A stretch of DNA of 64,000 nucleotides from Massiliimalia timonensis (lineage in GTDB: Bacteria > Bacillota > Clostridia > Oscillospirales > Ruminococcaceae). Positions 1 to 64,000 of this stretch are shown piece by piece; the stretch's first letter is position 1, and every line of letters starts with the position of its first letter. The stretch covers positions 558,001 through 622,000 of the forward strand of contig NZ_FYDD01000004.1 of NCBI RefSeq assembly GCF_900186585.1, written 5' to 3'. Under the pieces are notes generated by a model. It was given only the letters and a program-made list of their open reading frames with translations, did not search any database and had not been told where the DNA came from. The translations under genes and the position numbers were made by a program.

Positions 1-1166
1 CCGTGCAGGAAAATGTACAGGCTATGCGAGTCGTCAAAAGCTATGTGCGGGAGGACTTTGAGAAAAAGAAATTTACCACCGCGGCGGAAGATGTTTGCAA
101 AGACTTTACCCGCGCAGAACGGATCATGGCGCTGAACAACCCTATGATGCAGTTCTGCGTATATGCAGGTATGGTGTTTGTCCTTTCATTTGGCTCCTAT
201 GCTGTCATCAGCAGCCAGGGTACAGAAATCGCTGTAGGGCAGATGTCCGCGATCCTAACCTACAGTTTCCAGATCTTGATGAGCTTAATGATGCTGTCTA
301 TGGTTTTTGTAATGATCACCATGTCTATGGAATCGGCCGAGCGTATCGTGGAAGTGCTGAAGGAGCAAAGCTCCCTGACCAGCCCGGAGGACGCACTTAC
401 TGAAGTGAAAGACGGCTCCATTGATTTTGACAATGTGAGCTTTAAATACTCTAAAAAGGCTGAACGTATGGCGTTGTCGGATGTGGACCTTCACATAAAA
501 TCCGGAGAGCTGATCGGTATTCTGGGCGGTACGGGTTCCTCTAAGTCCACGCTGGTGCAGCTGATCCCCCGCCTGTATGACGTCACAGAGGGCTGTGTCA
601 AGGTAGGCGGCAGGGATGTGCGGCAATACGATTTAGATGCCCTGCGCAACGATGTTGCCGTGGTGCTGCAAAAGAACGTATTGTTTTCCGGTACCATTAA
701 AGATAATCTGCGCTGGGGAAACCCTGACGCTACCGATGAAGAGATGCTGGAAGCCTGTAGGCTGGCGCAGGCCGATGAGTTCATCCAGCAGTTTCCCAAC
801 AAGTATGACACATGGATCGAGCAGGGCGGCTCCAATGTTTCCGGCGGCCAGAAGCAACGGCTATGTATTGCGCGTGCATTGCTGAAAAAGCCCAAGGTGC
901 TGATTTTGGATGATTCCACCAGCGCCGTGGATACCCGCACCGACGCGCTAATCCGCCAAGGTTTCCGTGAATTTATTCCGGAGACCACTAAAATCATCAT
1001 CGCGCAGCGTGTCGCCTCCGTACAGGACGCCGACCGCATCATCGTGATGGACGGCGGGCGCATCAGCGCCATTGGCAGCCACGACGAACTGATGAAGACC
1101 AGTGAAATCTACCGTGAGGTGTATACTTCTCAGAACAAGGCAGGTGATCAAGATGGCGAAGAATAA
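1..1166 (+). CDS. ABC exporter subunit, degenerate-site half (5' truncated by window edge)
   Basis: This is the C-terminal 387 residues of a membrane-fused ABC exporter subunit; the start lies left of the window (reading frame enters at base 3). The visible part has the last transmembrane helices (about residues 50-110) and a complete nucleotide-binding domain: Walker A GGTGSSKST near 175, Q-loop Q223, signature VSGGQ near 279 and Walker B ending ILDD at 301-304. The catalytic glutamate after Walker B is replaced by Asp, and the switch histidine is replaced by Gln (IAQR). Those are the marks of the non-hydrolysing site in heterodimeric exporters of the TM287/288 or BmrCD kind. The 3' end overlaps the next gene by 14 bases, so the two are translationally coupled. 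Substrate unknown; drug or peptide export is a family-level guess. Confidence 0.9.
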   Translation, partial: VQENVQAMRVVKSYVREDFEKKKFTTAAEDVCKDFTRAERIMALNNPMMQFCVYAGMVFVLSFGSYAVISSQGTEIAVGQMSAILTYSFQILMSLMMLSMVFVMITMSMESAERIVEVLKEQSSLTSPEDALTEVKDGSIDFDNVSFKYSKKAERMALSDVDLHIKSGELIGILGGTGSSKSTLVQLIPRLYDVTEGCVKVGGRDVRQYDLDALRNDVAVVLQKNVLFSGTIKDNLRWGNPDATDEEMLEACRLAQADEFIQQFPNKYDTWIEQGGSNVSGGQKQRLCIARALLKKPKVLILDDSTSAVDTRTDALIRQGFREFIPETTKIIIAQRVASVQDADRIIVMDGGRISAIGSHDELMKTSEIYREVYTSQNKAGDQDGEE

Positions 1167-3093
1167 GAGCAAAGAGGCTTCGGCCGTCCCTTCCACTACC
1201 GCTCGGGGCCAGCGGGCGCCGAAAGGCGTACTGCGACGGTTGCTGCGCACTCTGTTTGAATTTTATCCAGTACTGCTGCCCATTACGCTGGTGTGTATCC
1301 TCATCAATGCCATCGTTAGTTCTATTCCTTCGATATTTATGCAGAACATTATTGCCATTGTTGATGATTCCTATAAAAGCGGCGACTGGAATGCTGTTGC
1401 AGGGCGTATTGTTACATATGTGCTTATCTTGCTTGTGATGTATGTCATCAGTCTTGCCGCAGGTGCGTTCTATACACAGATGATGGCGATTATCACTCAG
1501 GGATCCTTGAAAAAAATGCGTGAAAAAATGTTTAGCCGCATGCAGGACCTGCCAGTCAAATACTTTGATACGAATGGCCATGGTGACATTATGAGCTATT
1601 ATACCAACGACGTGGATACTCTGCGCCAGCTCATCAGCCAGAGCCTGCCGCAGATCCTGATTGCCGGCGTTACGCTGCTGACTGTATTCGGAATTATGAT
1701 GTACTACAGCATGATCCTGGGCTTGATTGTAGTAGTCGGGGTTATATGCATGGTATTCGCGGCACGGGCTATTACCAACCGTTCTTCTAAATATTTCCTG
1801 CGCCAGCAGATCACCATTGCTAAGGCCGAGGCCTTTATGGAAGAGATGATGACAGGTCAAAAGGTCATCAAGGTCTTCTGCCATGAAGAGGGAGCCAAAG
1901 CCGATTTTGATAAGGTAAATGGGGAAATCTTCTTTAACGCCCGCAATGGGAACCGTTTCGCCAACATTTTGATGCCCTTGATGGGCAACATTGGCAATGT
2001 CATGTACGTTGTTGTAGCGCTGGTAGGCGGTGCGTTGCTGCTGACCGATGTGCCTAATATCAGCATTTCTGGTATGGCGTTCAGCATCAGTATTGTAGTA
2101 CCCTTCCTGAACATGACGAAGCAGTTTGCCGGCGCGATTGGCCAGGTGTCTAACCAGGTAAATATGGTGATTATGGGCCTTGCGGGCGCGCACCGTATTT
2201 TTGCACTGCTGGACCAGGAACCGGAAGCCGATGAGGGGTATGTCACATTGGTCAATGCAAAGGAAAACGCCGACGGCAGTCTCAGCGAGTGCAAGGAGCG
2301 CACCAATGTTTGGGCGTGGAAGCATCCGCATCATGATGGAACTGTAACATATACCCGACTACAGGGTGATGTGCGCTTTTTTGATGTGGATTTTGGCTAC
2401 ACACCGGAAAAAATGGTTTTGCACAATATTTCCTTGTATGCGAAACCTGGTCAAAAAGTAGCGTTTGTCGGCTCTACCGGCGCAGGCAAGACAACCATCA
2501 CGAATCTGATCAACCGCTTCTACGATATTGAGGACGGGAAGATCCGCTATGACGGCATCAATATCAATAAGATCAAAAAGGCTGATTTACGCCGCAGTCT
2601 GGGGATCGTACTGCAGGATACCAACCTCTTTACCGGAACGGTAATGGAAAATATCCGTTACGGCAATCTGGACGCGAGTGACGAAGAATGCATTGCCGCG
2701 GCACAACTTGCCGGTGCGGACGATTTTATCCGCCGCCTGCCGGAAGGATACGATACTATGCTGCAGGGAAACGGCGCGAATCTCAGCCAAGGCCAGCGGC
2801 AGCTGCTCGCTATTGCACGTGCAGCTGTGGCAGACCCGCCTGTCATGATTTTAGATGAGGCGACCAGCTCGATCGACACCCGTACGGAGGCCATCGTACA
2901 GCGGGGAATGGATGCATTGATGACAGGGCGTACTGTGTTTGTCATTGCACACCGGCTTTCTACTGTTCAAAATTCTAATGCTATCATGGTGCTGGATCAC
3001 GGCCGTATTACTGAACGGGGCACCCATGAGGATCTGATCAAGCAGAAGGGAACCTACTACCAGCTGTATACTGGCGCACTGGAACTGGATTAA
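1153..3093 (+). CDS. ABC exporter subunit, catalytic half
   Basis: A 646-residue full-length half-transporter with an N-terminal six-helix membrane domain and a C-terminal ATPase. The start is the ATG at 1153, inside the end of the upstream subunit; in-frame codons further upstream lie within that gene. The ATPase has Walker A GSTGAGKTT, signature LSQGQ, Walker B ILDEATS with the catalytic Glu present, and the switch His in IAHRLS. Its variant LSQGQ signature would face the degenerate Walker site of the upstream partner, while its own intact Walker site faces the partner's canonical SGGQ. That is the expected division of labour in a heterodimer. An extra stretch of about 40 residues lies between the membrane domain and the ATPase (near residues 365-420). 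Substrate unknown. Confidence 0.93.
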   Translation: MAKNKSKEASAVPSTTARGQRAPKGVLRRLLRTLFEFYPVLLPITLVCILINAIVSSIPSIFMQNIIAIVDDSYKSGDWNAVAGRIVTYVLILLVMYVISLAAGAFYTQMMAIITQGSLKKMREKMFSRMQDLPVKYFDTNGHGDIMSYYTNDVDTLRQLISQSLPQILIAGVTLLTVFGIMMYYSMILGLIVVVGVICMVFAARAITNRSSKYFLRQQITIAKAEAFMEEMMTGQKVIKVFCHEEGAKADFDKVNGEIFFNARNGNRFANILMPLMGNIGNVMYVVVALVGGALLLTDVPNISISGMAFSISIVVPFLNMTKQFAGAIGQVSNQVNMVIMGLAGAHRIFALLDQEPEADEGYVTLVNAKENADGSLSECKERTNVWAWKHPHHDGTVTYTRLQGDVRFFDVDFGYTPEKMVLHNISLYAKPGQKVAFVGSTGAGKTTITNLINRFYDIEDGKIRYDGININKIKKADLRRSLGIVLQDTNLFTGTVMENIRYGNLDASDEECIAAAQLAGADDFIRRLPEGYDTMLQGNGANLSQGQRQLLAIARAAVADPPVMILDEATSSIDTRTEAIVQRGMDALMTGRTVFVIAHRLSTVQNSNAIMVLDHGRITERGTHEDLIKQKGTYYQLYTGALELD

Positions 3094-3430
3094 CTTGGTC
3101 GCTTGGGGACAAAGCAGGAAAACGGTGCCGTGATGCATCAAAACAGGTATGGCCATGCAGTTCAAAAGTGCAGGTCAGCTTGTAAAGGGCAACAAATCGT
3201 ACTTGGATTTTAAAGCGGCGCTTGGTGCATGATGGTATAAGATCATTATAGGACATACTTATAGCAAGCAGGGGAAGTTCCTGCCTATTTACCATAGCGG
3301 CCTAAAAAACTAAATAGTTTCAAAAAAATAGCGGTACAGCCTTTTGGCTGTACCGCTATTTTTTTAATTTAGGTTAATAATATTGGATCCCTGCCGTACG
3401 CGGGGCAGAACAGCCGCGCAAGTTTTGGCT
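3094..3430. other. intergenic region between exporter and mutM
   Basis: About 340 bases without a convincing gene. Short open frames exist, but none has a ribosome site or recognisable protein. The only clear element is the hairpin terminator near 3322-3365, described separately. Confidence 0.6.
3322..3365. terminator. bidirectional intrinsic terminator
   Basis: A long perfect stem (AAATAGCGGTACAGCC, loop TTTT, then its complement) is flanked by A-run and T-run, so it can stop transcripts from both sides. It separates the exporter operon (+) from mutM (-), which converge here. Confidence 0.9.
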
Positions 3431-4261
3431 TCAAGGTTTTTTCTGGCAATTTGGACAATATACGCTGCTTCTGCCGCCAATCACTGTTCGTACCAGCGTT
3501 TCACCGCAGCACGGGCAAGGCTCGCCGGCATGGCCGTATACCTGTAAAAAAGGCGTGTTGCGGTAATCCTGTCCTTTTGCTGCTAAGTAATCCTTCTGTG
3601 TTATTTTGTTTTTTTCGATGAAATAACGCAGGCATATTGGAATCTCAATGGCAAGACGTTCCCAATCTTTCTCTGTCAGGCTATTTGCCGCTGTGGATGG
3701 ATTTATTTTTGCCCGGAACAAGATTTCATCGGAATAGATGTTGCCGATCCCTGCGATCACGCTCTGGTCGAGCAAACATTCTTTGATTGCCTTTTTTCGC
3801 TTTCCAAATCGGCCCCGCAGATATTCTGCATTGAAGTCGGCGTTCAAAGGCTCAATGCCTAGCTTATCAATGCCACTGTATCCATCCTTCTCATCGCTTT
3901 TTAACAGCCAAAAACGACCAAAACGACGTGTGTCAGAGAAACGTAATTCCATACCGCAGCTTAACTGCATAATAACATGCGTATGCTTTTGCATTGGAAA
4001 ATCAGGCGGCGTAACAAGCAGGCAGCCTGTCATCCTTAGATGCAGAATAATTCTATCCCCATTTTCCAGATGGATCATTAAAAATTTCCCTCTGCGGCTC
4101 ATAGAGATTATCTTTTTCCCTGTGATCCTCTCGCAAAATTCACTTGATGTCGGGTATGCGATAACTTTCGCCTGACTGACGACTGTATTTTTGATCGTAG
4201 TTCCTCGTATCTGCGGCTCGATTATGCTTTTTACCGTTTCTATTTCAGGTAATTCAGGCAT
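3431..4261 (-). CDS. mutM: formamidopyrimidine-DNA glycosylase
   Basis: A 276-residue Fpg/MutM protein of normal length. It removes oxidised purines such as 8-oxoguanine from DNA and nicks the site. The N-terminus MPELPEIETV carries the catalytic Pro2 (exposed after Met removal) and Glu3, and the C-terminus has the four-cysteine zinc finger (CPCC...CPNC) that binds DNA. The ribosome site AAAGGACGG precedes the ATG. The start codon overlaps the stop of a small upstream open frame (ATGCCTGA), giving possible coupling. In many Firmicutes mutM sits next to polA and coaE; neither is here, so this copy is displaced. Confidence 0.97.
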   Translation of the reverse strand: MPELPEIETVKSIIEPQIRGTTIKNTVVSQAKVIAYPTSSEFCERITGKKIISMSRRGKFLMIHLENGDRIILHLRMTGCLLVTPPDFPMQKHTHVIMQLSCGMELRFSDTRRFGRFWLLKSDEKDGYSGIDKLGIEPLNADFNAEYLRGRFGKRKKAIKECLLDQSVIAGIGNIYSDEILFRAKINPSTAANSLTEKDWERLAIEIPICLRYFIEKNKITQKDYLAAKGQDYRNTPFLQVYGHAGEPCPCCGETLVRTVIGGRSSVYCPNCQKKP

Positions 4262-4469
4262 TCTTCACACCGTCCTTTCCTACTGATCTTTTGATTTCAC
4301 TGTGATAAAAATCATTGACGAACACGGGTGGAGCATGAAAAGGTCTATTCATACTACCATCGTTGGTCACATAATCAAGCCTAGCTTTGGCAGAGTATTC
4401 TTTCAGCCTTGCATTACTGTATCCGTAGGCTTTAATCCCCCCCGAGCAAAAAAAGCGGATAGTTTTCAA
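4254..4469 (-). pseudogene. unrecognised short frame, possible gene remnant
   Basis: A 71-residue frame directly upstream of, and overlapping by a few bases, mutM. Its interior looks like a conserved folded protein rather than random translation (runs such as ARLDYVTNDGS and NRPFHAPPVFVNDFY), and codon use resembles coding DNA. It has no good ribosome site, and its 5' end abuts odd homopolymer runs (seven T, six G on the coding strand). I do not recognise the family. The most likely reading is the 3' remnant of a once longer gene; a real small gene is possible. Confidence 0.3.
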
Positions 4470-4527
4470 TAATGGGGATAATCTTCATTTGTTCCGCAGG
4501 TCTGAAGACATATATTATAGGAAAGCA

Positions 4528-4558
4528 GTCAGACCAAAGAGGATCACTTTGGTCTGAC
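4528..4558 (-). terminator. hairpin terminator downstream of fucI
   Basis: A 12-bp perfect inverted repeat (GTCAGACCAAAG, 7-base loop, complement) lies 47 bases after the fucI stop. The following T-run is weak, so termination may be partial. Confidence 0.6.
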
Positions 4559-4604
4559 CGCTGATAATACATCAATATTTTTTCAAGAAATGAGAGCCTT
4601 ATGC

Positions 4605-6365
4605 TTATCGGTACAACGGGCCGTAAGCTTGGCAAGCCCGGTAATCCGCACTCTCTAAGTCCGCTGTCCCAAATCCCGCAAAGCAGTGCGGACGGAAAAT
4701 ATCCTTCCGCTCTACATTGTGCAGCGATACCGGGATCCGCAGCATGCTCGCCAACGTGATTAGCTCTTTCCCAATATGTCCATACGAGAACGATCCATGG
4801 TTCGCTCCCCAGTTCGCCATCACCGAATATACGTCGCTGAATGCGCCCTCTCCTGTCAATCTCGGCGCAAACCAGGTCGTCGGCCAGGTTGGGTCTGTCC
4901 GCTGGTTCAAGATATCATGCACCTCTTCCGGCAGTACCACTGTATATCCCTCTGCGATCTGAAGTGTCGGCCCTACTCCGTGTACCAAATTGACACGCAT
5001 TAAAGTTACCGGCATCTCCGCTTTGGTATAAAACTGAGAGGAGAACCCTCCACCCTGGAAGTATCCAGCGCTTGCCGGGCACCACTGCGTCGCCTCAAGG
5101 CAGGCTGTCACATCCTCTTCTTTCATCTCATACCACGGCTTCATGCACGGCTTGCCCTCGCTGTCCTTTGAACGCGCGCTTCCGTCCAAGGCAGCAGCCC
5201 CGGAATTGATCAGATGGATAAAACCGTTCTCCGCCAGTCCCTCCGGCTTCCAGCCGCTCACCCGTTCTACCGCCTCCGGGCTCCAGTAGGTACGCACATC
5301 CGCAAATACGCTCGCACTATTGGTCAACAACTGTCCAAACAGCATCGAGGTCGCGTTCAGCGTATCATTTTCGGTTGCCAGAATGGTGGGTTTTCTTACC
5401 CCGTTCCAGTCAAAGCTGGAGTTTAGGATCGCCTCCGCAAAGTCGCCTACAGGCTGCCAGTCCGACCACATCCTCTGTCCCTGGAATCCCCCCGCGATCG
5501 CATTCCTCCCCAGGCTTTCTTCATAGTATCCCAGTTCCTTTAACCGCGGGTTCCCCAGCATGATGTCCCGGATGATCATGGTCATCTTTACAACAAATTT
5601 CCATTCTTCCTCTTTTTGTTCCGCTGTGTGCTGAATTTCCGGCTTATTGTTGTCAAACCCATCTTTACAATTCTTTCTGGTCCATTCATAGGCCCGTTTG
5701 TACTCTTCCTCGTCGTAGATCTCGTTTTTCATCCTTCTCAGAACCTCGGTCATATCTACAAACTCTGGACGGATCCCCAGATATTTCTGGAAAAACTGGT
5801 CGTCGCAGTAGGATCCCTGGATCCCCATCGAAACTGACCCTACGTTCACATAGCTTTTCCCTTTCATCGTTCCCACGGCAACTGCACACCGCGCAAACTG
5901 CAAAATCTTTTCCTGCACATCTTCTGGGATCGAAGTATCCGATTTATCCTGCACGTCCTTCCCATAGATAGAAAACGCCGGATACCCTTTTTGGGCATGG
6001 GCTGCCATTGCCGCTGCTAAGTAGACTGCTCCGGGGTTTTCCGTTCCGTTAAAGCCCCAGATCGCCTTTATGGTATTGGGGTCGGTGTCCATGGTTTCGC
6101 TGCCGTAGCACCAGCAGGAGGTCACGCTTAAGGTCGCGGTTACATTTTCCTTAGAAAACTTTTCTGCACAGTCCCTAGCCTGGGCGCTCCCGCTGATTGT
6201 GGTATCTGCGATCACACACTGCACGGGTGTTCCGTCTAAATACTTTAGGTTCCCTTCGATCAGTTCCTTGGCCGCTACCGCCATGCTCATGACCTTTTCT
6301 TCCAGATTCTCCCGTTCCGCTTTCCGACCGTCTATAATCGGTCTGATTCCGATTTTTGCGTTCAT
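4605..6365 (-). CDS. fucI: L-fucose isomerase
   Basis: A 586-residue protein closely resembling FucI along its whole length. It converts L-fucose to L-fuculose (and usually D-arabinose to D-ribulose), the first step in using fucose from host mucin or plant glycans. The N-terminus [11 protein letters not shown], the conserved CWCYGSE segment, the metal/catalytic residues Glu332 (ATEND) and Asp356 (FADVR) and the late His in NWGANHG are all present. The ribosome site AAGGACGGAAG precedes the ATG. A sigma-A-type promoter lies about 100 bases upstream. Unusually, no fuculokinase, fuculose-phosphate aldolase or fucose permease gene is adjacent, so the rest of the pathway must be elsewhere. Confidence 0.97.
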
Positions 6366-6392
6366 CTTCCTTCCGTCCTTTCTTGCAATAAA

Positions 6393-6430
6393 CAGGTTTC
6401 ACGCAAGAGTAAAAAACATGGAGAAACCTG
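6393..6430 (-). promoter_or_regulatory. inverted repeat in the fucI leader
   Basis: An 8-bp inverted repeat (CAGGTTTC ... GAAACCTG, 22-base spacer) sits between the fucI promoter and its ribosome site. It could be a repressor operator or leader hairpin. This is inferred from position only. Confidence 0.35.
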
Positions 6431-6467
6431 CATGATTTGATAGTTGCCGTTCAGTTTCAATAGCATC

Positions 6468-6496
6468 ATCATACCACGTTGATTTTGCTATGTCAA
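6468..6496 (-). promoter_or_regulatory. fucI promoter
   Basis: On the minus strand, TTGACA (6491-6496) and TATGAT (6468-6473) are separated by exactly 17 bases, a near-consensus sigma-A promoter. Transcription would start near 6461, giving a leader of roughly 95 bases. Confidence 0.75.
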
Positions 6497-6522
6497 CGGA
6501 AAAAGAAGAAAAAATTGAAACG

Positions 6523-6995
6523 TTACAAAAACATCTGTTCACGGATCTTTTTCCCGGTTTCTGTGCGGAATATTTGCTGATACGCACGGCGTGCGGCTGA
6601 CTGATCCTGCTGTCCTTCATACAAGTTTACTAAGAAATCCGCCTCTAACAGGATCTGGTAATCCAGTCCCTGTACATGATCGTAAGTATGGTGATGGCCA
6701 ACTAGAAAACAGATCCGTTCGATCTCAGCTTCTTTGAAGTTTAAACGGACAAGCCAGGACCCAGCTGCTCCTGCAACGTCCCGGTACAGGTCTTGTATTT
6801 TTCCTCGGCCATGCGGATGCCGATGTCGTGTACCAATGCGGCTGATTCCAGTAAAAACTGCGTATCAGCATCCAGCCTTTCCGATTCACCGATTAGCTTC
6901 GCAAAGGCAAATACCTTTGTAAAATGTTGTATCCGTGCAGGGCATCCCTGCTCATACCGGATCATTTCTAAGTATAGTTGGTTGATTTGTTCCAT
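6523..6995 (-). pseudogene. HD-domain hydrolase, frameshifted
   Basis: The gene starts at 6995 with a good ribosome site (GGGAGGA) and reads MEQINQLYLEMIRYEQG, then the HD motif LVHDIG. After LQEQLGPG it runs into a stop (6741-6743). The rest of the family's usual sequence resumes in another frame: RLNFKEAEIERICFLVGHHHTYDH and so on to a stop at 6523-6525. Reading across needs a shift equal to one lost base, and about four family residues seem to be missing at the join, so an out-of-frame deletion of roughly 13 bases fits. The intact family is a small HD phosphohydrolase of about 160 residues. It is broken here unless the sequence has an error. Confidence 0.8.
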
Positions 6996-7104
6996 TCAAA
7001 TTCCTCCCGGTTTAATTTGTGGACCGCTGTTGAAAGACAATATCTTATGGTTACTATAAATGACCTGTTCACGACTGTCAAGAAGATTATTCAGAAAAAA
7101 CTCT

Positions 7105-7133
7105 GGACTTTTTTCTATGCATCCTTTATAATT
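7105..7133 (+). promoter_or_regulatory. mscL promoter
   Basis: TGGACT (7105-7110) and TATAAT (7128-7133) with a 17-base spacer lie about 75 bases before the mscL start. Confidence 0.6.
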
Positions 7134-7210
7134 TTTACAGAAATCGACATAACGGTATCATCTATCCTAGATTTGTTAGATCAGTTAAAAAAACACAGGA
7201 GGCGTTTCAT

Positions 7211-7606
7211 ATGAAAGCATTTATCCGGGAATTCAAAGAGTTTATTGCTAAGGGCAATGTGATGAGTATGGCTGTTGGTATTATCGTTGGGTCTGCGTTT
7301 ACCGCGATCGTAACATCGCTCAATCAGGATATTATTACGCCGCTTTTGGGGCTGATCCTTGGACAGATCGACTTTACCTCTTTGTCCATCACAGTAGGGA
7401 ACGCATCGATCGCATACGGGAATTTTATTCAGGCGGTCATTACCTTTTTGATCACAGCGCTGACACTATTTTTGATTTTAAAGGCATTTAACCGTTTTAC
7501 GGCCAAAAAGAAAGAAGCGGAAGAGAAAAAAACGGAAGAGCCGGCGCCAGTGCCTGAGGATATCCAACTGCTGACTGAGATCCGGGATCTTCTGAAAAAG
7601 GAATAG
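7211..7606 (+). CDS. mscL: large-conductance mechanosensitive channel
   Basis: A 131-residue MscL, the pentameric pore that opens under membrane tension to release solutes during osmotic downshock. It has the amphipathic N-terminal helix (MKAFIREFKEFIAKGNV), TM1 with the small-residue pore motif AVGIIVGSAFTAIV, a periplasm-side loop, TM2 (about residues 72-95) and a charged cytoplasmic helix near the C-terminus. AGGAGG lies 7 bases before the ATG. The gene stands alone with its own promoter and a bidirectional terminator. Confidence 0.97.
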   Translation: MKAFIREFKEFIAKGNVMSMAVGIIVGSAFTAIVTSLNQDIITPLLGLILGQIDFTSLSITVGNASIAYGNFIQAVITFLITALTLFLILKAFNRFTAKKKEAEEKKTEEPAPVPEDIQLLTEIRDLLKKE

Positions 7607-7628
7607 GGACAGAAACACTGCATTTCAT

Positions 7629-7667
7629 AAAAAGAGTCCGAAGGCTACTAGCCTTCGGACTCTTTTT
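7629..7667. terminator. bidirectional terminator between mscL and the ACT gene
   Basis: A perfect stem (AAAAAGAGTCCGAAGGCTA / complement) with A- and T-runs on either side serves the converging mscL (+) and ACT-protein (-) transcripts. Confidence 0.9.
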
Positions 7668-7716
7668 ATGATGTTTGATACGTTTGCGGTTATGCGGTCA
7701 GCAGTGATCCCTAGTC

Positions 7717-8148
7717 CTATAAGGACGAAAGCTGATCCTGACAAATGGTTTTGATGCCATGCTGTGACAGGACTTCCATCGCTTTTTCATTGTCGGTCAC
7801 ACGGAAAATCATATAGGCAAGATCCTTGTTTCGGGTAATAAATGCATAGGTGTATTCCAGGTTGATCCCATTTTCCGCCAGAATCGTCAGGATCTTGTCC
7901 AGCCCGCCGGCCTCGTCTTCGATCGGTACAGCCAGAACAGGGGTGATGGAAAAGATATACTCGGCATCCTTTAAAATGCAGGCGGTTTTATAGGAATCGT
8001 CCACGATGACCCTTAAGATCCCAAAGTCCGGTGTTTCTGCAATGGAAAGAGCGCGCATGTCAATGTTGTGCTGCCGGAGCAGCTTGGTAAACTCTGCTAA
8101 TTGACCGGGTTTATTTTCTACAAATACAGAGATCTGTTTCACTGTCAT
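7717..8148 (-). CDS. tandem ACT-domain protein
   Basis: 143 residues made of two ACT domains (about 1-70 and 70-143), each with the beta-alpha-beta pattern and a ligand-loop start (ENKPGQLAEFTKLL; DEAGGLDKILTILAENG). It lies 17 bases after the phenylacetate-CoA ligase gene and is co-transcribed with it. In Clostridia this ligase-ACT pair is a common two-gene unit, so the ACT protein probably senses an aromatic or amino acid and modulates or accompanies the ligase. Direct function unknown. Confidence 0.88.
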   Translation of the reverse strand: MTVKQISVFVENKPGQLAEFTKLLRQHNIDMRALSIAETPDFGILRVIVDDSYKTACILKDAEYIFSITPVLAVPIEDEAGGLDKILTILAENGINLEYTYAFITRNKDLAYMIFRVTDNEKAMEVLSQHGIKTICQDQLSSL

Positions 8149-8165
8149 GTTATATCCCTCATTTC

Positions 8166-9467
8166 TTAATACAAGTTGCGGTTATCAATGATCCGAACAG
8201 CTTTTCCTTCACTGCGTGCAATGCTTTTTGGCGCGACCAGCTGTACTTTCGCATAAATACCAAGCATAGCCTTTAATGCGTCTATCAGTTCCTTTTCCTT
8301 GGAAGAGACCTCGGTCAGGGTATCGGAGAACATTTCAGGCGTCATTTCGACCTGAACTTCCAGCTTGTCGCTGTTGTGCTCTCTGCTGACAATGATCTGG
8401 TAGTTTGCCGGGTATCCTTTATTCAGGAGTACAGTTTCGATCTGGGATGGGAAGACATTGACCCCCTTGACGATCAGCATATCGTCGCTTCTGCCCATTG
8501 GTTTGGACATTCTGACATGGGTACGTCCACAGGAACAGGGCTCCCGGTTCAGCACGCAAATATCGCGGGTGCGGTAACGCATTAGCGGGAACGCCTCTTT
8601 GGTGATGCAGGTGAACACCAGTTCGCCTTTTTCCCCATCCGGCAGGACCTCTCCGGTGTTGGGGTCGATGATCTCTGCGATAAAATGGTCCTCATTGATA
8701 TGCATTCCGCCTTGAGCGCTGCATTCAAACGCGACCCCTGGCCCTGAAATTTCGGTCAGGCCATAAATATCGTATGCTTTGATGTGAAGCTTATTCTGAA
8801 TATCCTGACGCATCTCTTCGCTCCAGGCTTCCGCGCCGAAAATCCCTGCTTTTAATTTGATTTGATCCTGCAGGCCGCGTTCACAGATCGTTTCTCCTAA
8901 ATATGCCGCATAAGATGGGGTACAGCATAAAATGGTGGACTGAAGGTCACACATGAATTGGATCTGACGATCGGTATTCCCGGAGGACATGGGCAGGGTC
9001 ATGGAACCAACCTTGTGGGAACCCCCGTTTAATCCCGGGCCACCGGTGAACAGTCCGTATCCATAAGAAACGTGGACGACATCCTCGTTGGTCCCGCCAG
9101 CTGCCATGATGGCACGGGCGCAGCAGTCATCCCAAAGATCTAGGTCGTGCTGGGTGTAGAATGCGACCACGCGGCGTCCGGTAGTGCCACTGGTGGACTG
9201 AATGCGCACTACATCCTTTAACGGCACCGCCAACAGTCCGTAAGGGTATGCCTCGCGCAGATCCTCTTTGGTGATAAAAGGCAATTTATGTAGGTCCGCG
9301 GTGGAACGAATGTCTTCTGGCTTGACACCCTTCTGATCCATAAGGTTCCGATAATATGGCACGTTGTCATAAGCGTGTTTTACGTTTTTTACAAGTCGTT
9401 CATCCTGCCACGCCTTAATTTGTTCCCGGGAAGCGCATTCGATCTCGGGCTGATAATAATGTTCCAT
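8166..9467 (-). CDS. paaK: phenylacetate--CoA ligase
   Basis: A 433-residue adenylate-forming ligase of the PaaK family, which activates phenylacetate or related aryl acids to CoA thioesters using ATP. The P-loop-like motif STSGTTGRR, the AYDIYGLTEISGPGVA segment, the hinge region and the C-terminal lysine-containing subdomain (near IARSEGKAVRI) are present. I place the start at the ATG at 9467 (MEHYYQPEIE), behind AAAGGAC; an in-frame ATG further upstream would add a non-conserved leader. The pair with the ACT gene suggests fermentation of aromatic amino acids or scavenging of their keto-acid products (indolepyruvate/phenylacetate metabolism); this is inference. Confidence 0.93.
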   Translation of the reverse strand: MEHYYQPEIECASREQIKAWQDERLVKNVKHAYDNVPYYRNLMDQKGVKPEDIRSTADLHKLPFITKEDLREAYPYGLLAVPLKDVVRIQSTSGTTGRRVVAFYTQHDLDLWDDCCARAIMAAGGTNEDVVHVSYGYGLFTGGPGLNGGSHKVGSMTLPMSSGNTDRQIQFMCDLQSTILCCTPSYAAYLGETICERGLQDQIKLKAGIFGAEAWSEEMRQDIQNKLHIKAYDIYGLTEISGPGVAFECSAQGGMHINEDHFIAEIIDPNTGEVLPDGEKGELVFTCITKEAFPLMRYRTRDICVLNREPCSCGRTHVRMSKPMGRSDDMLIVKGVNVFPSQIETVLLNKGYPANYQIIVSREHNSDKLEVQVEMTPEMFSDTLTEVSSKEKELIDALKAMLGIYAKVQLVAPKSIARSEGKAVRIIDNRNLY

Positions 9468-9533
9468 CTTCTTCAAAGTCCTTTCTGTTTGATCGTTTGT
9501 ACAGCAAAGGAAACCGTACAATTTCTTACCCCT

Positions 9534-9562
9534 ATCTTACCACATCTAAAAAATCCTGTAAA
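9534..9562 (-). promoter_or_regulatory. paaK-ACT operon promoter
   Basis: On the minus strand, TTTACA (9557-9562) and TAAGAT (9534-9539) are 17 bases apart, about 65 bases upstream of the paaK start. Confidence 0.5.
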
Positions 9563-9587
9563 TAAAAATTTTATCCTGCTAACAGGG

Positions 9588-9624
9588 AAAAGGCATGTAC
9601 AGAAATTCTGCACATGCCTTTTTT
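9588..9624 (-). terminator. recombinase terminator
   Basis: The stem AAAAGGCATGT / ACATGCCTTTT contains a nested CAGAA/TTCTG pairing and is flanked by A- and T-runs. It follows the minus-strand recombinase gene. Confidence 0.8.
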
Positions 9625-9668
9625 GCCATACTGCTTTTCTGGGGGAAAGCAGAGGAGGTGAGGTAAGG

Positions 9669-11089
<1,421 letters not shown>

Positions 11090-11093
11090 AAAG

Positions 11094-11117
11094 GGCGCCC
11101 CTCATATGAGGGGCGCC
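11094..11117 (+). terminator. first hairpin after hsp20
   Basis: A 10-bp GC-rich perfect stem (GGCGCCCCTC, ATAT, complement) begins 4 bases after the hsp20 stop without a T-run. It may protect the mRNA 3' end or act with the next hairpin. Confidence 0.6.
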
Positions 11118-11125
11118 TGATAAAG

Positions 11126-11158
11126 AAAAAGCAGAGCAAATACTTGCTCTGCTTTTTT
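11126..11158 (+). terminator. hsp20 terminator
   Basis: The stem AAAAAGCAGAGCAA / TTGCTCTGCTTTTTT with a T-run is a typical intrinsic terminator. Confidence 0.88.
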
Positions 11159-11224
11159 GTTACCTAGAAAAAATCATTCAGAAAGCTTTTATTGCTTGAT
11201 ATAATAGCTTACGTTTTTTGCCGG

Positions 11225-11803
11225 TCATTGCTGTATGTAAACCATCATGCTGATGCCTGCATCTTTTATCAATATATTTTTCGGCATCCTCAAAAGCTTA
11301 CAGGTTATATATATGTCGCCTGCCGCGCCAGAAACATTGACGACCTGTATCAAATATATTGTCCAAAACCATGATAACGGCACGAAAAAATTAACGATCG
11401 TAAGCAATATCAAAAATACTGCAACCGGCGCGAGCGCTATAAAGATATATGTTGCCTTGCCGTAATAATCTGCGCTCCCCGCGTAGGCATATATCCCGGT
11501 AAATCCATAACTCACTTTCTTTGTACCGCAGATTTTCATGGCGATACCGTGTATCAATTCATGCAAGAACATATACGCAATGATCATGGCAAGCAAAAAA
11601 AGGGATTTTACCCAAAACAATATGATGCCGTTTTCTGCATTGAAAAATGTAAAAACCGGTACATAAAAATGCATAAAAACAACCATAACGATCGCGATCA
11701 GAGCAGCTAAAAGATTAACAAGCAGCATCGTTTTTTTATTGTTTTGCAAATCGAGTGCAAAATACCCGATATATCCGCTAGGCAATTCATGAAAGGTTTT
11801 CAT
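11225..11803 (-). CDS. DUF3267 membrane protein, putative metalloprotease
   Basis: 192 residues with about four hydrophobic helices (residues 25-50, 62-82, 115-140 and 140-165). The second helix ends in HELIHG, an HExxH zinc-protease motif, and a later SGAAGDIY segment supplies a conserved Asp. This fits the DUF3267 family of small intramembrane zincin-like proteins. Substrate is unknown. The gene is lower in GC and more Ile/Phe-rich than its neighbours, partly because it encodes a membrane protein. No operon partner is obvious. Confidence 0.8.
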   Translation of the reverse strand: MKTFHELPSGYIGYFALDLQNNKKTMLLVNLLAALIAIVMVVFMHFYVPVFTFFNAENGIILFWVKSLFLLAMIIAYMFLHELIHGIAMKICGTKKVSYGFTGIYAYAGSADYYGKATYIFIALAPVAVFLILLTIVNFFVPLSWFWTIYLIQVVNVSGAAGDIYITCKLLRMPKNILIKDAGISMMVYIQQ

Positions 11804-11972
11804 AATGGATCCTTCCGTTTACTAATTTGATGTAATATAAAAATTTCCGCTTTACTAACGGTAAAAGAGGTACAGTACATGCCTAAAGCCAGTTCTATTC
11901 ACTGACCGGCCCATAAGGAAATAGAAGCAAGAAATCTCCCTGCCCTACATATTGAAAGCGGGCCTGTTTATT

Positions 11973-12341
11973 TTATTTTTTTTGTTCCGTATGCTGTTTG
12001 ATTGCTTGAAAGCTTTCCGCGCTGATGACATGTTCGATCCGGCATGCGTCTTCTACCGCGGTTTTTGGGGTGACGCCTAATCTGATCAGCCAATCGGACA
12101 ACAGCGTATGGCGCTCGTACATGGTGTTTGCGATCTGCGCACCCTTGTCTGTTAGGGTGATGTAGCCGCTGGGATCCATGAAAAGATAGCCGTTTTCCCG
12201 CAGATTTTTCATAGCAACGCTGACGCTGGGTTTCGTCACTCCCAGTTCATTTACGATATCGATAGAACGGACTGAACCATTCCTCTCAGATAAAATCAAA
12301 ACTGTTTCCAAATAGTTTTCTGCTGACTCCTGTATTTTCAT
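11973..12341 (-). CDS. DtxR/MntR-family metal-dependent regulator
   Basis: A 122-residue transcription regulator with an N-terminal winged helix (NYLETVLILSE; SIDIVNELGVTKPSVSVAMKNL) and a short metal-binding dimerisation domain (RHTLLSDWLIRLGV; DACRIEHVIS). It lacks the C-terminal SH3-like domain of DtxR, so it is of the short MntR type that represses metal uptake when Mn2+ or Fe2+ is plentiful. GAAAGGGG precedes the ATG. No metal transporter gene is adjacent in this window, so its targets lie elsewhere. Confidence 0.88.
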   Translation of the reverse strand: MKIQESAENYLETVLILSERNGSVRSIDIVNELGVTKPSVSVAMKNLRENGYLFMDPSGYITLTDKGAQIANTMYERHTLLSDWLIRLGVTPKTAVEDACRIEHVISAESFQAIKQHTEQKK

Positions 12342-12398
12342 TTGTTCAGCCCCTTTCTGATAAATATGACATCATCATATCATATTCTGTGACTTTTT

Positions 12399-14069
12399 TC
12401 AATGCGCTGTAAAATCTACAGCTATTTCCGTGCCGCGCTGTTCTTCGCTGTGCAATATGACAGCGGCATGATGGCGTTCCGCAATGTGCTTGACAATGGA
12501 CAAACCAAGCCCTGTCCCCCCGGTTTCTTTTGAACGGCTTTTATCCACCCGGTAAAACCGTTCAAAAATTCGCGCTTGATGCTCCTTGGGGATCCCAATG
12601 CCGTTGTCCTTTACCGTGACCTTTTGTTCCTTTACGGTCACCGTCACCCTGCCGCCGGAGGGTGTATAGCGGATCGCGTTGTCACAAAGGTTATAGATCA
12701 ATTCCCAAAGCTGGTGACGGACCCCATACACAGAGGTCGGCTCTCCTTCCAGAAGAAGTAAGATGTTCTTTTTCTGAGCCGCGATTTCCAGTGATTTTAG
12801 GCAGTCTTCAGCAAGGGAATAAAGATCGACTGATTTCGTTTGGGAGGAGGCCGGCGATTCATCCAACTCCGAAAGCTGGATAATGTCGCTGATCAGGGTG
12901 AGCAGGCGGGAGGCCTCTTTCCCGATCACCTGCGCAAAATGGACCACATCCTCCTGCTTGGCGAACCCGGTGGCGATCATCTCCGCATAGCCGGAGATTG
13001 AGGTTAGCGGGGTCTTTAATTCATGTGAAACGTTGGCGGTGAACTCCTGCCGCATCTGTTCCATCTGCGCTTTTTCCGTAACGTCCAGCATTAGGCAGAT
13101 CACGCCGATCTGGGAATCATCATTCATCACGGGGTTGGTAAATACCTGGATATATTTCCCTTGGAGCTGTAGCACCTGTGAGGTGCTGTTCCCGTGGATG
13201 GCCTCATGAATGCAGCTGTTGAGCTGCGGGATGTCAGATAACGTCATCAAATGCTGGCGGTCGGTAAACGAAGTTTGTCCAAGGTATTGCAAAGCACTGT
13301 CGTTCACTACCAGAACCGCTTCCTCCTGATCCAGCAAAAGCATCCCTTCCGCCATATTTTGTATCAATGTTTGCAGTTTATTCTTTTCCTCGGTCAATTC
13401 CCGCAACTGGAATTGATTTTGGGTGCGCTGGTGCTGTATCTCCTGAATAAACGGAATCAGCTCCTGATAAATCTTGGAATGATCCTTTACCGCTTCCGGA
13501 TGACTGATATTATTTGCCAGCAGTTTGATAGGTACCAGCATTTTCTGCATCAAAAAGATGGAAAAGATGATCGACAGCAAAAGCAAAAATAAAATAATTC
13601 CCACCAAGAGGGGGGAAGCCCGCCAGAAAAGCTGGTAGATATTGCTGGTTTCCACAGAAATGCGCAGAATATTTCCGTCGGGCAAACGCAGGGCGCAGTA
13701 ATGAAGATCCTTGAGCAGGGTGGAAGAGCTGCGGACGCTATACCCTTTTCCGGACTGGAGGGCGTCTTCTACCTCCGGCCGGTCAGCATGGTTGTCCAAT
13801 CCGGCAATATCTGCCGTGCTGTCAAACAGCACCGTTCCATTTGGCGCGATCAGAGTGATGCGGCTGTTTTTGGTCCGAAACCCGGCAATCTGGGAAACAG
13901 GGTCTTCCATCATATCATAGCTTTGGGATAATATCTCTGTCTGCTCCCACAGGTCTTCTTTGATTTGATCCTCCCTGGCCTCTTGAAAGATCAGGGCAGA
14001 AAGGGTAAATGCGATCACGACTGCGATCAGCCCAATATAAAACAGGCTGGAGGTGATTTTTGATTCCAT
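12399..14069 (-). CDS. sensor histidine kinase, PhoR-like
   Basis: A 556-residue membrane sensor kinase. Two transmembrane helices (about 6-28 and 150-172) flank an extracellular sensing domain, followed by a HAMP-like linker, a PAS domain (about 230-330) and the kinase core. The core has the phospho-acceptor His in SHELKTP, N-box DNAIRYTP, G1 DNGIGIP and G2 GGTGLGLSIV. The order matches PhoR/ResE/WalK-type kinases. It lies 3 bases downstream of its response regulator. Without a phosphate-transport operon nearby, assigning the signal (phosphate or envelope stress) would be a guess. Confidence 0.93.
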   Translation of the reverse strand: MESKITSSLFYIGLIAVVIAFTLSALIFQEAREDQIKEDLWEQTEILSQSYDMMEDPVSQIAGFRTKNSRITLIAPNGTVLFDSTADIAGLDNHADRPEVEDALQSGKGYSVRSSSTLLKDLHYCALRLPDGNILRISVETSNIYQLFWRASPLLVGIILFLLLLSIIFSIFLMQKMLVPIKLLANNISHPEAVKDHSKIYQELIPFIQEIQHQRTQNQFQLRELTEEKNKLQTLIQNMAEGMLLLDQEEAVLVVNDSALQYLGQTSFTDRQHLMTLSDIPQLNSCIHEAIHGNSTSQVLQLQGKYIQVFTNPVMNDDSQIGVICLMLDVTEKAQMEQMRQEFTANVSHELKTPLTSISGYAEMIATGFAKQEDVVHFAQVIGKEASRLLTLISDIIQLSELDESPASSQTKSVDLYSLAEDCLKSLEIAAQKKNILLLLEGEPTSVYGVRHQLWELIYNLCDNAIRYTPSGGRVTVTVKEQKVTVKDNGIGIPKEHQARIFERFYRVDKSRSKETGGTGLGLSIVKHIAERHHAAVILHSEEQRGTEIAVDFTAH

Positions 14070-14072
14070 TGA

Positions 14073-14744
14073 TTACTCTCCCAGCTTATACCCCACATTT
14101 CGCACGGTACGGATCTCCTTGCCGCAGTCGCCCAACTTTTTGCGGAGCGTCTTGATATGCATGTCAATGGTGCGGCTTTCGCCCTCATAGTCAAAATCCC
14201 ATACATGGTTCATGATCTGCTCTCTGGTAAGCACGACAGTAGGATTGGAAATCAAAAATTTTAATAATTCGTATTCTTTATAGGTAAGCTCGCAGGGTTC
14301 CCCCATAGAGGTCACGATATGGGAGGTATCATCCAGTATGATGCCGCGATATTCATAAACCTGTTTTTGTGTGATCAGGCTGCTGCGGCGCAGCAACGCC
14401 TTGACCCTGGAGATCAGCTCCATGACGCCGAACGGTTTGGTGATGTAATCGTCCGCCCCGGTATCCAGCCCTTTTACTTTATCCATTTCAGTGGTCTTGG
14501 CGGTTACCATCATGATCGGGATGTGCTTGGTGCGCGGGCTCTGGCGCAGATCCTCCAGCAGGGAAAGGCCGTCCTGCCCGGGAAGCATGATATCCAGCAG
14601 GATCAAATCCGGCAGGGTGTGGCGGATGGTCTTTTCCAGCTGCTCTGCGTCGCAAAATTCCATGACATCAAACCCGCTGTTTTGCAGGGCATACCGTTCC
14701 ATTTCACGAATATCCTTGTCATCTTCTACGATAAAAATGGTCAT
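14073..14744 (-). CDS. response regulator, OmpR/PhoB family
   Basis: 223 residues: a receiver domain (1-120) with the acidic pocket VEDD, phospho-acceptor Asp in LLLDIMLPG, conserved Thr and the Lys in TKPFG; then a winged-helix DNA-binding domain (130-223) with the recognition helix in ESRTIDMHIKTLRKKLG. It is the first gene of a two-gene operon with the histidine kinase that follows. A promoter lies about 50 bases upstream. Confidence 0.95.
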   Translation of the reverse strand: MTIFIVEDDKDIREMERYALQNSGFDVMEFCDAEQLEKTIRHTLPDLILLDIMLPGQDGLSLLEDLRQSPRTKHIPIMMVTAKTTEMDKVKGLDTGADDYITKPFGVMELISRVKALLRRSSLITQKQVYEYRGIILDDTSHIVTSMGEPCELTYKEYELLKFLISNPTVVLTREQIMNHVWDFDYEGESRTIDMHIKTLRKKLGDCGKEIRTVRNVGYKLGE

Positions 14745-14791
14745 AAGATCACTCCATTATCTGTGTTAAACGAAAAGCTTGTTACCATATC

Positions 14792-14820
14792 AGTATACAA
14801 TGTTTTGGCGTTTCTGGCAA
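14792..14820 (-). promoter_or_regulatory. two-component operon promoter
   Basis: On the minus strand, TTGCCA (14815-14820) and TATACT (14792-14797) are separated by 17 bases, about 50 bases upstream of the response-regulator start. Confidence 0.6.
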
Positions 14821-14858
14821 GGCAAAGAGGAAATGAAAAAAGCCCCTTTCCTGAACTG

Positions 14859-15662
14859 CTATAAATCCAGTCCCATCTTACGCAGGGCAAAAAAGATCCC
14901 GTCATGGTCGTTGTCTTTGGTGTGGCAGGGGAAGAGGCGCTTCAACTCTGCCGGTGCGTTTTCCATGAAAAATCCATGCCCTACCGTTTGCAGCATCTCA
15001 AGATCATTATAATTGTCCCCAAAGGCCGCTGTATCAGCCGGAGCGATCTGCCGCATCTGGCAAAATTGTTTAACCGCGGCGGCTTTTGTGACCCCGCGCT
15101 CCATGATTTCAAGAAGATGATCGGCAGATTTGGCAATGGAAAGGTGTGGAAACGCTTTTTTTAATTCCTGTTCGATCGTTAGAATTTGCCTTGGATTACA
15201 GATGCACAGGATCTTGTGGACGTCATCACCGGCGATCGTTTCAAGGGAGCCTTGCTTTGACTCCGCTTTTACGATCTTTTCCTCTCGGACGATCCTAGGG
15301 TCTGACCTATCCTTGACGATCCATTCGTCAAAGGAAAACAGACACCAGCTTAAATCAAACTGACGCTGTTCCGCCAGTTCGATGATTGCTTTAGCAGTAC
15401 GCTTTTGAAAGCCTTTCTGGAAAAGGACCTGGCCGTTTTCGGAAAGGATCAATGCCCCGCTGTAGCAGATCATGGGGCATTGAAATCCGTATTCCCACAT
15501 GATCGGTGTGATGCCGGAAGGCCCTCTTGCCGAAACGATCACAAAGGGGATCTGCGCATGCTCCAATGCCCTGATAGCCTGTTGTGTCAATGGAGTGATC
15601 TGGTGGGTGGAATTTAACAGGGTGCCGTCTATGTCGCTGAATACGATTTTGATTTTTGGCAT
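14859..15662 (-). CDS. HAD-superfamily Cof-type phosphatase
   Basis: A 267-residue sugar-phosphate phosphatase of the Cof/YbjI subfamily. Motif I is DIDGTLL with the nucleophile Asp, motif II the VSARGP serine/threonine region, motif III the Lys in TKAAAVKQF and motif IV GDNYNDLEML. A large C2-type cap domain lies between motifs II and III. I start it at the ATG at 15662 (MPKIKIVFSD) behind AAAGGGAG; an upstream in-frame start would add about 52 unconserved residues that include the neighbouring terminator. Substrate not predictable. Confidence 0.93.
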   Translation of the reverse strand: MPKIKIVFSDIDGTLLNSTHQITPLTQQAIRALEHAQIPFVIVSARGPSGITPIMWEYGFQCPMICYSGALILSENGQVLFQKGFQKRTAKAIIELAEQRQFDLSWCLFSFDEWIVKDRSDPRIVREEKIVKAESKQGSLETIAGDDVHKILCICNPRQILTIEQELKKAFPHLSIAKSADHLLEIMERGVTKAAAVKQFCQMRQIAPADTAAFGDNYNDLEMLQTVGHGFFMENAPAELKRLFPCHTKDNDHDGIFFALRKMGLDL

Positions 15663-15737
15663 GAGAACTACTCCCTTTCTGCGCGTGTTTTGGCAAGTAT
15701 TTTTCTTCAGTATATACCATTTATAAAGAAAAAGCGA

Positions 15738-15763
15738 GCCCCTGCACGCTGGCGTGCAGGGGC
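15738..15763 (-). terminator. mrp operon terminator
   Basis: A 12-bp GC-rich perfect stem (GCCCCTGCACGC / complement, 2-base loop) is followed on the minus strand by TCGCTTTTTC, just after the mrp stop. Confidence 0.8.
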
Positions 15764-15775
15764 CGAAATATATAT

Positions 15776-16615
15776 TTATTCCTTTGTGACCGGTGCTTTT
15801 TCTTCGATCACATCGCATAGATGCTCCGCGTAATCGCCGTGGAACAATTCGATAACTCCCTGGTCGCAGGCTTTGGCAAGCTCTGGGTCGATCGGAAGTT
15901 TTGCAAGAACATCGATCCCAAACTGGGCCGCGGTTTCTTCGATATGGCTGTCCCCAAACAGCTTAATTTCTTTCCCGCAGTCCGGACATCGGGCAAAGCT
16001 ATAGTTTTCCACAATGCCCAAAATCGGGATATTCATAGTTTTAGCCATGTTCACTGCTTTGGCAACGATCATAGATACCAGCTCCTGCGGGGAAGTGATG
16101 ATCAGGATGCCATCCAACGGGATAGACTGGAACACGGTCAGCGGAACGTCGCCAGTCCCGGGAGGCATATCCACAAACATATAATCCACGTCGTCCCAGA
16201 TGACGTCGGTCCAAAACTGTTTGACGGTTCCGGCTATCACCGGCCCGCGCCATACCACCGGGGTGGTTTCATCCTCCAGCAAAAGGTTTACCGACATCAG
16301 GTCGATCCCAGTTTTGCTTTTTACCGGGAACATCCCCATGCTGCTGGCCATGGCCCGTTCCTTTACCCCGAATACCTTGGGGATAGACGGCCCGGTCACG
16401 TCGGCGTCCAGAATAGCGGTGTTCCAGCCGCGGCGTTTTAACGCGACGGCGAGCATAGAAGTGACCAGTGATTTCCCAACGCCGCCCTTTCCACTGACAA
16501 CGCCGATCACTTTCCGGATCGTACTCATTTCATGGGGGCGCTCCAGAAAGCTTTTGGGATCTCTGGAATCGCATTTCTGGGAGCAGGTGTCACAGTTATG
16601 GCTGCATTCACTCAT
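15776..16615 (-). CDS. Mrp/NBP35-family Fe-S cluster carrier ATPase
   Basis: A 279-residue P-loop ATPase. The deviant Walker A is GKGGVGKS (residues 40-47), with the switch region DADVTGPSIPK, an MPPGTGD motif and a C-x2-C pair (FARCPDC) that binds the bridging Fe-S cluster at the dimer interface. The N-terminus has a second Cys cluster (CSHNCDTCSQKC), common in clostridial homologues. The protein loads Fe-S clusters onto apo-proteins. It follows the DUF134 gene by about 30 bases, and the two share a promoter. Confidence 0.93.
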   Translation of the reverse strand: MSECSHNCDTCSQKCDSRDPKSFLERPHEMSTIRKVIGVVSGKGGVGKSLVTSMLAVALKRRGWNTAILDADVTGPSIPKVFGVKERAMASSMGMFPVKSKTGIDLMSVNLLLEDETTPVVWRGPVIAGTVKQFWTDVIWDDVDYMFVDMPPGTGDVPLTVFQSIPLDGILIITSPQELVSMIVAKAVNMAKTMNIPILGIVENYSFARCPDCGKEIKLFGDSHIEETAAQFGIDVLAKLPIDPELAKACDQGVIELFHGDYAEHLCDVIEEKAPVTKE

Positions 16616-16645
16616 AGTTTATCGTTCCTTTCTATTGATACGAGC

Positions 16646-16987
16646 TTATTTTCTTTCTTCAAAACGGCAGTTTAAGCAGGAAGTATCACATTGGCAATGG
16701 TTGTCCGCCACCACATACTTCCCGCCTTTAATTTCGATGATCTTTCCATTGATCAGCGCGTCCGCAATATTTCGGTGCGCAGAATGCAGGATGCGTTGGA
16801 AGGTGGCGCGGGATATTTCCATCCGTTCCGCAGCGGTATCCTGGTCCAGCATTTCCAGATCCGCCAGCCGCACAGCTTCAATCTCATCAAAGGTAAGGGC
16901 AACAGAGGCTTTTGTCTGGTTGTCCGGACGGAAGACCTTACTTTCCGGGATATAGCAGATCTTTCGGTTTTTTGTGATTCCGGGCAT
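16646..16987 (-). CDS. DUF134 helix-turn-helix protein
   Basis: 113 residues: an N-terminal segment (MPGITKNRKICYIPES), a sigma-70-region-4-like helix-turn-helix (FDEIEAVRLADLEMLDQDTAAERMEIS is only partly conserved elsewhere) and a Cys-rich tail (CQCDTSCLNC). DUF134 proteins regularly neighbour Mrp and NifX/NifB-type Fe-S genes, so a regulator of, or accessory to, Fe-S cluster handling is likely. Direct targets are unknown. First gene of the operon with mrp. Confidence 0.87.
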   Translation of the reverse strand: MPGITKNRKICYIPESKVFRPDNQTKASVALTFDEIEAVRLADLEMLDQDTAAERMEISRATFQRILHSAHRNIADALINGKIIEIKGGKYVVADNHCQCDTSCLNCRFEERK

Positions 16988-17407
16988 AAAATGATACTCC
17001 TTTCGATCATGATTCTACAAGAAACGCGATCCTGTGTCGTTATAATGAAAGATGCGCGTAGGCTCATCTCTTTCAGTATAATGTGCATATGCTCAAATGT
17101 CAATCCTCCTTTTTTATTTTGGCCGGAAGTAGACCGTTCGATCCGCTTCCAGAAAGGCTTGGCGAAGAAATTGTATCCGAAGATACAGAAATTTTCCAAA
17201 AACATTGTGCATTTGGTATAAATAACATTTATTTTACAAGAATTATATGGTAATTTTTTATATAATGTTGTATAATGAACATAGCTTCAAAAGAAAAAAT
17301 GATAAATTTCTCCAAAGCAGACTCATAAAAAGGATTGGCAGAAGAAAGAATTGGTATTTTAAAGCTTTGGGGCAGGATAAGAAAGAATAGAAAGGCAGTG
17401 GAATCAC
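16988..17407. other. divergent promoter region, DUF134-mrp (-) and glgB (+)
   Basis: About 420 bases without a gene. It holds the DUF134 promoter on the minus strand and an AT-rich block with two TATAAT-like -10 boxes (17261-17266 and 17271-17276) facing glgB. No good -35 accompanies them, so glgB transcription may need an activator or start elsewhere. Confidence 0.6.
17075..17103 (-). promoter_or_regulatory. DUF134-mrp operon promoter
   Basis: On the minus strand, a consensus TTGACA (17098-17103), 17-base spacer and TATACT (17075-17080). The leader would be about 80 bases. Confidence 0.75.
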
Positions 17408-19552
17408 ATGAATCAGCAGCAAAACATTGTACAGGAGCAGAAGAAAATCCCGTCTGCTCCCGAAGATTTTCCGGTCTATCTGTTCCACAAGGGTGAAAAC
17501 TATAAAACATATGAATTGTTGGGTTGTCATCGCGCGGAGCAGGATGGGCAGACAGGATTTTTATTCCGTGTTTGGGCGCCGCATGCAAAAGGGATCCGTG
17601 TGGTAGGCGACTTTAACCATTGGGACTATACTGCGGCTCCAAAAATGGCGCAGATGGAGAATTCTTCAGATTTATGGGAATGCTTTATTCCAGGGGTCCA
17701 AATTTATGATGCGTATAAATATTATATAGAAAAGCAGGATGGCTCTTTTTGCTATAAAAGCGACCCGTATGCTTACCATATGGAAACCCGGCCGGGAACG
17801 GCAAGCAAAGTGTATGACATTGACGGCTTCAAATGGACGGACGGGCGTTACCGCTCTACCGTTTCCCGACGCAATCTTATGAAAAACCCGTTGAATATTT
17901 ATGAACTCCACCTTGGTTCTTGGAAACAGACCGAGGAAGGGGAGTTTTTAAGCTACAACCGGCTGGCGGAACAACTGATCCCTTATGTGAAGGAAATGGG
18001 CTATACCCACATTGAACTGATGCCGGTATCGGAATATCCGTTCGATCCTTCGTGGGGCTATCAGGTGACCGGATACTATGCGCCGACCTCCCGCTATGGA
18101 ACGCCGCACGCGTTTATGAATTTTGTCAACCAGTGCCATCTGGCGGGGATCGGAGTAATTGTGGACTGGGTCGCGGCACATTTTCCAAAGGACGAGCAGG
18201 GACTTTATGAATTTGACGGACAGTGCTGCTATGAATATGAAGATCCGTTAAAAAACGAACACCCGGATTGGGGGACTCGCATTTTTGACTACGGGAAAAA
18301 CGAAGTGAAATCCTTCCTGATCTCCAATGTTGTTTACTGGCTGGAAAAATATCATGTAGATGGGATCCGGGTAGACGCGGTCGCTTCTATGCTTTATCTG
18401 GATTATGGCAAACAGGACGGCCAGTGGCGCGCGAACCAATATGGGGAAAACAAAAATCTGGAAGCGATCGAATTTTTGCGGGAGATGAACACCGCCGCGT
18501 TTGAAGCGAATCCCTCGGCGCTGATGATCGCGGAGGAATCCACGGCATTCCCGTTAGTGACCAAGCCGCCTTATGAAGGGGGATTGGGATTTAACTTTAA
18601 GTGGAACATGGGCTGGATGAACGATATGCTCCAATATATGTCTACCGACCCGTTATATCGTAAGGGACTGCACCACAACTTGACCTTTTCCCTGACCTAT
18701 GCCTTTTCAGAAAACTATATCCTGCCTCTTTCCCACGACGAGGTTGTCCACGGAAAGGCCTCGATGATCAATAAAATGCCAGGGGATTACGATCAGAAAT
18801 TTGATAATCTGCGGGCGTTTTACGGGTACATGATGGCGCACCCAGGCAAAAAACTGAACTTTATGGGGAATGAATTTGCGCAGTTTATTGAATGGAACTT
18901 TGCGCAAGGGCTGGACTGGCTATTGCTGGATTACCCGCGTCACCGCCAGATGCAGGACTATGTGAAAGACTTAAACCACTTTTATTTAGAGCATCCTCCG
19001 CTGTGGCAGAACGACACCGACTGGGAGGGCTTCCAGTGGATTAGCCATGATGACCATGAACAGAGCGTTATCGCGTTCCGGCGGATCGACCAGAAAGGGA
19101 AAGAACTCATTGCCGTGTGCAATTTCTGCCCGGTTTTGCGTGAGAACTACCGTATTGGAGTCCCTTATAGGGGAAAATATACGCCGGTGCTGTCCAGCGA
19201 CGATAAAAAATACGGCGGGCTGGGAACAGCCCTGACAGCGGTCACCAGTGAAGACGTACCGATGCATGGATATTTGCAGAGCGTGGAGCTCACGGTTCCG
19301 CCGATGTCCACCGTGTTCTATACAGTAGAGAAAAAAAGGGTGGCAGGCACCAAGAAAAAGGCAGAAGGGGCTGTGAAAGCGAAAAAGGCGCCTGCCTCAA
19401 AAACAGCAGCTAAAAAATCGTCTGCAGAGCAGAAAAAGGCGAACCCAACACCAAAGGTAGCTAACGCCTCTGACAAAAAGAAAGTTCCCGCTAAGGCAGA
19501 AACAGGAAATTTAGATGAGAAAAAGGCTGCAAAAAAATCCCGTAAAAAATAA
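17408..19552 (+). CDS. glgB: 1,4-alpha-glucan branching enzyme with basic tail
   Basis: A 714-residue GH13 enzyme that makes the alpha-1,6 branches of glycogen. It has an N-terminal CBM48 domain (about 30-130), then the catalytic barrel with nucleophile Asp323 (GIRVDAVAS), acid/base Glu376 (MIAEES) and the later LSHDEVVHGK Asp, and a C-terminal beta domain. The last ~70 residues (from about 643) are unusual: a Lys/Ala-rich, low-complexity tail (KKKAEGAVKAKKAPASK and onwards) resembling histone-H1-like sequence. Such tails are not part of the catalytic fold and may bind RNA/DNA or polyanions. First gene of the glycogen operon, with AGAAAGGCAG upstream as a modest ribosome site. Confidence 0.97.
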   Translation: MNQQQNIVQEQKKIPSAPEDFPVYLFHKGENYKTYELLGCHRAEQDGQTGFLFRVWAPHAKGIRVVGDFNHWDYTAAPKMAQMENSSDLWECFIPGVQIYDAYKYYIEKQDGSFCYKSDPYAYHMETRPGTASKVYDIDGFKWTDGRYRSTVSRRNLMKNPLNIYELHLGSWKQTEEGEFLSYNRLAEQLIPYVKEMGYTHIELMPVSEYPFDPSWGYQVTGYYAPTSRYGTPHAFMNFVNQCHLAGIGVIVDWVAAHFPKDEQGLYEFDGQCCYEYEDPLKNEHPDWGTRIFDYGKNEVKSFLISNVVYWLEKYHVDGIRVDAVASMLYLDYGKQDGQWRANQYGENKNLEAIEFLREMNTAAFEANPSALMIAEESTAFPLVTKPPYEGGLGFNFKWNMGWMNDMLQYMSTDPLYRKGLHHNLTFSLTYAFSENYILPLSHDEVVHGKASMINKMPGDYDQKFDNLRAFYGYMMAHPGKKLNFMGNEFAQFIEWNFAQGLDWLLLDYPRHRQMQDYVKDLNHFYLEHPPLWQNDTDWEGFQWISHDDHEQSVIAFRRIDQKGKELIAVCNFCPVLRENYRIGVPYRGKYTPVLSSDDKKYGGLGTALTAVTSEDVPMHGYLQSVELTVPPMSTVFYTVEKKRVAGTKKKAEGAVKAKKAPASKTAAKKSSAEQKKANPTPKVANASDKKKVPAKAETGNLDEKKAAKKSRKK

Positions 19553-19597
19553 ACATAAAATAGAATAAGAGCGATTCAATTAAGGAGGCAAACACTT

Positions 19598-20788
19598 ATG
19601 TTAGAAAGACGCAAAGAGTGCATCGCGATGTTGCTGGCGGGCGGACAGGGAAGCCGTTTGAAAGTATTGACTTCTGATATTGCCAAGCCGGCGGTGCCGT
19701 TCGGAGGGAAATACAGGATCATTGATTTCCCTCTTTCCAACTGTGTCAATTCAGGGATCGATACGGTTGGGATCCTGACCCAGTACCAGCCGCTGGTGCT
19801 GAATGCTTATGTAGGAAACGGACAGCCATGGGGATTAAACCGCAATTACGGCGGCGCCAGGATCCTGCCGCCCTACGCGCAGAGCGACCGTTCGGAATGG
19901 TATAAGGGAACAGCTAACGCGATCTATCAGAATATGCATTTTATCGATATGTATAACCCGGAATATGTGCTGATTCTGTCCGGGGACCATATCTATAAGA
20001 TGGATTATTCCAAGATGCTGGAATATCACAAAGAAAAAAACGCGGACTGCACCATCGCAGCCATTGATGTTCCGATGGAGGAAACGCACCGTTTCGGGAT
20101 CATCAATACCAATCCGGATCATTCCATTTACGAATTTGAGGAAAAACCGGAACACGCGAAGAGCACCAATGCCAATATGGGCATTTATATCTTTAACTGG
20201 AAGATCCTGAAGAAGTACTTAGAAATGGATGAACAGGACCCTAATTCTTCGAATGACTTCGGAAAGAATATCTTGCCAAAACTGCTGGAAGACAAGCAGA
20301 GAATGTTTGCCTACCCATTTTCCGGCTATTGGAAAGATGTTGGGACACTGGACAGCTTGTGGGAAGCAAATATGGACTTGATCAATCCTTCTGTGCCGAT
20401 TGAGCTTAAGGACGATGATTTTAAGATCTACACCCGAAATTATGCAAAACCGCCAAGCTTTGTCAGCGGTACGGCGAAGATTGAAAATTCGATCGTCGCA
20501 GAGGGCTGCGTCATTCGCGGCACGGTAGAAAATTCCGTGATTTTTACCGGCTGTGTCGTGGAGGAGGGCGCTGTGATCAAGGACAGCGTGATCATGCCGA
20601 ACATTTTGGTAAAACAGGGCGCGCAGCTCAACTACACCATTATTGGGGAAAATGCGGTGATCGGCAAAGAGGCGGTCATCGGGCGTTCTCCGAAAGACTA
20701 TGCGATCAATGCATGGGGGATCGCAGTCGTCGGCACCGGCAGGAAGATCGAGGACGGCGAGGTCGTCGCCCCAAAACAGGTTCTTTAA
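19598..20788 (+). CDS. glgC: glucose-1-phosphate adenylyltransferase
   Basis: A 396-residue ADP-glucose pyrophosphorylase, which commits glucose-1-phosphate to glycogen (G1P + ATP to ADP-glucose + PPi). The nucleotide-binding GGQGSRL, the conserved [14 protein letters not shown] lysine region, the catalytic Asp in [10 protein letters not shown] and the FEEKP glucose-phosphate-binding Lys are intact. A left-handed beta-helix (from about 290) ends the protein. This is the catalytic partner of the adjacent GlgD. TAAGGAGG precedes the ATG. Confidence 0.98.
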
Positions 20789-20831
20789 ATTCACAAAAAT
20801 ATCTATCAGCAGAAGAATGGGTGATTAATAT

Positions 20832-21950
20832 ATGAATATGACAGGTATCATTTTCTCCAATATTTATGACGCCTATATGGGGGATTTGACAAAGTACCGG
20901 ACACTGGCGTCTGTACCGTTTGGCGGCCGTTACCGTTTGATCGACTTTGTGCTGTCGAACATGAGCAACTCCGGTTTTAACAATGTTGGGATCATCACAA
21001 AATATAACTACCAGTCGCTGATCGACCATCTTGGCTCCTGCGAAGAATGGGACATGAGCCGGAAAAACAGTAAAGTATTCATTTTGCCGCCGTTTGGGAC
21101 TGGGCAGACAAACGTTTATCAGGGCAAGCTGGAAGCATTGTATGGGGCGATCGCGTTTTTGAAGCGGACTAAGGAAAAGTATATCCTGATGTCTGACTGC
21201 AATGTGATCTGCAATATCGACTACGAACTGGTGTTAAAAGAACACCTGCGTTCCGGCGCACAGATCACGGTGGTAGCCAATCGGGAAGAACCGGATAATG
21301 ATGATGAGGTCCGGGATTTTGTGATCTCTGTGGATGATGACAATATGGTGACCGATATTGCCATTAAACATAGCTTTACGAAAGAAAACCTGTGCGGTAT
21401 GGGAATGTTTTTGATCGAGAAAAACCTGCTGCTGCATGTGGTAGAAGAAGCGGTGTCCCATGGAAGATACCACTTTGAACGGGATTTTGTGCAGCGCGAA
21501 TTTTTGGAAGGCTCGCTTTCTGTGAATGTTTATGAATTTAAAGGCAGTGTCCTGCGCAACCGGGATGTCCCTTCCTACTTCATGAACAACTGCCGGATGC
21601 TGCAGGAAGATGTGCGGCGGGATATTTTTGATCCGCAGAACCCGATCTACACAAAGGTACGTGACGAGGTCCCCACCTATTACGACCATGACTGTGTGGT
21701 GAAAGACAGCTTGATTGCAGATGGCTGCCGGATCGAAGGAACAGTGACAGATTCTATCATATTTCGGAATGTTGTGGTGGAAAAAGGCGCGGTTGTAGAC
21801 CACTGCGTCGTGATGCAGGGAACTGTGATCCACGCTGGGGCAAATATCAAATATACCATTTTGGATAAGGATGCTCAGATCACCGAAGGTAGGACTCTGG
21901 CGGGTTCGGAACGTGCGCCGGTCATCATCCAAAAAGGCGATACGATATAG
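20832..21950 (+). CDS. glgD: GlgC-like regulatory subunit GlgD
   Basis: A 372-residue paralogue of GlgC. The pyrophosphorylase fold and C-terminal beta-helix are kept, but the N-terminal GGxGxRL nucleotide loop is replaced (GIIFSNIYDAYMGDLTKYR) and the catalytic Asp motif is altered (MSDCNVICNIDYE). In Firmicutes, GlgD is catalytically weak or inactive and modulates GlgC in a heterotetramer. It follows glgC by 43 bases. Confidence 0.95.
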   Translation: MNMTGIIFSNIYDAYMGDLTKYRTLASVPFGGRYRLIDFVLSNMSNSGFNNVGIITKYNYQSLIDHLGSCEEWDMSRKNSKVFILPPFGTGQTNVYQGKLEALYGAIAFLKRTKEKYILMSDCNVICNIDYELVLKEHLRSGAQITVVANREEPDNDDEVRDFVISVDDDNMVTDIAIKHSFTKENLCGMGMFLIEKNLLLHVVEEAVSHGRYHFERDFVQREFLEGSLSVNVYEFKGSVLRNRDVPSYFMNNCRMLQEDVRRDIFDPQNPIYTKVRDEVPTYYDHDCVVKDSLIADGCRIEGTVTDSIIFRNVVVEKGAVVDHCVVMQGTVIHAGANIKYTILDKDAQITEGRTLAGSERAPVIIQKGDTI

Positions 21951-21957
21951 TCGGTAT

Positions 21958-21990
21958 GAAGCGCTGGCAGATTTCTGCCAGTGGCTTCTT
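21958..21990 (+). terminator. glgD-glgA intercistronic hairpin
   Basis: The stem GAAGCGCTGGCAG / CTGCCAGTGGCTTC (one bulge) is followed by TTCTTTT. It sits between two operon genes, so it is probably a partial terminator or mRNA-stability element. Confidence 0.6.
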
Positions 21991-22022
21991 CTTTTAAAAA
22001 GTCCCCGAAAGGAAGAACAGGA

Positions 22023-23453
22023 ATGAAGATATTATTTGCTTCAAGTGAAGCGGCCCCATACAAAAAAACCGGCGGGTTGGCAGATGTTGCTTATGCTTTG
22101 CCAAACGAACTGGCGAATCAAAAAGATGTCGAAATCTGCGTATTTATGCCGTATTATAAATCTATAAAGACCAATCCGGAGTATGAGATCGAATTTATCA
22201 CCAATTTCAGCGTCCCGCTGGGCTGGCGAAATTTGTACTGCGGTTTATTTAAGGCAGCAACAGCAAAAGACAACTGGACCTATTACTTTTTAGATAACGA
22301 CTATTACTTTGGCGGGCGGGATTCTACCTACGGTGATTATGACGACGGGGAACGGTTCGCGTTTTTCAGCAAGGCGATTTTGGAATCTTTGATCCATATG
22401 GAGTATACCCCGGATGTCATCCACTGCAACGACTGGCAGACCGCTTTGGTGCCGGTATTCTTAAAGGCTAATTACTGCCATATGGAGCGTTTCCAGGCGA
22501 TCCGTACCGTGTTTACGATCCATAATATCGAGTATCAGGGAAAAGTGCCGGACTCCTTTTTTCAGGATGTCCTTGGGTTGAATGAATACTGGTTCAACGT
22601 CCTGCATTATGTAGACTGCTTAAACTTTATGAAAGCGGCGATCGTACTGTCCGATAAGGTAACTACTGTTTCCAAAACCTATTCCTACGAGATCCGCCAC
22701 GCTTATTTCGCACATGGGCTACAGGATATTTTGCAGGAATATGGATATAAAGTGGACGGGATCGTGAACGGCATCGATACAGATCTGTATAACCCGGCTA
22801 CCGACCCAAAGCTGTTTCAAAACTATCAGATCGGCGACCTGAAAGGGAAAGCGGCGAACAAGGCGGCTTTGCAGGAAAAACTGGGACTGCCGGTCGATGT
22901 TGATGTGCCGGTGATCGGGATGATATCCCGGCTGGTTTCCCACAAGGGGCTGGACCTGGTAGAATATGTTGCCAACGACCTGATGCAGATGGACATTCAG
23001 CTTGTTGTGATCGGGACCGGCGACGAAAAATTCCAAAACCTGTTCTGGCGGCTTGCATGGGAACACCCGGATAAGATGTCGGCAAATATTTTATTTGACC
23101 CGGTGCTTGCCAACCAGCTTTATGCAGGGGCCGACCTGTTTTTGATGCCCTCGCAGAGTGAACCGTGCGGGCTGTCCCAGCTGATCTCCATGCGGTACGG
23201 GACCATTCCGATCGTGCGGGAAACCGGCGGGCTGTTTGACACAGTCCCGGCGCTAAATCCAGAAACTATGGAGGGGAGAGGGTTTACCTTTAAATCCTAC
23301 AATGCGCATGATATGCTGCATTCTGTCCAAATGGCGGTTGACTTTTGGAGTGACAAGAAAAAACTTGCAATCTTAGTAAAAAATATTATGTCTTACGATT
23401 GTTCTTGGAAAGAGCCTGTAAAGCGATATCTGGAAATTTACAGAAGCCTGTAA
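22023..23453 (+). CDS. glgA: glycogen synthase (ADP-glucose)
   Basis: A 476-residue GT5 glucosyltransferase that extends glycogen from ADP-glucose. It starts with MKILFASSEAAPYKKTGGLADV, whose KTGGL motif binds the ADP-glucose phosphate, and carries the C-terminal donor-site motif PSQSEPCGLSQL. The start is the ATG at 22023, behind GAAAGGAAG; an in-frame start 14 codons earlier lies in the intercistronic hairpin tail. Confidence 0.98.
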   Translation: MKILFASSEAAPYKKTGGLADVAYALPNELANQKDVEICVFMPYYKSIKTNPEYEIEFITNFSVPLGWRNLYCGLFKAATAKDNWTYYFLDNDYYFGGRDSTYGDYDDGERFAFFSKAILESLIHMEYTPDVIHCNDWQTALVPVFLKANYCHMERFQAIRTVFTIHNIEYQGKVPDSFFQDVLGLNEYWFNVLHYVDCLNFMKAAIVLSDKVTTVSKTYSYEIRHAYFAHGLQDILQEYGYKVDGIVNGIDTDLYNPATDPKLFQNYQIGDLKGKAANKAALQEKLGLPVDVDVPVIGMISRLVSHKGLDLVEYVANDLMQMDIQLVVIGTGDEKFQNLFWRLAWEHPDKMSANILFDPVLANQLYAGADLFLMPSQSEPCGLSQLISMRYGTIPIVRETGGLFDTVPALNPETMEGRGFTFKSYNAHDMLHSVQMAVDFWSDKKKLAILVKNIMSYDCSWKEPVKRYLEIYRSL

Positions 23454-23541
23454 TGTGTGGCGAGAAATACGGGATTTTAAACTGGAAGATTTGTCTAGTT
23501 TTCACCTTGAAAGTTTGTGCAAAATATCGTAAAATAATGAT

Positions 23542-23578
23542 AATATCCTTATGGTTTGATAAAGACCATAAGGATATT
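23542..23578 (+). promoter_or_regulatory. AT-rich 14-bp palindrome between glgA and glgP
   Basis: A perfect inverted repeat (AATATCCTTATGGT, 9-base spacer, complement) lies in the 200-base gap. There is no strong T-run, so an operator or an mRNA processing/stability stem is as likely as a terminator. Confidence 0.55.
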
Positions 23579-23657
23579 CTTTGATAATGAGAAATTATCC
23601 CTTTGGAGGGACTGAATTTCCCGCTTCTGGATAGAATAGAACGTGAGGAGGTTCTTT

Positions 23658-26108
23658 ATGAAGAAAGAAAAAAGGGAGATGGAAATGATGACGATGCAAA
23701 AAGAAAAGATCCTTTCACTGTTAAGTGAAAAATGTATGCAGTCCTTTGGCTGCGACTTAGATGAGGCAACAAAGCAGCAAACATATCGGGCGGTCTGTCT
23801 GGTTGTGCGGGACCTTTTGGTACAAACCCGGAACGACTTTTGCAGCCGCTATGAAAAACAACAGGCCAAACAGGTCTACTACATGTCTATGGAATTTTTG
23901 GTGGGGACTTCCCTGCACAATAATCTTTACAATTTGGGGCTGGAGGATAGCTTCCGTGCTGCTTTGGCAGATTTGAATGTAGATTTAGACGATCTGTACG
24001 AGATCGAACCGGACGCTGGGCTTGGCAACGGCGGGTTAGGGCGTTTGGCTTCCTGCTATATGGACGCGATGTCCTCGCTTCATATCCCGGCTACCGGTTT
24101 TTCCCTGCGGTATGAGTTTGGGATCTTTAAACAGAAGATCATTGACGGCTGGCAGATGGAATTTCCGGACAACTGGTTGGACATGGGCGACGTTTGGCTG
24201 ATCCCCCGGAAAGAGGACGCCGTTGAGGTGAAATTTGGCGGTCAGGTCCATGAATGGATGCAGGACGGTAAGTTAAAGATAGAGCAGTACGATTATACCC
24301 CGGTTCTTGCCGTACCCTATGATATGTTTATTTCCGGCTATGACAGTGGCGCGGTAAACAAGCTGGTTCTGTGGAGCGCCAAATCCCCCAGCAATATGGA
24401 TATGAACGCGTTCTCCCGCGGCGACTATGTCAAGGCGATTGAACAAAACGCTATGGCTGAAGCAATTTCTAAGGTGCTGTATCCGGCGGACGACCATGTG
24501 GAAGGGAAGATCCTGCGTTTAAAACAGCAGTATCTGTTTGTGTCCGCTTCCCTGCAAAGCATTGTGAAAAATCATTTGAAGCACTTTGACAATTTGGACA
24601 GCCTGCCCCAAAAGGCAGCCATCCACATCAACGATACCCATCCAGCGCTGTGCGTTCCTGAGTTGCTGCGTATCCTGCTGGACGACTATGGCTATGACTG
24701 GGACCGCGCGTGGGATATTTGTCAAAACACCCTTGCTTATACCAACCATACAGTGATGAGCGAAGCGCTGGAACGCTGGCCGGAATACCTCTTCCGGGAA
24801 CAGCTGCCTAGGATCTATCAGTTGGTGGCAGAGATCAACCGCCGTTTGGTAAACCAGCTGAATACCGTTTATCCGGGAGATCTTGCAAAGATCGAATATA
24901 TGGCGGTGATCGCGAACAACGAGGTGCGGATGGCGAACCTTTGCTTGGCTTGCTGCCATAAGGTAAACGGGGTATCCAAACTGCACAGTGACATTTTGAA
25001 GGACAGTATTTTCCATGACTATTACCACATCGCTCCGGATAAGTTTACCAACGTGACAAACGGGATCGCTTACCGCCGCTGGCTGTGTCAATCCAACCCG
25101 AAGCTGACTGAAAAGCTGCGGGAATGGATCGGGGATGGCTTCCTGCATGACGCGAACGCCTTGGAAAAGCTGATGAAGTACTATGACAAGGCCAATGTAC
25201 TGCAGGACCTGCAAAAAATCAAACGGTATAATAAAGAAGTACTTTGCAACTATATTGCACGCTCCAACGGGATCAACGTTGATCCAAATTCAATTTTTGA
25301 CGTGCAGATCAAGCGTTTGCATGAATACAAGCGTCAGCTTTTGAATGTACTTCATATCATGCATCTTTACTGTGTGATCAAAGAAAATCCGAATCTGGAT
25401 ATTCCGCCGCGTACCTTCATTTTCGCGGCCAAAGCTTCCGCTGGATATTTTATGGCAAAACAGGTGATCCGTTTGATCGACGCGGTTTCCAAGCTGGTAA
25501 ACTCCGATCCGGCCGTTCGGGAAAAGGTAAAGGTTGTTTTCCTGGAGGATTACAAGGTGTCCCTAGCTGAAATCATCATCCCCGCGGCGGATATTTCAGA
25601 ACAGATCTCTATTGCCGGGAAAGAAGCGTCCGGTACCGGAAACATGAAGCTGATGATCAACGGGGCCGTGACATTGGGGACTTTGGACGGCGCCAACGTG
25701 GAGATCCACGAGCAGGTAGGGGATGACAACATCTTCCTGTTTGGTCTGACGGCTCCAGAGGTAGAGGAACTGTGGAAAAAGGGATATAACCCGGTTGAAT
25801 ACTACAATGGAAATCTGGAACTGCGCCGTGTCATTGATATGCTGACCTCCGGTGTGCTGGGCTCCCGTTTTGACGAGATCGCAAAATCCCTGCTCACCAA
25901 TTCTTATGGGGCGGCGGACGCATACATGACCTTGGCTGATTTTGACTCCTATGTCCGCAAGCAGGAGGAGGTAGGGAGGACTTATCTGGATAAACGGAAA
26001 TTCTTCAATATGTCCTTAGTGAATATTGCGAAAGCGGGCCTGTTCTCCGCGGACCGCGCAGTAACAGAATATGCAGACGATATTTGGCAGGTAAAAGGCA
26101 TCAAATAA
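23658..26108 (+). CDS. glgP: glycogen phosphorylase
   Basis: An 816-residue GT35 phosphorylase that releases glucose-1-phosphate from glycogen ends. The PLP-binding lysine is in GTGNMKLMINGA near residue 660, and the conserved YYMSMEFLVG, LGNGGLGRLA and HINDTHPALC segments are present. The ATG at 23658 follows GAGGAGG by 7 bases; a GTG 15 bases earlier overlaps that ribosome site and is unlikely to be used. Confidence 0.98.
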   Translation: MKKEKREMEMMTMQKEKILSLLSEKCMQSFGCDLDEATKQQTYRAVCLVVRDLLVQTRNDFCSRYEKQQAKQVYYMSMEFLVGTSLHNNLYNLGLEDSFRAALADLNVDLDDLYEIEPDAGLGNGGLGRLASCYMDAMSSLHIPATGFSLRYEFGIFKQKIIDGWQMEFPDNWLDMGDVWLIPRKEDAVEVKFGGQVHEWMQDGKLKIEQYDYTPVLAVPYDMFISGYDSGAVNKLVLWSAKSPSNMDMNAFSRGDYVKAIEQNAMAEAISKVLYPADDHVEGKILRLKQQYLFVSASLQSIVKNHLKHFDNLDSLPQKAAIHINDTHPALCVPELLRILLDDYGYDWDRAWDICQNTLAYTNHTVMSEALERWPEYLFREQLPRIYQLVAEINRRLVNQLNTVYPGDLAKIEYMAVIANNEVRMANLCLACCHKVNGVSKLHSDILKDSIFHDYYHIAPDKFTNVTNGIAYRRWLCQSNPKLTEKLREWIGDGFLHDANALEKLMKYYDKANVLQDLQKIKRYNKEVLCNYIARSNGINVDPNSIFDVQIKRLHEYKRQLLNVLHIMHLYCVIKENPNLDIPPRTFIFAAKASAGYFMAKQVIRLIDAVSKLVNSDPAVREKVKVVFLEDYKVSLAEIIIPAADISEQISIAGKEASGTGNMKLMINGAVTLGTLDGANVEIHEQVGDDNIFLFGLTAPEVEELWKKGYNPVEYYNGNLELRRVIDMLTSGVLGSRFDEIAKSLLTNSYGAADAYMTLADFDSYVRKQEEVGRTYLDKRKFFNMSLVNIAKAGLFSADRAVTEYADDIWQVKGIK

Positions 26109-26123
26109 AGAGAACAATAAAAG

Positions 26124-26154
26124 GAAGCGCTTGCGTTTGCCAGCGCTTCTTTTT
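26124..26154 (+). terminator. glgP-GH13 intercistronic terminator
   Basis: The stem GAAGCGCT / AGCGCTTC (10-base loop) followed by TTTTT ends just before the ribosome site of the next gene. Confidence 0.7.
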
Positions 26155-26172
26155 ATGAGAAGGTGAGAAAAG

Positions 26173-28020
26173 ATGGAGATCTTATTTGACAGCAGACAAA
26201 AAAAGTATAAAACCCCGTTCGGCTGTCTGCGGCAGGGGGAACCCTGTTCTATTATGATACAGATCCCGAGCGATCATCATATTCAGGCGGTTTCTTTATG
26301 CTTGGAAGATGACATGGGGAACCTTTTGAACAAGATTTTGCTTCAACAGGATGCAGGAGAACATGGATACTTAAACTATCGCGGACGTTTTAAGCTGGAA
26401 GAGTGCGGGCTGTACTACTATTATTTTGAGGTGCAGGCAGGCTGGGAAACTTTTTTTGTGTGGAAACACGAAGATAAGCCCGCTTTAACAGGAAATGGAA
26501 AATGGCAGCTGACCTGCTTTGCAAGGGGTTATGACACGCCTCAGGGCTTTCAAGGCAAGGTGATGTATCAGATCTTCCCAGACCGGTTTTTCCAAAAGGG
26601 AACCTGCGATACCTCTGGGAAATTGAAATCCTTTGTGATGCACCAAAGTACTGACGAGACTCCGGTATACCGTCCTGACGAAAAGGGAATCGTTCAAAAT
26701 AATGATTTTTTTGGCGGGAACCTGCAGGGAATCATGGAGAAACTGCCGTATTTGGAGGAACTGGGCGTTCAGGTACTTTATTTAAACCCGATTTTCAGCG
26801 CCTATTCAAACCACCGGTATGACACCTGCGATTATAAGGCCATTGACCCGCTTTTGGGGACAGAGGAGGATTTTTGCGCTCTTTGTGAAGCGGTGCACAA
26901 GCGCGGCATGAAGCTGCTGCTGGACGGCGTATTTTCCCACACTGGGGAGAGGAGCATCTATTTTGACAAATACCGTGAACACGGGACAGAAGGCGCTTAC
27001 GGAAATCCGGATTCCCCTTACCGGTCATGGTTCCAGTTTGACCCCAAAGACCCAAACGGCTACCATTCTTGGTGGGGAATCAACACCCTGCCGTGTACCG
27101 AGGAACTGGACCCGGGATTCCTTGACTATATCATCGAGGGGGAGGACAGTGTCGTTGCGCATTGGCTGCGCCTCGGCGCAGATGGGTTCCGGCTGGATGT
27201 GGCGGATGAACTGCCGGATGAATTTATTGCAAGGCTTCACCGCCGTGTCAAAGAACTGAACCCCAATGCTCTTGTTCTGGGAGAAGTATGGGAAGATGCC
27301 TCCTATAAAATCAGTTACAGTGTGCGCAGGAAATATTTTACAAATCAGGAATTGGATGCCACGATGAACTATCCCTATAAGGATGCGGTCATCGGTTATG
27401 TAAAAGGGGAGCAATCCTCCGGGCAGCTGGCACAGACGGTGATGAGCATCGCGGAAAATTACCCGAAGCCGGTGCTGGACTGTGTGATGAACAGCCTTTC
27501 TACTCACGATACCATGCGGATCCTCACAGTGCTTGGCGCCAACCAGTATCCGCAGAGTAAGGAGGAACGGGCCAACTACCGGCTAAGCGCAGAGGAGTAC
27601 CAAAAAGCAGTACAGCGGCTCAAATTGGCTGGCTTTTTGCAGTTTATGCTGCCGGGCTGTCCGTGTATCTATTATGGGGATGAAATCGGTATGCAGGGGT
27701 TTGAAGACCCGTTAAACCGCGCCTTTTTTGATTGGGAGCATCAGGACAAAGAACTTCAGCGCTATTTTAAAGAGCTGGCGCGGTTGAAAAAACAGCATAC
27801 GGCTTTGCAGATCGGGACGATCCAAGTACTCGCCGACCGAAACGGCGTTGTGTGTTTTCAACGAGAAGCTTTGGCTGAAAAGCTGGTGTTCATCACCTGT
27901 ATGAACGACCATTACGAATGCTTTACAAACTACTCGATCGAGATGATGGCAGGCGGGGAATGGGAAGACGGATGCCTGCGGCTGTCAAAGTATGGCTTTG
28001 CATTGCTTCGTGCAAGATAA
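26173..28020 (+). CDS. GH13 alpha-glucan hydrolase (neopullulanase/cyclomaltodextrinase type)
   Basis: 615 residues: an N-terminal beta-sandwich (about 1-110, CBM34-like), the (beta/alpha)8 barrel and a C-terminal beta domain. GH13 motifs are readable: nucleophile Asp in ADGFRLDVADEL, acid/base Glu in LGEVWED, and the transition-state Asp in STHDTMR. The N-terminal domain and the absence of a signal peptide suggest a cytoplasmic maltodextrin or cyclodextrin hydrolase that trims debranched glycogen fragments. As the last gene of the glg operon it complements GlgP. Exact bond specificity cannot be read. Confidence 0.92.
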   Translation: MEILFDSRQKKYKTPFGCLRQGEPCSIMIQIPSDHHIQAVSLCLEDDMGNLLNKILLQQDAGEHGYLNYRGRFKLEECGLYYYYFEVQAGWETFFVWKHEDKPALTGNGKWQLTCFARGYDTPQGFQGKVMYQIFPDRFFQKGTCDTSGKLKSFVMHQSTDETPVYRPDEKGIVQNNDFFGGNLQGIMEKLPYLEELGVQVLYLNPIFSAYSNHRYDTCDYKAIDPLLGTEEDFCALCEAVHKRGMKLLLDGVFSHTGERSIYFDKYREHGTEGAYGNPDSPYRSWFQFDPKDPNGYHSWWGINTLPCTEELDPGFLDYIIEGEDSVVAHWLRLGADGFRLDVADELPDEFIARLHRRVKELNPNALVLGEVWEDASYKISYSVRRKYFTNQELDATMNYPYKDAVIGYVKGEQSSGQLAQTVMSIAENYPKPVLDCVMNSLSTHDTMRILTVLGANQYPQSKEERANYRLSAEEYQKAVQRLKLAGFLQFMLPGCPCIYYGDEIGMQGFEDPLNRAFFDWEHQDKELQRYFKELARLKKQHTALQIGTIQVLADRNGVVCFQREALAEKLVFITCMNDHYECFTNYSIEMMAGGEWEDGCLRLSKYGFALLRAR

Positions 28021-28021
28021 A

Positions 28022-28058
28022 AAGAGAGGGATTCTAAAAGAATCCCTCTCTTTTTATC
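28022..28058 (+). terminator. glycogen operon terminator
   Basis: A perfect stem (AAAGAGAGGGATTCT / AGAATCCCTCTCTTT, AAA loop) with a T-run immediately after the GH13 stop. Confidence 0.92.
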
Positions 28059-28096
28059 TGTATCAATTTGCTGGAAAGTGCAGGGCAAAACAGTCG

Positions 28097-28456
28097 TTAC
28101 TTTTTAGCGGACTCAAAGCCAAGATAACGGGTCCCCTGAAATGTAAGCTTTCCGCTGGTGGCTTCTTTGAGGCTTACATATACACGTTTGTTTACGGAAA
28201 ATTCAAGAAGCACCCCACCCTCTGCTTCAAAGGTCACAAAATACCAATAGACCTTGGTACGGTGAGAGATAGACGAGCTTCCCCGCCGGATACGGCAGCT
28301 GGTTTGGATGTGTTTTGACGCTACTTTTGCCGTTACGATAAGCTTAGGGGCGCGGCTGTTGCGCCGCCATTGCTTGATCAGGACAACAAGTATCACGAAA
28401 AGCACGATAGCAAAAAGGACTATGAACGAAATAACTTCAAATTGCAAGGGGGCCAA
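28097..28456 (-). CDS. DUF2500 membrane-anchored protein
   Basis: 119 residues with one N-terminal transmembrane helix (about 8-28) followed by a small beta-rich domain (KLIVTAKVASK; YWYFVTFEAEGG; GKLTFQGTRYLGFE) typical of DUF2500. It is probably exposed outside the membrane. Function unknown. Confidence 0.8.
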   Translation of the reverse strand: MAPLQFEVISFIVLFAIVLFVILVVLIKQWRRNSRAPKLIVTAKVASKHIQTSCRIRRGSSSISHRTKVYWYFVTFEAEGGVLLEFSVNKRVYVSLKEATSGKLTFQGTRYLGFESAKK

Positions 28457-28526
28457 AGCGCGCGCTCCTTTCGCAGAGAGATGGGGTTTTAGACAGCCAT
28501 TTCTATCGGACAGATCAAAAGCAAAG

Positions 28527-28556
28527 AAAAAAGCCCCAAATATTGGGGCTTTTTGC
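28527..28556 (-). terminator. rpsI terminator
   Basis: The stem AAAAAGCCCCAA / TTGGGGCTTTTT with T-run on the minus strand follows the rpsI stop. Confidence 0.85.
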
Positions 28557-28576
28557 AGTAAAATAATTTTTGAAAA

Positions 28577-28975
28577 CTATCTCTTAGAGAACTGCGGAGC
28601 ACGGCGAGCCGCTTTAAGACCGTATTTCTTACGTTCTTTCATTCTCGGGTCACGGGTCAGGAATCCAGCTTTCTTCAAAGCAGGACGCAGTTCTTCGCTG
28701 TACTGAAGCAAAGCTCTGGATAAGCCGTGACGGATGGCGCCAGCCTGGCCGGTCACACCGCCGCCGCTTACGTTGCAGACAATGTCAAATTTGCCGAGGG
28801 TATCGGTCAGATTTAACGGCTGGCGAACGATCAGTTTTAAGGTTTCCAGGCCAAAATATTCATCAATATCTCTGCCGTTAATGGTGATAGAACCGGTTCC
28901 GGCATATACTCTTACGCGGGCAACAGAGCTTTTTCTTCTGCCTGTGCCATAAAAATATGGTTTAGAATCGTACAT
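28577..28975 (-). CDS. rpsI: 30S ribosomal protein S9
   Basis: A 132-residue S9 of normal length. It has the N-terminal [13 protein letters not shown], the central [14 protein letters not shown] and the C-terminal [17 protein letters not shown] tail that reaches the P-site tRNA. It follows rplM by 17 bases in the universal rplM-rpsI operon. Confidence 0.99.
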
Positions 28976-28992
28976 CAGTAGTTGCCTCCTTC

Positions 28993-29421
28993 TTATAATG
29001 TGTAAGCTTCAGGTTTCTGAGCAGCGTGGCCGTGTTCCGAGCCTTTTACAACTCTTAAGCGGCGCAGCTGGTTTCTGCCCAAAACAGTGTCAGGAAGCAT
29101 ACCTTTGACTGCAAGCATCATAGCTTTTTCAGGATTGCTCTGCATCAGGTGGGAGTATTTTACTTCTTTTAAGCCACCGATCCAGCCTGTGTGCCATCTG
29201 TAAAATTTCTGTTCTGCTTTGTTGCCGGTCAAAACAGCTTTATCGCAGTTGATGACAATCACGTGGTCGCCACAGTCACAGTGCGGTGCGAAAGAAGGTT
29301 TATGTTTACCGCGCAAAACGTGAGCAGCTTTTGCGGCTACACGACCCAAAGGTTTTCCTTCAGCGTCGATCACATACCATTTGCGGCTAACTTCTTGAGC
29401 CTTTGGCATTGTAGTTGACAT
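28993..29421 (-). CDS. rplM: 50S ribosomal protein L13
   Basis: A 142-residue L13, an early-assembly large-subunit protein. [16 protein letters not shown], the KTEKxYRHTG-like segment ([13 protein letters not shown]) and GMLP are readable. GGAGG precedes the ATG. First gene of rplM-rpsI, with a strong promoter upstream. Confidence 0.99.
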
Positions 29422-29462
29422 ATTCGTTCCTCCAATAATTCATTCTTAAATTAGCATAATTT

Positions 29463-29491
29463 ATTATACTGGTTTGTCCAAACAGAGTCAA
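29463..29491 (-). promoter_or_regulatory. rplM-rpsI promoter
   Basis: On the minus strand, TTGACT (29486-29491) and TATAAT (29463-29468) with exactly 17 bases between, a near-consensus ribosomal promoter. The leader of about 35 bases is too short for a large autoregulatory fold. Confidence 0.85.
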
Positions 29492-29663
29492 TCGATATTT
29501 TGCCTTTATTTTAATATATATCTCTTATACTCTTAAAATCTTTCTGTTTTACTCTGTTTCTCTCTGTTTCTCATTCCCCATTTCATTTTTTTGATTTTTG
29601 TTAAAACGACAGTGAGGGAAATTGTTTTATTTTTATTTTTGTATATTTTTCACCTTGAGATAA

Positions 29664-29696
29664 AAAAACCGGCTTTCGTAAGGAAAGCCGGTTAAG
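29664..29696 (-). terminator. surface-protein terminator
   Basis: The stem AACCGGCTTTC / GAAAGCCGGTT (TAAG-type loop) is followed on the minus strand by a T-run, just after the surface-protein stop. Confidence 0.88.
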
Positions 29697-29706
29697 ACGT
29701 TAATAA

Positions 29707-32130
29707 TTATTTTGCGTGTTTTTTCTTTATCCCTAAAACGGTGAAACCGCCTGCGGATAACAGAAGCGCCAGCATCCATGGGAGCATTCCTGTATCGCCG
29801 GTTTTAGGAACATCTGTTGTTTCATTTTTGTCTGGTTTTTCTCCTGTTGCAGGGATCATAATAGAATCTTTGGAGATCTCCTTGGTCAAAGCTTCATCAC
29901 TAAAATATTTGCCACAGTCAGCGCAGTACCAGTAAGCAATGTTGCCCGAATCTGTTGCAGTTGGTTCTGTTGCTTCTACTTTGACCGCATGATGACCAGT
30001 TGCTTTTACAACAGTAGCTTCTTTGGAAATTTCGTTGGTCAAGGCCGCGTCGCTGAAGTATTTACCGCAGTCAGCGCAGTACCAGTAAGCGATGTTTCCG
30101 TCCTCTGTGCAGGTAGCAGCTTTTGCTTTTACCTCTGTAGGTGTGTGGACATGGGGTGCAGGAACACCTTTAAATTCTGCTGTAGTTTCAGCCAAAACAG
30201 CGTCATTGTCTACTGCTTTGATCTGGATGGTAGCATTCACGGAACCAGCTTCGGTAAAGGTAACGCGGAATTTGCTGGTGAAGTCGCCTAACGGGAAGCC
30301 GGACTGCGGACCAAAGCTGTCCCCGGTGAGTTCATACCAGTTGCCATCTGCTGTTTCATAGTATTCGATTTTCGCAATGCTGGTATCGCCAGTTACAGTA
30401 GCGAAACCTTTCACCATGGTGCCCGCCTTGCTTCCGCCAGTGGTGGAAATGGTAAATTCCTCAGTTTGACCAACCGTAAATGTATCCGGTTTGGTAACGG
30501 TTACAGTTGGAGCATCCTTTGCGGTGAAAGTTGCTGTAGTTTCAGCCAGAACAGCGTCATTGTCTACTGCTTTGATCTGGATGGTAGCATTCACGGAACC
30601 AGCTTCGGTAAAGGTAACGCGGAATTTGCTGGTGAAGTCGCCTAACGGGAAGCCGGACTGCGGACCAAAGCTGTCCCCGGTGAGTTCGTACCAGTTGCCA
30701 TCTGCTGTTTCATAGTATTCGATCTTCGCGATATTTGCATTGTCAGCTTTAAAATAGCCTTTTACCATAGTGCCGGTTTTGCTTCCGCCAGTGGTGGAAA
30801 CAGTATATTCCTGAGCTTCGCCAACTGTGAATACATCCGGTTTGGTAACGCTTACAGTTGGATGTTCAATGACAATGTTGTCGCCTTGGTTTACTTTATC
30901 CCCGTTTACGGTAACATTCCCGTCGCCGGAATTGCTGATGGTCACACCGTCAACTGCGATGGAAAGGTCGACGTCACCTTTTAAGATGTCAATGGTTGAG
31001 CCAGCAACAGCAGAATTTACTTCTTCAGCAATTTCTTTGCTGCTGCCAACCAGGAACACTTTGTCTTCGCCCGGTTTGGTGTAGCCTACGGCAGTACTGT
31101 CTGCATCTACATAATCTGCCGGGGAAGTGGTGAACGAACCGCCGGAGATAGTAGCTTTCTTATTGTCATCACTAGTAGTATATTCTTTTACGATGGCAGG
31201 AGCATCAAAATCCCCGCCCAGTACTTTATTATCGGAACTACCAAATGTATAAAAGATCGATTTGCCGCTTGTTACGGCTACTTCTTTACCTTCTGCGGGA
31301 TCGACGGTAGCGTAACGGGTCTGGAAAGCATAATTGTCCGCGTTAATGGAGCCGCCGGTTACAGTGACCGGTGAAAATGCGGAGTAAACCCCTATGGATT
31401 TAGAAACAACTTCCCCGCCAGCAATGGTAACAGAAGAATCTTTCTGCCCATTGGAATAGATCGCAGCGCTGGAACTATAGGTGCTGTCCTGCATTACCTT
31501 ACCGCCAGTCATGGTGAATTTGGCAGAAGTGTTCACATAAACTGCCTGTCCGCCGTTTACGGTATTTTGAATGGTACCGTTAGAAAAATTCATGCTGGCA
31601 TTAGAATTTACTTGAACTGCATAGCCGTTTTTGGCAGTGTTTATAATGCTGCCACCCGATACATCCGCTTTTCCGGAACCGTTTACAAACAAAGCGTAGC
31701 TTGATGTGTCGTTTTGAATGGTTCCGCCTGTCATGGAGAAAGCGCCGCCTACATAAATAATCTCGTTGCTTCCATTAGAAACGATCTTACCAGTTCCTTC
31801 AGCAGAGCTGTCCTCAATAGTCAAACCGCCGCTGGTTTGTACATAGAAAGCCCCTTTTGAAGAAGCTGTGATCGTATGGCCGTTCAGATCCAGCACAAGG
31901 GTTTTTGTCGGCTGCTCTGGTCTTTCACTGGCCCAGCCGCCAACAGTCACTTTATCAGACAAGGTAACGTCGGTGGTCAGCTTATAAACCCCGCTGGTTG
32001 GCAGGGAGTCTGCTTTAGACCATTCCTGATAGGTCGCGTCCGCAAATACTATGCTTGGCATCAATGCCACTACCATCAATACTGTGACAAAGATGCTGAT
32101 GGCTTTGCGAAACTTTGCTTTTTGCGTCAT
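29707..32130 (-). CDS. sortase-anchored repeat surface protein
   Basis: An 807-residue secreted protein. A signal peptide (about 1-30, ending IVFADA) is followed by a right-handed beta-helix-like region (about 60-350) rich in short G-x-I/T turns. Next come two nearly identical ~118-residue repeats (about 425-650; each starts VTVTKPD-like and carries YYETADGNWYELTGDS). Two CxxC-containing repeats follow (YWYCADCGKYFSD). The cell-wall sorting signal is VPKTG, then a hydrophobic helix and KKKHAK. VPKTG departs from LPxTG but fits clostridial sortase substrates. The CxxC repeats may bind metal or form disulfides. The role is probably adhesion or glycan contact (inferred). No sortase gene is in the window. 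Confidence 0.9.
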   Translation of the reverse strand: MTQKAKFRKAISIFVTVLMVVALMPSIVFADATYQEWSKADSLPTSGVYKLTTDVTLSDKVTVGGWASERPEQPTKTLVLDLNGHTITASSKGAFYVQTSGGLTIEDSSAEGTGKIVSNGSNEIIYVGGAFSMTGGTIQNDTSSYALFVNGSGKADVSGGSIINTAKNGYAVQVNSNASMNFSNGTIQNTVNGGQAVYVNTSAKFTMTGGKVMQDSTYSSSAAIYSNGQKDSSVTIAGGEVVSKSIGVYSAFSPVTVTGGSINADNYAFQTRYATVDPAEGKEVAVTSGKSIFYTFGSSDNKVLGGDFDAPAIVKEYTTSDDNKKATISGGSFTTSPADYVDADSTAVGYTKPGEDKVFLVGSSKEIAEEVNSAVAGSTIDILKGDVDLSIAVDGVTISNSGDGNVTVNGDKVNQGDNIVIEHPTVSVTKPDVFTVGEAQEYTVSTTGGSKTGTMVKGYFKADNANIAKIEYYETADGNWYELTGDSFGPQSGFPLGDFTSKFRVTFTEAGSVNATIQIKAVDNDAVLAETTATFTAKDAPTVTVTKPDTFTVGQTEEFTISTTGGSKAGTMVKGFATVTGDTSIAKIEYYETADGNWYELTGDSFGPQSGFPLGDFTSKFRVTFTEAGSVNATIQIKAVDNDAVLAETTAEFKGVPAPHVHTPTEVKAKAATCTEDGNIAYWYCADCGKYFSDAALTNEISKEATVVKATGHHAVKVEATEPTATDSGNIAYWYCADCGKYFSDEALTKEISKDSIMIPATGEKPDKNETTDVPKTGDTGMLPWMLALLLSAGGFTVLGIKKKHAK
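30179..30866 (-). repeat. two tandem ~354-bp repeats within the surface-protein gene
   Basis: The unit beginning at 30179 reappears at 30533, offset 354 bases (118 codons, frame-preserving). The first ~190 bases of each copy are nearly identical at DNA level; the remainder is diverged but alignable. This points to recent duplication or gene conversion within the gene. Confidence 0.9.
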
Positions 32131-32480
32131 AATGATTCACCTTCCTAAGTATTTTGTGGATTCGTATGGGGGATCCGGCTTTTTTGAATTATAGGTAAAA
32201 ATAAAAGCTTTGTTTTTGCAGAGATAATCTGTACTTTTTCATTCTTAAAAACAGGCATAAAAAAAGCAAGAAAAAAGCCCAATTTTAGGCTGTTTTCTTG
32301 CTTTTTATTTTAGAATGGAAAAGTACACGATTTTAAAGCGAAATACCCAATCCCACCTGTATTATAATCTAATCGAATTACATTTTCAAGCTTTAAAAGG
32401 ATATTCTTTCCTTTTTTATGGGAATCGCTAATTTATCTGGGAAAAGTTTGTCTGTTTTTTTATGGGAAAGATTAAGAGAA
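32131..32480. other. intergenic region, surface protein/lexA
   Basis: About 350 bases. It contains the surface-protein leader and a TATAAT-like box on the minus strand (near 32191-32196, weak -35), plus the hairpin at 32262-32307. No gene seen. Confidence 0.5.
32262..32307 (-). terminator. lexA terminator (also T-run on plus strand)
   Basis: The stem AAAAAGCAAGAAAA.AGCC / GGCTGTTTTCTTGCTTTTT (one mismatch) with T-runs on both sides lies about 175 bases downstream of lexA and ahead of the surface-protein promoter. Confidence 0.7.
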
Positions 32481-33056
32481 CTAGAAATACCGGATAGAAG
32501 CCACTACTTTCCCCAAAATCACTACTTCCTTTACGATGATCGGCTCGTAATCGTCGTTTTCAGGCTGAAGGCGAAAATGGCCATTTTCCTTGTAAAAAGT
32601 TTTTGTGGTAGCAGAGTCGTCTACCAAGGCGACGACGATTTCCCCATTTCTTGCGACAGGGGACTTTTTCACGATCACGATGTCCCCATCAAAAATACCG
32701 GCATTGATCATACTGTCCCCCTTGATGGTGAGTGCGAACAGCTCGCTGGGATCGCCGAAACCGCTGTCAAAGGGGATATATCCTTCGATCTCCTCGATCG
32801 CGGTGATGGGGGAACCAGCCGCTACGTTTCCCAAAATCGGGACGCGCGCAACATTGGAATTGGGGAGCTGGATGGACCGGTTATGGTTGTCCAGCTTAAC
32901 GATCAGCCCTTCTTCACACAGCTCGTTGATATACCGGTGCACGGTAGAGGTCGATTTGATATTCAGATCCCTGCAAATCTCCCGGACAGTTGGGGAAAGA
33001 TTATGGGAGATCCGGTCAACAATATATTCATAGATCAATTTGGCTTTCTCATTCAA
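32481..33056 (-). CDS. lexA: LexA SOS repressor
   Basis: A 191-residue LexA: an N-terminal winged helix (about 1-65; SPTVREICRDL, STSTVHRYINEL) and a C-terminal self-cleaving peptidase domain. The cleavage bond is Ala80-Gly81 in NVAAGSP, the catalytic Ser115 is in GDSM, and Lys152 is in SATTKTF. It represses DNA-damage genes until RecA filaments trigger autocleavage. I did not find the classic GAAC-N4-GTTC box upstream, so autoregulation uses a variant site or none. Confidence 0.96.
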   Translation of the reverse strand: MNEKAKLIYEYIVDRISHNLSPTVREICRDLNIKSTSTVHRYINELCEEGLIVKLDNHNRSIQLPNSNVARVPILGNVAAGSPITAIEEIEGYIPFDSGFGDPSELFALTIKGDSMINAGIFDGDIVIVKKSPVARNGEIVVALVDDSATTKTFYKENGHFRLQPENDDYEPIIVKEVVILGKVVASIRYF

Positions 33057-33196
33057 TGGGATTCACCTCAATTTAAGTTCCTGTTGGTTTATGAAAAATC
33101 AACTATATTATAGCATATTTTCCGTATAAAGTCACAATTTTTTTTAATTTTTAGATAATTTCACATATTTTTACACACAAATTCAGAAAAATGGTG

Positions 33197-33315
33197 TATA
33201 ATAAGGATACTCATTAGATGAGTGAGTTTTATACTCTACCCTCCTCAATAAATACCCCTCAAGTAAGTATTTGCAAAAACAGCGATGAAGCCCCCACTTC
33301 ATCGCCGTTTTTGTG
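33197..33315 (+). ncRNA. candidate small RNA or leader upstream of the Smr gene
   Basis: A TATAAT (33197-33202) is followed about 105 bases later by an intrinsic terminator (stem 33275-33290 / 33297-33312, T-run). No coding frame lies between, and an ACTCAT/ATGAGT stem sits near the expected 5' end. The -35 is poor, so promoter strength is doubtful. The region lies between divergent lexA and the Smr gene. I do not recognise an RNA family. Confidence 0.35.
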
Positions 33316-33324
33316 TCCGGAGAG

Positions 33325-33585
33325 ATGAAAGAAAAAGAGCGTGAAAAAATGGGTGTTTTGAATATGACGGTTGATATTCACGGCATGACGGCGGAGCAGG
33401 CGAAAAAGACGCTGATCCAAAAGATCGAACGCCTACCAAAAGATTACGGACAGATCACTGTGATCCATGGTTACCATGCCGGAAACCGTTTGCAGACGAT
33501 GGTGCGCAAGGAATTAAAGCACAGCCGGTTAAAACGGCGTATCCTGACAATGAATGCCGGAGAAACGATTTTGATCATTGAGTAA
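33325..33585 (+). CDS. small Smr-domain protein
   Basis: About 86 residues, essentially a lone Smr domain (VDIHGMTAEQAKKTL; ITVIHGYHAGNRLQ; AGETILII), the endonuclease-like domain found at the end of MutS2 and in stand-alone nucleases. The DxH and HGxG-like motifs are present, the latter as HGYHAGN. The start is uncertain: ATG at 33325 or 33349, GTG at 33313; none has a strong ribosome site. Role probably RNA/DNA cleavage linked to ribosome rescue or repair (family inference). Confidence 0.8.
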   Translation: MKEKEREKMGVLNMTVDIHGMTAEQAKKTLIQKIERLPKDYGQITVIHGYHAGNRLQTMVRKELKHSRLKRRILTMNAGETILIIE

Positions 33586-33624
33586 AAAAGCATACCGCAG
33601 TAACAGTCTGCGGTATGCTTTTTT
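33584..33624. terminator. bidirectional terminator, Smr gene/VOC gene
   Basis: A perfect 16-bp stem (AAAAAAGCATACCGCA / complement, 9-base loop) lies at the junction of converging genes. Confidence 0.9.
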
Positions 33625-33632
33625 ACTTGTTG

Positions 33633-34097
33633 TTAAGAACGGATACAGTCGTTTACATACTCAACTGGCACATCCATGCGTTTGGCGGCTTCCTTCACGG
33701 TCATCCCCTCCGCCAAAAAGCGCAGGCAGACAGACTTCATGGCCTCGCCTACCTCTATTATATGATGGTCCGGATCATAAAAACGCACTGCCCGCTGTCC
33801 CCACGGATGTTCCTTTGCGGGGTGGACCAGTTCGATCTGCGGCAGGGTCTCCAATTTTCGCAGAAAACCGTCAAAATCATCTTCCTCAAAATAAAGTTCT
33901 GAAACCCGCCCGCCGAAAGTAAGCTTGGCGCCTTCCAAAAAGCCGCTCCAGCTTTCTTTCGTCTGTAAGCAGATCCCGCCGGTCAAGGTGACGTTTGCGC
34001 CAAAATCCAAGATCACATGCAAGCCGAGCACTTCACGGTAGAACTGCTTCGAGCGTTCCAAATCTGAAACAGCCAGCAAGGGGTTTTGAAACTGCAT
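33633..34097 (-). CDS. VOC/glyoxalase-fold protein with C-terminal helix-turn-helix
   Basis: 154 residues: a vicinal-oxygen-chelate domain (about 1-118; NPLLAVSDLERSKQFYREVLG, and the end motif FYDPDHHIIEVGE) followed by a short helical segment that looks like a helix-turn-helix (LAEGMTVKEAAKRMDVPVEYV). VOC proteins include glyoxalases, dioxygenases and antibiotic-binding proteins; substrate not predictable. It precedes no obvious partner, and nadC ends 23 bases upstream, so it may be part of the nadB-nadC transcript. Confidence 0.82.
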   Translation of the reverse strand: MQFQNPLLAVSDLERSKQFYREVLGLHVILDFGANVTLTGGICLQTKESWSGFLEGAKLTFGGRVSELYFEEDDFDGFLRKLETLPQIELVHPAKEHPWGQRAVRFYDPDHHIIEVGEAMKSVCLRFLAEGMTVKEAAKRMDVPVEYVNDCIRS

Positions 34098-34120
34098 GAG
34101 GATCCTCCTTTATGAAAAAT

Positions 34121-34966
34121 TTATTTTTCGATCTTCATGGAAATGTCAAAGCACTTGACCGAATGGGTCAGCGCGCCCAGGGAGATAATATCCACCCCGG
34201 TTTTTGCCACGTCTGCGATATTTTCTAGCGTCACGTTGCCGGAGGCTTCCAGCTTGGCGCGCCCTGCGGTCATTTCTACCGCTTTTTTCATGGTGGCGTA
34301 GTCCATGTTGTCCAGCATGATGACATTGCAGCCACAGTCCAGTGCTTCCTGCACCTCTTCTAAAGTACGGGTTTCCACCTCGATCATCACCATGTGCCCA
34401 GTCTTGGTGCGCAGGGCGTTTACCGCCCCGGTAATCCCGCCAAAGGCGTCGATGTGGTTATCCTTGAGCATGGCGGCATCGCTTAGGTTGTAGCGGTGGT
34501 TCCGGCCGCCGCCGACCACGACCGCGTATTTTTGAATGGGACGAAGCCCCGGCAGTGTTTTACGGGTGCAGGCGATGGTGGCGTTGGTCCCTTTCACAAG
34601 ATCTACACATTTGCGGGTAGCTGTGGCGATCCCGGACATATGCTGGATCAGGTTTAAAGCAGTACGCTCTCCCTTGAGCATGGCGCGGGTTTTTCCGGTA
34701 AAGGTCACAAGGATGTCCCCCTTTTCCACCCGGTCGCCGTCATGTTTGAAAAGGGTGTATTGCAGGGTGTCGTCCAGCATGGAGAACACCCGCATTGCGA
34801 TGTCGATCCCGCAGACGACGCCGCTGTCCTTGGCCAAAAATTTAGCTGTGGAAACACTGTTGTCCGCGATCAGGTAATCGCTGGTAACGTCGATATAATT
34901 GATATCCTCGCTCAAAGCCCTTTTGATGAGGTCGTCAACATAAAAGAAAGGCAGTTCCATATTCAA
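34121..34966 (-). CDS. nadC: nicotinate-nucleotide pyrophosphorylase (quinolinate phosphoribosyltransferase)
   Basis: A 281-residue NadC converting quinolinate and PRPP to nicotinate mononucleotide. It has the N-terminal helical domain (FYVDDLIKRALSEDI), then the alpha/beta barrel with TRKTLPGLRPIQKYAVVVGGGRNHR, LKDNH, the EVET acid cluster and the phosphate loop SLGALTHS. It sits 9 bases after nadB. No nadA (quinolinate synthase) is nearby. Confidence 0.97.
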   Translation of the reverse strand: MNMELPFFYVDDLIKRALSEDINYIDVTSDYLIADNSVSTAKFLAKDSGVVCGIDIAMRVFSMLDDTLQYTLFKHDGDRVEKGDILVTFTGKTRAMLKGERTALNLIQHMSGIATATRKCVDLVKGTNATIACTRKTLPGLRPIQKYAVVVGGGRNHRYNLSDAAMLKDNHIDAFGGITGAVNALRTKTGHMVMIEVETRTLEEVQEALDCGCNVIMLDNMDYATMKKAVEMTAGRAKLEASGNVTLENIADVAKTGVDIISLGALTHSVKCFDISMKIEK

Positions 34967-34975
34967 AAAGCTCCT

Positions 34976-36424
34976 TTACAGTAATTCTTTTAAGATAATG
35001 TAAGCAACGGTCACCAGACTTTTTGCTTCCACATAGTCGCGATCTATCCGGTAAGGGGTGGTTTCCAGCTGCTTTTTCAGGGCGCAGACACGTTCATATC
35101 CGTTTACGATCTCTTGTTGGTTCGGCGTGATGAAATAAGCGCGCTGCATGATCGCGCGGGTCTCGGTGCGGATACCTGCCGGCAAGGGCAGGGCGTTCTG
35201 TATTTCTGGGAACTCGGCTGGTACAGGGGAAATTTGTTCCTCCTGTGCCAGACGGTTGATCTCGTCCGCCGCACGGTGGGAGAAGACAAGAGCCTCCAGC
35301 AGGGAATTGCTGGCCAAACGGTTGTTTCCGTGCACCCCGGTGTGGGAGCATTCTCCGGCAGCATAGAGCCGGTCGACGGAGGATTTCCCGTTAAGGTCCA
35401 CATCGATTCCACCCATCAGGTAATGTTGGCAGGGGTAGATCGGAATCGGTTCTTTCGTCATATCAAAGCCCTGTTCTAAAACCCGGCTGTAGATCATTGG
35501 AAACCGTTCCCGGACAAAGTTAGCGGGCTTATGGGTAATATCCAGATAAAACTCCTTAGAGCCAGTCGCTTTTTGTTCTTCCATAATAGCGTGGGAAACC
35601 ACATCTCTGGGAGCCAGTTCCAGGCGCTCGTCATATTTGTGCATAAAGCGTTCCCGGCGGCAGTTGAGAAGATAGGCGCCCTCCCCGCGCACTGATTCCG
35701 AGATTAGGAAGGTTTCACGGGTCAGGTGATTGGCAAACCCGGTTGGATGGAACTGGACCAGATGAAGATTCTTGATCTTGGCGCCTAGCTGGTAAGCAAG
35801 GGCAATACCGTCGCCGGTCGCGATCTTGGAATTCGTAGTGTATTCGTATACCCGGCCGATCCCACCTGTTGCCAGAATACAGTAGTGGGAACTGACCAGA
35901 AAATGCTCGTCTCCGGACAAAATGTCGAAGCTGAAGCCTTTCCCTTTTGCCATGCCGCAGACCACAGCGTGTTCCAGCAGTTCCACGTTTTTCCGCTTTT
36001 TCACGGCCTCGATCAATGTTTCGGAAACAGCCCGCCCGGTATAATCTTTATAATGGACGATACGGGGCTTGGAATGACCGCCCTCCAGGGTAAAGTGCAG
36101 AGACCCGTTTTCATGGTCAAATTCTGCGCCGTACTGTTCGATCAGTGCGCGGACCTCCTTTGGCCCCTGATCCACCAGGATCCGGACTGCGTTCGGGTTG
36201 TTTTTAAACCCGCCTGCGATCAGCGTATCGTTAAAGTGAGCGTCAGCACTGTCGTTTTCTGTGTCAATGACGGCGGCGATCCCTCCCTGGGCAAGCGCGG
36301 AGTTGCTGAGGATCAGTTCCTCTTTACAAACCAGCAGCACCCGAAGGCCAGGGCTTAAATTCAATGCGCCGTAAAGCCCGGCGATCCCGGCACCGACAAT
36401 GACAACATCATATTCTTTTTTCAC
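34976..36424 (-). CDS. nadB: L-aspartate oxidase
   Basis: A 482-residue flavoprotein oxidising aspartate to iminoaspartate, the first step of de novo NAD synthesis. It starts with the FAD-binding VVIVGAGIAGLYGAL and has the active-site HPTGF, the RGEGAYLLN segment and the conserved CQHYLMGGI and GVHGNNRLASNSLLEAL motifs. The C-terminal helical domain is somewhat short. In anaerobes fumarate or quinones probably replace oxygen as acceptor. It heads a nadB-nadC(-VOC) unit; the usual nadA partner is missing here. Confidence 0.96.
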   Translation of the reverse strand: MKKEYDVVIVGAGIAGLYGALNLSPGLRVLLVCKEELILSNSALAQGGIAAVIDTENDSADAHFNDTLIAGGFKNNPNAVRILVDQGPKEVRALIEQYGAEFDHENGSLHFTLEGGHSKPRIVHYKDYTGRAVSETLIEAVKKRKNVELLEHAVVCGMAKGKGFSFDILSGDEHFLVSSHYCILATGGIGRVYEYTTNSKIATGDGIALAYQLGAKIKNLHLVQFHPTGFANHLTRETFLISESVRGEGAYLLNCRRERFMHKYDERLELAPRDVVSHAIMEEQKATGSKEFYLDITHKPANFVRERFPMIYSRVLEQGFDMTKEPIPIYPCQHYLMGGIDVDLNGKSSVDRLYAAGECSHTGVHGNNRLASNSLLEALVFSHRAADEINRLAQEEQISPVPAEFPEIQNALPLPAGIRTETRAIMQRAYFITPNQQEIVNGYERVCALKKQLETTPYRIDRDYVEAKSLVTVAYIILKELL

Positions 36425-36682
36425 TATCTTTCACATCCCCAATAAATCATTGGCTGATTATCATACGTTACAAGTATACCATAAAAAGATAAGCGGCCGC
36501 AATGTTTCACGGCATGATTTTTTTAAAAACACACGGGTCGTCTTATAGTTTTTGTATAAAGCAGGGGGATGCCAGCCAATACTTTGATTGCCAGCCTGTA
36601 TGGAAAATGCCTAATTTGTAGGGAAGAGGGGAACTGGAAACTGAACAAACTGTGAAGCCTGTCCCAAAACAGATGGATTTTC

Positions 36683-36711
36683 TTGACAAGCCTTGCAAAG
36701 GTGGATACAAT
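36683..36711 (+). promoter_or_regulatory. strong sigma-A promoter upstream of rnj
   Basis: A consensus TTGACA (36683-36688), exactly 17 bases, and TACAAT (36706-36711). The start site would be near 36718, about 320 bases before the rnj start codon. Confidence 0.88.
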
Positions 36712-36717
36712 AAGAAT

Positions 36718-36972
36718 AAAGAAACAGTTCGGTTAAAGTTTTCTCTTACGGTTTGGACGGAACAAAAAGCAAAACATCACAGAATGATGACCTTATCATG
36801 CTTTTTCTTCCGATTTTCTGATGTGGCATGAAACGTGTACGGTAATACGAGCGGGATACAGACCCATAGTGGCCGATCGGAAACAGCCAGGCTACATAAG
36901 CAGACAAGTATGATTGATGTACGGAGATCTCAGCGGAGCCAAGAACAAAAAGGGGCTCGGCTTATTATTTTG
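36718..36972 (+). ncRNA. probable structured RNA (long leader or independent ncRNA)
   Basis: Non-coding transcript of about 250 bases predicted from the promoter. Readable structure: stem CGGAA + AAAAAGC (36758-36770, with a single C mismatch position) pairs with GCTTTTT + TTCCG (36800-36812). It encloses a CATCA/TGATG hairpin (36775-36789). Downstream are GGG/CCC and TAG-GGC/GCC-CTA helices around 36850-36895. A near-perfect AGCGGAGCC/GGCTCGGCT hairpin with T-rich tail (36931-36970) resembles a terminator. I cannot place it in a family; raiA-type RNA is one idea to test. Confidence 0.6.
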
Positions 36973-37037
36973 TGATTATTTTTGGATGATTGAAGGGAAA
37001 TTTTCTCCGTATGACCGAGGAAAAGTGAGGAGATATT

Positions 37038-39062
37038 GTGGAAAAGCAAGAAAAACAGAATGGAAAAATGAATACAGGAAAACAGCAAAATGGAAAGAAT
37101 ACGGCTCCACGGCACCGCAGTGCGCCGCGCCGTTCTGCGGCGAAAGCACCTCAGGAAATGACGATCGAAGAACGCCTGCGCGCTTTGCGTATGCAGCAGG
37201 AAGCGACTGTTGAGGCCGCCCCGGAGATGCTGGCGGCTGAGCCTGCAAAGCCGGTGAAAAAAGAGCCTGCTCCCAAGCGGGGACGCCCGGCGAAGCCAGC
37301 GGCTGAAAAAGCTCCTGCCAAACGGGGAAGACCAGCTGCAAAGCCTGCCTCAGGCACAGCAAAAACCGCTGCGGGGAATGGAAAGAAGAGCAGGGCCGCC
37401 AGAAAAACTCCGGTCCGGATCATTCCGTTGGGCGGGCTGCATGAGGTAGGAAAAAACATCACCGTATATGAATGCGGCCAAGATGCCTTTCTGGTAGACT
37501 GCGGCATGGGCTTCCCGGATGCGGATATGCTGGGGGTAGATTTGGTGATCCCCGATTTTACCTATCTGGAAAAGAACGCGGACAAGATCCGTGGGATCGT
37601 GATCACCCACGGACATGAGGACCATATTGGTTCTATTCCTTATTTATTACGAAAGATCAACGTCCCGATCTATGGGACAAAATTGGCGATCGGGTTGATC
37701 GAGGGGAAACTGAAGGAACACGGCCTGCTTGGCAAAGCAGATCTGCGCGTCATCACTCCAAAACAGACGGTCAAAATGGGGTGTATGTCCGTGGAATTTA
37801 TCCGGGTCAACCATTCCATCCCGGATTCTGTCGGCGTGGCAATCCACACTCCTGCCGGCGTAATTGTTTATACCGGAGACTTTAAAGTAGACTTTTCCCC
37901 GATCGAAGGGGACATTATCGACCTGGCACGGTTTGCAGAACTGGGCAGCAAGGGCGTATTGTGCCTTTTGTCGGATTCCACCAACGCGGAACGCCCCGGT
38001 TCTACCATGAGCGAAAGCAAGGTGGGGCAGTCCTTTAACACCCTGTTTAACAGGGCGGAGGGGAAACGGATCATCGTGGCGACGTTCTCATCGAATATCC
38101 ACCGGATTCAGCAGATCGCAGACAATGCGATGAAATACGGCCGAAAGGTCGCGGTATCCGGCCGAAGCATGATCAACGTGGTCGGCAAGGCGATGGAGCT
38201 GGGCTATTTAAAGGTGCCGGACGGATTGTTTATTGATATTGACGCGATCAACCGCTATCCTGCGGATAAGATCGTGCTGATCACCACGGGAAGCCAAGGT
38301 GAACCGCTTTCCGCGTTGTCACGGATGGCTTCCTCCGATCACCGGAAGGTCAGCGTTACGCCGAATGATTTCATCATTATTTCCGCAACGCCGATCCCGG
38401 GGAATGAAAAGCACGTGACCCGGGTCGTGAACGATCTTTTGAAGCTCGGCGCGGAAGTGATCTATGAAAAGATGTACGAAGTGCATGTTTCCGGGCATGC
38501 CTGCCAGGACGAATTGAAATTGATCCTTTCTCTGACAAAGCCGAAATTCTTTATCCCGGTGCACGGGGAATACAAGCATCTGGTCGCGCACGCTCATCTG
38601 GCACAGTCAGTGGGGATCCCGCCGTCGAATATCCTGATCGGGGATATTGGGCAGGTGATCCAGGTGGATAACGTGGAGATGAAGGTGATCGGAAATGTAG
38701 AGGCCGGAGGCGTATTCGTAGACGGCTTGGGCGTGGGCGATGTCGGCTCTATCGTGATCCGGGACCGGAAGCGTCTGGCGCAGGACGGCCTGATCATTAT
38801 TGTCGCGACCATCGAAAAGGAAACCGGTGCCTGCATGGCCGGCCCGGATATCGTATCCAGAGGGTTTGTCTATGTGCGGGAATCGGAAGAACTGATGGAA
38901 GAGGCGCGGCTGTTAGTGAAAAAGGCGTTGGACCAGTGCTTGGACAGCGGGATCCGCGACTGGACCACCATGAAAAACAGCATCAAAGACGCGCTTTCCA
39001 GCTTTATTTACCGGAAAACCAAGCGTTCACCGATGATTTTGCCGATCATGATGGAAATTTAG
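37038..39062 (+). CDS. rnj: ribonuclease J with extended basic N-terminus
   Basis: A 674-residue RNase J, the 5'-3' exo- and endoribonuclease central to mRNA decay and rRNA maturation in Firmicutes. The metallo-beta-lactamase/beta-CASP core begins about residue 127 (RIIPLGGLHEVGKN) and contains the zinc motif HGHEDH at 191-196, the SDSTNAERPG segment and the C-terminal HVSGHA motif. The core is of normal size (about 550 residues); the extra ~120 N-terminal residues are Lys/Arg/Ala/Pro-rich, with two KRGRPA repeats like AT-hook cores. The start is a GTG behind GAGGAGA. A long structured leader lies upstream. Confidence 0.96.
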   Translation: MEKQEKQNGKMNTGKQQNGKNTAPRHRSAPRRSAAKAPQEMTIEERLRALRMQQEATVEAAPEMLAAEPAKPVKKEPAPKRGRPAKPAAEKAPAKRGRPAAKPASGTAKTAAGNGKKSRAARKTPVRIIPLGGLHEVGKNITVYECGQDAFLVDCGMGFPDADMLGVDLVIPDFTYLEKNADKIRGIVITHGHEDHIGSIPYLLRKINVPIYGTKLAIGLIEGKLKEHGLLGKADLRVITPKQTVKMGCMSVEFIRVNHSIPDSVGVAIHTPAGVIVYTGDFKVDFSPIEGDIIDLARFAELGSKGVLCLLSDSTNAERPGSTMSESKVGQSFNTLFNRAEGKRIIVATFSSNIHRIQQIADNAMKYGRKVAVSGRSMINVVGKAMELGYLKVPDGLFIDIDAINRYPADKIVLITTGSQGEPLSALSRMASSDHRKVSVTPNDFIIISATPIPGNEKHVTRVVNDLLKLGAEVIYEKMYEVHVSGHACQDELKLILSLTKPKFFIPVHGEYKHLVAHAHLAQSVGIPPSNILIGDIGQVIQVDNVEMKVIGNVEAGGVFVDGLGVGDVGSIVIRDRKRLAQDGLIIIVATIEKETGACMAGPDIVSRGFVYVRESEELMEEARLLVKKALDQCLDSGIRDWTTMKNSIKDALSSFIYRKTKRSPMILPIMMEI

Positions 39063-39073
39063 CGATTGCAGCA

Positions 39074-39101
39074 AAAGGGTGGGAGTTCCCGCCCTTTTTT
39101 G
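39074..39101 (+). terminator. rnj terminator
   Basis: The stem AAAGGGTGGG / CCCGCCCTTT (one G-U) with a run of six T, just after the rnj stop. Confidence 0.82.
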
Positions 39102-39208
39102 TTGTCTTTGCCGGCATTTTTCCTTTGCTTTTTTCATGGAAATATAGTATAATATTCTATAAATTTATGCTGCTGGTATGAAACTGCGGGAAAAGGGGGC
39201 CTGGACCG

Positions 39209-41194
39209 GTGCAAAAATTTAAAAAGGTGTGGATTCTGCGGCCTTTTATGGTGCTAGCGGTCGCGTTGTCCGCCTTACTGTTGTTGATTGCATATTTTTA
39301 CCATTGGGTTTTGTTTGTCTGCCTGTTTCCCCTTGTTTTAGGTGCGCTGATTTACATGTTTTACCGGTATTTCAGGCTTCACAGGGAAATTTACCGCCTG
39401 CTGAAGAATATGGGGCAGCATTTGAATGTGACCCACCGCCAAGGGATGTTTAATCTCCCGATGCCGGCCGCTGTCGTTACTCAGCGCAGGGAAGTGATCT
39501 GGTACAACGACGCGTTTCGGAAGGTGTTGTCGGAAGAGGACCTGTACGGGTCTTACTTAAACCGGATCACCTTTCGTTCTTTGGAGGAGTTAAAGCATCA
39601 TCAGGGGGATGTGATCTCCTATAAAGATAAGCACTATAAAGTGTATATTGTAAGCTCCGATTCGGAGACTGAAGCGCTTCATCTGCTTTATTTTATTGAT
39701 GTCACAGAGTTGTACGACACCATGCGCAAATATCAGATGACCCGTCCGGTCGTGATGGTGATTTTGCTGGACAGCTATGAGGAGATCGTGAAAAATGCAC
39801 GGGAAAGCGAAAAAACGCAGATCCTAAGCGAAGTGAACCGTTTGCTGGAGCAGTATATCGGAAAAACAACAGGTTTTATCATCCGGCTGGAGCGGGACCG
39901 TTATATGGCGATCATTGAGCGCCAGCACTTTGACAAGATGCTGCAGGACCGGTTCACTATCCTGGATGAAACGAAAAATATCCTGACGACCGAGCGTGTT
40001 CCGATCACGCTGTCGATCGGGATCGGTTACCAGGCGGATACCTTTGCAGAAAATGAACAGGACGCCCGCCAAGCATTGGAAATGGCTTTGGGGCGGGGCG
40101 GCGACCAGGTGGCCTTGATGATCGAGGGCGGATTTAAGTTTTACGGCGGGGCTTCTAAGGGCGTAGAAAAACGTACCAAGGTGAAGAGCCGTATCGTTGC
40201 TTCCGCAATGTCGGAATTGATCCTTAACAGCGATCAGGTCCTGATCATGGGACACAAATTTGCAGATCTTGACGCGGTGGGCTCCGCGATTGGGATGGCA
40301 AGGGCATGCCAATGCCTTGGAAAAGAAGTGCATATCGTGCTGGATTACCACAAATGTCTGGCTGATACTCTGGTGGACCATTACCGCAAATTTGAACAGG
40401 ATGAAAGGTTGTTTATCCCGCCGCACGAGGCGATGTCCCTTGCGCGCCGGGGAACCCTATTGATCATTGTGGATACGCATTCCCCGCATTTCGTGGAGAG
40501 TGCAGAGGTATATCAGGCCTGCAAGAATGTGGTGGTGATCGACCACCACAGGAAAATGGTCGATTATATCGACAACGCCGTGATTTTTTATCATGAGCCG
40601 TATGCCTCTTCCGCATCGGAGATGGTGACGGAGCTAGTACAGTATCTGGGCAATGAATGTGTGTTGGCGCATTACCATGCAGAGGCGCTTTTATCAGGGA
40701 TTATGCTGGATACCAAAAACTTTATCATGAAAACAGGAGTCCGGACGTTTGAGGCGGCGGCGTACCTGAAAAAAATGGGTGCCGATACCGTGGAGGTGCG
40801 CAAATTGTTTGCCAGCTCCATGGACTCCTACCAGAATAAAACGAAGCTGGTGGCTTCGGCAGAAGTCTATAATGGATGTGCAATCGCGTGCAGCGACCTG
40901 CTGACCGACGACATCCGGGTAGTCGCAGCTCAGGCGGCCGACGACCTTTTGGGAATCAACGGGGTAGATGCTTCCTTTGTGATGTATGAACAAGGGGACA
41001 CCGTCAATGTTTCTGCCCGTTCCATGGGGGCGATGAATGTTCAGGTTATTATGGAAACGCTGGGCGGAGGTGGCCATTTAACGATGGCGGCAGCGCAGAT
41101 CGCGGATTCCGATATGCCTAAGGTCAAGCAGCTTTTGCTCAATGCGATCGACGATTACAATACGACACATAAAAAAGTGTCTCCCAATACTTGA
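39209..41194 (+). CDS. gdpP: c-di-AMP phosphodiesterase GdpP
   Basis: A 661-residue membrane phosphodiesterase matching GdpP in length and layout. It has two N-terminal helices (about 10-30 and 33-52), a PAS-like domain (about 75-165), a degenerate GGDEF domain (about 170-300) and a DHH/DHHA1 hydrolase. DHH motifs are [13 protein letters not shown] and VVVIDHHRK, and the C-terminal motif is GGGGHLTMA. It hydrolyses c-di-AMP to pApA, tuning cell-wall and osmotic homeostasis. It starts with GTG at 39209. It is followed by rplI, the usual Firmicutes order gdpP-rplI-dnaB. Confidence 0.96.
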
Positions 41195-41222
41195 GAAGAA
41201 AATATGGAGGAGAGATATAAAG

Positions 41223-41669
41223 ATGAAAGTTATCTTAAAGGAAGACGTTAAGGGCAGTGGGAAAAAGGGCGATCTTGTCAATGTGGCGGATGGCTACGCG
41301 AAAAACTTTTTACTGAAAAAGGGGTTGGCAGTCGCGGCCGACGCTCAGGCTGTCAATGAAAAGAACGCCAAAGACGCGGCGGCGGCGCATCACGCTCAGG
41401 TCGCTTTGGACAACGCCAAGGAGACCGCAAAGCGCTTGGCGGACCAAACTGTTACCGTTACGGCAAAAGCCGGAGAAAAAGGCAAGCTGTTTGGAAAAGT
41501 GACCGCTAAGGAAATTGCCGCGGCAGTGGAAAAAGCATTTGACTTGGAAGTAAATAAAAAGAAGATCACACTGGCGCAGGATATTAAATCCTTTGGCACT
41601 TTTTCCTTTGAATTAAAGCTGCACACCGGCGTTGTTGCAAAAATGCTTGTCAACGTGGTGGAAGAGTAA
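41223..41669 (+). CDS. rplI: 50S ribosomal protein L9
   Basis: A 148-residue L9. N-terminal domain [28 protein letters not shown]-like (read to residue 28), a connecting helix and a C-terminal domain ([17 protein letters not shown]). The ATG at 41223 follows GGAGGAG; an in-frame start 27 codons earlier falls inside gdpP and is not conserved. Confidence 0.98.
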
Positions 41670-41681
41670 CAAAAGAGAAAA

Positions 41682-41723
41682 AACAAAACAGAACGTCTTA
41701 AAAAGGACGTTCTGTTTTGTTCG
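41682..41723 (+). terminator. terminator between rplI and dnaB
   Basis: A perfect 16-bp stem (AACAAAACAGAACGTC / complement) with a T-rich tail separates rplI from dnaB, so dnaB either depends on readthrough or has its own promoter. Confidence 0.85.
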
Positions 41724-41750
41724 TTATTTTTGAGAAAGGGGGAACCCTGT

Positions 41751-43109
41751 TTGGCAGAATACACAGAACTGCAATTTGAGGACGGACTGCCCTATAGCTT
41801 AGAGGCGGAACAATCGGTGCTGGGAGGAATCCTGGTCAACCCGGACTGCTTGACCTCCGTATTAGAAATATTAACCCGTTCTGACATGTTTTACCGAAAA
41901 CAGCATGCGGAAATTTATGATATTTTTCTAAGCATGTTCAACCTCTCCAAACCGATCGACTTTATTACGGTGCTGGACGAGGTGGCACAGGCGCAGATCT
42001 TTCAGGATGATGCTTCGGCAAAGGTGTACTTGGCGCAGCTAATGGAGATGGTGCCGTCTACGGCGAATATCGCTGATTACTGCAATATCGTATTAAACCG
42101 GTATTACCGCCGCCGGCTGATCACTGCCGCAAAGGAGATTGAGGAGTATGCCCGCAACGAGGAGGGCAGCGCCAACTACCTGATGGATATGGCGGAGCAG
42201 AAGCTTTATGATATCCGCCAGGGAAAGGATAACAGTGAACTTACCCCGATCGACAAGGTCATCATCGGGACTTATGACCGGCTGCAAAAGCTGACCGGGG
42301 AAGACAGGGACTTATATTTGGGCTTGAGCAGCGGGTTTACCCGGCTGGACGCGATGATGACGGGACTGAACAAATCCGACTTGATTTTGCTGGCGGCCCG
42401 TCCTGGTATGGGAAAAACGTCTTTTGCGCTGAATATCGCCACCAATGTGGCTAAAAAATATGACAAAGATGTCGTCGTGTTTTCTTTGGAAATGTCCAGT
42501 GAACAGTTGGTAAGCCGTGTGCTTTCTTCGGAGGCGCAGATCCCCAGTGAAAGCCTTCGCACCGGCGTGCTGTCCACCGACCAATGGGTCCAGCTTGCCG
42601 CGAGTGCGGATATTCTGTCTAAGACCCGGATGTATCTGGATGATACGCCGGGGATCACCGTGGCAGAGGTCAAGGCAAAGGTGCGGCGGCTGAAAAATCT
42701 GGGACTGATCGTTATCGACTATTTGCAGTTGATGTCCGGCAGCGGGAAAAGCGAGAATCGGGTACAGGAAGTTTCCAAGATCACCCGGAATTTGAAGATC
42801 ATGGCGAAGGAACTGAATATCCCGGTCATAGTGCTTTCTCAGTTGAACCGTTCTGCGGAACAGCGCCCGGACCACAAGCCGATGCTTTCCGACTTAAGGG
42901 AATCCGGCTCGATCGAGCAGGACGCGGACATCGTTATGTTTTTGTTCCGCGAAGGATATTACGATAAAGAGGTGGAAAACCCAAACGTCGCGCAGTGTAT
43001 CCTTGCCAAGAACCGTCATGGCTCTACCGGCGAGGTGGATCTTGCATGGATCGGGGAATTTACCCGTTTTGGGAATTTGGAGGTACGGCGTGATGAGCCT
43101 CCGTTCTAA
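41751..43109 (+). CDS. dnaB: replicative DNA helicase DnaB
   Basis: A 452-residue hexameric replicative helicase. It has the N-terminal primase-binding domain (PYSLEAEQSVLGGIL) and the RecA-like motor with Walker A ARPGMGKTSFALN, Walker B VIDYLQLM and the arginine-finger region. I choose TTG at 41751 as start (LAEYTELQFEDG), 8 bases after GAAAGGGGG; the TTG 21 bases earlier overlaps the terminator tail. It overlaps tilS by 17 bases. Confidence 0.97.
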   Translation: MAEYTELQFEDGLPYSLEAEQSVLGGILVNPDCLTSVLEILTRSDMFYRKQHAEIYDIFLSMFNLSKPIDFITVLDEVAQAQIFQDDASAKVYLAQLMEMVPSTANIADYCNIVLNRYYRRRLITAAKEIEEYARNEEGSANYLMDMAEQKLYDIRQGKDNSELTPIDKVIIGTYDRLQKLTGEDRDLYLGLSSGFTRLDAMMTGLNKSDLILLAARPGMGKTSFALNIATNVAKKYDKDVVVFSLEMSSEQLVSRVLSSEAQIPSESLRTGVLSTDQWVQLAASADILSKTRMYLDDTPGITVAEVKAKVRRLKNLGLIVIDYLQLMSGSGKSENRVQEVSKITRNLKIMAKELNIPVIVLSQLNRSAEQRPDHKPMLSDLRESGSIEQDADIVMFLFREGYYDKEVENPNVAQCILAKNRHGSTGEVDLAWIGEFTRFGNLEVRRDEPPF

Positions 43110-44463
43110 CCGGGACGACCTCCCCTTTCAGGAAGGCGACACTGTAGTGGTCGGCCTGTCGGGCGGCGCGGATTCCGTTTGCCTTACCCACTGGCTCCGG
43201 GAAAATTTTTCGGGCTTGCGCCTAGCGGCCTGCCACATTAACCACCAGCTTCGCGGCGAGGAAAGCGACCGGGACGAACGGTTTGTAGAAGCTTTTTGTG
43301 AGCAGGAGCAGATCCCCTTGTACCGGGAAACGGTTTCAGTGCGGGAACGGGCGAAAGCGCTTTGCCTTTCTGAAGAAGAGTGCGGCCGGGAGGTGCGGTA
43401 TACTTTCTTTGAGGAAACGGCTCAAAAGCTGGAGCAGAAAATGGATGGAAGGGTCTGGATCGCAACGGCGCATACCCAAACAGATCAGGCGGAAACAGTG
43501 CTGTTCCGTTTGGTAAGGGGGAGCGCTTTAAAAGGACTTTGCGGCATCCCCCCAGTGCGCGGTAGGATCGTGCGGCCGCTTTTGGGAGCCAGCCGGGAAG
43601 AGATAGAGGCTTACTGCACAGAACACGGGCTTTCGTATGTGACGGACAGCACCAATCTTTCCTGTGGGTACAGCCGTAACCGGATCCGGCTTCAAGTGCT
43701 TCCGGAGCTTTCCAGAATAAACCATGCGGCTGTACAGCATATCGCAAAGACAGCTGGGCTGCTGGCTGAGGATGAGGAGTTTTTACAGCGCTGTGCGCTT
43801 GATGCATACCACCGGGTCCTGCAGGGGGATCAGCTTGATATACAGCAGCTTTTGCGGGAACCTATGGCCATGCGGCGGAGGGCGCTGGCACTTTGGCTTT
43901 CGCAGTGGAAAGTGCAGGTGTTTTCTTCCAGGGTCGAAGAACTGATGCGTCTTTGTCATACAGGCGGGCAAGTGCAATATAAAAGTTCTTTGATGATCAG
44001 GAAAAGAGGACGGTTTTTAGAAGCTGTTTCTCCGGAAAAAGAGGAACCATACTTTGAATTTCTGTTAAAGGACGGTATTTTTGAAAGCCCAACAGGGGAA
44101 AGCTATAAAATTCAAACTTTGGACACGAATCCTTCCCGTTTCGTTCAAAAAATTTATAAAAATGTATTTGATATTTTGATAGATTGTGGTAAAATATCAG
44201 GTAGTATTATGATTCGTCAGCGCAGGCCGGGAGATATGATCCGGCTTCCATACCGGAAATGCACTAAATCGGTGAAAAAATTGTTTTCTGAAGAGAAAAT
44301 TTCGCATTGGGAACGCAGTCGGCGGTTTGTTTTGGCAGACCGGCAGGGTGTGATCGGGGTGGAAGGCTTTGGCGCTGATGAGCGCGTATGCTGTGACAAA
44401 AGGACAACAAAGGCGGTTGCCATCTGTTGGTTGAAAGGAATAAGACAAGATGATGAAGGATGA
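43093..44463 (+). CDS. tilS: tRNA(Ile)-lysidine synthase
   Basis: A 456-residue TilS, which converts the wobble cytidine of the CAU-anticodon tRNA-Ile to lysidine so that it reads AUA. The PP-loop SGGADS lies near residue 27, followed by [16 protein letters not shown] and the conserved [17 protein letters not shown]-terminal substrate-binding domains follow (RPGDMIRLP near 410). The start ATG is inside the end of dnaB and follows GGAGG. It overlaps hpt by 14 bases. tilS-hpt-ftsH is the standard Firmicutes order. Confidence 0.96.
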
Positions 44464-44995
44464 TATTTTAAAAGTATTGCTGACAGAAGAAGAGCTTCAG
44501 GCAAAGGTAAAGGAGCTCGGCGCGCAGATCACAGAGGATTATCAGGATAAAAAATTACTCCTCGTTAGTGTGTTAAAGGGTTCAGTCGTATTTATGGCGG
44601 ATCTGATGCGTGCGATCGACACCTATTGCCGGATCGACTTTATGAATGTTTCCAGCTATGGCTCTGGAACAAAAACGACTGGGACTGTAAAAATTATCAA
44701 GGACTTGGATATTGATATTGCAGGATATGACCTTTTGATCGTAGAGGATATTCTGGACAGTGGAAAAACCTTGAGTTACATCAAAAAGATCCTGATGGAG
44801 CGCAAACCAAATTCCATTAAGATCTGTACACTGCTGGATAAACCGGAAAGAAGACAGGTGCCGGATATCAAGGCAGATTACAAAGGATTCATCGTACCAG
44901 ATGAATTTGTGGTAGGATACGGGCTTGATTATGCGGAAACTTATCGAAACCTGCCTTATCTTGGCGTATTGAAGCCGGAAGTGTATTCTAAATAA
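44450..44995 (+). CDS. hpt: hypoxanthine phosphoribosyltransferase
   Basis: A 181-residue purine-salvage enzyme making IMP/GMP from hypoxanthine/guanine and PRPP. The PRPP motif is [11 protein letters not shown]; the flexible-loop region [11 protein letters not shown] and base-binding end [11 protein letters not shown] are present. Two ATGs in tandem (44450, 44453); the first is inside tilS. In some Firmicutes TilS and HPRT physically regulate ftsH, which follows here. Confidence 0.97.
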
Positions 44996-45036
44996 TGATC
45001 TGTCGAAAAATCTAATGGTTAAGGAGAGGTAATGTT

Positions 45037-47445
45037 TTGCAAAACAAAAAGAAGACGATCCTGATTTATGTTGTGGTATTTGTGGTTTTGCTGATCAGTT
45101 TGTTTACGGTGACCCAAACCTTAAAACGTGGTATGGAGCCTGCTTTTAAATATTCTGATGTAGTAGAATTATTTGAGGACGATAAGATCTCGGATTTTGA
45201 CCTTGATTTGGGAAACGGGGAACTGACCGCGATCCTGCGTAATAATGTGGAATTCCCGGGGGCTCAAAAAACTGTTGACGGGAAAATGGCATTTACCTAT
45301 AAAGTGCCTGTGGTATCTGTCTTTTTAGATGATATTCAGGAGGTAGTTAAGGAAAACAACGCGAAACACCCGGACAGCAAGATCACATGGGATTATTCGT
45401 ACAGCAGCAATAATACCGGACTGCTGCTTCAGTTTGTACCAACGATCATCCTGATCGTGGCAATGGTTGGGTTGTTTGTATTTATGATGCGTCAGGCAGG
45501 GGCCGGCGGGAAGATGAACCAGTTCGGCAAGGCCAATATGAAAAACCCGGTCCAGCATGGGGTGAAAACCACCTTTGCCGATGTTGCCGGCGCGGATGAA
45601 GAAAAGGAAGAGCTGGCGGAGATCGTTGAGTTTTTGAAAAACCCGAAAAAGTTTAACGAACTGGGTGCAAGGATCCCGAAAGGCGTTTTGCTGTTAGGCC
45701 CTCCGGGTACCGGTAAAACCCTGCTTGCCCGTGCTGTTGCAGGGGAAGCAGCCGTACCGTTTTTCTCGATTTCCGGTTCGGATTTCGTAGAAATGTTTGT
45801 CGGTGTTGGTGCCTCCCGTGTACGTGACCTGTTTGAACAGGCGAAAAAACATGCGCCATCTATCGTGTTTATTGATGAGATCGACGCAGTTGGCCGTCAT
45901 CGCGGAGCCGGTTTAGGCGGCGGGCACGATGAAAGGGAACAGACCTTAAACCAGCTGCTCGTTGAGATGGACGGCTTTGGGATGAATCAGGGAGTCATCG
46001 TAATTGCCGCAACGAACCGCCGTGACATTTTGGACCCGGCTTTGCTCCGTCCGGGACGTTTTGACCGTCAGGTCGTTGTCGGATATCCAGATGTCAAAGG
46101 CCGTGAAGAGATTCTGAAAGTCCATTCCAGAAACAAACCGCTGGGCTTTGATGTGGATTTGGGCGTCATTGCAAGAACTACTGCTGGGTTTACCGGGGCT
46201 GACCTGGAAAATCTGTTGAATGAAGCCGCGCTTTTGGCGGCAAGAAGAGGGAAGAAAGCGATCACCGGCACTGATATTGAAGAGGCTACGATCAAGGTTG
46301 TGGCAGGACCGGAGAAAAAATCCCACAAGATCAACCGGACCGACAAGAAGATCACAGCCTACCACGAAGCTGGGCACGCAGTGGTCACCTACTATTGCCC
46401 GACCCAGGATCCGGTGCATGAGATTTCGATTATCCCGCGTGGGATGGCAGCTGGATATACCATGAACCTGCCGGAAGAAGACCGCGCGCATGTTTCTAAA
46501 CGCAAGATGCAGGAAAGCTTAGTCGTGCTTTTGGGCGGACGTGTTGCAGAGGCTACTGCGCTGGAAGACATCTGCACCGGCGCTTCCAACGACATTGAGC
46601 GCGCGACTAAAACTGCCCGCGATATGGTCACCCGCTACGGCTTTAGTTCCCGTTTGGGACCGGTCGTATACGGGGAAGCTCAGGGCGAGGTGTTCTTGGG
46701 CCGTGATATGGGACATCAGCGCAACTACTCTGAAAATGTGGCGGCGGAGATCGACGAGGAAGTACGGATGCTCATCGACCAGGCGTACAGCCGGGCGGAG
46801 GAGCTGTTAAAAGAGCATTACGATCAGCTGGATCTGGTCGCGAAATATTTGCTGATCCATGAAAAGGTGAATGCAGATACTTTTAAACAGCTGATGAACG
46901 GCGAGATCAAGGTGGAAGACCTGAACGCAGAACTGGCAAAGCTGGAAGCAGAGGAAGAAAAAAAAGCCGCAAAGGCAGAATCTTCTGATGAAACAGAAAA
47001 GCCTGCACAAATCTCTGCTCCAATAGTACCGGAAGCAAAGGAGGAGCCTGCACAGGAGCCTGCTGCGCCGGAAGCTGAAAAACAAGAAGAGGCTGTTTTG
47101 GAACAGACAGAAGCTGCAACTCCTGAAGTTCCGATCCAAGAGGAAATTTCAAATGAGGAAGGTATGCAGGAAAAGGAGCCTGTAAAGGATCAAGACGGCG
47201 CGCCTGAAGTCGTGGAAGAAAAGACAGCGCAGGAAGAACCGTCTGAAACAGAGCAGGAACCGGAAAAGAAGGAAGAACCTGAAGCAGAAAAGCCTTCCGA
47301 AGAGGCGAAGCCTCAGAAGACTGAAAAAGCCTCAGGGCAGGCTACACAGCGTTCGGCAAACCGTCGCAAAAAAACTCAGGGCGGAAAGAAAACGAATGCC
47401 AAAGCTGCCGAAAAGCAGGAAAATGATCCTGAAACAAAAAAATAA
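45037..47445 (+). CDS. ftsH: ATP-dependent zinc metalloprotease FtsH with long tail
   Basis: An 802-residue membrane protease. Two transmembrane helices (about 7-25 and 130-150) flank an extracytoplasmic domain. The AAA module has Walker A GPPGTGKT at 221-228, Walker B VFIDEID and the second region of homology. The peptidase has the zinc motif HEAGH at 443-447. It degrades misfolded and regulatory membrane proteins. The standard protein ends near residue 635; here ~165 more residues form a Glu/Pro/Ala/Lys-rich low-complexity tail, acidic first and basic at the end ([10 protein letters not shown]). The start is TTG at 45037 behind AAGGAGAGG. Confidence 0.97.
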
Positions 47446-47451
47446 CAAAGA

Positions 47452-47480
47452 AAAACGGACGATTATTTATCGTCCGTTTT
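47452..47480. terminator. bidirectional terminator ftsH / sigma-like gene
   Basis: A perfect 12-bp stem (AAAACGGACGAT, TATTT loop, complement) flanked by A/T runs. It overlaps the 3' end of the minus-strand gene. Confidence 0.88.
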
Positions 47481-47751
47481 CTTGTTCCATATAAAACCGG
47501 AGCTGACGCTGTACACGGGACAACCCGCGCTTTACGGTACGCGATACGGTAGATTTATTGACCCCAAGCATCGCGGCGATCTCTGTCATTTTTTTCTGCT
47601 GGTAAAAATACAAAAGCAGCATCTGCTGCTGCCGGGGCGTAGTAAAATCCTGCATGATCTGACGGACCATCCGGGCAGGGGCGATCCGTGAATGGTATTT
47701 GGGGTCTTGCGGTACAATATAGCGTGCTTCATCAAAACTGATTTTGTCCAA
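47467..47751 (-). CDS. sigma-70 region-4-like helix-turn-helix protein
   Basis: 94 residues. The C-terminal half is a clear sigma-region-4/LuxR-type helix-turn-helix (MTEIAAMLGVNKSTVSRTV), preceded by helices (TTPRQQQMLLLYFYQ) as in ECF-type region 4. No region 2 is present, so it cannot act as a full sigma factor. It is more likely a small DNA-binding regulator or anti-/co-sigma-type protein. It faces away from ilvB across a 360-base region. The ribosome site is AAGGATG before the start, and function is unknown. Confidence 0.75.
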   Translation of the reverse strand: MDKISFDEARYIVPQDPKYHSRIAPARMVRQIMQDFTTPRQQQMLLLYFYQQKKMTEIAAMLGVNKSTVSRTVKRGLSRVQRQLRFYMEQENGR

Positions 47752-47997
47752 TCATTCCTCACATCCTTCCATAAAAATGTCTGTATGAAGCAGACAAATG
47801 GTGCAGCCACACAATTTAGATGATAAGGTTATGGTATCATGGGAATAATTCGGAGTCAAGGGTGAAACGGGAAGCTGTTTTGAAAGGCCGGAATTTTTCT
47901 AGGATCACCCGATCAAGCTAAATGGGATAAGCAATAAATTGGCTATTTCCCCAAAGAACTGGGCAGGGCAGAGGTGGAATTCTGACGGGTTCTATCG

Positions 47998-48025
47998 TTG
48001 ACAAAACTGACCGCTTTGGTATAAT
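47998..48025 (+). promoter_or_regulatory. ilvB-ilvN promoter
   Basis: Consensus TTGACA (47998-48003) and TATAAT (48020-48025) with a 16-base spacer. The start would be near 48032, giving a leader of about 80 bases. Confidence 0.85.
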
Positions 48026-48070
48026 AAATGATATATGACATTTATTCCTGAGCTTGACATGGCTGTTTGA

Positions 48071-48113
48071 GAGGAGGAAAAGACCTTTCGGTAAATGAAA
48101 GGTTTATAGCAAG
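48071..48113 (+). promoter_or_regulatory. ilvB leader: distant Shine-Dalgarno, hairpin and 4-codon mini-ORF
   Basis: The only strong ribosome site, GAGGAGG (48071-48077), is 36 bases from the ilvB ATG. Between them a 9-bp stem (AGACCTTTC 48081-48089 with GAAAGGTTT 48097-48105, one G-U) would bring the two to an effective spacing of about 11. A mini-ORF ATG-AAA-GGT-TTA-TAG (48095-48109) starts at the end of the loop and ends 4 bases before the ilvB start. Either structure-bridged initiation or coupling through the mini-ORF is possible. Confidence 0.6.
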
Positions 48114-49799
48114 ATGAAATTAACAGGAGCACAGATCATTATTGAATGTTTGTTGGAACAGGGCGTTGATACGGTATTTGGGTATCCGGGCGGAGCCGTG
48201 CTCAATCTGTACGACGCGATTTATGAATACCGCAGCAAGATCCGTCATATTATAACCGCGCATGAACAGGGCGCAGCACACGCGGCGGACGGATACGCCA
48301 GAGCAACCGGGAAAACCGGTGTTTGCATTGCTACCTCCGGTCCCGGCGCCACCAACTTAGTGACGGGAATCGCAACTGCGCATATGGATTCTATCCCCAT
48401 GGTGGCGATCACCGGAAATGTGGCTGTCCCTTCTCTGGGACTGGACAGTTTTCAGGAGGTTGACATCACGGGAATTACAATGCCGGTTACAAAGTATAAT
48501 TTTATCATCAAGGATGTTTCAGAACTGGCCGACACCCTGCGCCGTGCTTTTGAGATCGCAACGACCGGGCGTCCGGGACCGGTGCTGGTGGATATTCCTA
48601 AGGATGTGACAGCGGCCGCCTGTGAATACACCCGCAAGGAAATCGTAAAGCCGGATAATTACTACTCTTTGTCTGCTGATGAGGAATACCGGCAGGTGGC
48701 GGACTTGATCGCTGCTTCCAAAAAGCCGTTTCTTTATACCGGCGGCGGGGTCATCAGCTCTGGCGCGGCTGAGGAAATGGCAAAATTTGCGGAACTGGTC
48801 GATGCGCCGGTATCCTCTTCCCTGATGGGACAGGGCGGGTTTAATAACCGGGACAGCCGGTATATTGGGATGTTGGGTATGCACGGTACGGTGGTTTCTT
48901 CTAAGGCTGTATCCGATTGCGACCTGTTTATCGGTATCGGGACCCGCTTTTCCGACAGGGTGATCGGAGATATTGTTTCTTTTGCGCCAAAAGCAAAGAT
49001 CGTGCATATTGATATCGACCCTGCTGAGATCAATAAGAATATCCATGTGGATCATCAGCTGGTCGGGGATGTCCGTTGTGTGCTGGACAGGCTGAACGAG
49101 CTGGTACCGCCTCAGGACCATACGGAATGGCTCCGGCAGATCGATGCATGGAAAGAGGAATTTCCGCTTCATGTTGCAGAGGATTACGGGGATCAGGTCA
49201 CCCCGCAGTATGTGCTGGAAACTCTGGACGAGCTGACTCATGGGGACGCGGTGATCACGACAGAAGTTGGACAGCACCAAATGTGGGCCGCACAGTACTA
49301 TGATTTTAAAGAACCGCGCCAATTTATCACATCGGGCGGCTTGGGAACGATGGGCTATGGTCTGGGCGCTTCTATGGGCGCGCAGGTGGGCCGGCCCGAC
49401 AAACAGGTGATCAATATTGCCGGCGACGGCAGTTTCCATATGAACTGCAACGAACTGGTGACTGCTTACAAGCACAATATCCCGATCGTAGAGCTGTTAT
49501 TTAACAACAGCGTGCTTGGGATGGTGCGCCAGTGGCAGCGGTTATTCTATGGGAAACGGTTTTCCCAGACGACTTTGGAACGGGACACCGATTATATGAA
49601 GCTGGCAGAGGCTTATCATATCCCCTCCTATCGGATCACCAAAAAAAGCGAGGTGCGCGAAGTGCTTCAAAAGGCACTGCGGCATGACACGCCGGTGCTG
49701 GTGGAATGCGTTATCGACCGGGACATCAATGTCCTGCCGATGGTGCCGGCGGGCGCCGCCATAGACAAACCGATCTTAGACATAGAGATCGACGATTGA
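48114..49799 (+). CDS. ilvB: acetolactate synthase large subunit
   Basis: A 561-residue ThDP-dependent acetohydroxyacid synthase catalytic subunit, which condenses pyruvate (or pyruvate with 2-ketobutyrate) in the first common step of valine, leucine and isoleucine synthesis. The catalytic Glu is in TAHEQGAAHAADGYAR, the FAD-binding middle domain follows, and the ThDP motif begins GDGSFHMNCNEL and ends VELLFNN. The start MKLTGAQIIIE matches the family although its ribosome site is displaced. It is followed by ilvN 13 bases later. Confidence 0.97.
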   Translation: MKLTGAQIIIECLLEQGVDTVFGYPGGAVLNLYDAIYEYRSKIRHIITAHEQGAAHAADGYARATGKTGVCIATSGPGATNLVTGIATAHMDSIPMVAITGNVAVPSLGLDSFQEVDITGITMPVTKYNFIIKDVSELADTLRRAFEIATTGRPGPVLVDIPKDVTAAACEYTRKEIVKPDNYYSLSADEEYRQVADLIAASKKPFLYTGGGVISSGAAEEMAKFAELVDAPVSSSLMGQGGFNNRDSRYIGMLGMHGTVVSSKAVSDCDLFIGIGTRFSDRVIGDIVSFAPKAKIVHIDIDPAEINKNIHVDHQLVGDVRCVLDRLNELVPPQDHTEWLRQIDAWKEEFPLHVAEDYGDQVTPQYVLETLDELTHGDAVITTEVGQHQMWAAQYYDFKEPRQFITSGGLGTMGYGLGASMGAQVGRPDKQVINIAGDGSFHMNCNELVTAYKHNIPIVELLFNNSVLGMVRQWQRLFYGKRFSQTTLERDTDYMKLAEAYHIPSYRITKKSEVREVLQKALRHDTPVLVECVIDRDINVLPMVPAGAAIDKPILDIEIDD

Positions 49800-49812
49800 T
49801 AGAAAGGGTGAA

Positions 49813-50298
49813 ATGACCATGCCAAAGAAACACGTTTTATCAATTTTAATGGATAATAATTCCGGTGTGATGCTGCGGATCGCAGGTTTGTTCAGCCGGA
49901 GAGGATACAATATTGAAAGTATTGCCGCGGCGCAGACAGAAAATCCGGAGGTGGTGCGGATGACTATTGTTACCAACGGGGATTCCGCAACATTGGAGCA
50001 GATCGACAAACAGCTTTCCAAACTGGTCGACGTGCGGGAGGTCCGTGTGATGACCAGCGAAAATTCTGTGAAGCGGGAGCATGTCATTGTGCAGGCGGGA
50101 AACAGCGAAGAGAATTGTGCTTCCCTGATCCAGGTGGCAAACCTGTTCCGTGCGAATATCATCAATGTCAGCGAACAGTCGCTGATGTTGGAATTGACCG
50201 GAAAGCCAAGAAAGATCGACGCATTCATCCAGCTGGTGAAGCCGTTTGGAATCAAAAAAATGATGCGTTCTGGCTTACTGGCATTAGAACGGGAGTAA
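49813..50298 (+). CDS. ilvN: acetolactate synthase small (regulatory) subunit
   Basis: A 161-residue regulatory subunit. An N-terminal ACT domain (HVLSILMDNNSGVMLRIAGL and FSRRGYNIES) mediates valine feedback, and the C-terminal half activates IlvB. Two candidate ATGs (49813, 49819); the second has better spacing from GAAAGGG. Confidence 0.97.
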   Translation: MTMPKKHVLSILMDNNSGVMLRIAGLFSRRGYNIESIAAAQTENPEVVRMTIVTNGDSATLEQIDKQLSKLVDVREVRVMTSENSVKREHVIVQAGNSEENCASLIQVANLFRANIINVSEQSLMLELTGKPRKIDAFIQLVKPFGIKKMMRSGLLALERE

Positions 50299-50300
50299 AT

Positions 50301-50340
50301 AAAAAATGACCTGCCGCCATGAAACGCAGGTCATTTTTCT
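50301..50340 (+). terminator. ilvBN terminator
   Basis: A perfect stem (AAAAATGACCTGC / complement, 11-base loop) with T-run immediately after ilvN. Confidence 0.9.
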
Positions 50341-50376
50341 GAATTCTAAAGGATACCATAGAGACGAGGGGATCTG

Positions 50377-51576
50377 ATGAAACGAATTTGGAAGCTGGCG
50401 GCAGCAGGCTTTTTTCTGACCTTGTTCGCAGCGGCTATTTGCGGCTGTATGAGCAAGGAGGATCGACAGATCGCCAAACGGAATGAACAGCTTGGAAAAG
50501 GCATGGTGCGTACCTATGTGCGGGAACATTATGGGGAACAGGCCCAGATCATAGAGCTTACCTGTTTGGATCAATTAAAGGACAGCGGCCCGATTCCGGA
50601 TTTTTTTGATCATCCCAGCGACTATGTAAAAGCAACAGTGCGCGGCAGGAACGGGGAATTCCAGGTTTTAATGAATGTTCGGACGCAGGAAGGGTATGAT
50701 AACCGGTATCAGGAGCAGATAAAGCGATCGGCACATTCTTTCTTTGCCTCCCGTATAGACCTGCCGGAGCCCCGGCGAACCGACGTCTATTACTATTCCA
50801 AAGAGATCGGTGAATTGCCCCGGCAAAGCATCGAGGGCTTTGCTGAGCCGGGCCTGCGGCAGTTTGACCAGCTTTTATACCAGGATAACTATCAGGCAAA
50901 CGTCGTATACCAATATGTTGATACAGGTCTTGATTTTTTGCGGGGAGCTGGACAAACGCTGCTTTTGACAGAACGGGACATCGGGGATGTGACCGTAGGC
51001 TTTGCAAATTTTTGGGATGAGTTTTCCATGTATCAAAGCAGTGAAGACGGGCTGGGAAAAAATCAGGTAGCAGAAGACCTGACAGAACAAAATCAAAAGA
51101 TCAAAGAGGTTTATGTGGTTTCTCGGAAGAAATACTATGATTGGGACACCGAAACAGAACGATATGATGATGCAGCGGAGGAAGAATACCATTTGTTTCG
51201 CAAGTTGCCGCTGCAAGGCGGGATAGAACTGGTATATGATACCGAGTGCTATGAGATCACGATGGAACAGGTGAAGGCGCCGGATACGGTAACATCTATG
51301 GGGCAGAATTTTTATGACCCGTTGAGTCCGCAGTATCAGTTGAAAATCAGCAGGAAAAAGGCTGTTGACCAAAACGAAAACGCTTATGAGGACATTATGC
51401 TTTATTTCCCAGCTGAGTTTGCAGGGGATTACCTTGTGTCCGAAGAAAACGGAGAGGAAGACTGGAACAAGGTTAGTTGGGAACGGTCAGGAGTATATTA
51501 TGATTACTTTTATACCTACGAAGACCATACCGACATGGCGTTCAGTTTATATGGTAAAAAAGAAGAAAGAAGCTAG
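50377..51576 (+). CDS. putative lipoprotein of unknown function
   Basis: A 399-residue exported protein. Its N-terminus has a positively charged start, a hydrophobic stretch (about 5-21) and a lipobox-like ICGC with the acylated Cys at 24, so it is probably a membrane-anchored lipoprotein on the outer face. The mature part is acidic and Tyr-rich, with no motif I recognise. It lies 35 bases before the topoisomerase pair in the same direction and may share its transcript. Function unknown. Confidence 0.7.
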   Translation: MKRIWKLAAAGFFLTLFAAAICGCMSKEDRQIAKRNEQLGKGMVRTYVREHYGEQAQIIELTCLDQLKDSGPIPDFFDHPSDYVKATVRGRNGEFQVLMNVRTQEGYDNRYQEQIKRSAHSFFASRIDLPEPRRTDVYYYSKEIGELPRQSIEGFAEPGLRQFDQLLYQDNYQANVVYQYVDTGLDFLRGAGQTLLLTERDIGDVTVGFANFWDEFSMYQSSEDGLGKNQVAEDLTEQNQKIKEVYVVSRKKYYDWDTETERYDDAAEEEYHLFRKLPLQGGIELVYDTECYEITMEQVKAPDTVTSMGQNFYDPLSPQYQLKISRKKAVDQNENAYEDIMLYFPAEFAGDYLVSEENGEEDWNKVSWERSGVYYDYFYTYEDHTDMAFSLYGKKEERS

Positions 51577-51611
51577 ACCTTAAAAATAAAATAGGTGGAG
51601 AGAAAATAATC

Positions 51612-53591
51612 ATGGCAAAACGCAAACAGGAATATACCAATGAAAGCATCACCGCGCTCAAGGGCGCTGACCGGGTGCGGAAACGCCCTGCGGTCATTTT
51701 TGGCTCGGATGGGCTGGAGGGTTGCGAACACTCTGTATTCGAGATCCTTTCCAACTCGATCGACGAGGCAAGGGAAGGCCACGGGGACAGAATTATCATT
51801 ACCCGTTTCCCCGATTCCTCGATCGAGATCGAGGACTTCGGCCGCGGGATACCGGTGGATTTTAACCAGAATGAGAACTGCTACAACTGGGAGCTGGTGT
51901 TCTGTGAATTATATGCCGGGGGGAAATACCAGAACTCGGGAGACGCGAACTATGAGTTTTCTTTGGGACTGAACGGGCTGGGGCTGTGCGCTACCCAATA
52001 TGCCTCCGAATATATGGACGTTGAGATCCTGCGTGACGGACAGCAGTATAACCTGCGGTTTGAAAAGGGGGAAAACGTCAGCTTTGAGAAGGCCCCCACC
52101 CGCTTGAAACGGACTGGGACAAAAATCAAGTGGCGCCCTGATCTGGAAGTGTTTACCGATATTGATATCCCTAACGAATATTTTGAGGATGTCCTAAAAC
52201 GCCAGGCGGTCGTCAACAAGGGGCTTGTGTTTGTTTACCGTTTTCAGGGGGAAAACGGCTGGGAAGAAAAGGAATTTGTTTACGCGGACGGGATCACCGA
52301 CTATGTACGGGAGCTGGCGGGGGAAAACGCCATGACTACGGTGCAGTACTGGGAAGCAGAACGCATGGGAAAGGATCGCGCGGACAAGCCGGAATACCGG
52401 GTGAAATTATCGGTGGCGATGGTGTTCTCCAACCGCTTTAAAATGACGGAATACTATCATAACTCCAGCTTTTTGGAATACGGCGGTTCTCCGGAACGGG
52501 CGGTAAAGCAGGCGTTTGTATCCCAGATCGACAGCTACTTAAAGCAAAACAGCAAGTACCTGAAAGGGGAAGGAAAGATCAGTTACACCGACGTGGAGGA
52601 CTGCCTGATCTTAGTATCCTCTTCTTTCTCTACCCAGACGTCTTATGAAAACCAGACCAAAAAGGCGATCACCAATAAATTTATTTATGAGGCGATGACC
52701 GAATTTTTAAAGCACCAGCTGGAGGTTTATTTTATTGAAAACCCTGACGAGGCAAATAAGATCGCCGAACAGGTGCTGATCAACAAACGAAGCCGCGAAA
52801 ACGCGGAAAAGACCCGTCTGAACCTGAAGAAAAAGCTTTCCGGTACCATTGACATGGCAAACCGGGTGCAGAAATTTGTGGACTGCCGCAGCAAAGACCT
52901 ATCCCGGCGGGAACTGTATATCGTGGAGGGCGACTCTGCGCTGGGATCGGTAAAAATGGGCCGGGATGCGGAATTTCAGGCCATTATGCCGGTGCGGGGA
53001 AAAATTTTAAACTGCTTAAAGGCGGAGTTTAACAAAATTTTTAAAAGCGAGATCATTACTGACCTGGTGAAAGTACTGGGCTGCGGAGTGGAAGTGACTA
53101 CAAAAGCCAATAAGGATCTTTCTACCTTTGACCTAAACAATTTTAAATGGAACAAGGTCGTGATCTGCACCGACGCCGACGTAGACGGGTTCCAGATCCG
53201 CACCCTGATCTTGACGATGCTTTACCGCCTGACCCCCACCCTCATTGATGAGGGATATGTGTATATTGCGGAATCCCCGCTGTATGAGATCAACACAAAA
53301 GACCGGACTTATTTTGCTTATACAGAAAAGGAAAAGCAGGCGGTACTGGAAGAACTGGGGAAGACAAAATATGTGATCCAGCGCTCCAAAGGGCTTGGGG
53401 AAAATGAGCCGGAGATGATGTGGCTGACCACCATGAACCCGGAAACCAGAAGGCTGATCCGGGTCAATGCAGAAGATGTGGAAAAGACATCCGCCATGTT
53501 TGATTTGATGCTGGGAGACAACCTGCAGGGAAGAAAAGATTATATTGCGGAAAACGGTCAGGAGTATCTGGAACTTGCGGATATATCCTAA
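51612..53591 (+). CDS. divergent type IIA topoisomerase subunit B (ParE/GyrB-like)
   Basis: A 659-residue GHKL ATPase plus TOPRIM subunit. ATPase motifs: ILSNSIDEA (Mg-binding Asn), EDFGRGIPV, GLNGLGLCATQY (canonical GLHGVGASVVNAL), and the QTK loop in ENQTKKAITN. TOPRIM motifs: VEGDSALGS instead of the near-invariant EGDSAGGS, TDADVDGFQIRTL instead of TDADVDGAHIRTL, and RSKGLGENEPEMMWLTT. The acidic catalytic residues (Glu, DxDxD) remain, so activity is plausible. It pairs with the next gene. It is best read as a topoisomerase IV-type paralogue distinct from the housekeeping gyrase, which would be elsewhere. Confidence 0.88.
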   Translation: MAKRKQEYTNESITALKGADRVRKRPAVIFGSDGLEGCEHSVFEILSNSIDEAREGHGDRIIITRFPDSSIEIEDFGRGIPVDFNQNENCYNWELVFCELYAGGKYQNSGDANYEFSLGLNGLGLCATQYASEYMDVEILRDGQQYNLRFEKGENVSFEKAPTRLKRTGTKIKWRPDLEVFTDIDIPNEYFEDVLKRQAVVNKGLVFVYRFQGENGWEEKEFVYADGITDYVRELAGENAMTTVQYWEAERMGKDRADKPEYRVKLSVAMVFSNRFKMTEYYHNSSFLEYGGSPERAVKQAFVSQIDSYLKQNSKYLKGEGKISYTDVEDCLILVSSSFSTQTSYENQTKKAITNKFIYEAMTEFLKHQLEVYFIENPDEANKIAEQVLINKRSRENAEKTRLNLKKKLSGTIDMANRVQKFVDCRSKDLSRRELYIVEGDSALGSVKMGRDAEFQAIMPVRGKILNCLKAEFNKIFKSEIITDLVKVLGCGVEVTTKANKDLSTFDLNNFKWNKVVICTDADVDGFQIRTLILTMLYRLTPTLIDEGYVYIAESPLYEINTKDRTYFAYTEKEKQAVLEELGKTKYVIQRSKGLGENEPEMMWLTTMNPETRRLIRVNAEDVEKTSAMFDLMLGDNLQGRKDYIAENGQEYLELADIS

Positions 53592-53612
53592 TAACAGATT
53601 GAGGTTACAAGA

Positions 53613-55853
53613 ATGGCAAAGAAAAAAGAAGCGACCAACCATAAAAAGGTGAATGTAAACGCCACGATCGAAGGCGGCGGGATCATTGTTGACCAGCCGA
53701 TCACTGAAACGATCGAGCAAAACTACATGCCTTACGCGATGAGCGTCATCGTATCCCGCGCATTGCCGGAGATCGACGGCTTTAAGCCGTCGCACCGGAA
53801 GATCCTGTACACCATGTACAAGATGGGGCTGCTCAGCGGCGCAAGGACAAAGTCTGCCAACATTGTCGGGCAGACGATGAAGCTGAACCCGCACGGGGAC
53901 CAGGCGATCTATGAAACGATGGTCCGCCTGACCCGCGGGAATGAAACGCTGCTACACCCGTATATCGACTCTAAGGGGAACTTTGGAAAGGCGTATTCCC
54001 GCGACATGGCTTATGCGGCCTCCCGTTATACGGAAGCAAAGCTGGACCCGCTTTGTGCGGAGTTTTTCCGTGACATTGATAAGGATACCGTGGATTTTGT
54101 GCCGAACTATGATAACCAGATGATGGAGCCGACTCTCCTGCCGGCTACCTTTCCATCTGTTTTGGTCAACTCCAATGTGGGGATCGCAGTTTCCATGGCA
54201 AGTTGTATCTGCCCGTTTAACCTAAAGGAGCTGTGTGAAACCACGATCGGGCTGATCCGCGACCCGGATTACGACCTGCACGAAACCCTGAAAGGGCCGG
54301 ACTTTCCGGGCGGGGGATATATGATCTTCGACCGCGCAGTACTGGATCAGGTGTACAACACTGGCCGGGGAAGCATTAAGATCCGGGCGAAATATCAGTA
54401 CGACAAACAAAACAACTGCATTGAGATCACCGAGATCCCGCCTACCACCACGGTAGAAGCGATCATGGACAAGATCGTTGAGCTCATTAAACAGAATAAG
54501 ATCCGGGAGATCGCGGATATGCGTGATGAAACCGACCTGTCCGGGCTAAAGCTGACCCTTGACCTGAAACGCGGGGCAGAACCGGACAAGCTGATGGCAA
54601 AATTATTCCGCACGACCCCGCTACAGGATAACTTTTCCTGTAATTTTAACGTTTTGATCGCGGGGCATCCCCGGGTGATGGGCGTACGGGAAATTTTGCA
54701 GGAATGGCTGGCGTTCCGGACTGAATGCGTCCGCCGCAGGGTTTATTTTGACTTGAACAAAAAGAAAGAAAAGCTGCACCTTCTCAAAGGCTTGGAAAAA
54801 ATTATTCTGGATATTGACAAGGCGATCCGGATCGTACGGGAAACTGAAGAAGAAAGTGAAGTCGTGATGAACCTGATGATCGGGTTCGGCATCGACGAGA
54901 TCCAGGCGGAATATGTAGCCGAGATCAAGTTGCGGCATTTAAACCGGGAATACATCCTGAAACGGACGCAGGAAATTGAAGATTTGATGCGTGACATTGC
55001 TGAAATGGAGGAGATCCTGGGCAGCAATAAAAAAGTGCGCGCTATTATCGTATCTGAACTGAAAGAGGTTATGAAAAAATACGGGAAGCCGCGCCGCACC
55101 ATGCTGCTCTTCGCGGAAGACGTAGAAGACGAAGCGGAAGAGGAAGAGATCCCGAGCTATGCGGTAAATCTGTTCTTGACTAATGACGGTTATTTCAAAA
55201 AGATCACTCCGCAGAGTCTGCGGATGAGCGGGGAACACAAGCTGAAGGAGTCTGACTATCTTGTCCAGCATGTGGAATCCCAAAACGACGTGGAACTGCT
55301 GTTTTTCACAGACCGGCAGCAGGTCTATAAATCGCGCGCTATGGATTTTGACGATACAAAAGCCAGCGTGCTGGGGGATTATATCCCGGCAAAGCTTGGA
55401 TTTGACGAGGATGAAAGGCTGATCGGCATGGTGGTCACAAAGGATTACAGCGGGAATATCCTGTTTTTCTTTGAAAACGGAAAAGTTGCCAAGGTGCCGC
55501 TGAAATCCTATGAAACTAAAACCAAGCGGAAAAAGCTTTCCAACGCCTACAGCGGAAAAAGCCCGCTGGCAGCGCTCTTTGAAAGTACGGACCAAGAGGA
55601 ATTTGTCCTGACCTCTACTGCGCAGCGGAAACTGCTGTTCCATTCCGCCGCGATCCTTCCAAAAACGACCAGGGATACGCAGGGCGTTGCTGTGATGACC
55701 CTGAAAAAGAACCACTTTGTGGAAAAGGTGGAACGCTTTGTGGAAGGGATGTTTGCGAATCCGCACCGGTTCCGGACCAAAACACTGCCGTCGGCAGGCG
55801 CTTTGATGCGGGAGGAAGACTACGGCGAACAGTTGAATCTGTTAGGAGAATAA
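53613..55853 (+). CDS. divergent type IIA topoisomerase subunit A (ParC/GyrA-like)
   Basis: A 746-residue breakage-reunion subunit. The winged-helix core has catalytic Tyr139 (AASRYTEAKLDPL), the conserved SRALPEIDGFKPSHRKIL and the coiled-coil. The C-terminal region is short, and I see no GyrA-box (QRRGGKG), favouring a decatenase (ParC-like) over a supercoiling gyrase. In the quinolone pocket the usual GDSAVYD reads GDQAIYE, with Gln97 in the serine place and Glu101 in the aspartate place. It is 21 bases after its partner. GAGGT precedes the start. Confidence 0.9.
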   Translation: MAKKKEATNHKKVNVNATIEGGGIIVDQPITETIEQNYMPYAMSVIVSRALPEIDGFKPSHRKILYTMYKMGLLSGARTKSANIVGQTMKLNPHGDQAIYETMVRLTRGNETLLHPYIDSKGNFGKAYSRDMAYAASRYTEAKLDPLCAEFFRDIDKDTVDFVPNYDNQMMEPTLLPATFPSVLVNSNVGIAVSMASCICPFNLKELCETTIGLIRDPDYDLHETLKGPDFPGGGYMIFDRAVLDQVYNTGRGSIKIRAKYQYDKQNNCIEITEIPPTTTVEAIMDKIVELIKQNKIREIADMRDETDLSGLKLTLDLKRGAEPDKLMAKLFRTTPLQDNFSCNFNVLIAGHPRVMGVREILQEWLAFRTECVRRRVYFDLNKKKEKLHLLKGLEKIILDIDKAIRIVRETEEESEVVMNLMIGFGIDEIQAEYVAEIKLRHLNREYILKRTQEIEDLMRDIAEMEEILGSNKKVRAIIVSELKEVMKKYGKPRRTMLLFAEDVEDEAEEEEIPSYAVNLFLTNDGYFKKITPQSLRMSGEHKLKESDYLVQHVESQNDVELLFFTDRQQVYKSRAMDFDDTKASVLGDYIPAKLGFDEDERLIGMVVTKDYSGNILFFFENGKVAKVPLKSYETKTKRKKLSNAYSGKSPLAALFESTDQEEFVLTSTAQRKLLFHSAAILPKTTRDTQGVAVMTLKKNHFVEKVERFVEGMFANPHRFRTKTLPSAGALMREEDYGEQLNLLGE

Positions 55854-55856
55854 AAA

Positions 55857-55884
55857 AAGCCCGCCGGCAAAGCCAGCGGGCACA
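55857..55884 (+). terminator. terminator after topoisomerase pair
   Basis: The GC-rich stem GCCCGC...GCGGGC (with inner pairing) follows the stop after an A-run. The T-run on the plus strand is weak. Confidence 0.55.
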
Positions 55885-56046
55885 CTGCTTTTCATCATAT
55901 ACAACGTTTGGGTGTTATATATGGGTCAAACGCAAGAATTTTTTGTGTTATGAAAAACAATGTACTATTAATATAGCCAATTTGACGGCTGATATTCAAG
56001 ATTTTTCATAAAAATAAAATTTCCATCAGATCGTAAGGTGACAGAA

Positions 56047-56482
56047 ATGAAAAAAACTAGGCAGAATTATTACGGCAGTTTATGCACCGAAATGTATGAG
56101 CTCCTGCATGAAACGGCGCCGCAGGATGAACTGGATTTTTGCGGTGGATACGATTGCTGACCGGTGCCCGGACGGGGACGATTACAAAACCGCTGTCGCC
56201 GTAAAGACCAAGGAGGGGCTGGATCTGGTTTTGAAAAGCAAAAACCATTATGACGAACAAAGCCAGACGCAGTTTTCCCCGTCGGTCTATGAACTGTACA
56301 GCGGCGGCCGCCTGCTGCAAAGCGAGCCTATGGATTTTCAAACGCATCTTTACTGTTTTGGGGAAATGGAGCAGATATTACGAGAGATCGGTTTTACAGC
56401 GATTTCAGTGTACTCTTCGTTTGACAAGAAAGCGGCACAGGACGATCTGTGCGAAATGTTTTTATATGAATGCAGTTTATAA
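56047..56482 (+). pseudogene. SAM-dependent methyltransferase with the SAM-binding core deleted
   Basis: The frame from 56047 (ribosome site AAGGTGAC) reads MKKTRQNYYGSLCTEMYELL to HETAPQDELDF and stops at 56160; this is the N-terminus of a class I methyltransferase. The C-terminal part continues in another frame from about 56135 (FAVDTIADRCPDGDDY, later SEPMDFQTHLYCFGEMEQILREIGF and the end EMFLYECS), matching the same family's tail. The whole central GxGxG SAM-binding core (roughly 100 residues) is missing between the two. It is a pseudogene by internal out-of-frame deletion. Confidence 0.8.
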
Positions 56483-56549
56483 CAGCGGTTTGTTTTTCTG
56501 TGAAAGCCGTGAATGCTTGCGAAAATCTACAGAAAAATAAAAATAATGG

Positions 56550-56578
56550 TTGAAATGGGACAAATTGTATGTTATGAT
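56550..56578 (+). promoter_or_regulatory. secG promoter
   Basis: TTGAAA (56550-56555) and TATGAT (56573-56578) with a 17-base spacer, about 38 bases before secG. Confidence 0.65.
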
Positions 56579-56615
56579 ATGTAATGTATCATTATGTGTG
56601 TATGGAGGCAAAACG

Positions 56616-56870
56616 ATGAACCCGATTGAAATTGTTGGCGGCATCTTATTAATTATTGCAAGTGTATTGATCATTTTGATTGTTATGTTACAGGAAAGCA
56701 AGCAGGCTGGTATGGGCGCTATAAGCGGGGAATCCGGAAGCAATAACTTTTACGGACGGGAAGGCGGACGGACTAAAGACGCGTTTTACGCGAAACTAAC
56801 CAAGATTTTAGCAGTCGTTTTCTTTGTGGTAACATTGGTGATGAATTTGGTGATCCATTTTGTAAAGTAA
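56616..56870 (+). CDS. secG: preprotein translocase subunit SecG
   Basis: An 84-residue two-helix membrane protein of the SecYEG channel. Helices about 6-25 and 61-82, with the conserved LIVMLQESKQAGMGAISG between. TATGGAGG precedes the ATG at 56616. It is followed by rnr, the common secG-rnr order; a hairpin lies between. Confidence 0.95.
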   Translation: MNPIEIVGGILLIIASVLIILIVMLQESKQAGMGAISGESGSNNFYGREGGRTKDAFYAKLTKILAVVFFVVTLVMNLVIHFVK

Positions 56871-56884
56871 GAGTAAATACAAGT

Positions 56885-56918
56885 GCCCTGCGTAAGATAA
56901 TGACGCAGGGTGTTTTTT
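56885..56918 (+). terminator. secG terminator/attenuator before rnr
   Basis: The stem CCCTGCGT / ACGCAGGG with a run of seven T lies in the secG-rnr gap. Confidence 0.82.
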
Positions 56919-56954
56919 TACCCGGATGAAAAGGAAATAAAAGGAAGTGAAGGA

Positions 56955-59069
56955 ATGAACGAGTGGATCAGTAAAGTGACCGTATGGGTCACAAAGGCCG
57001 GAAAATCCGGTCTGGCATGGAAAGACCTTTGCCATAAGCTGAAAATTAAAAATAAACAAAAGGACCGCCTGCGCTCCGTTTTGGCAGAAATGGCGGAGCA
57101 GGGGCAGATTATAGAACGGAAAAATCGGATCTATGCGGTGTCAGCCTTAAAGCTGATACCCGCCCAGATCACCCGGGTCAACAAGACGTTTGGCTTTGCT
57201 AAGACCTTGCCCGATGAAACAGAATATTTTATTCCCGGCAAATTTTTGATGGGGGCAATGCCTCAGGATAAGGTGCTCTTAAAAAAAATAAAAGGCAGGG
57301 GGACTTCTCCGGAGGGGGAAGTGGTGCAGGTCACGGCTTATGGGCCGGGAGAATTTACCGGCAATGTGGCCTGTGAAAACGGGAACTGGTTCGTGCGCCC
57401 CGATACCATGGGCAAACAGCCGATTTTTGTGCGGGAAAAGGACTTAAACGGATCGTCGGAAGGCGACAAGGTAATGGCGAGGATCACCCGCCGCGGAAAA
57501 CGACACAGCGAGCATCAGGCAACGGTGGTAGCGTCATACGGTGATTCCGAAACAGCTTATTCCTGCGCGTTGGCCGCGTTGGATCTTTCCGGCGTAGCGA
57601 TTGAATTCCCGTACGAGGTGATCGACAAGGCGAGATATCTGCAAAAGCGCGGATTGAAAAGCAGGGATTTGGAGGGCCGCACCGACTTTCGGGGCGACAT
57701 CGTCTTTACGATTGACGGCGCGGATTCCAAGGATCTTGACGACGCGGTTTCTTTGGAAAAGTATGAGGACTGCTATGTGCTGGGCGTGCATATTGCAGAC
57801 GTTTCCCACTATGTCAAATACAAGGGCGAGATCGATACCGAGGCCTTTTACCGCGGTACCAGCATTTATTATGCCAACCAGGTGATCCCCATGCTGCCCA
57901 AAGAGCTTTCAAACGGGATCTGTTCGCTCAACCCGGGAGAGGACCGGCTCACCCTGTCCGCTATTTTGACCTTAGACCTAGAGGGCCAGCTAATTGATTT
58001 TGATTTCCGCAAAGGGGTCATCTGTTCCAAGGTAAAGGGTGTTTACAGCGAGATCAACGACCTGTTTGCGGGGACGGCCGGCACACAGATAGAGGAAAAG
58101 TACGCCGAGGTAAAGGAAAAGCTGTTTTTGATGAAAGAGCTTGCCGAGATCTTGTCCGGGAATAAACGCCGCCGCGGCGCCCCGGCACTAGAAACCAGCG
58201 AAAGCAAGATCTTAGTCGATGAAAACCAGAAGGCGGTCGAAATTTTGCCACGGCAGACTGGGATCGCCGAGGAACTGATCGAGGACTTTATGCTGACCGC
58301 CAACGAAGCGGCGGCAACGGCTGGGAAGATGAAAGATGTACCGTTTGTATACCGGGTGCATGAGCCGCCTTCTCCGGAAAAACTAGAGCAGCTGAATATG
58401 ACACTGCGGATTTTAGGTCTCCAGACGCGCGGCCTTTCCCCGAATGTAAAGCCGAAAGCGTTGGCCGAGATCTTGGAAAAGGTAAAGGGGAAAGAGATCG
58501 CGCCGATCGTCAATATCCAGATGCTGCGGGCGATGTCCAAGGCCAAATACAGCGAAAGCCCGCTGGGGCATTACGGCTTGGCGCTGGAAAATTACGCGCA
58601 TTTTACCTCCCCTATCCGGCGTTATCCGGATTTGATGGTGCACCGGGTGCTGACCGACCTGATCGCAGGAGAAGCTGTGGAAGAAATCCGCCGCCGTTAT
58701 GCCAAATATGTGGTAAAAGCATCTAAACAGGCTACCCAGACCGAGATCAACGCGATGAAGCTGGAGCGGGACTGCGAGGACTTTTATAAAGCCGAATATA
58801 TGAAAGACAGGATCGGCGAGGAATTTGACGGGATCATTTCTTCCGTTGCCTCACATGGAATCTATGTGGAGCTTCCTAATACTGTAGAGGGATTAGTGCG
58901 TGTGGAAGATCTGCCCAACGGGGAATATGATTTTGATGAAGTGATGTCTTACCGCAACCGGTATACAGGGGAAAGCTACCGCATTGGGCAGAAGGTCCGG
59001 GTAAGGTGTACTGCCGCTCAGGTGAGCAGCGGGAATATCGATTTTGTATTTGTGGAGGAAGGAGTATAG
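56955..59069 (+). CDS. rnr: ribonuclease R
   Basis: A 704-residue 3'-5' exoribonuclease able to degrade structured RNA. It has an N-terminal helix-turn-helix-like domain (about 1-65), two cold-shock domains, the RNB catalytic domain with the Asp cluster (FTIDGADSKDLDDAVS) and a C-terminal S1 domain (GEEFDGIISSVASHG). The basic tail is absent or very short. ATG at 56955 behind AAGGAAGTGAAGGA. In many Firmicutes smpB follows; here a GNAT gene does. Confidence 0.96.
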   Translation: MNEWISKVTVWVTKAGKSGLAWKDLCHKLKIKNKQKDRLRSVLAEMAEQGQIIERKNRIYAVSALKLIPAQITRVNKTFGFAKTLPDETEYFIPGKFLMGAMPQDKVLLKKIKGRGTSPEGEVVQVTAYGPGEFTGNVACENGNWFVRPDTMGKQPIFVREKDLNGSSEGDKVMARITRRGKRHSEHQATVVASYGDSETAYSCALAALDLSGVAIEFPYEVIDKARYLQKRGLKSRDLEGRTDFRGDIVFTIDGADSKDLDDAVSLEKYEDCYVLGVHIADVSHYVKYKGEIDTEAFYRGTSIYYANQVIPMLPKELSNGICSLNPGEDRLTLSAILTLDLEGQLIDFDFRKGVICSKVKGVYSEINDLFAGTAGTQIEEKYAEVKEKLFLMKELAEILSGNKRRRGAPALETSESKILVDENQKAVEILPRQTGIAEELIEDFMLTANEAAATAGKMKDVPFVYRVHEPPSPEKLEQLNMTLRILGLQTRGLSPNVKPKALAEILEKVKGKEIAPIVNIQMLRAMSKAKYSESPLGHYGLALENYAHFTSPIRRYPDLMVHRVLTDLIAGEAVEEIRRRYAKYVVKASKQATQTEINAMKLERDCEDFYKAEYMKDRIGEEFDGIISSVASHGIYVELPNTVEGLVRVEDLPNGEYDFDEVMSYRNRYTGESYRIGQKVRVRCTAAQVSSGNIDFVFVEEGV

Positions 59070-59072
59070 ACA

Positions 59073-59516
59073 ATGGTTCGTTATTTTGAACAGAAGGACC
59101 GCGAGGCTTTTCTGGCAATGGCAAAAAAGTTTTATACGATGCCGGCCGTGCTGCATGAGGTGGATCCTGTGTTTTTTGAGAATACCTTTGAGGAGATCAT
59201 GAAAGGCTCGCCCTATGCGGTGGGCCTGATCGCCGAATACAACGGGGAGGTAGCCGGCTATGCGCTTTTATCTTTGACTTGGTCGAATGAGGTGGGCGGC
59301 ATGGTCGTGTTGATAGAGGAAGCGTATGTGGAGGAGGCGTTCCGCTCCTGCGGGATCGGAAAAGAAATCTTCTCTTTTATCCGCAGTGAGTTTGACAGCC
59401 GCGCAAAGCGTTACCGACTGGAAGTGACAAAAGAGAATACCCGCGCGGTTAAATTGTACCGCGCGCTGGGTTATACAGACTTGGATTATGGACAGATGAT
59501 CCTGGATAGAGTATAA
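59073..59516 (+). CDS. GNAT-family N-acetyltransferase
   Basis: 147 residues with the GNAT fold: the acetyl-CoA loop SCGIGKEIFS, preceded by the conserved beta-strand VVLIEEAYV and followed by RYRLEVTKENTRAVKLYRALGY. Substrate unknown. It begins 3 bases after the rnr stop and is probably co-transcribed. Confidence 0.9.
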   Translation: MVRYFEQKDREAFLAMAKKFYTMPAVLHEVDPVFFENTFEEIMKGSPYAVGLIAEYNGEVAGYALLSLTWSNEVGGMVVLIEEAYVEEAFRSCGIGKEIFSFIRSEFDSRAKRYRLEVTKENTRAVKLYRALGYTDLDYGQMILDRV

Positions 59517-59520
59517 AAGA

Positions 59521-59534
59521 TGCATAAAAATTCA
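59521..59534. promoter_or_regulatory. ARG box (distal)
   Basis: TGCATAAAAATTCA matches the ArgR/AhrC operator half-repeat consensus TGNATWWWWATNCA exactly. Confidence 0.6.
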
Positions 59535-59613
59535 CAGTATACATTTTGATACTATGAAAGCGCAGATGATTTGTCAAAAACAAGGGCAATTCTTACGGGT
59601 GTTTTATACTGAT

Positions 59614-59648
59614 TTCATAAAAATACAGATTTTATGAATATTTATGCA
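59614..59648. promoter_or_regulatory. paired ARG boxes at the argG promoter
   Basis: TTCATAAAAATACA (59614-59627, one mismatch) and TGAATATTTATGCA (59635-59648, exact match to TGNATWWWWATNCA) start 21 bases apart, the two-helical-turn spacing used by ArgR hexamers. The pair ends 8 bases before the -35, so binding should repress argG. Confidence 0.75.
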
Positions 59649-59656
59649 AAAAATGC

Positions 59657-59684
59657 TTGCAATTTCTTTGCAGAAGAGTATAAT
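59657..59684 (+). promoter_or_regulatory. argG operon promoter
   Basis: TTGCAA (59657-59662) and TATAAT (59679-59684), spacer 16. Leader of about 70 bases. Confidence 0.75.
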
Positions 59685-59763
59685 ATACATTGTCAGCAAA
59701 ATACTAAAATGATGAAAAGCAAGGCAGGCTTTAGCCTGTATCAAAGATACGGAGGATTTGAAA

Positions 59764-60984
59764 ATGGCAAAGTACAATAAAGTAGTATTGGCATACTCAG
59801 GCGGACTGGACACGTCGATCATTATCCCATGGCTGAAAGAAAACTACGGCTGTGAAGTGATCTGCGTGGCTGGAAACGTCGGCCAGGACGCAGAACTTGA
59901 CGGTTTGGAAGAACGCGCGTTGAAAACAGGCGCTTCCAAGCTGTACATAGAGGATATTCAGGACGAGTTCGTCAACGATTTTGTGTTCCCGACCTTAAAA
60001 GCCGGCGCAAAATATGAAAATTACCTGCTGGGCACCTCCTTTGCAAGACCTCCGATTGCAAAACGGATCGTTGAGATCGCCAAAAAAGAGGGAGCGGATG
60101 CGATCTGCCACGGCTGTACCGGAAAAGGGAACGATCAGGTTCGGTTTGAACTGACCATCAAGGCGCTGGCTCCGGAAATGCCGATCATTGCTCCATGGCG
60201 GACGTGGGAACTGAAATCCCGTGACGAAGAGATCGACTATGCGATCGCGCACGATGTGCCGATCAAAATCACCCGTGAAACCAACTATTCCAAAGATATG
60301 AACCTGTGGCATCTGTCCCACGAAGGGCTGGATCTGGAAGACCCGGCAAACGAACCGCAGTATGCAAAAGAAGGTTTTCTGGAAATGGGCGTTGCGCCGG
60401 AACAGGCTCCGGACAAACCGACCTATATCACCTTAAGCTTTGAAAAAGGGATCCCAGTTGCGCTGGACGGAGAGAAAATGGACGGCGTGACCATGATCAA
60501 GACCCTGAACAAGCTGGGCGGCGAAAACGGCATCGGCCTGCTGGATATCGTGGAAAACCGGTTGGTAGGGATGAAGAGCCGCGGCGTTTATGAGACCCCG
60601 GGCGGAACTATTTTGTACCATGCGCACGAAGTGCTGGAAACTATCTGTCTGGATAAAATGACCCAGCATTACAAACAAAAACTGGCGCTGGAATTTGCTG
60701 ATCTGGTTTATAACGGCCAGTGGTACACCCCTCTGCGGGAGGCGATGAGCGCGTTCGTTGATAAAACACAGGAAACCGTGACCGGTGAAGTGAAGCTAAA
60801 GCTGTACAAAGGCAATATCATCAATGCCGGCGTCACCTCTCCGTACACCCTGTATGATGAAGAAGTGGCAACCTTTGGGGAAGATGAGGTTTATAATCAG
60901 GCGGATTCTGCCGGATTCATCAACCTGTTTGGGCTGCCGATCAAAGTGAAGGCTTTACTGGACCAGAAACGGGAACAGAAGTAA
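59764..60984 (+). CDS. argG: argininosuccinate synthase
   Basis: A 406-residue ArgG, which joins citrulline and aspartate with ATP. The P-loop [10 protein letters not shown], the [11 protein letters not shown] segment and [15 protein letters not shown] are readable. The ATG at 59764 follows GGAGG; a TTG two codons earlier lies too close to that site. First gene of the arg operon, behind ARG boxes. Confidence 0.98.
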
Positions 60985-61013
60985 CCGGAACAATCAAACA
61001 ACAGATCATGATA

Positions 61014-61044
61014 GGGCAATGTCAAATAATTTTTGATATTGCCC
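61014..61044 (+). terminator. argG-argH hairpin
   Basis: The 13-bp stem GGGCAATGTCAAA / TTTGATATTGCCC (one G-U) with a weak T tail is a candidate attenuator or mRNA stabiliser between operon genes. Confidence 0.55.
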
Positions 61045-61078
61045 CTTGGTTTATCATGGAGGAAGAGGGAGAAAACAG

Positions 61079-62455
61079 ATGGCAAAAATGTGGGCAGGAC
61101 GGTTTAAAAAAGAGGTTGATGAGAAGGTAAATGATTTTAACAGCTCTATCGCCTTTGACCATGTGATGTACCGTCATGATATAGAGGGCAGTATTGCGCA
61201 TGCGACCATGCTGGGAACGCAGGGGATCATTGACCCCGCCGAGGCAGACGCAATCGTAGAGGGCCTGCGGGGGATCCTTTCCGATTTGGAAGAAGGGCGG
61301 CTGGAATTTGATATGACCGCCGAAGATATTCACATGTTTGTGGAAGCGGAGCTGACCAAGCGCCTTGGTGATACTGGAAAGCGGCTTCATACTGCGCGCA
61401 GCCGGAACGACCAGGTGGCGCTGGATATCCGGATGTACCTGAAAGACGAAACCAAAGAGATCGAAGCGTTGACCCGGGAATTGGCGGGGGCTTTGTGTGA
61501 TCTGGCAGAAGAACATGCGGACACTGTGATGCCGGGATACACCCACTTGCAGCGTGCGCAGCCTATTACATTCGGGCATCATTTGATGGCTTATGTGCAG
61601 ATGCTGCTGCGTGACATTGGCCGTCTGGAGGATACTTATAAGCGGTTAAACGTCATGCCATTGGGCAGCGGGGCGCTGGCCTCCACCACTTACCCGATCG
61701 ACCGCCAGCTGGTCAGCGATCTGCTGGGATTTTCAGGGCCGACCCAGAACAGTCTGGACGGCGTTTCGGACCGGGATTTCTGCATTGAATTAGCAAGTGC
61801 GATTGCTACGCTGATGATGCACCTTTCCCGCCTGTCGGAGGAAGTGATCTTGTGGTGCTCCTGGGAGTTCAAATTTATTGAACTGGACGACGCTTATTCT
61901 ACCGGGTCCAGCATTATGCCGCAGAAAAAGAACCCGGATATTACCGAACTGGTACGCGGAAAAACAGCCCGTACCATCGGCAACCTGACAACGCTGCTCA
62001 CCATGATGAAAGGGCTTCCGCTGGCTTATAACAAGGATATGCAGGAGGATAAGGAACCGATCTTTGATTCCTGCAAAACGGCGAAGCTGTGCGTCAGTAC
62101 CATGCTCCCCATGCTGAAAACTATGCGGGTGCTCAAGGACAACATGCGCGCCGCCGCGGCAAAAGGATTTATCAACGCGACTGACTGCGCAGATTATCTG
62201 GTGAAAAAAGGAATGGCGTTCCGTGACGCTTATAAGATCACTGGCACGCTGGTGGCTTACTGCATTGACCACAACAAAACGCTGGAAACCTTGTCTTTGG
62301 AAGAATACAGGGAAATGAGCGGCCTGTTTGAAGAGGATGTATTCCATGCGATCAGCTTGGATACCTGTGTAAAGGGCAGAAATGTGTTGGGCGGTCCGGC
62401 ACCGGAAATGGTAAAACAGCAGGTAGCCGAAGCGAGAAAGCTGTTATCAGAATAA
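61079..62455 (+). CDS. argH: argininosuccinate lyase
   Basis: A 458-residue fumarase/aspartase-superfamily enzyme that splits argininosuccinate to arginine and fumarate. The signature loop GSSIMPQKKNPD holds the catalytic Ser, and HTARSRNDQ and the TxxH segment (YTHLQRAQPITF) are present. The ATG at 61079 follows GGAGG...GGGAG; the upstream GTG-like start is unsupported. Confidence 0.98.
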   Translation: MAKMWAGRFKKEVDEKVNDFNSSIAFDHVMYRHDIEGSIAHATMLGTQGIIDPAEADAIVEGLRGILSDLEEGRLEFDMTAEDIHMFVEAELTKRLGDTGKRLHTARSRNDQVALDIRMYLKDETKEIEALTRELAGALCDLAEEHADTVMPGYTHLQRAQPITFGHHLMAYVQMLLRDIGRLEDTYKRLNVMPLGSGALASTTYPIDRQLVSDLLGFSGPTQNSLDGVSDRDFCIELASAIATLMMHLSRLSEEVILWCSWEFKFIELDDAYSTGSSIMPQKKNPDITELVRGKTARTIGNLTTLLTMMKGLPLAYNKDMQEDKEPIFDSCKTAKLCVSTMLPMLKTMRVLKDNMRAAAAKGFINATDCADYLVKKGMAFRDAYKITGTLVAYCIDHNKTLETLSLEEYREMSGLFEEDVFHAISLDTCVKGRNVLGGPAPEMVKQQVAEARKLLSE

Positions 62456-62472
62456 AGAATCGAGGAGAGAAA

Positions 62473-63516
62473 ATGGCTCAGACAAAAGTAGGGATCATAG
62501 GGGCGACCGGATATGCGGGGGAAGAACTGGTACGCATTTTGTTAAACCACCCAAATGTGACGCTGGCGGCAATCAGCTCTGTCAGCTTTGAGGGGAAAAA
62601 GCTAAGCGAGGTTTATCCCTCCTTGTATCAGATCTGCGATATGGCGCTGACAAACGAGGATACTGTGATCGCACAGAGCGATGTGATTTTTGCCTCTTTG
62701 CCGCATGGATTGTGCGAAGCGCTTGCGAAAAAAGCGGTCGGGCAGGGGAAAAAGTTTATTGATTTGGGCGCGGATTTCCGCCTAAAAGACGAAGCGGATT
62801 ATCAGCAATGGTATGGGCTGGAATACAAAGAAAAAGAACTTCATACCCATTCCTGCTACTGTATCCCGGAACTGCACCGGGAGCGGCTTGGAAAGGATAT
62901 TTCCATTATCGGAAATCCGGGCTGTTACCCTACCAGCATCGCGTTGGGGATGGCGCCGATTGCCAAAAGCGGGCTGGCGGATCTGAATACCTTGGTCATC
63001 GACTCGAAATCAGGTGTAACTGGGGCAGGGCGGGGGCTTTCCCAAACCACCCATTACCCGGACTGCAATGAGGCGTTTTCTCCGTATAAAACAGCGGTTC
63101 ACCGCCACACCCCGGAAATTGAGCAGACTTTGTCCGAGCTTTCCGGCGAACCGGTGCGGGTGACCTTTGTGCCGCATCTGCTCCCGGTAAACCGGGGGAT
63201 CGTATCTACGATGTATGTCACCTTAAAGGAGGGCGCATCTAAGGAAACGGTGCGGGCATTATATGAATCCGCTTACCAAAACGAAAAGTTTGTGCGGGTA
63301 TTGCCGGACGGTGATACGGCAAACCTAAAGCATGTGAAGTTTTCCAATTACTGCGACATATCGCTGCATTTTGACTCCAGAACCAACCGCCTGATCGTGG
63401 TGTCCACGATCGACAATATGGTAAAGGGGGCGGCCGGGCAGGCTGTGCAGAACATGAACCTGCTGTGCGGGTTTGAAGAAGACGCGGGGCTTTGTCTGGT
63501 TCCGCCGGCATTTTAA
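62473..63516 (+). CDS. argC: N-acetyl-gamma-glutamyl-phosphate reductase
   Basis: A 347-residue NADPH-dependent reductase, the third step of ornithine synthesis. Rossmann motif GIIGATGYAGEELVR and active-site Cys in GNPGCYPTS are clear, as is DSKSGVTGAGR. It is 17 bases after argH. Confidence 0.98.
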   Translation: MAQTKVGIIGATGYAGEELVRILLNHPNVTLAAISSVSFEGKKLSEVYPSLYQICDMALTNEDTVIAQSDVIFASLPHGLCEALAKKAVGQGKKFIDLGADFRLKDEADYQQWYGLEYKEKELHTHSCYCIPELHRERLGKDISIIGNPGCYPTSIALGMAPIAKSGLADLNTLVIDSKSGVTGAGRGLSQTTHYPDCNEAFSPYKTAVHRHTPEIEQTLSELSGEPVRVTFVPHLLPVNRGIVSTMYVTLKEGASKETVRALYESAYQNEKFVRVLPDGDTANLKHVKFSNYCDISLHFDSRTNRLIVVSTIDNMVKGAAGQAVQNMNLLCGFEEDAGLCLVPPAF

Positions 63517-63555
63517 AGAATGAGGGAATTTCTCAAAGGAGAGGCAGGAAAAACC

Positions 63556-64000
63556 ATGAGAATGATAAAATATGAGGGACTGGAGCTGGTAAGCGGCGGG
63601 GTCTGCGCACCGAAAGGATTTAAGGCGGCGGGAGTCCACTGCGGGATCAGAAAAAACAGGGCGAAAAAGGATTTGGCAATGATCTGTTCCGACCAGCTTT
63701 GCGACGCGGCGGCAGTTTATACCCAAAACTTGGTAAAAGGCGCGCCGATTTTAGTGACCCAGCAGAATTTGAAAAACGGGAAAGCGCAGGCTGTGATCGT
63801 CAACAGCGGGAATGCGAATACCTGTAACGCAGACGGGGAGGCAAAGGCCGCGGCAATGTGTGAGATTGCCGGCAAGGCGCTGAACCTGCCGGAGGAGGAC
63901 GTGATCGTGGCCTCTACCGGGGTGATCGGGCAGGTGCTGGAGCTGGAGCCGATCGTTTCCCACGCAGAAGAACTGGCAAAAGCGCTTTCTTATGAGGGCG
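63556..64000 (+). CDS. argJ: bifunctional ornithine/glutamate N-acetyltransferase (3' truncated by window edge)
   Basis: The first ~148 residues of ArgJ (MRMIKYEGLELVSGGVCAPKGF; later VIVNSGNANTCNADGE and VIVASTGVIGQVLE), running off the window. It recycles the acetyl group from acetylornithine to glutamate. The autocleavage ATG/T-M-L motif lies beyond the edge. Start at ATG 63556 behind AAAGGAGAGG. Confidence 0.96.
   Translation, partial: MRMIKYEGLELVSGGVCAPKGFKAAGVHCGIRKNRAKKDLAMICSDQLCDAAAVYTQNLVKGAPILVTQQNLKNGKAQAVIVNSGNANTCNADGEAKAAAMCEIAGKALNLPEEDVIVASTGVIGQVLELEPIVSHAEELAKALSYEG

Follow-up and report, generated by a model that had tools for sequence, protein, structure and literature searches.

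A GTTCGG-type element at a fixed distance from the rnj promoter, a candidate feedback element at the 5' end of RNase J mRNAs in Bacillota

RNase J is a principal 5'-to-3' mRNA-degrading enzyme of Bacillota. By comparing about 376 stretches of DNA upstream of its gene, rnj, we found a short element (GTTCGG, or more generally G[TG]NCGG) located just inside the predicted transcript. As a conserved feature of rnj promoters, this element is well supported by the sequence comparison. Its function can be assigned only tentatively: we give a probability of about 0.4 to the explanation that it is a cis-regulatory element at the 5' end of the rnj mRNA, most likely serving feedback by RNase J. The original prediction for this region, a promoter-driven structured RNA ahead of rnj, did not mention GTTCGG at about +10, which is what is really conserved.

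The window, a stretch of 64,000 nt from Massiliimalia timonensis (Oscillospirales), contains the promoter between the divergent genes nadB and rnj. The region is rnj's own promoter followed by a long 5' untranslated leader (Table 1), and the predicted near-consensus character of the promoter was borne out. The rnj product is RNase J (TIGR00649, 655 bits; Pfam RNase_J domains), with 81% identity to that of Massiliimalia massiliensis (L002/L033). The region had been described as noncoding, and indeed a protein-coding reading of the leader was sought and not found: the only long plus strand ORFs either start ahead of the promoter or overlap rnj and lack a ribosome site.

Table 1. Features of the nadB-rnj region, with positions in the window
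Feature	Position	Strand	Remarks
nadB, divergent from rnj	34976-36424	-	
Sigma-A type rnj promoter, TTGACA-N17-TACAAT	36683-36711	+	11/12 consensus matches
rnj 5' untranslated leader, ~320 nt	~36718-37037	+	Start site inferred from the -10 box
Core element, GTTCGG here and G[TG]NCGG in general	36727-36732	+	15 nt past the -10 box, ~+10 to +15 of the transcript
Hairpin with a stem of 13 pairs (one c.c mismatch)	36758-36771/36799-36812	+	Fold, -15.1 kcal/mol
Second leader motif, TACATA	36893-36898	+	In 31/73 nonredundant leaders vs 6.0 expected
Terminator-/attenuator-like hairpin AGCGGAGCC/GGCTCGGCT with U-rich tail	36932-36971 (hairpin, 36932-36962)	+	-12.8 kcal/mol
rnj	37038-39062	+	GTG start; ribosome site GAGGAG, 37027-37032

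Several other properties of the locus were recorded. At its N terminus, RNase J is extended by about 120 aa of basic, low-complexity sequence (encoded at 37038-37400) in which there are repeats resembling AT hooks (KRGRPAKP, KRGRPAAKP), although the score for Pfam AT_hook was below the cut-off; in several relatives, RNase J has basic tails without the KRGRPAKP-type repeat. The sequence GAAACTGAACAAACTG (36637-36652) lies 30 nt 5' of the -35 box, is unchanged in M. massiliensis, and could be a site serving the divergent nadB or rnj. The gene 3' of rnj (39209-41194) matched the GdpP-like signaling protein model PRK14538 with a score below the cut-off. Its product would be of the cyclic-di-AMP phosphodiesterase type, and it may be on the rnj transcript too.

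The rnj upstreams were gathered by protein search and subsequent fetching of the stretches. They comprised 260 distinct sequences, mostly from Oscillospirales but including 29 class-wide loci, and 116 class- or phylum-wide upstreams. Among the 10-mers 5' of rnj, enrichment was highest for TTTGTTCGGA and words overlapping it, and when the upstreams were laid out, words of this type fell at a single place, directly past a near-consensus promoter. The promoter together with exact GTTCGG was present in 86 of the 260 upstreams, a count made partly on the sequences used for motif discovery and including two copies that were low on a profile scan and may be spurious. Profile scanning of the remaining 171 upstreams added 33 degenerate copies (GTCCGG, GTACGG, GTTCGT, and others) that scored higher than the best of 171 reverse-strand controls. 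About half of the rnj upstreams lack a recognizable copy.

In the 86 upstreams with exact GTTCGG, the spacing to the -10 box was nearly always 14 to 17 nt. G[TG]NCGG lies about 8 to 11 nt into the transcript, in the zone from +8 to +16. The core is preceded by T at positions -3 and -1 and followed by A and T, and its third position is free to vary among the copies. Furthermore, positions -1 and +6, which flank the hexamer, covary (mostly T-A; A-T in the window; also G-C, C-G, and G-T) in a test in which the relatedness of the sequences was removed only roughly. No helix was found beyond this flanking pair.

The element extends well outside Oscillospirales. The promoter with G[TG]NCGG at 13 to 18 nt was detected in 37 of the 116 distinct class- or phylum-level upstreams; these sets were collected later, and the relaxed pattern was fixed after part of them had been seen. 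Permuted patterns (n = 120) gave a median of 4 matches in the same 116 upstreams, with a top value of 38, and the high-scoring permutations keep G..CGG and so match largely the same sites. The reverse-complement control and the far-upstream control each gave 0 matches. The distance profile was almost flat save for a sharp peak at 14 to 17 nt, and the phylum set peaked at 16 nt.

The element is also specific to rnj. The loci compared contain 228 other promoter-like sites, of which a single one had it; five more matches were rnj promoters of duplicate loci. In four of four genus genomes, the promoter with the element occurs once per genome, each time before rnj. A regulon was considered and rejected: once the -35 box was dropped from the pattern, matches at other places in the genus genomes were at background, and in a class-wide scan the forward counts were about those of the reversed control. 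Three matches from large genomes (L393, L399, and L400) lie 316 to 384 nt 5' of the RNase J core, distances that would fit a promoter ahead of rpoY-rnjA. Importantly, leaders of only 39 to 53 nt still carry the element in five relatives (L144, L163, L252, L262, and L287), which argues that the rest of the leader is dispensable for it. Together, these genomic comparisons show an element that recurs across Bacillota, is specific to rnj promoters, and keeps a fixed spacing to the -10 box irrespective of leader length.

Other signals in the leaders were examined as well. TACATA was counted between the element and rnj, and its expectation was taken from a second-order Markov model. It is nearly always single per leader and lies 12 to about 290 nt from the element. 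Pairing between the 5' element region and the TACATA region (UAUGU/ACAUA), seen by eye in some Ruminococcaceae-like leaders, was not significant in 30 leaders (Wilcoxon P = 0.23), nor was a hairpin immediately 5' of TACATA (P = 0.56 and 0.33). GTACGG was enriched initially but was not among the top words of nonredundant leaders. A LexA (SOS) box, CGAAC-N4-GTTCG, was discarded because the window has only the GTTCGG half-site, with no CGAAC at the matching upstream distance, and because core position 3 varies among the copies. In many relatives, the element (36727-36740) reads TTGTTCGGAATT and looks like part of the 16S rRNA around position 550, presumably GUUGUUCGGAAUUA; this likeness is possibly a coincidence.

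The predicted structures themselves, a stem with one mismatch, a nested CATCA/TGATG, and a terminator-like hairpin, were all present in a fold check. The strands of the stem read CGGAA-c-AAAAAGCA and TGCTTTTT-c-TTCCG, and CATCA/TGATG (36775-36789) is nested inside. Compared with M. massiliensis L002, the stem has two compensatory pairs, which are suggestive for this one lineage. Covariation in orthologous upstreams was seen in this one relative, and pairing tests over 30 leaders were not significant. The terminator-like hairpin is followed by the U-rich stretch TATTATTTT and ends about 65 nt before rnj; due to a broken U-tract and a 13-nt loop, it is unflagged by a standard scan. Its counterpart in L002 keeps the design (-12.5 kcal/mol). 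Neither hairpin was recognized by eye in the other two genus leaders, and the stem is not a family-wide feature.

Structure above chance was not confirmed. The leader in the window had minimum free energy (MFE) z scores of -0.89 and -0.90, with 18/100 and 30/200 shuffles folding as well, and the mean MFE z score over 67 leaders was -1.37, compared to -1.33 for neighboring DNA. Neither a significant conserved hairpin nor long-range pairing was found across 30 leaders, and a hairpin holding the element in its loop was no more favored than in shuffles. Rfam 15 (4,227 models) gave no match in the 64 kb at the gathering threshold, and a permissive search of the leader returned only Flavo-1, which scored 21.5 bits where the threshold is 42. 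The raiA motif RNA, a Bacillota noncoding RNA with its own promoter that had been suggested for comparison, had no covariance match in the leader at the thresholds tried. A whole-leader nucleotide search of 100 related genomes matched one relative only, over 37 nt of the 5' end, and past the two motifs there was no trustworthy leader alignment. In summary, we found no supported conserved secondary structure that could carry the function instead of the element. The reading as an rnj leader stands, with promoter and fixed 5' element recurring across Bacillota, but not structured RNA as its conserved feature, and the structured noncoding RNA reading is weakly supported.

The element is likely to act in cis on rnj expression, would most probably work in the RNA, and probably sets the amount of RNase J made. 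We assign it to the rnj mRNA rather than to a separate RNA because it recurs at rnj across Bacillota and because the shortest leaders keep it. Feedback through the mRNA 5' end is our first choice since RNase J degrades RNA starting at the 5' end and since control of their own mRNAs is common among ribonucleases. According to this model, G[TG]NCGG would mark the 5' end of the rnj mRNA, and either RNase J or a partner that binds close to this end would tune transcript survival or early elongation, with feedback on the RNase J level as the outcome. The rest of the leader, long and variable and carrying TACATA, the hairpins, and the attenuator-like hairpin, would have been added in particular lineages. 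A bolder version, which we consider unlikely, is that RNase J acts on its own nascent 5' end at a promoter-proximal pause, with G[TG]NCGG as a phylum-wide feedback signal. If true, the RNase J level would be coupled to early elongation of its own gene.

The fixed distance to the -10 box is also fixed on the DNA, and thus both an operator in the DNA and a signal for early pausing have to be weighed against feedback through the mRNA; a DNA-level signal fits this distance equally well. A Bacillota-conserved transcription factor could bind G[TG]NCGG just past the start site and repress or activate rnj. The sharp spacing peak speaks for such an operator, and the covariation of the flanks, a weak hint, would also suit a protein touching both sides. 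However, the hexamer is nonpalindromic, the inverted half-site CCGAAC was too weakly enriched upstream to count as a second half-site (5 observed versus 1.6 expected), and in the genus the promoter with the element occurs at no other gene; a phylum-conserved factor with one target would be unusual. We therefore regard an operator as unlikely, if still a serious alternative. More unlikely is a signal in initial transcription, in which the element would set promoter escape, or a pause close to the promoter at about +12, and in this way tune rnj, possibly with RNase J acting on the stalled polymerase. The element does lie in the early elongation zone, and T-N-C-G-G may partially resemble published pause sequences, but the usual G ten bases 5' of the pause is missing from the profile, and a generic pause should also occur at other genes, which was not seen at the other promoter-like sites.

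The remaining explanations place the function in the long leader. A riboswitch-like or attenuator structure, the folded part of which would sense a signal and then either terminate or free rnj, would account for the hairpin design common to the window and L002 and for terminator-like hairpins of -10 kcal/mol or lower in 24% of the leaders, compared to 12% of shuffles. Against it stand the lack of an Rfam match, folding equal to that of flanking DNA, the nonsignificant hairpin and pairing tests, and the existence of leaders shorter than 60 nt, so that we consider it improbable. An independent noncoding RNA ending before rnj, as the original prediction allowed, would be consistent with the promoter and the terminator-like hairpin, but the element tracks rnj in distant families, on leaders too short for such an RNA, and the region can hardly be aligned even inside the genus. 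This possibility is disfavored to the point of being very improbable.

Among known systems, the cold box of E. coli cold-shock mRNAs is also a short conserved sequence near the mRNA 5' end, but it is found in several genes, whereas the rnj element is specific to one, and sequence, phylum, and genes differ. Control of rne, which encodes RNase E in E. coli, depends on conserved leader hairpins; in rnj leaders, by contrast, we found no hairpin to be conserved, and what is conserved is linear, a stretch of six letters at about +10. The rne 5' UTR is nevertheless similar in being a long leader of the mRNA for a major RNA-degrading enzyme, with proposed self-limiting of the mRNA (RNase E autoregulation is cited in PMC3328962, along with self-control via the mRNA for RNase III and PNPase). 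In B. subtilis, self-control of RNase Y through its own mRNA is established (PMC10303841). Like rnj, rny belongs to a Bacillota ribonuclease and has a long 5' UTR (164 nt); its mRNA is controlled by decay in which RNase J1 takes part, with RNase Y cleavages spread across both the UTR and the first part of the reading frame, and control persists after deletion of almost the whole 5' UTR (PMC10303841). It differs from rnj in that no +10 element was described for rny (PMC10303841). Since RNase J is a 5'-end-dependent exonuclease (PMC10303841), the 5' end of its own mRNA is a natural control point.

By analogy with these systems, RNase J autoregulation via the leader is plausible. As in a ribonuclease autoregulatory leader, a conserved cis element lies in the 5' region of a ribonuclease mRNA and is linked to the gene over wide distances. 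The rnj leader may work like such a leader and yet belongs to no Rfam family. We found no description of the element or of RNase J feedback via the leader in a search of the open-licence literature. A six-letter, position-fixed, one-gene element conserved across classes is an exact and cheap mutational target for studying RNase J homeostasis, and it would show annotators where rnj transcripts start.
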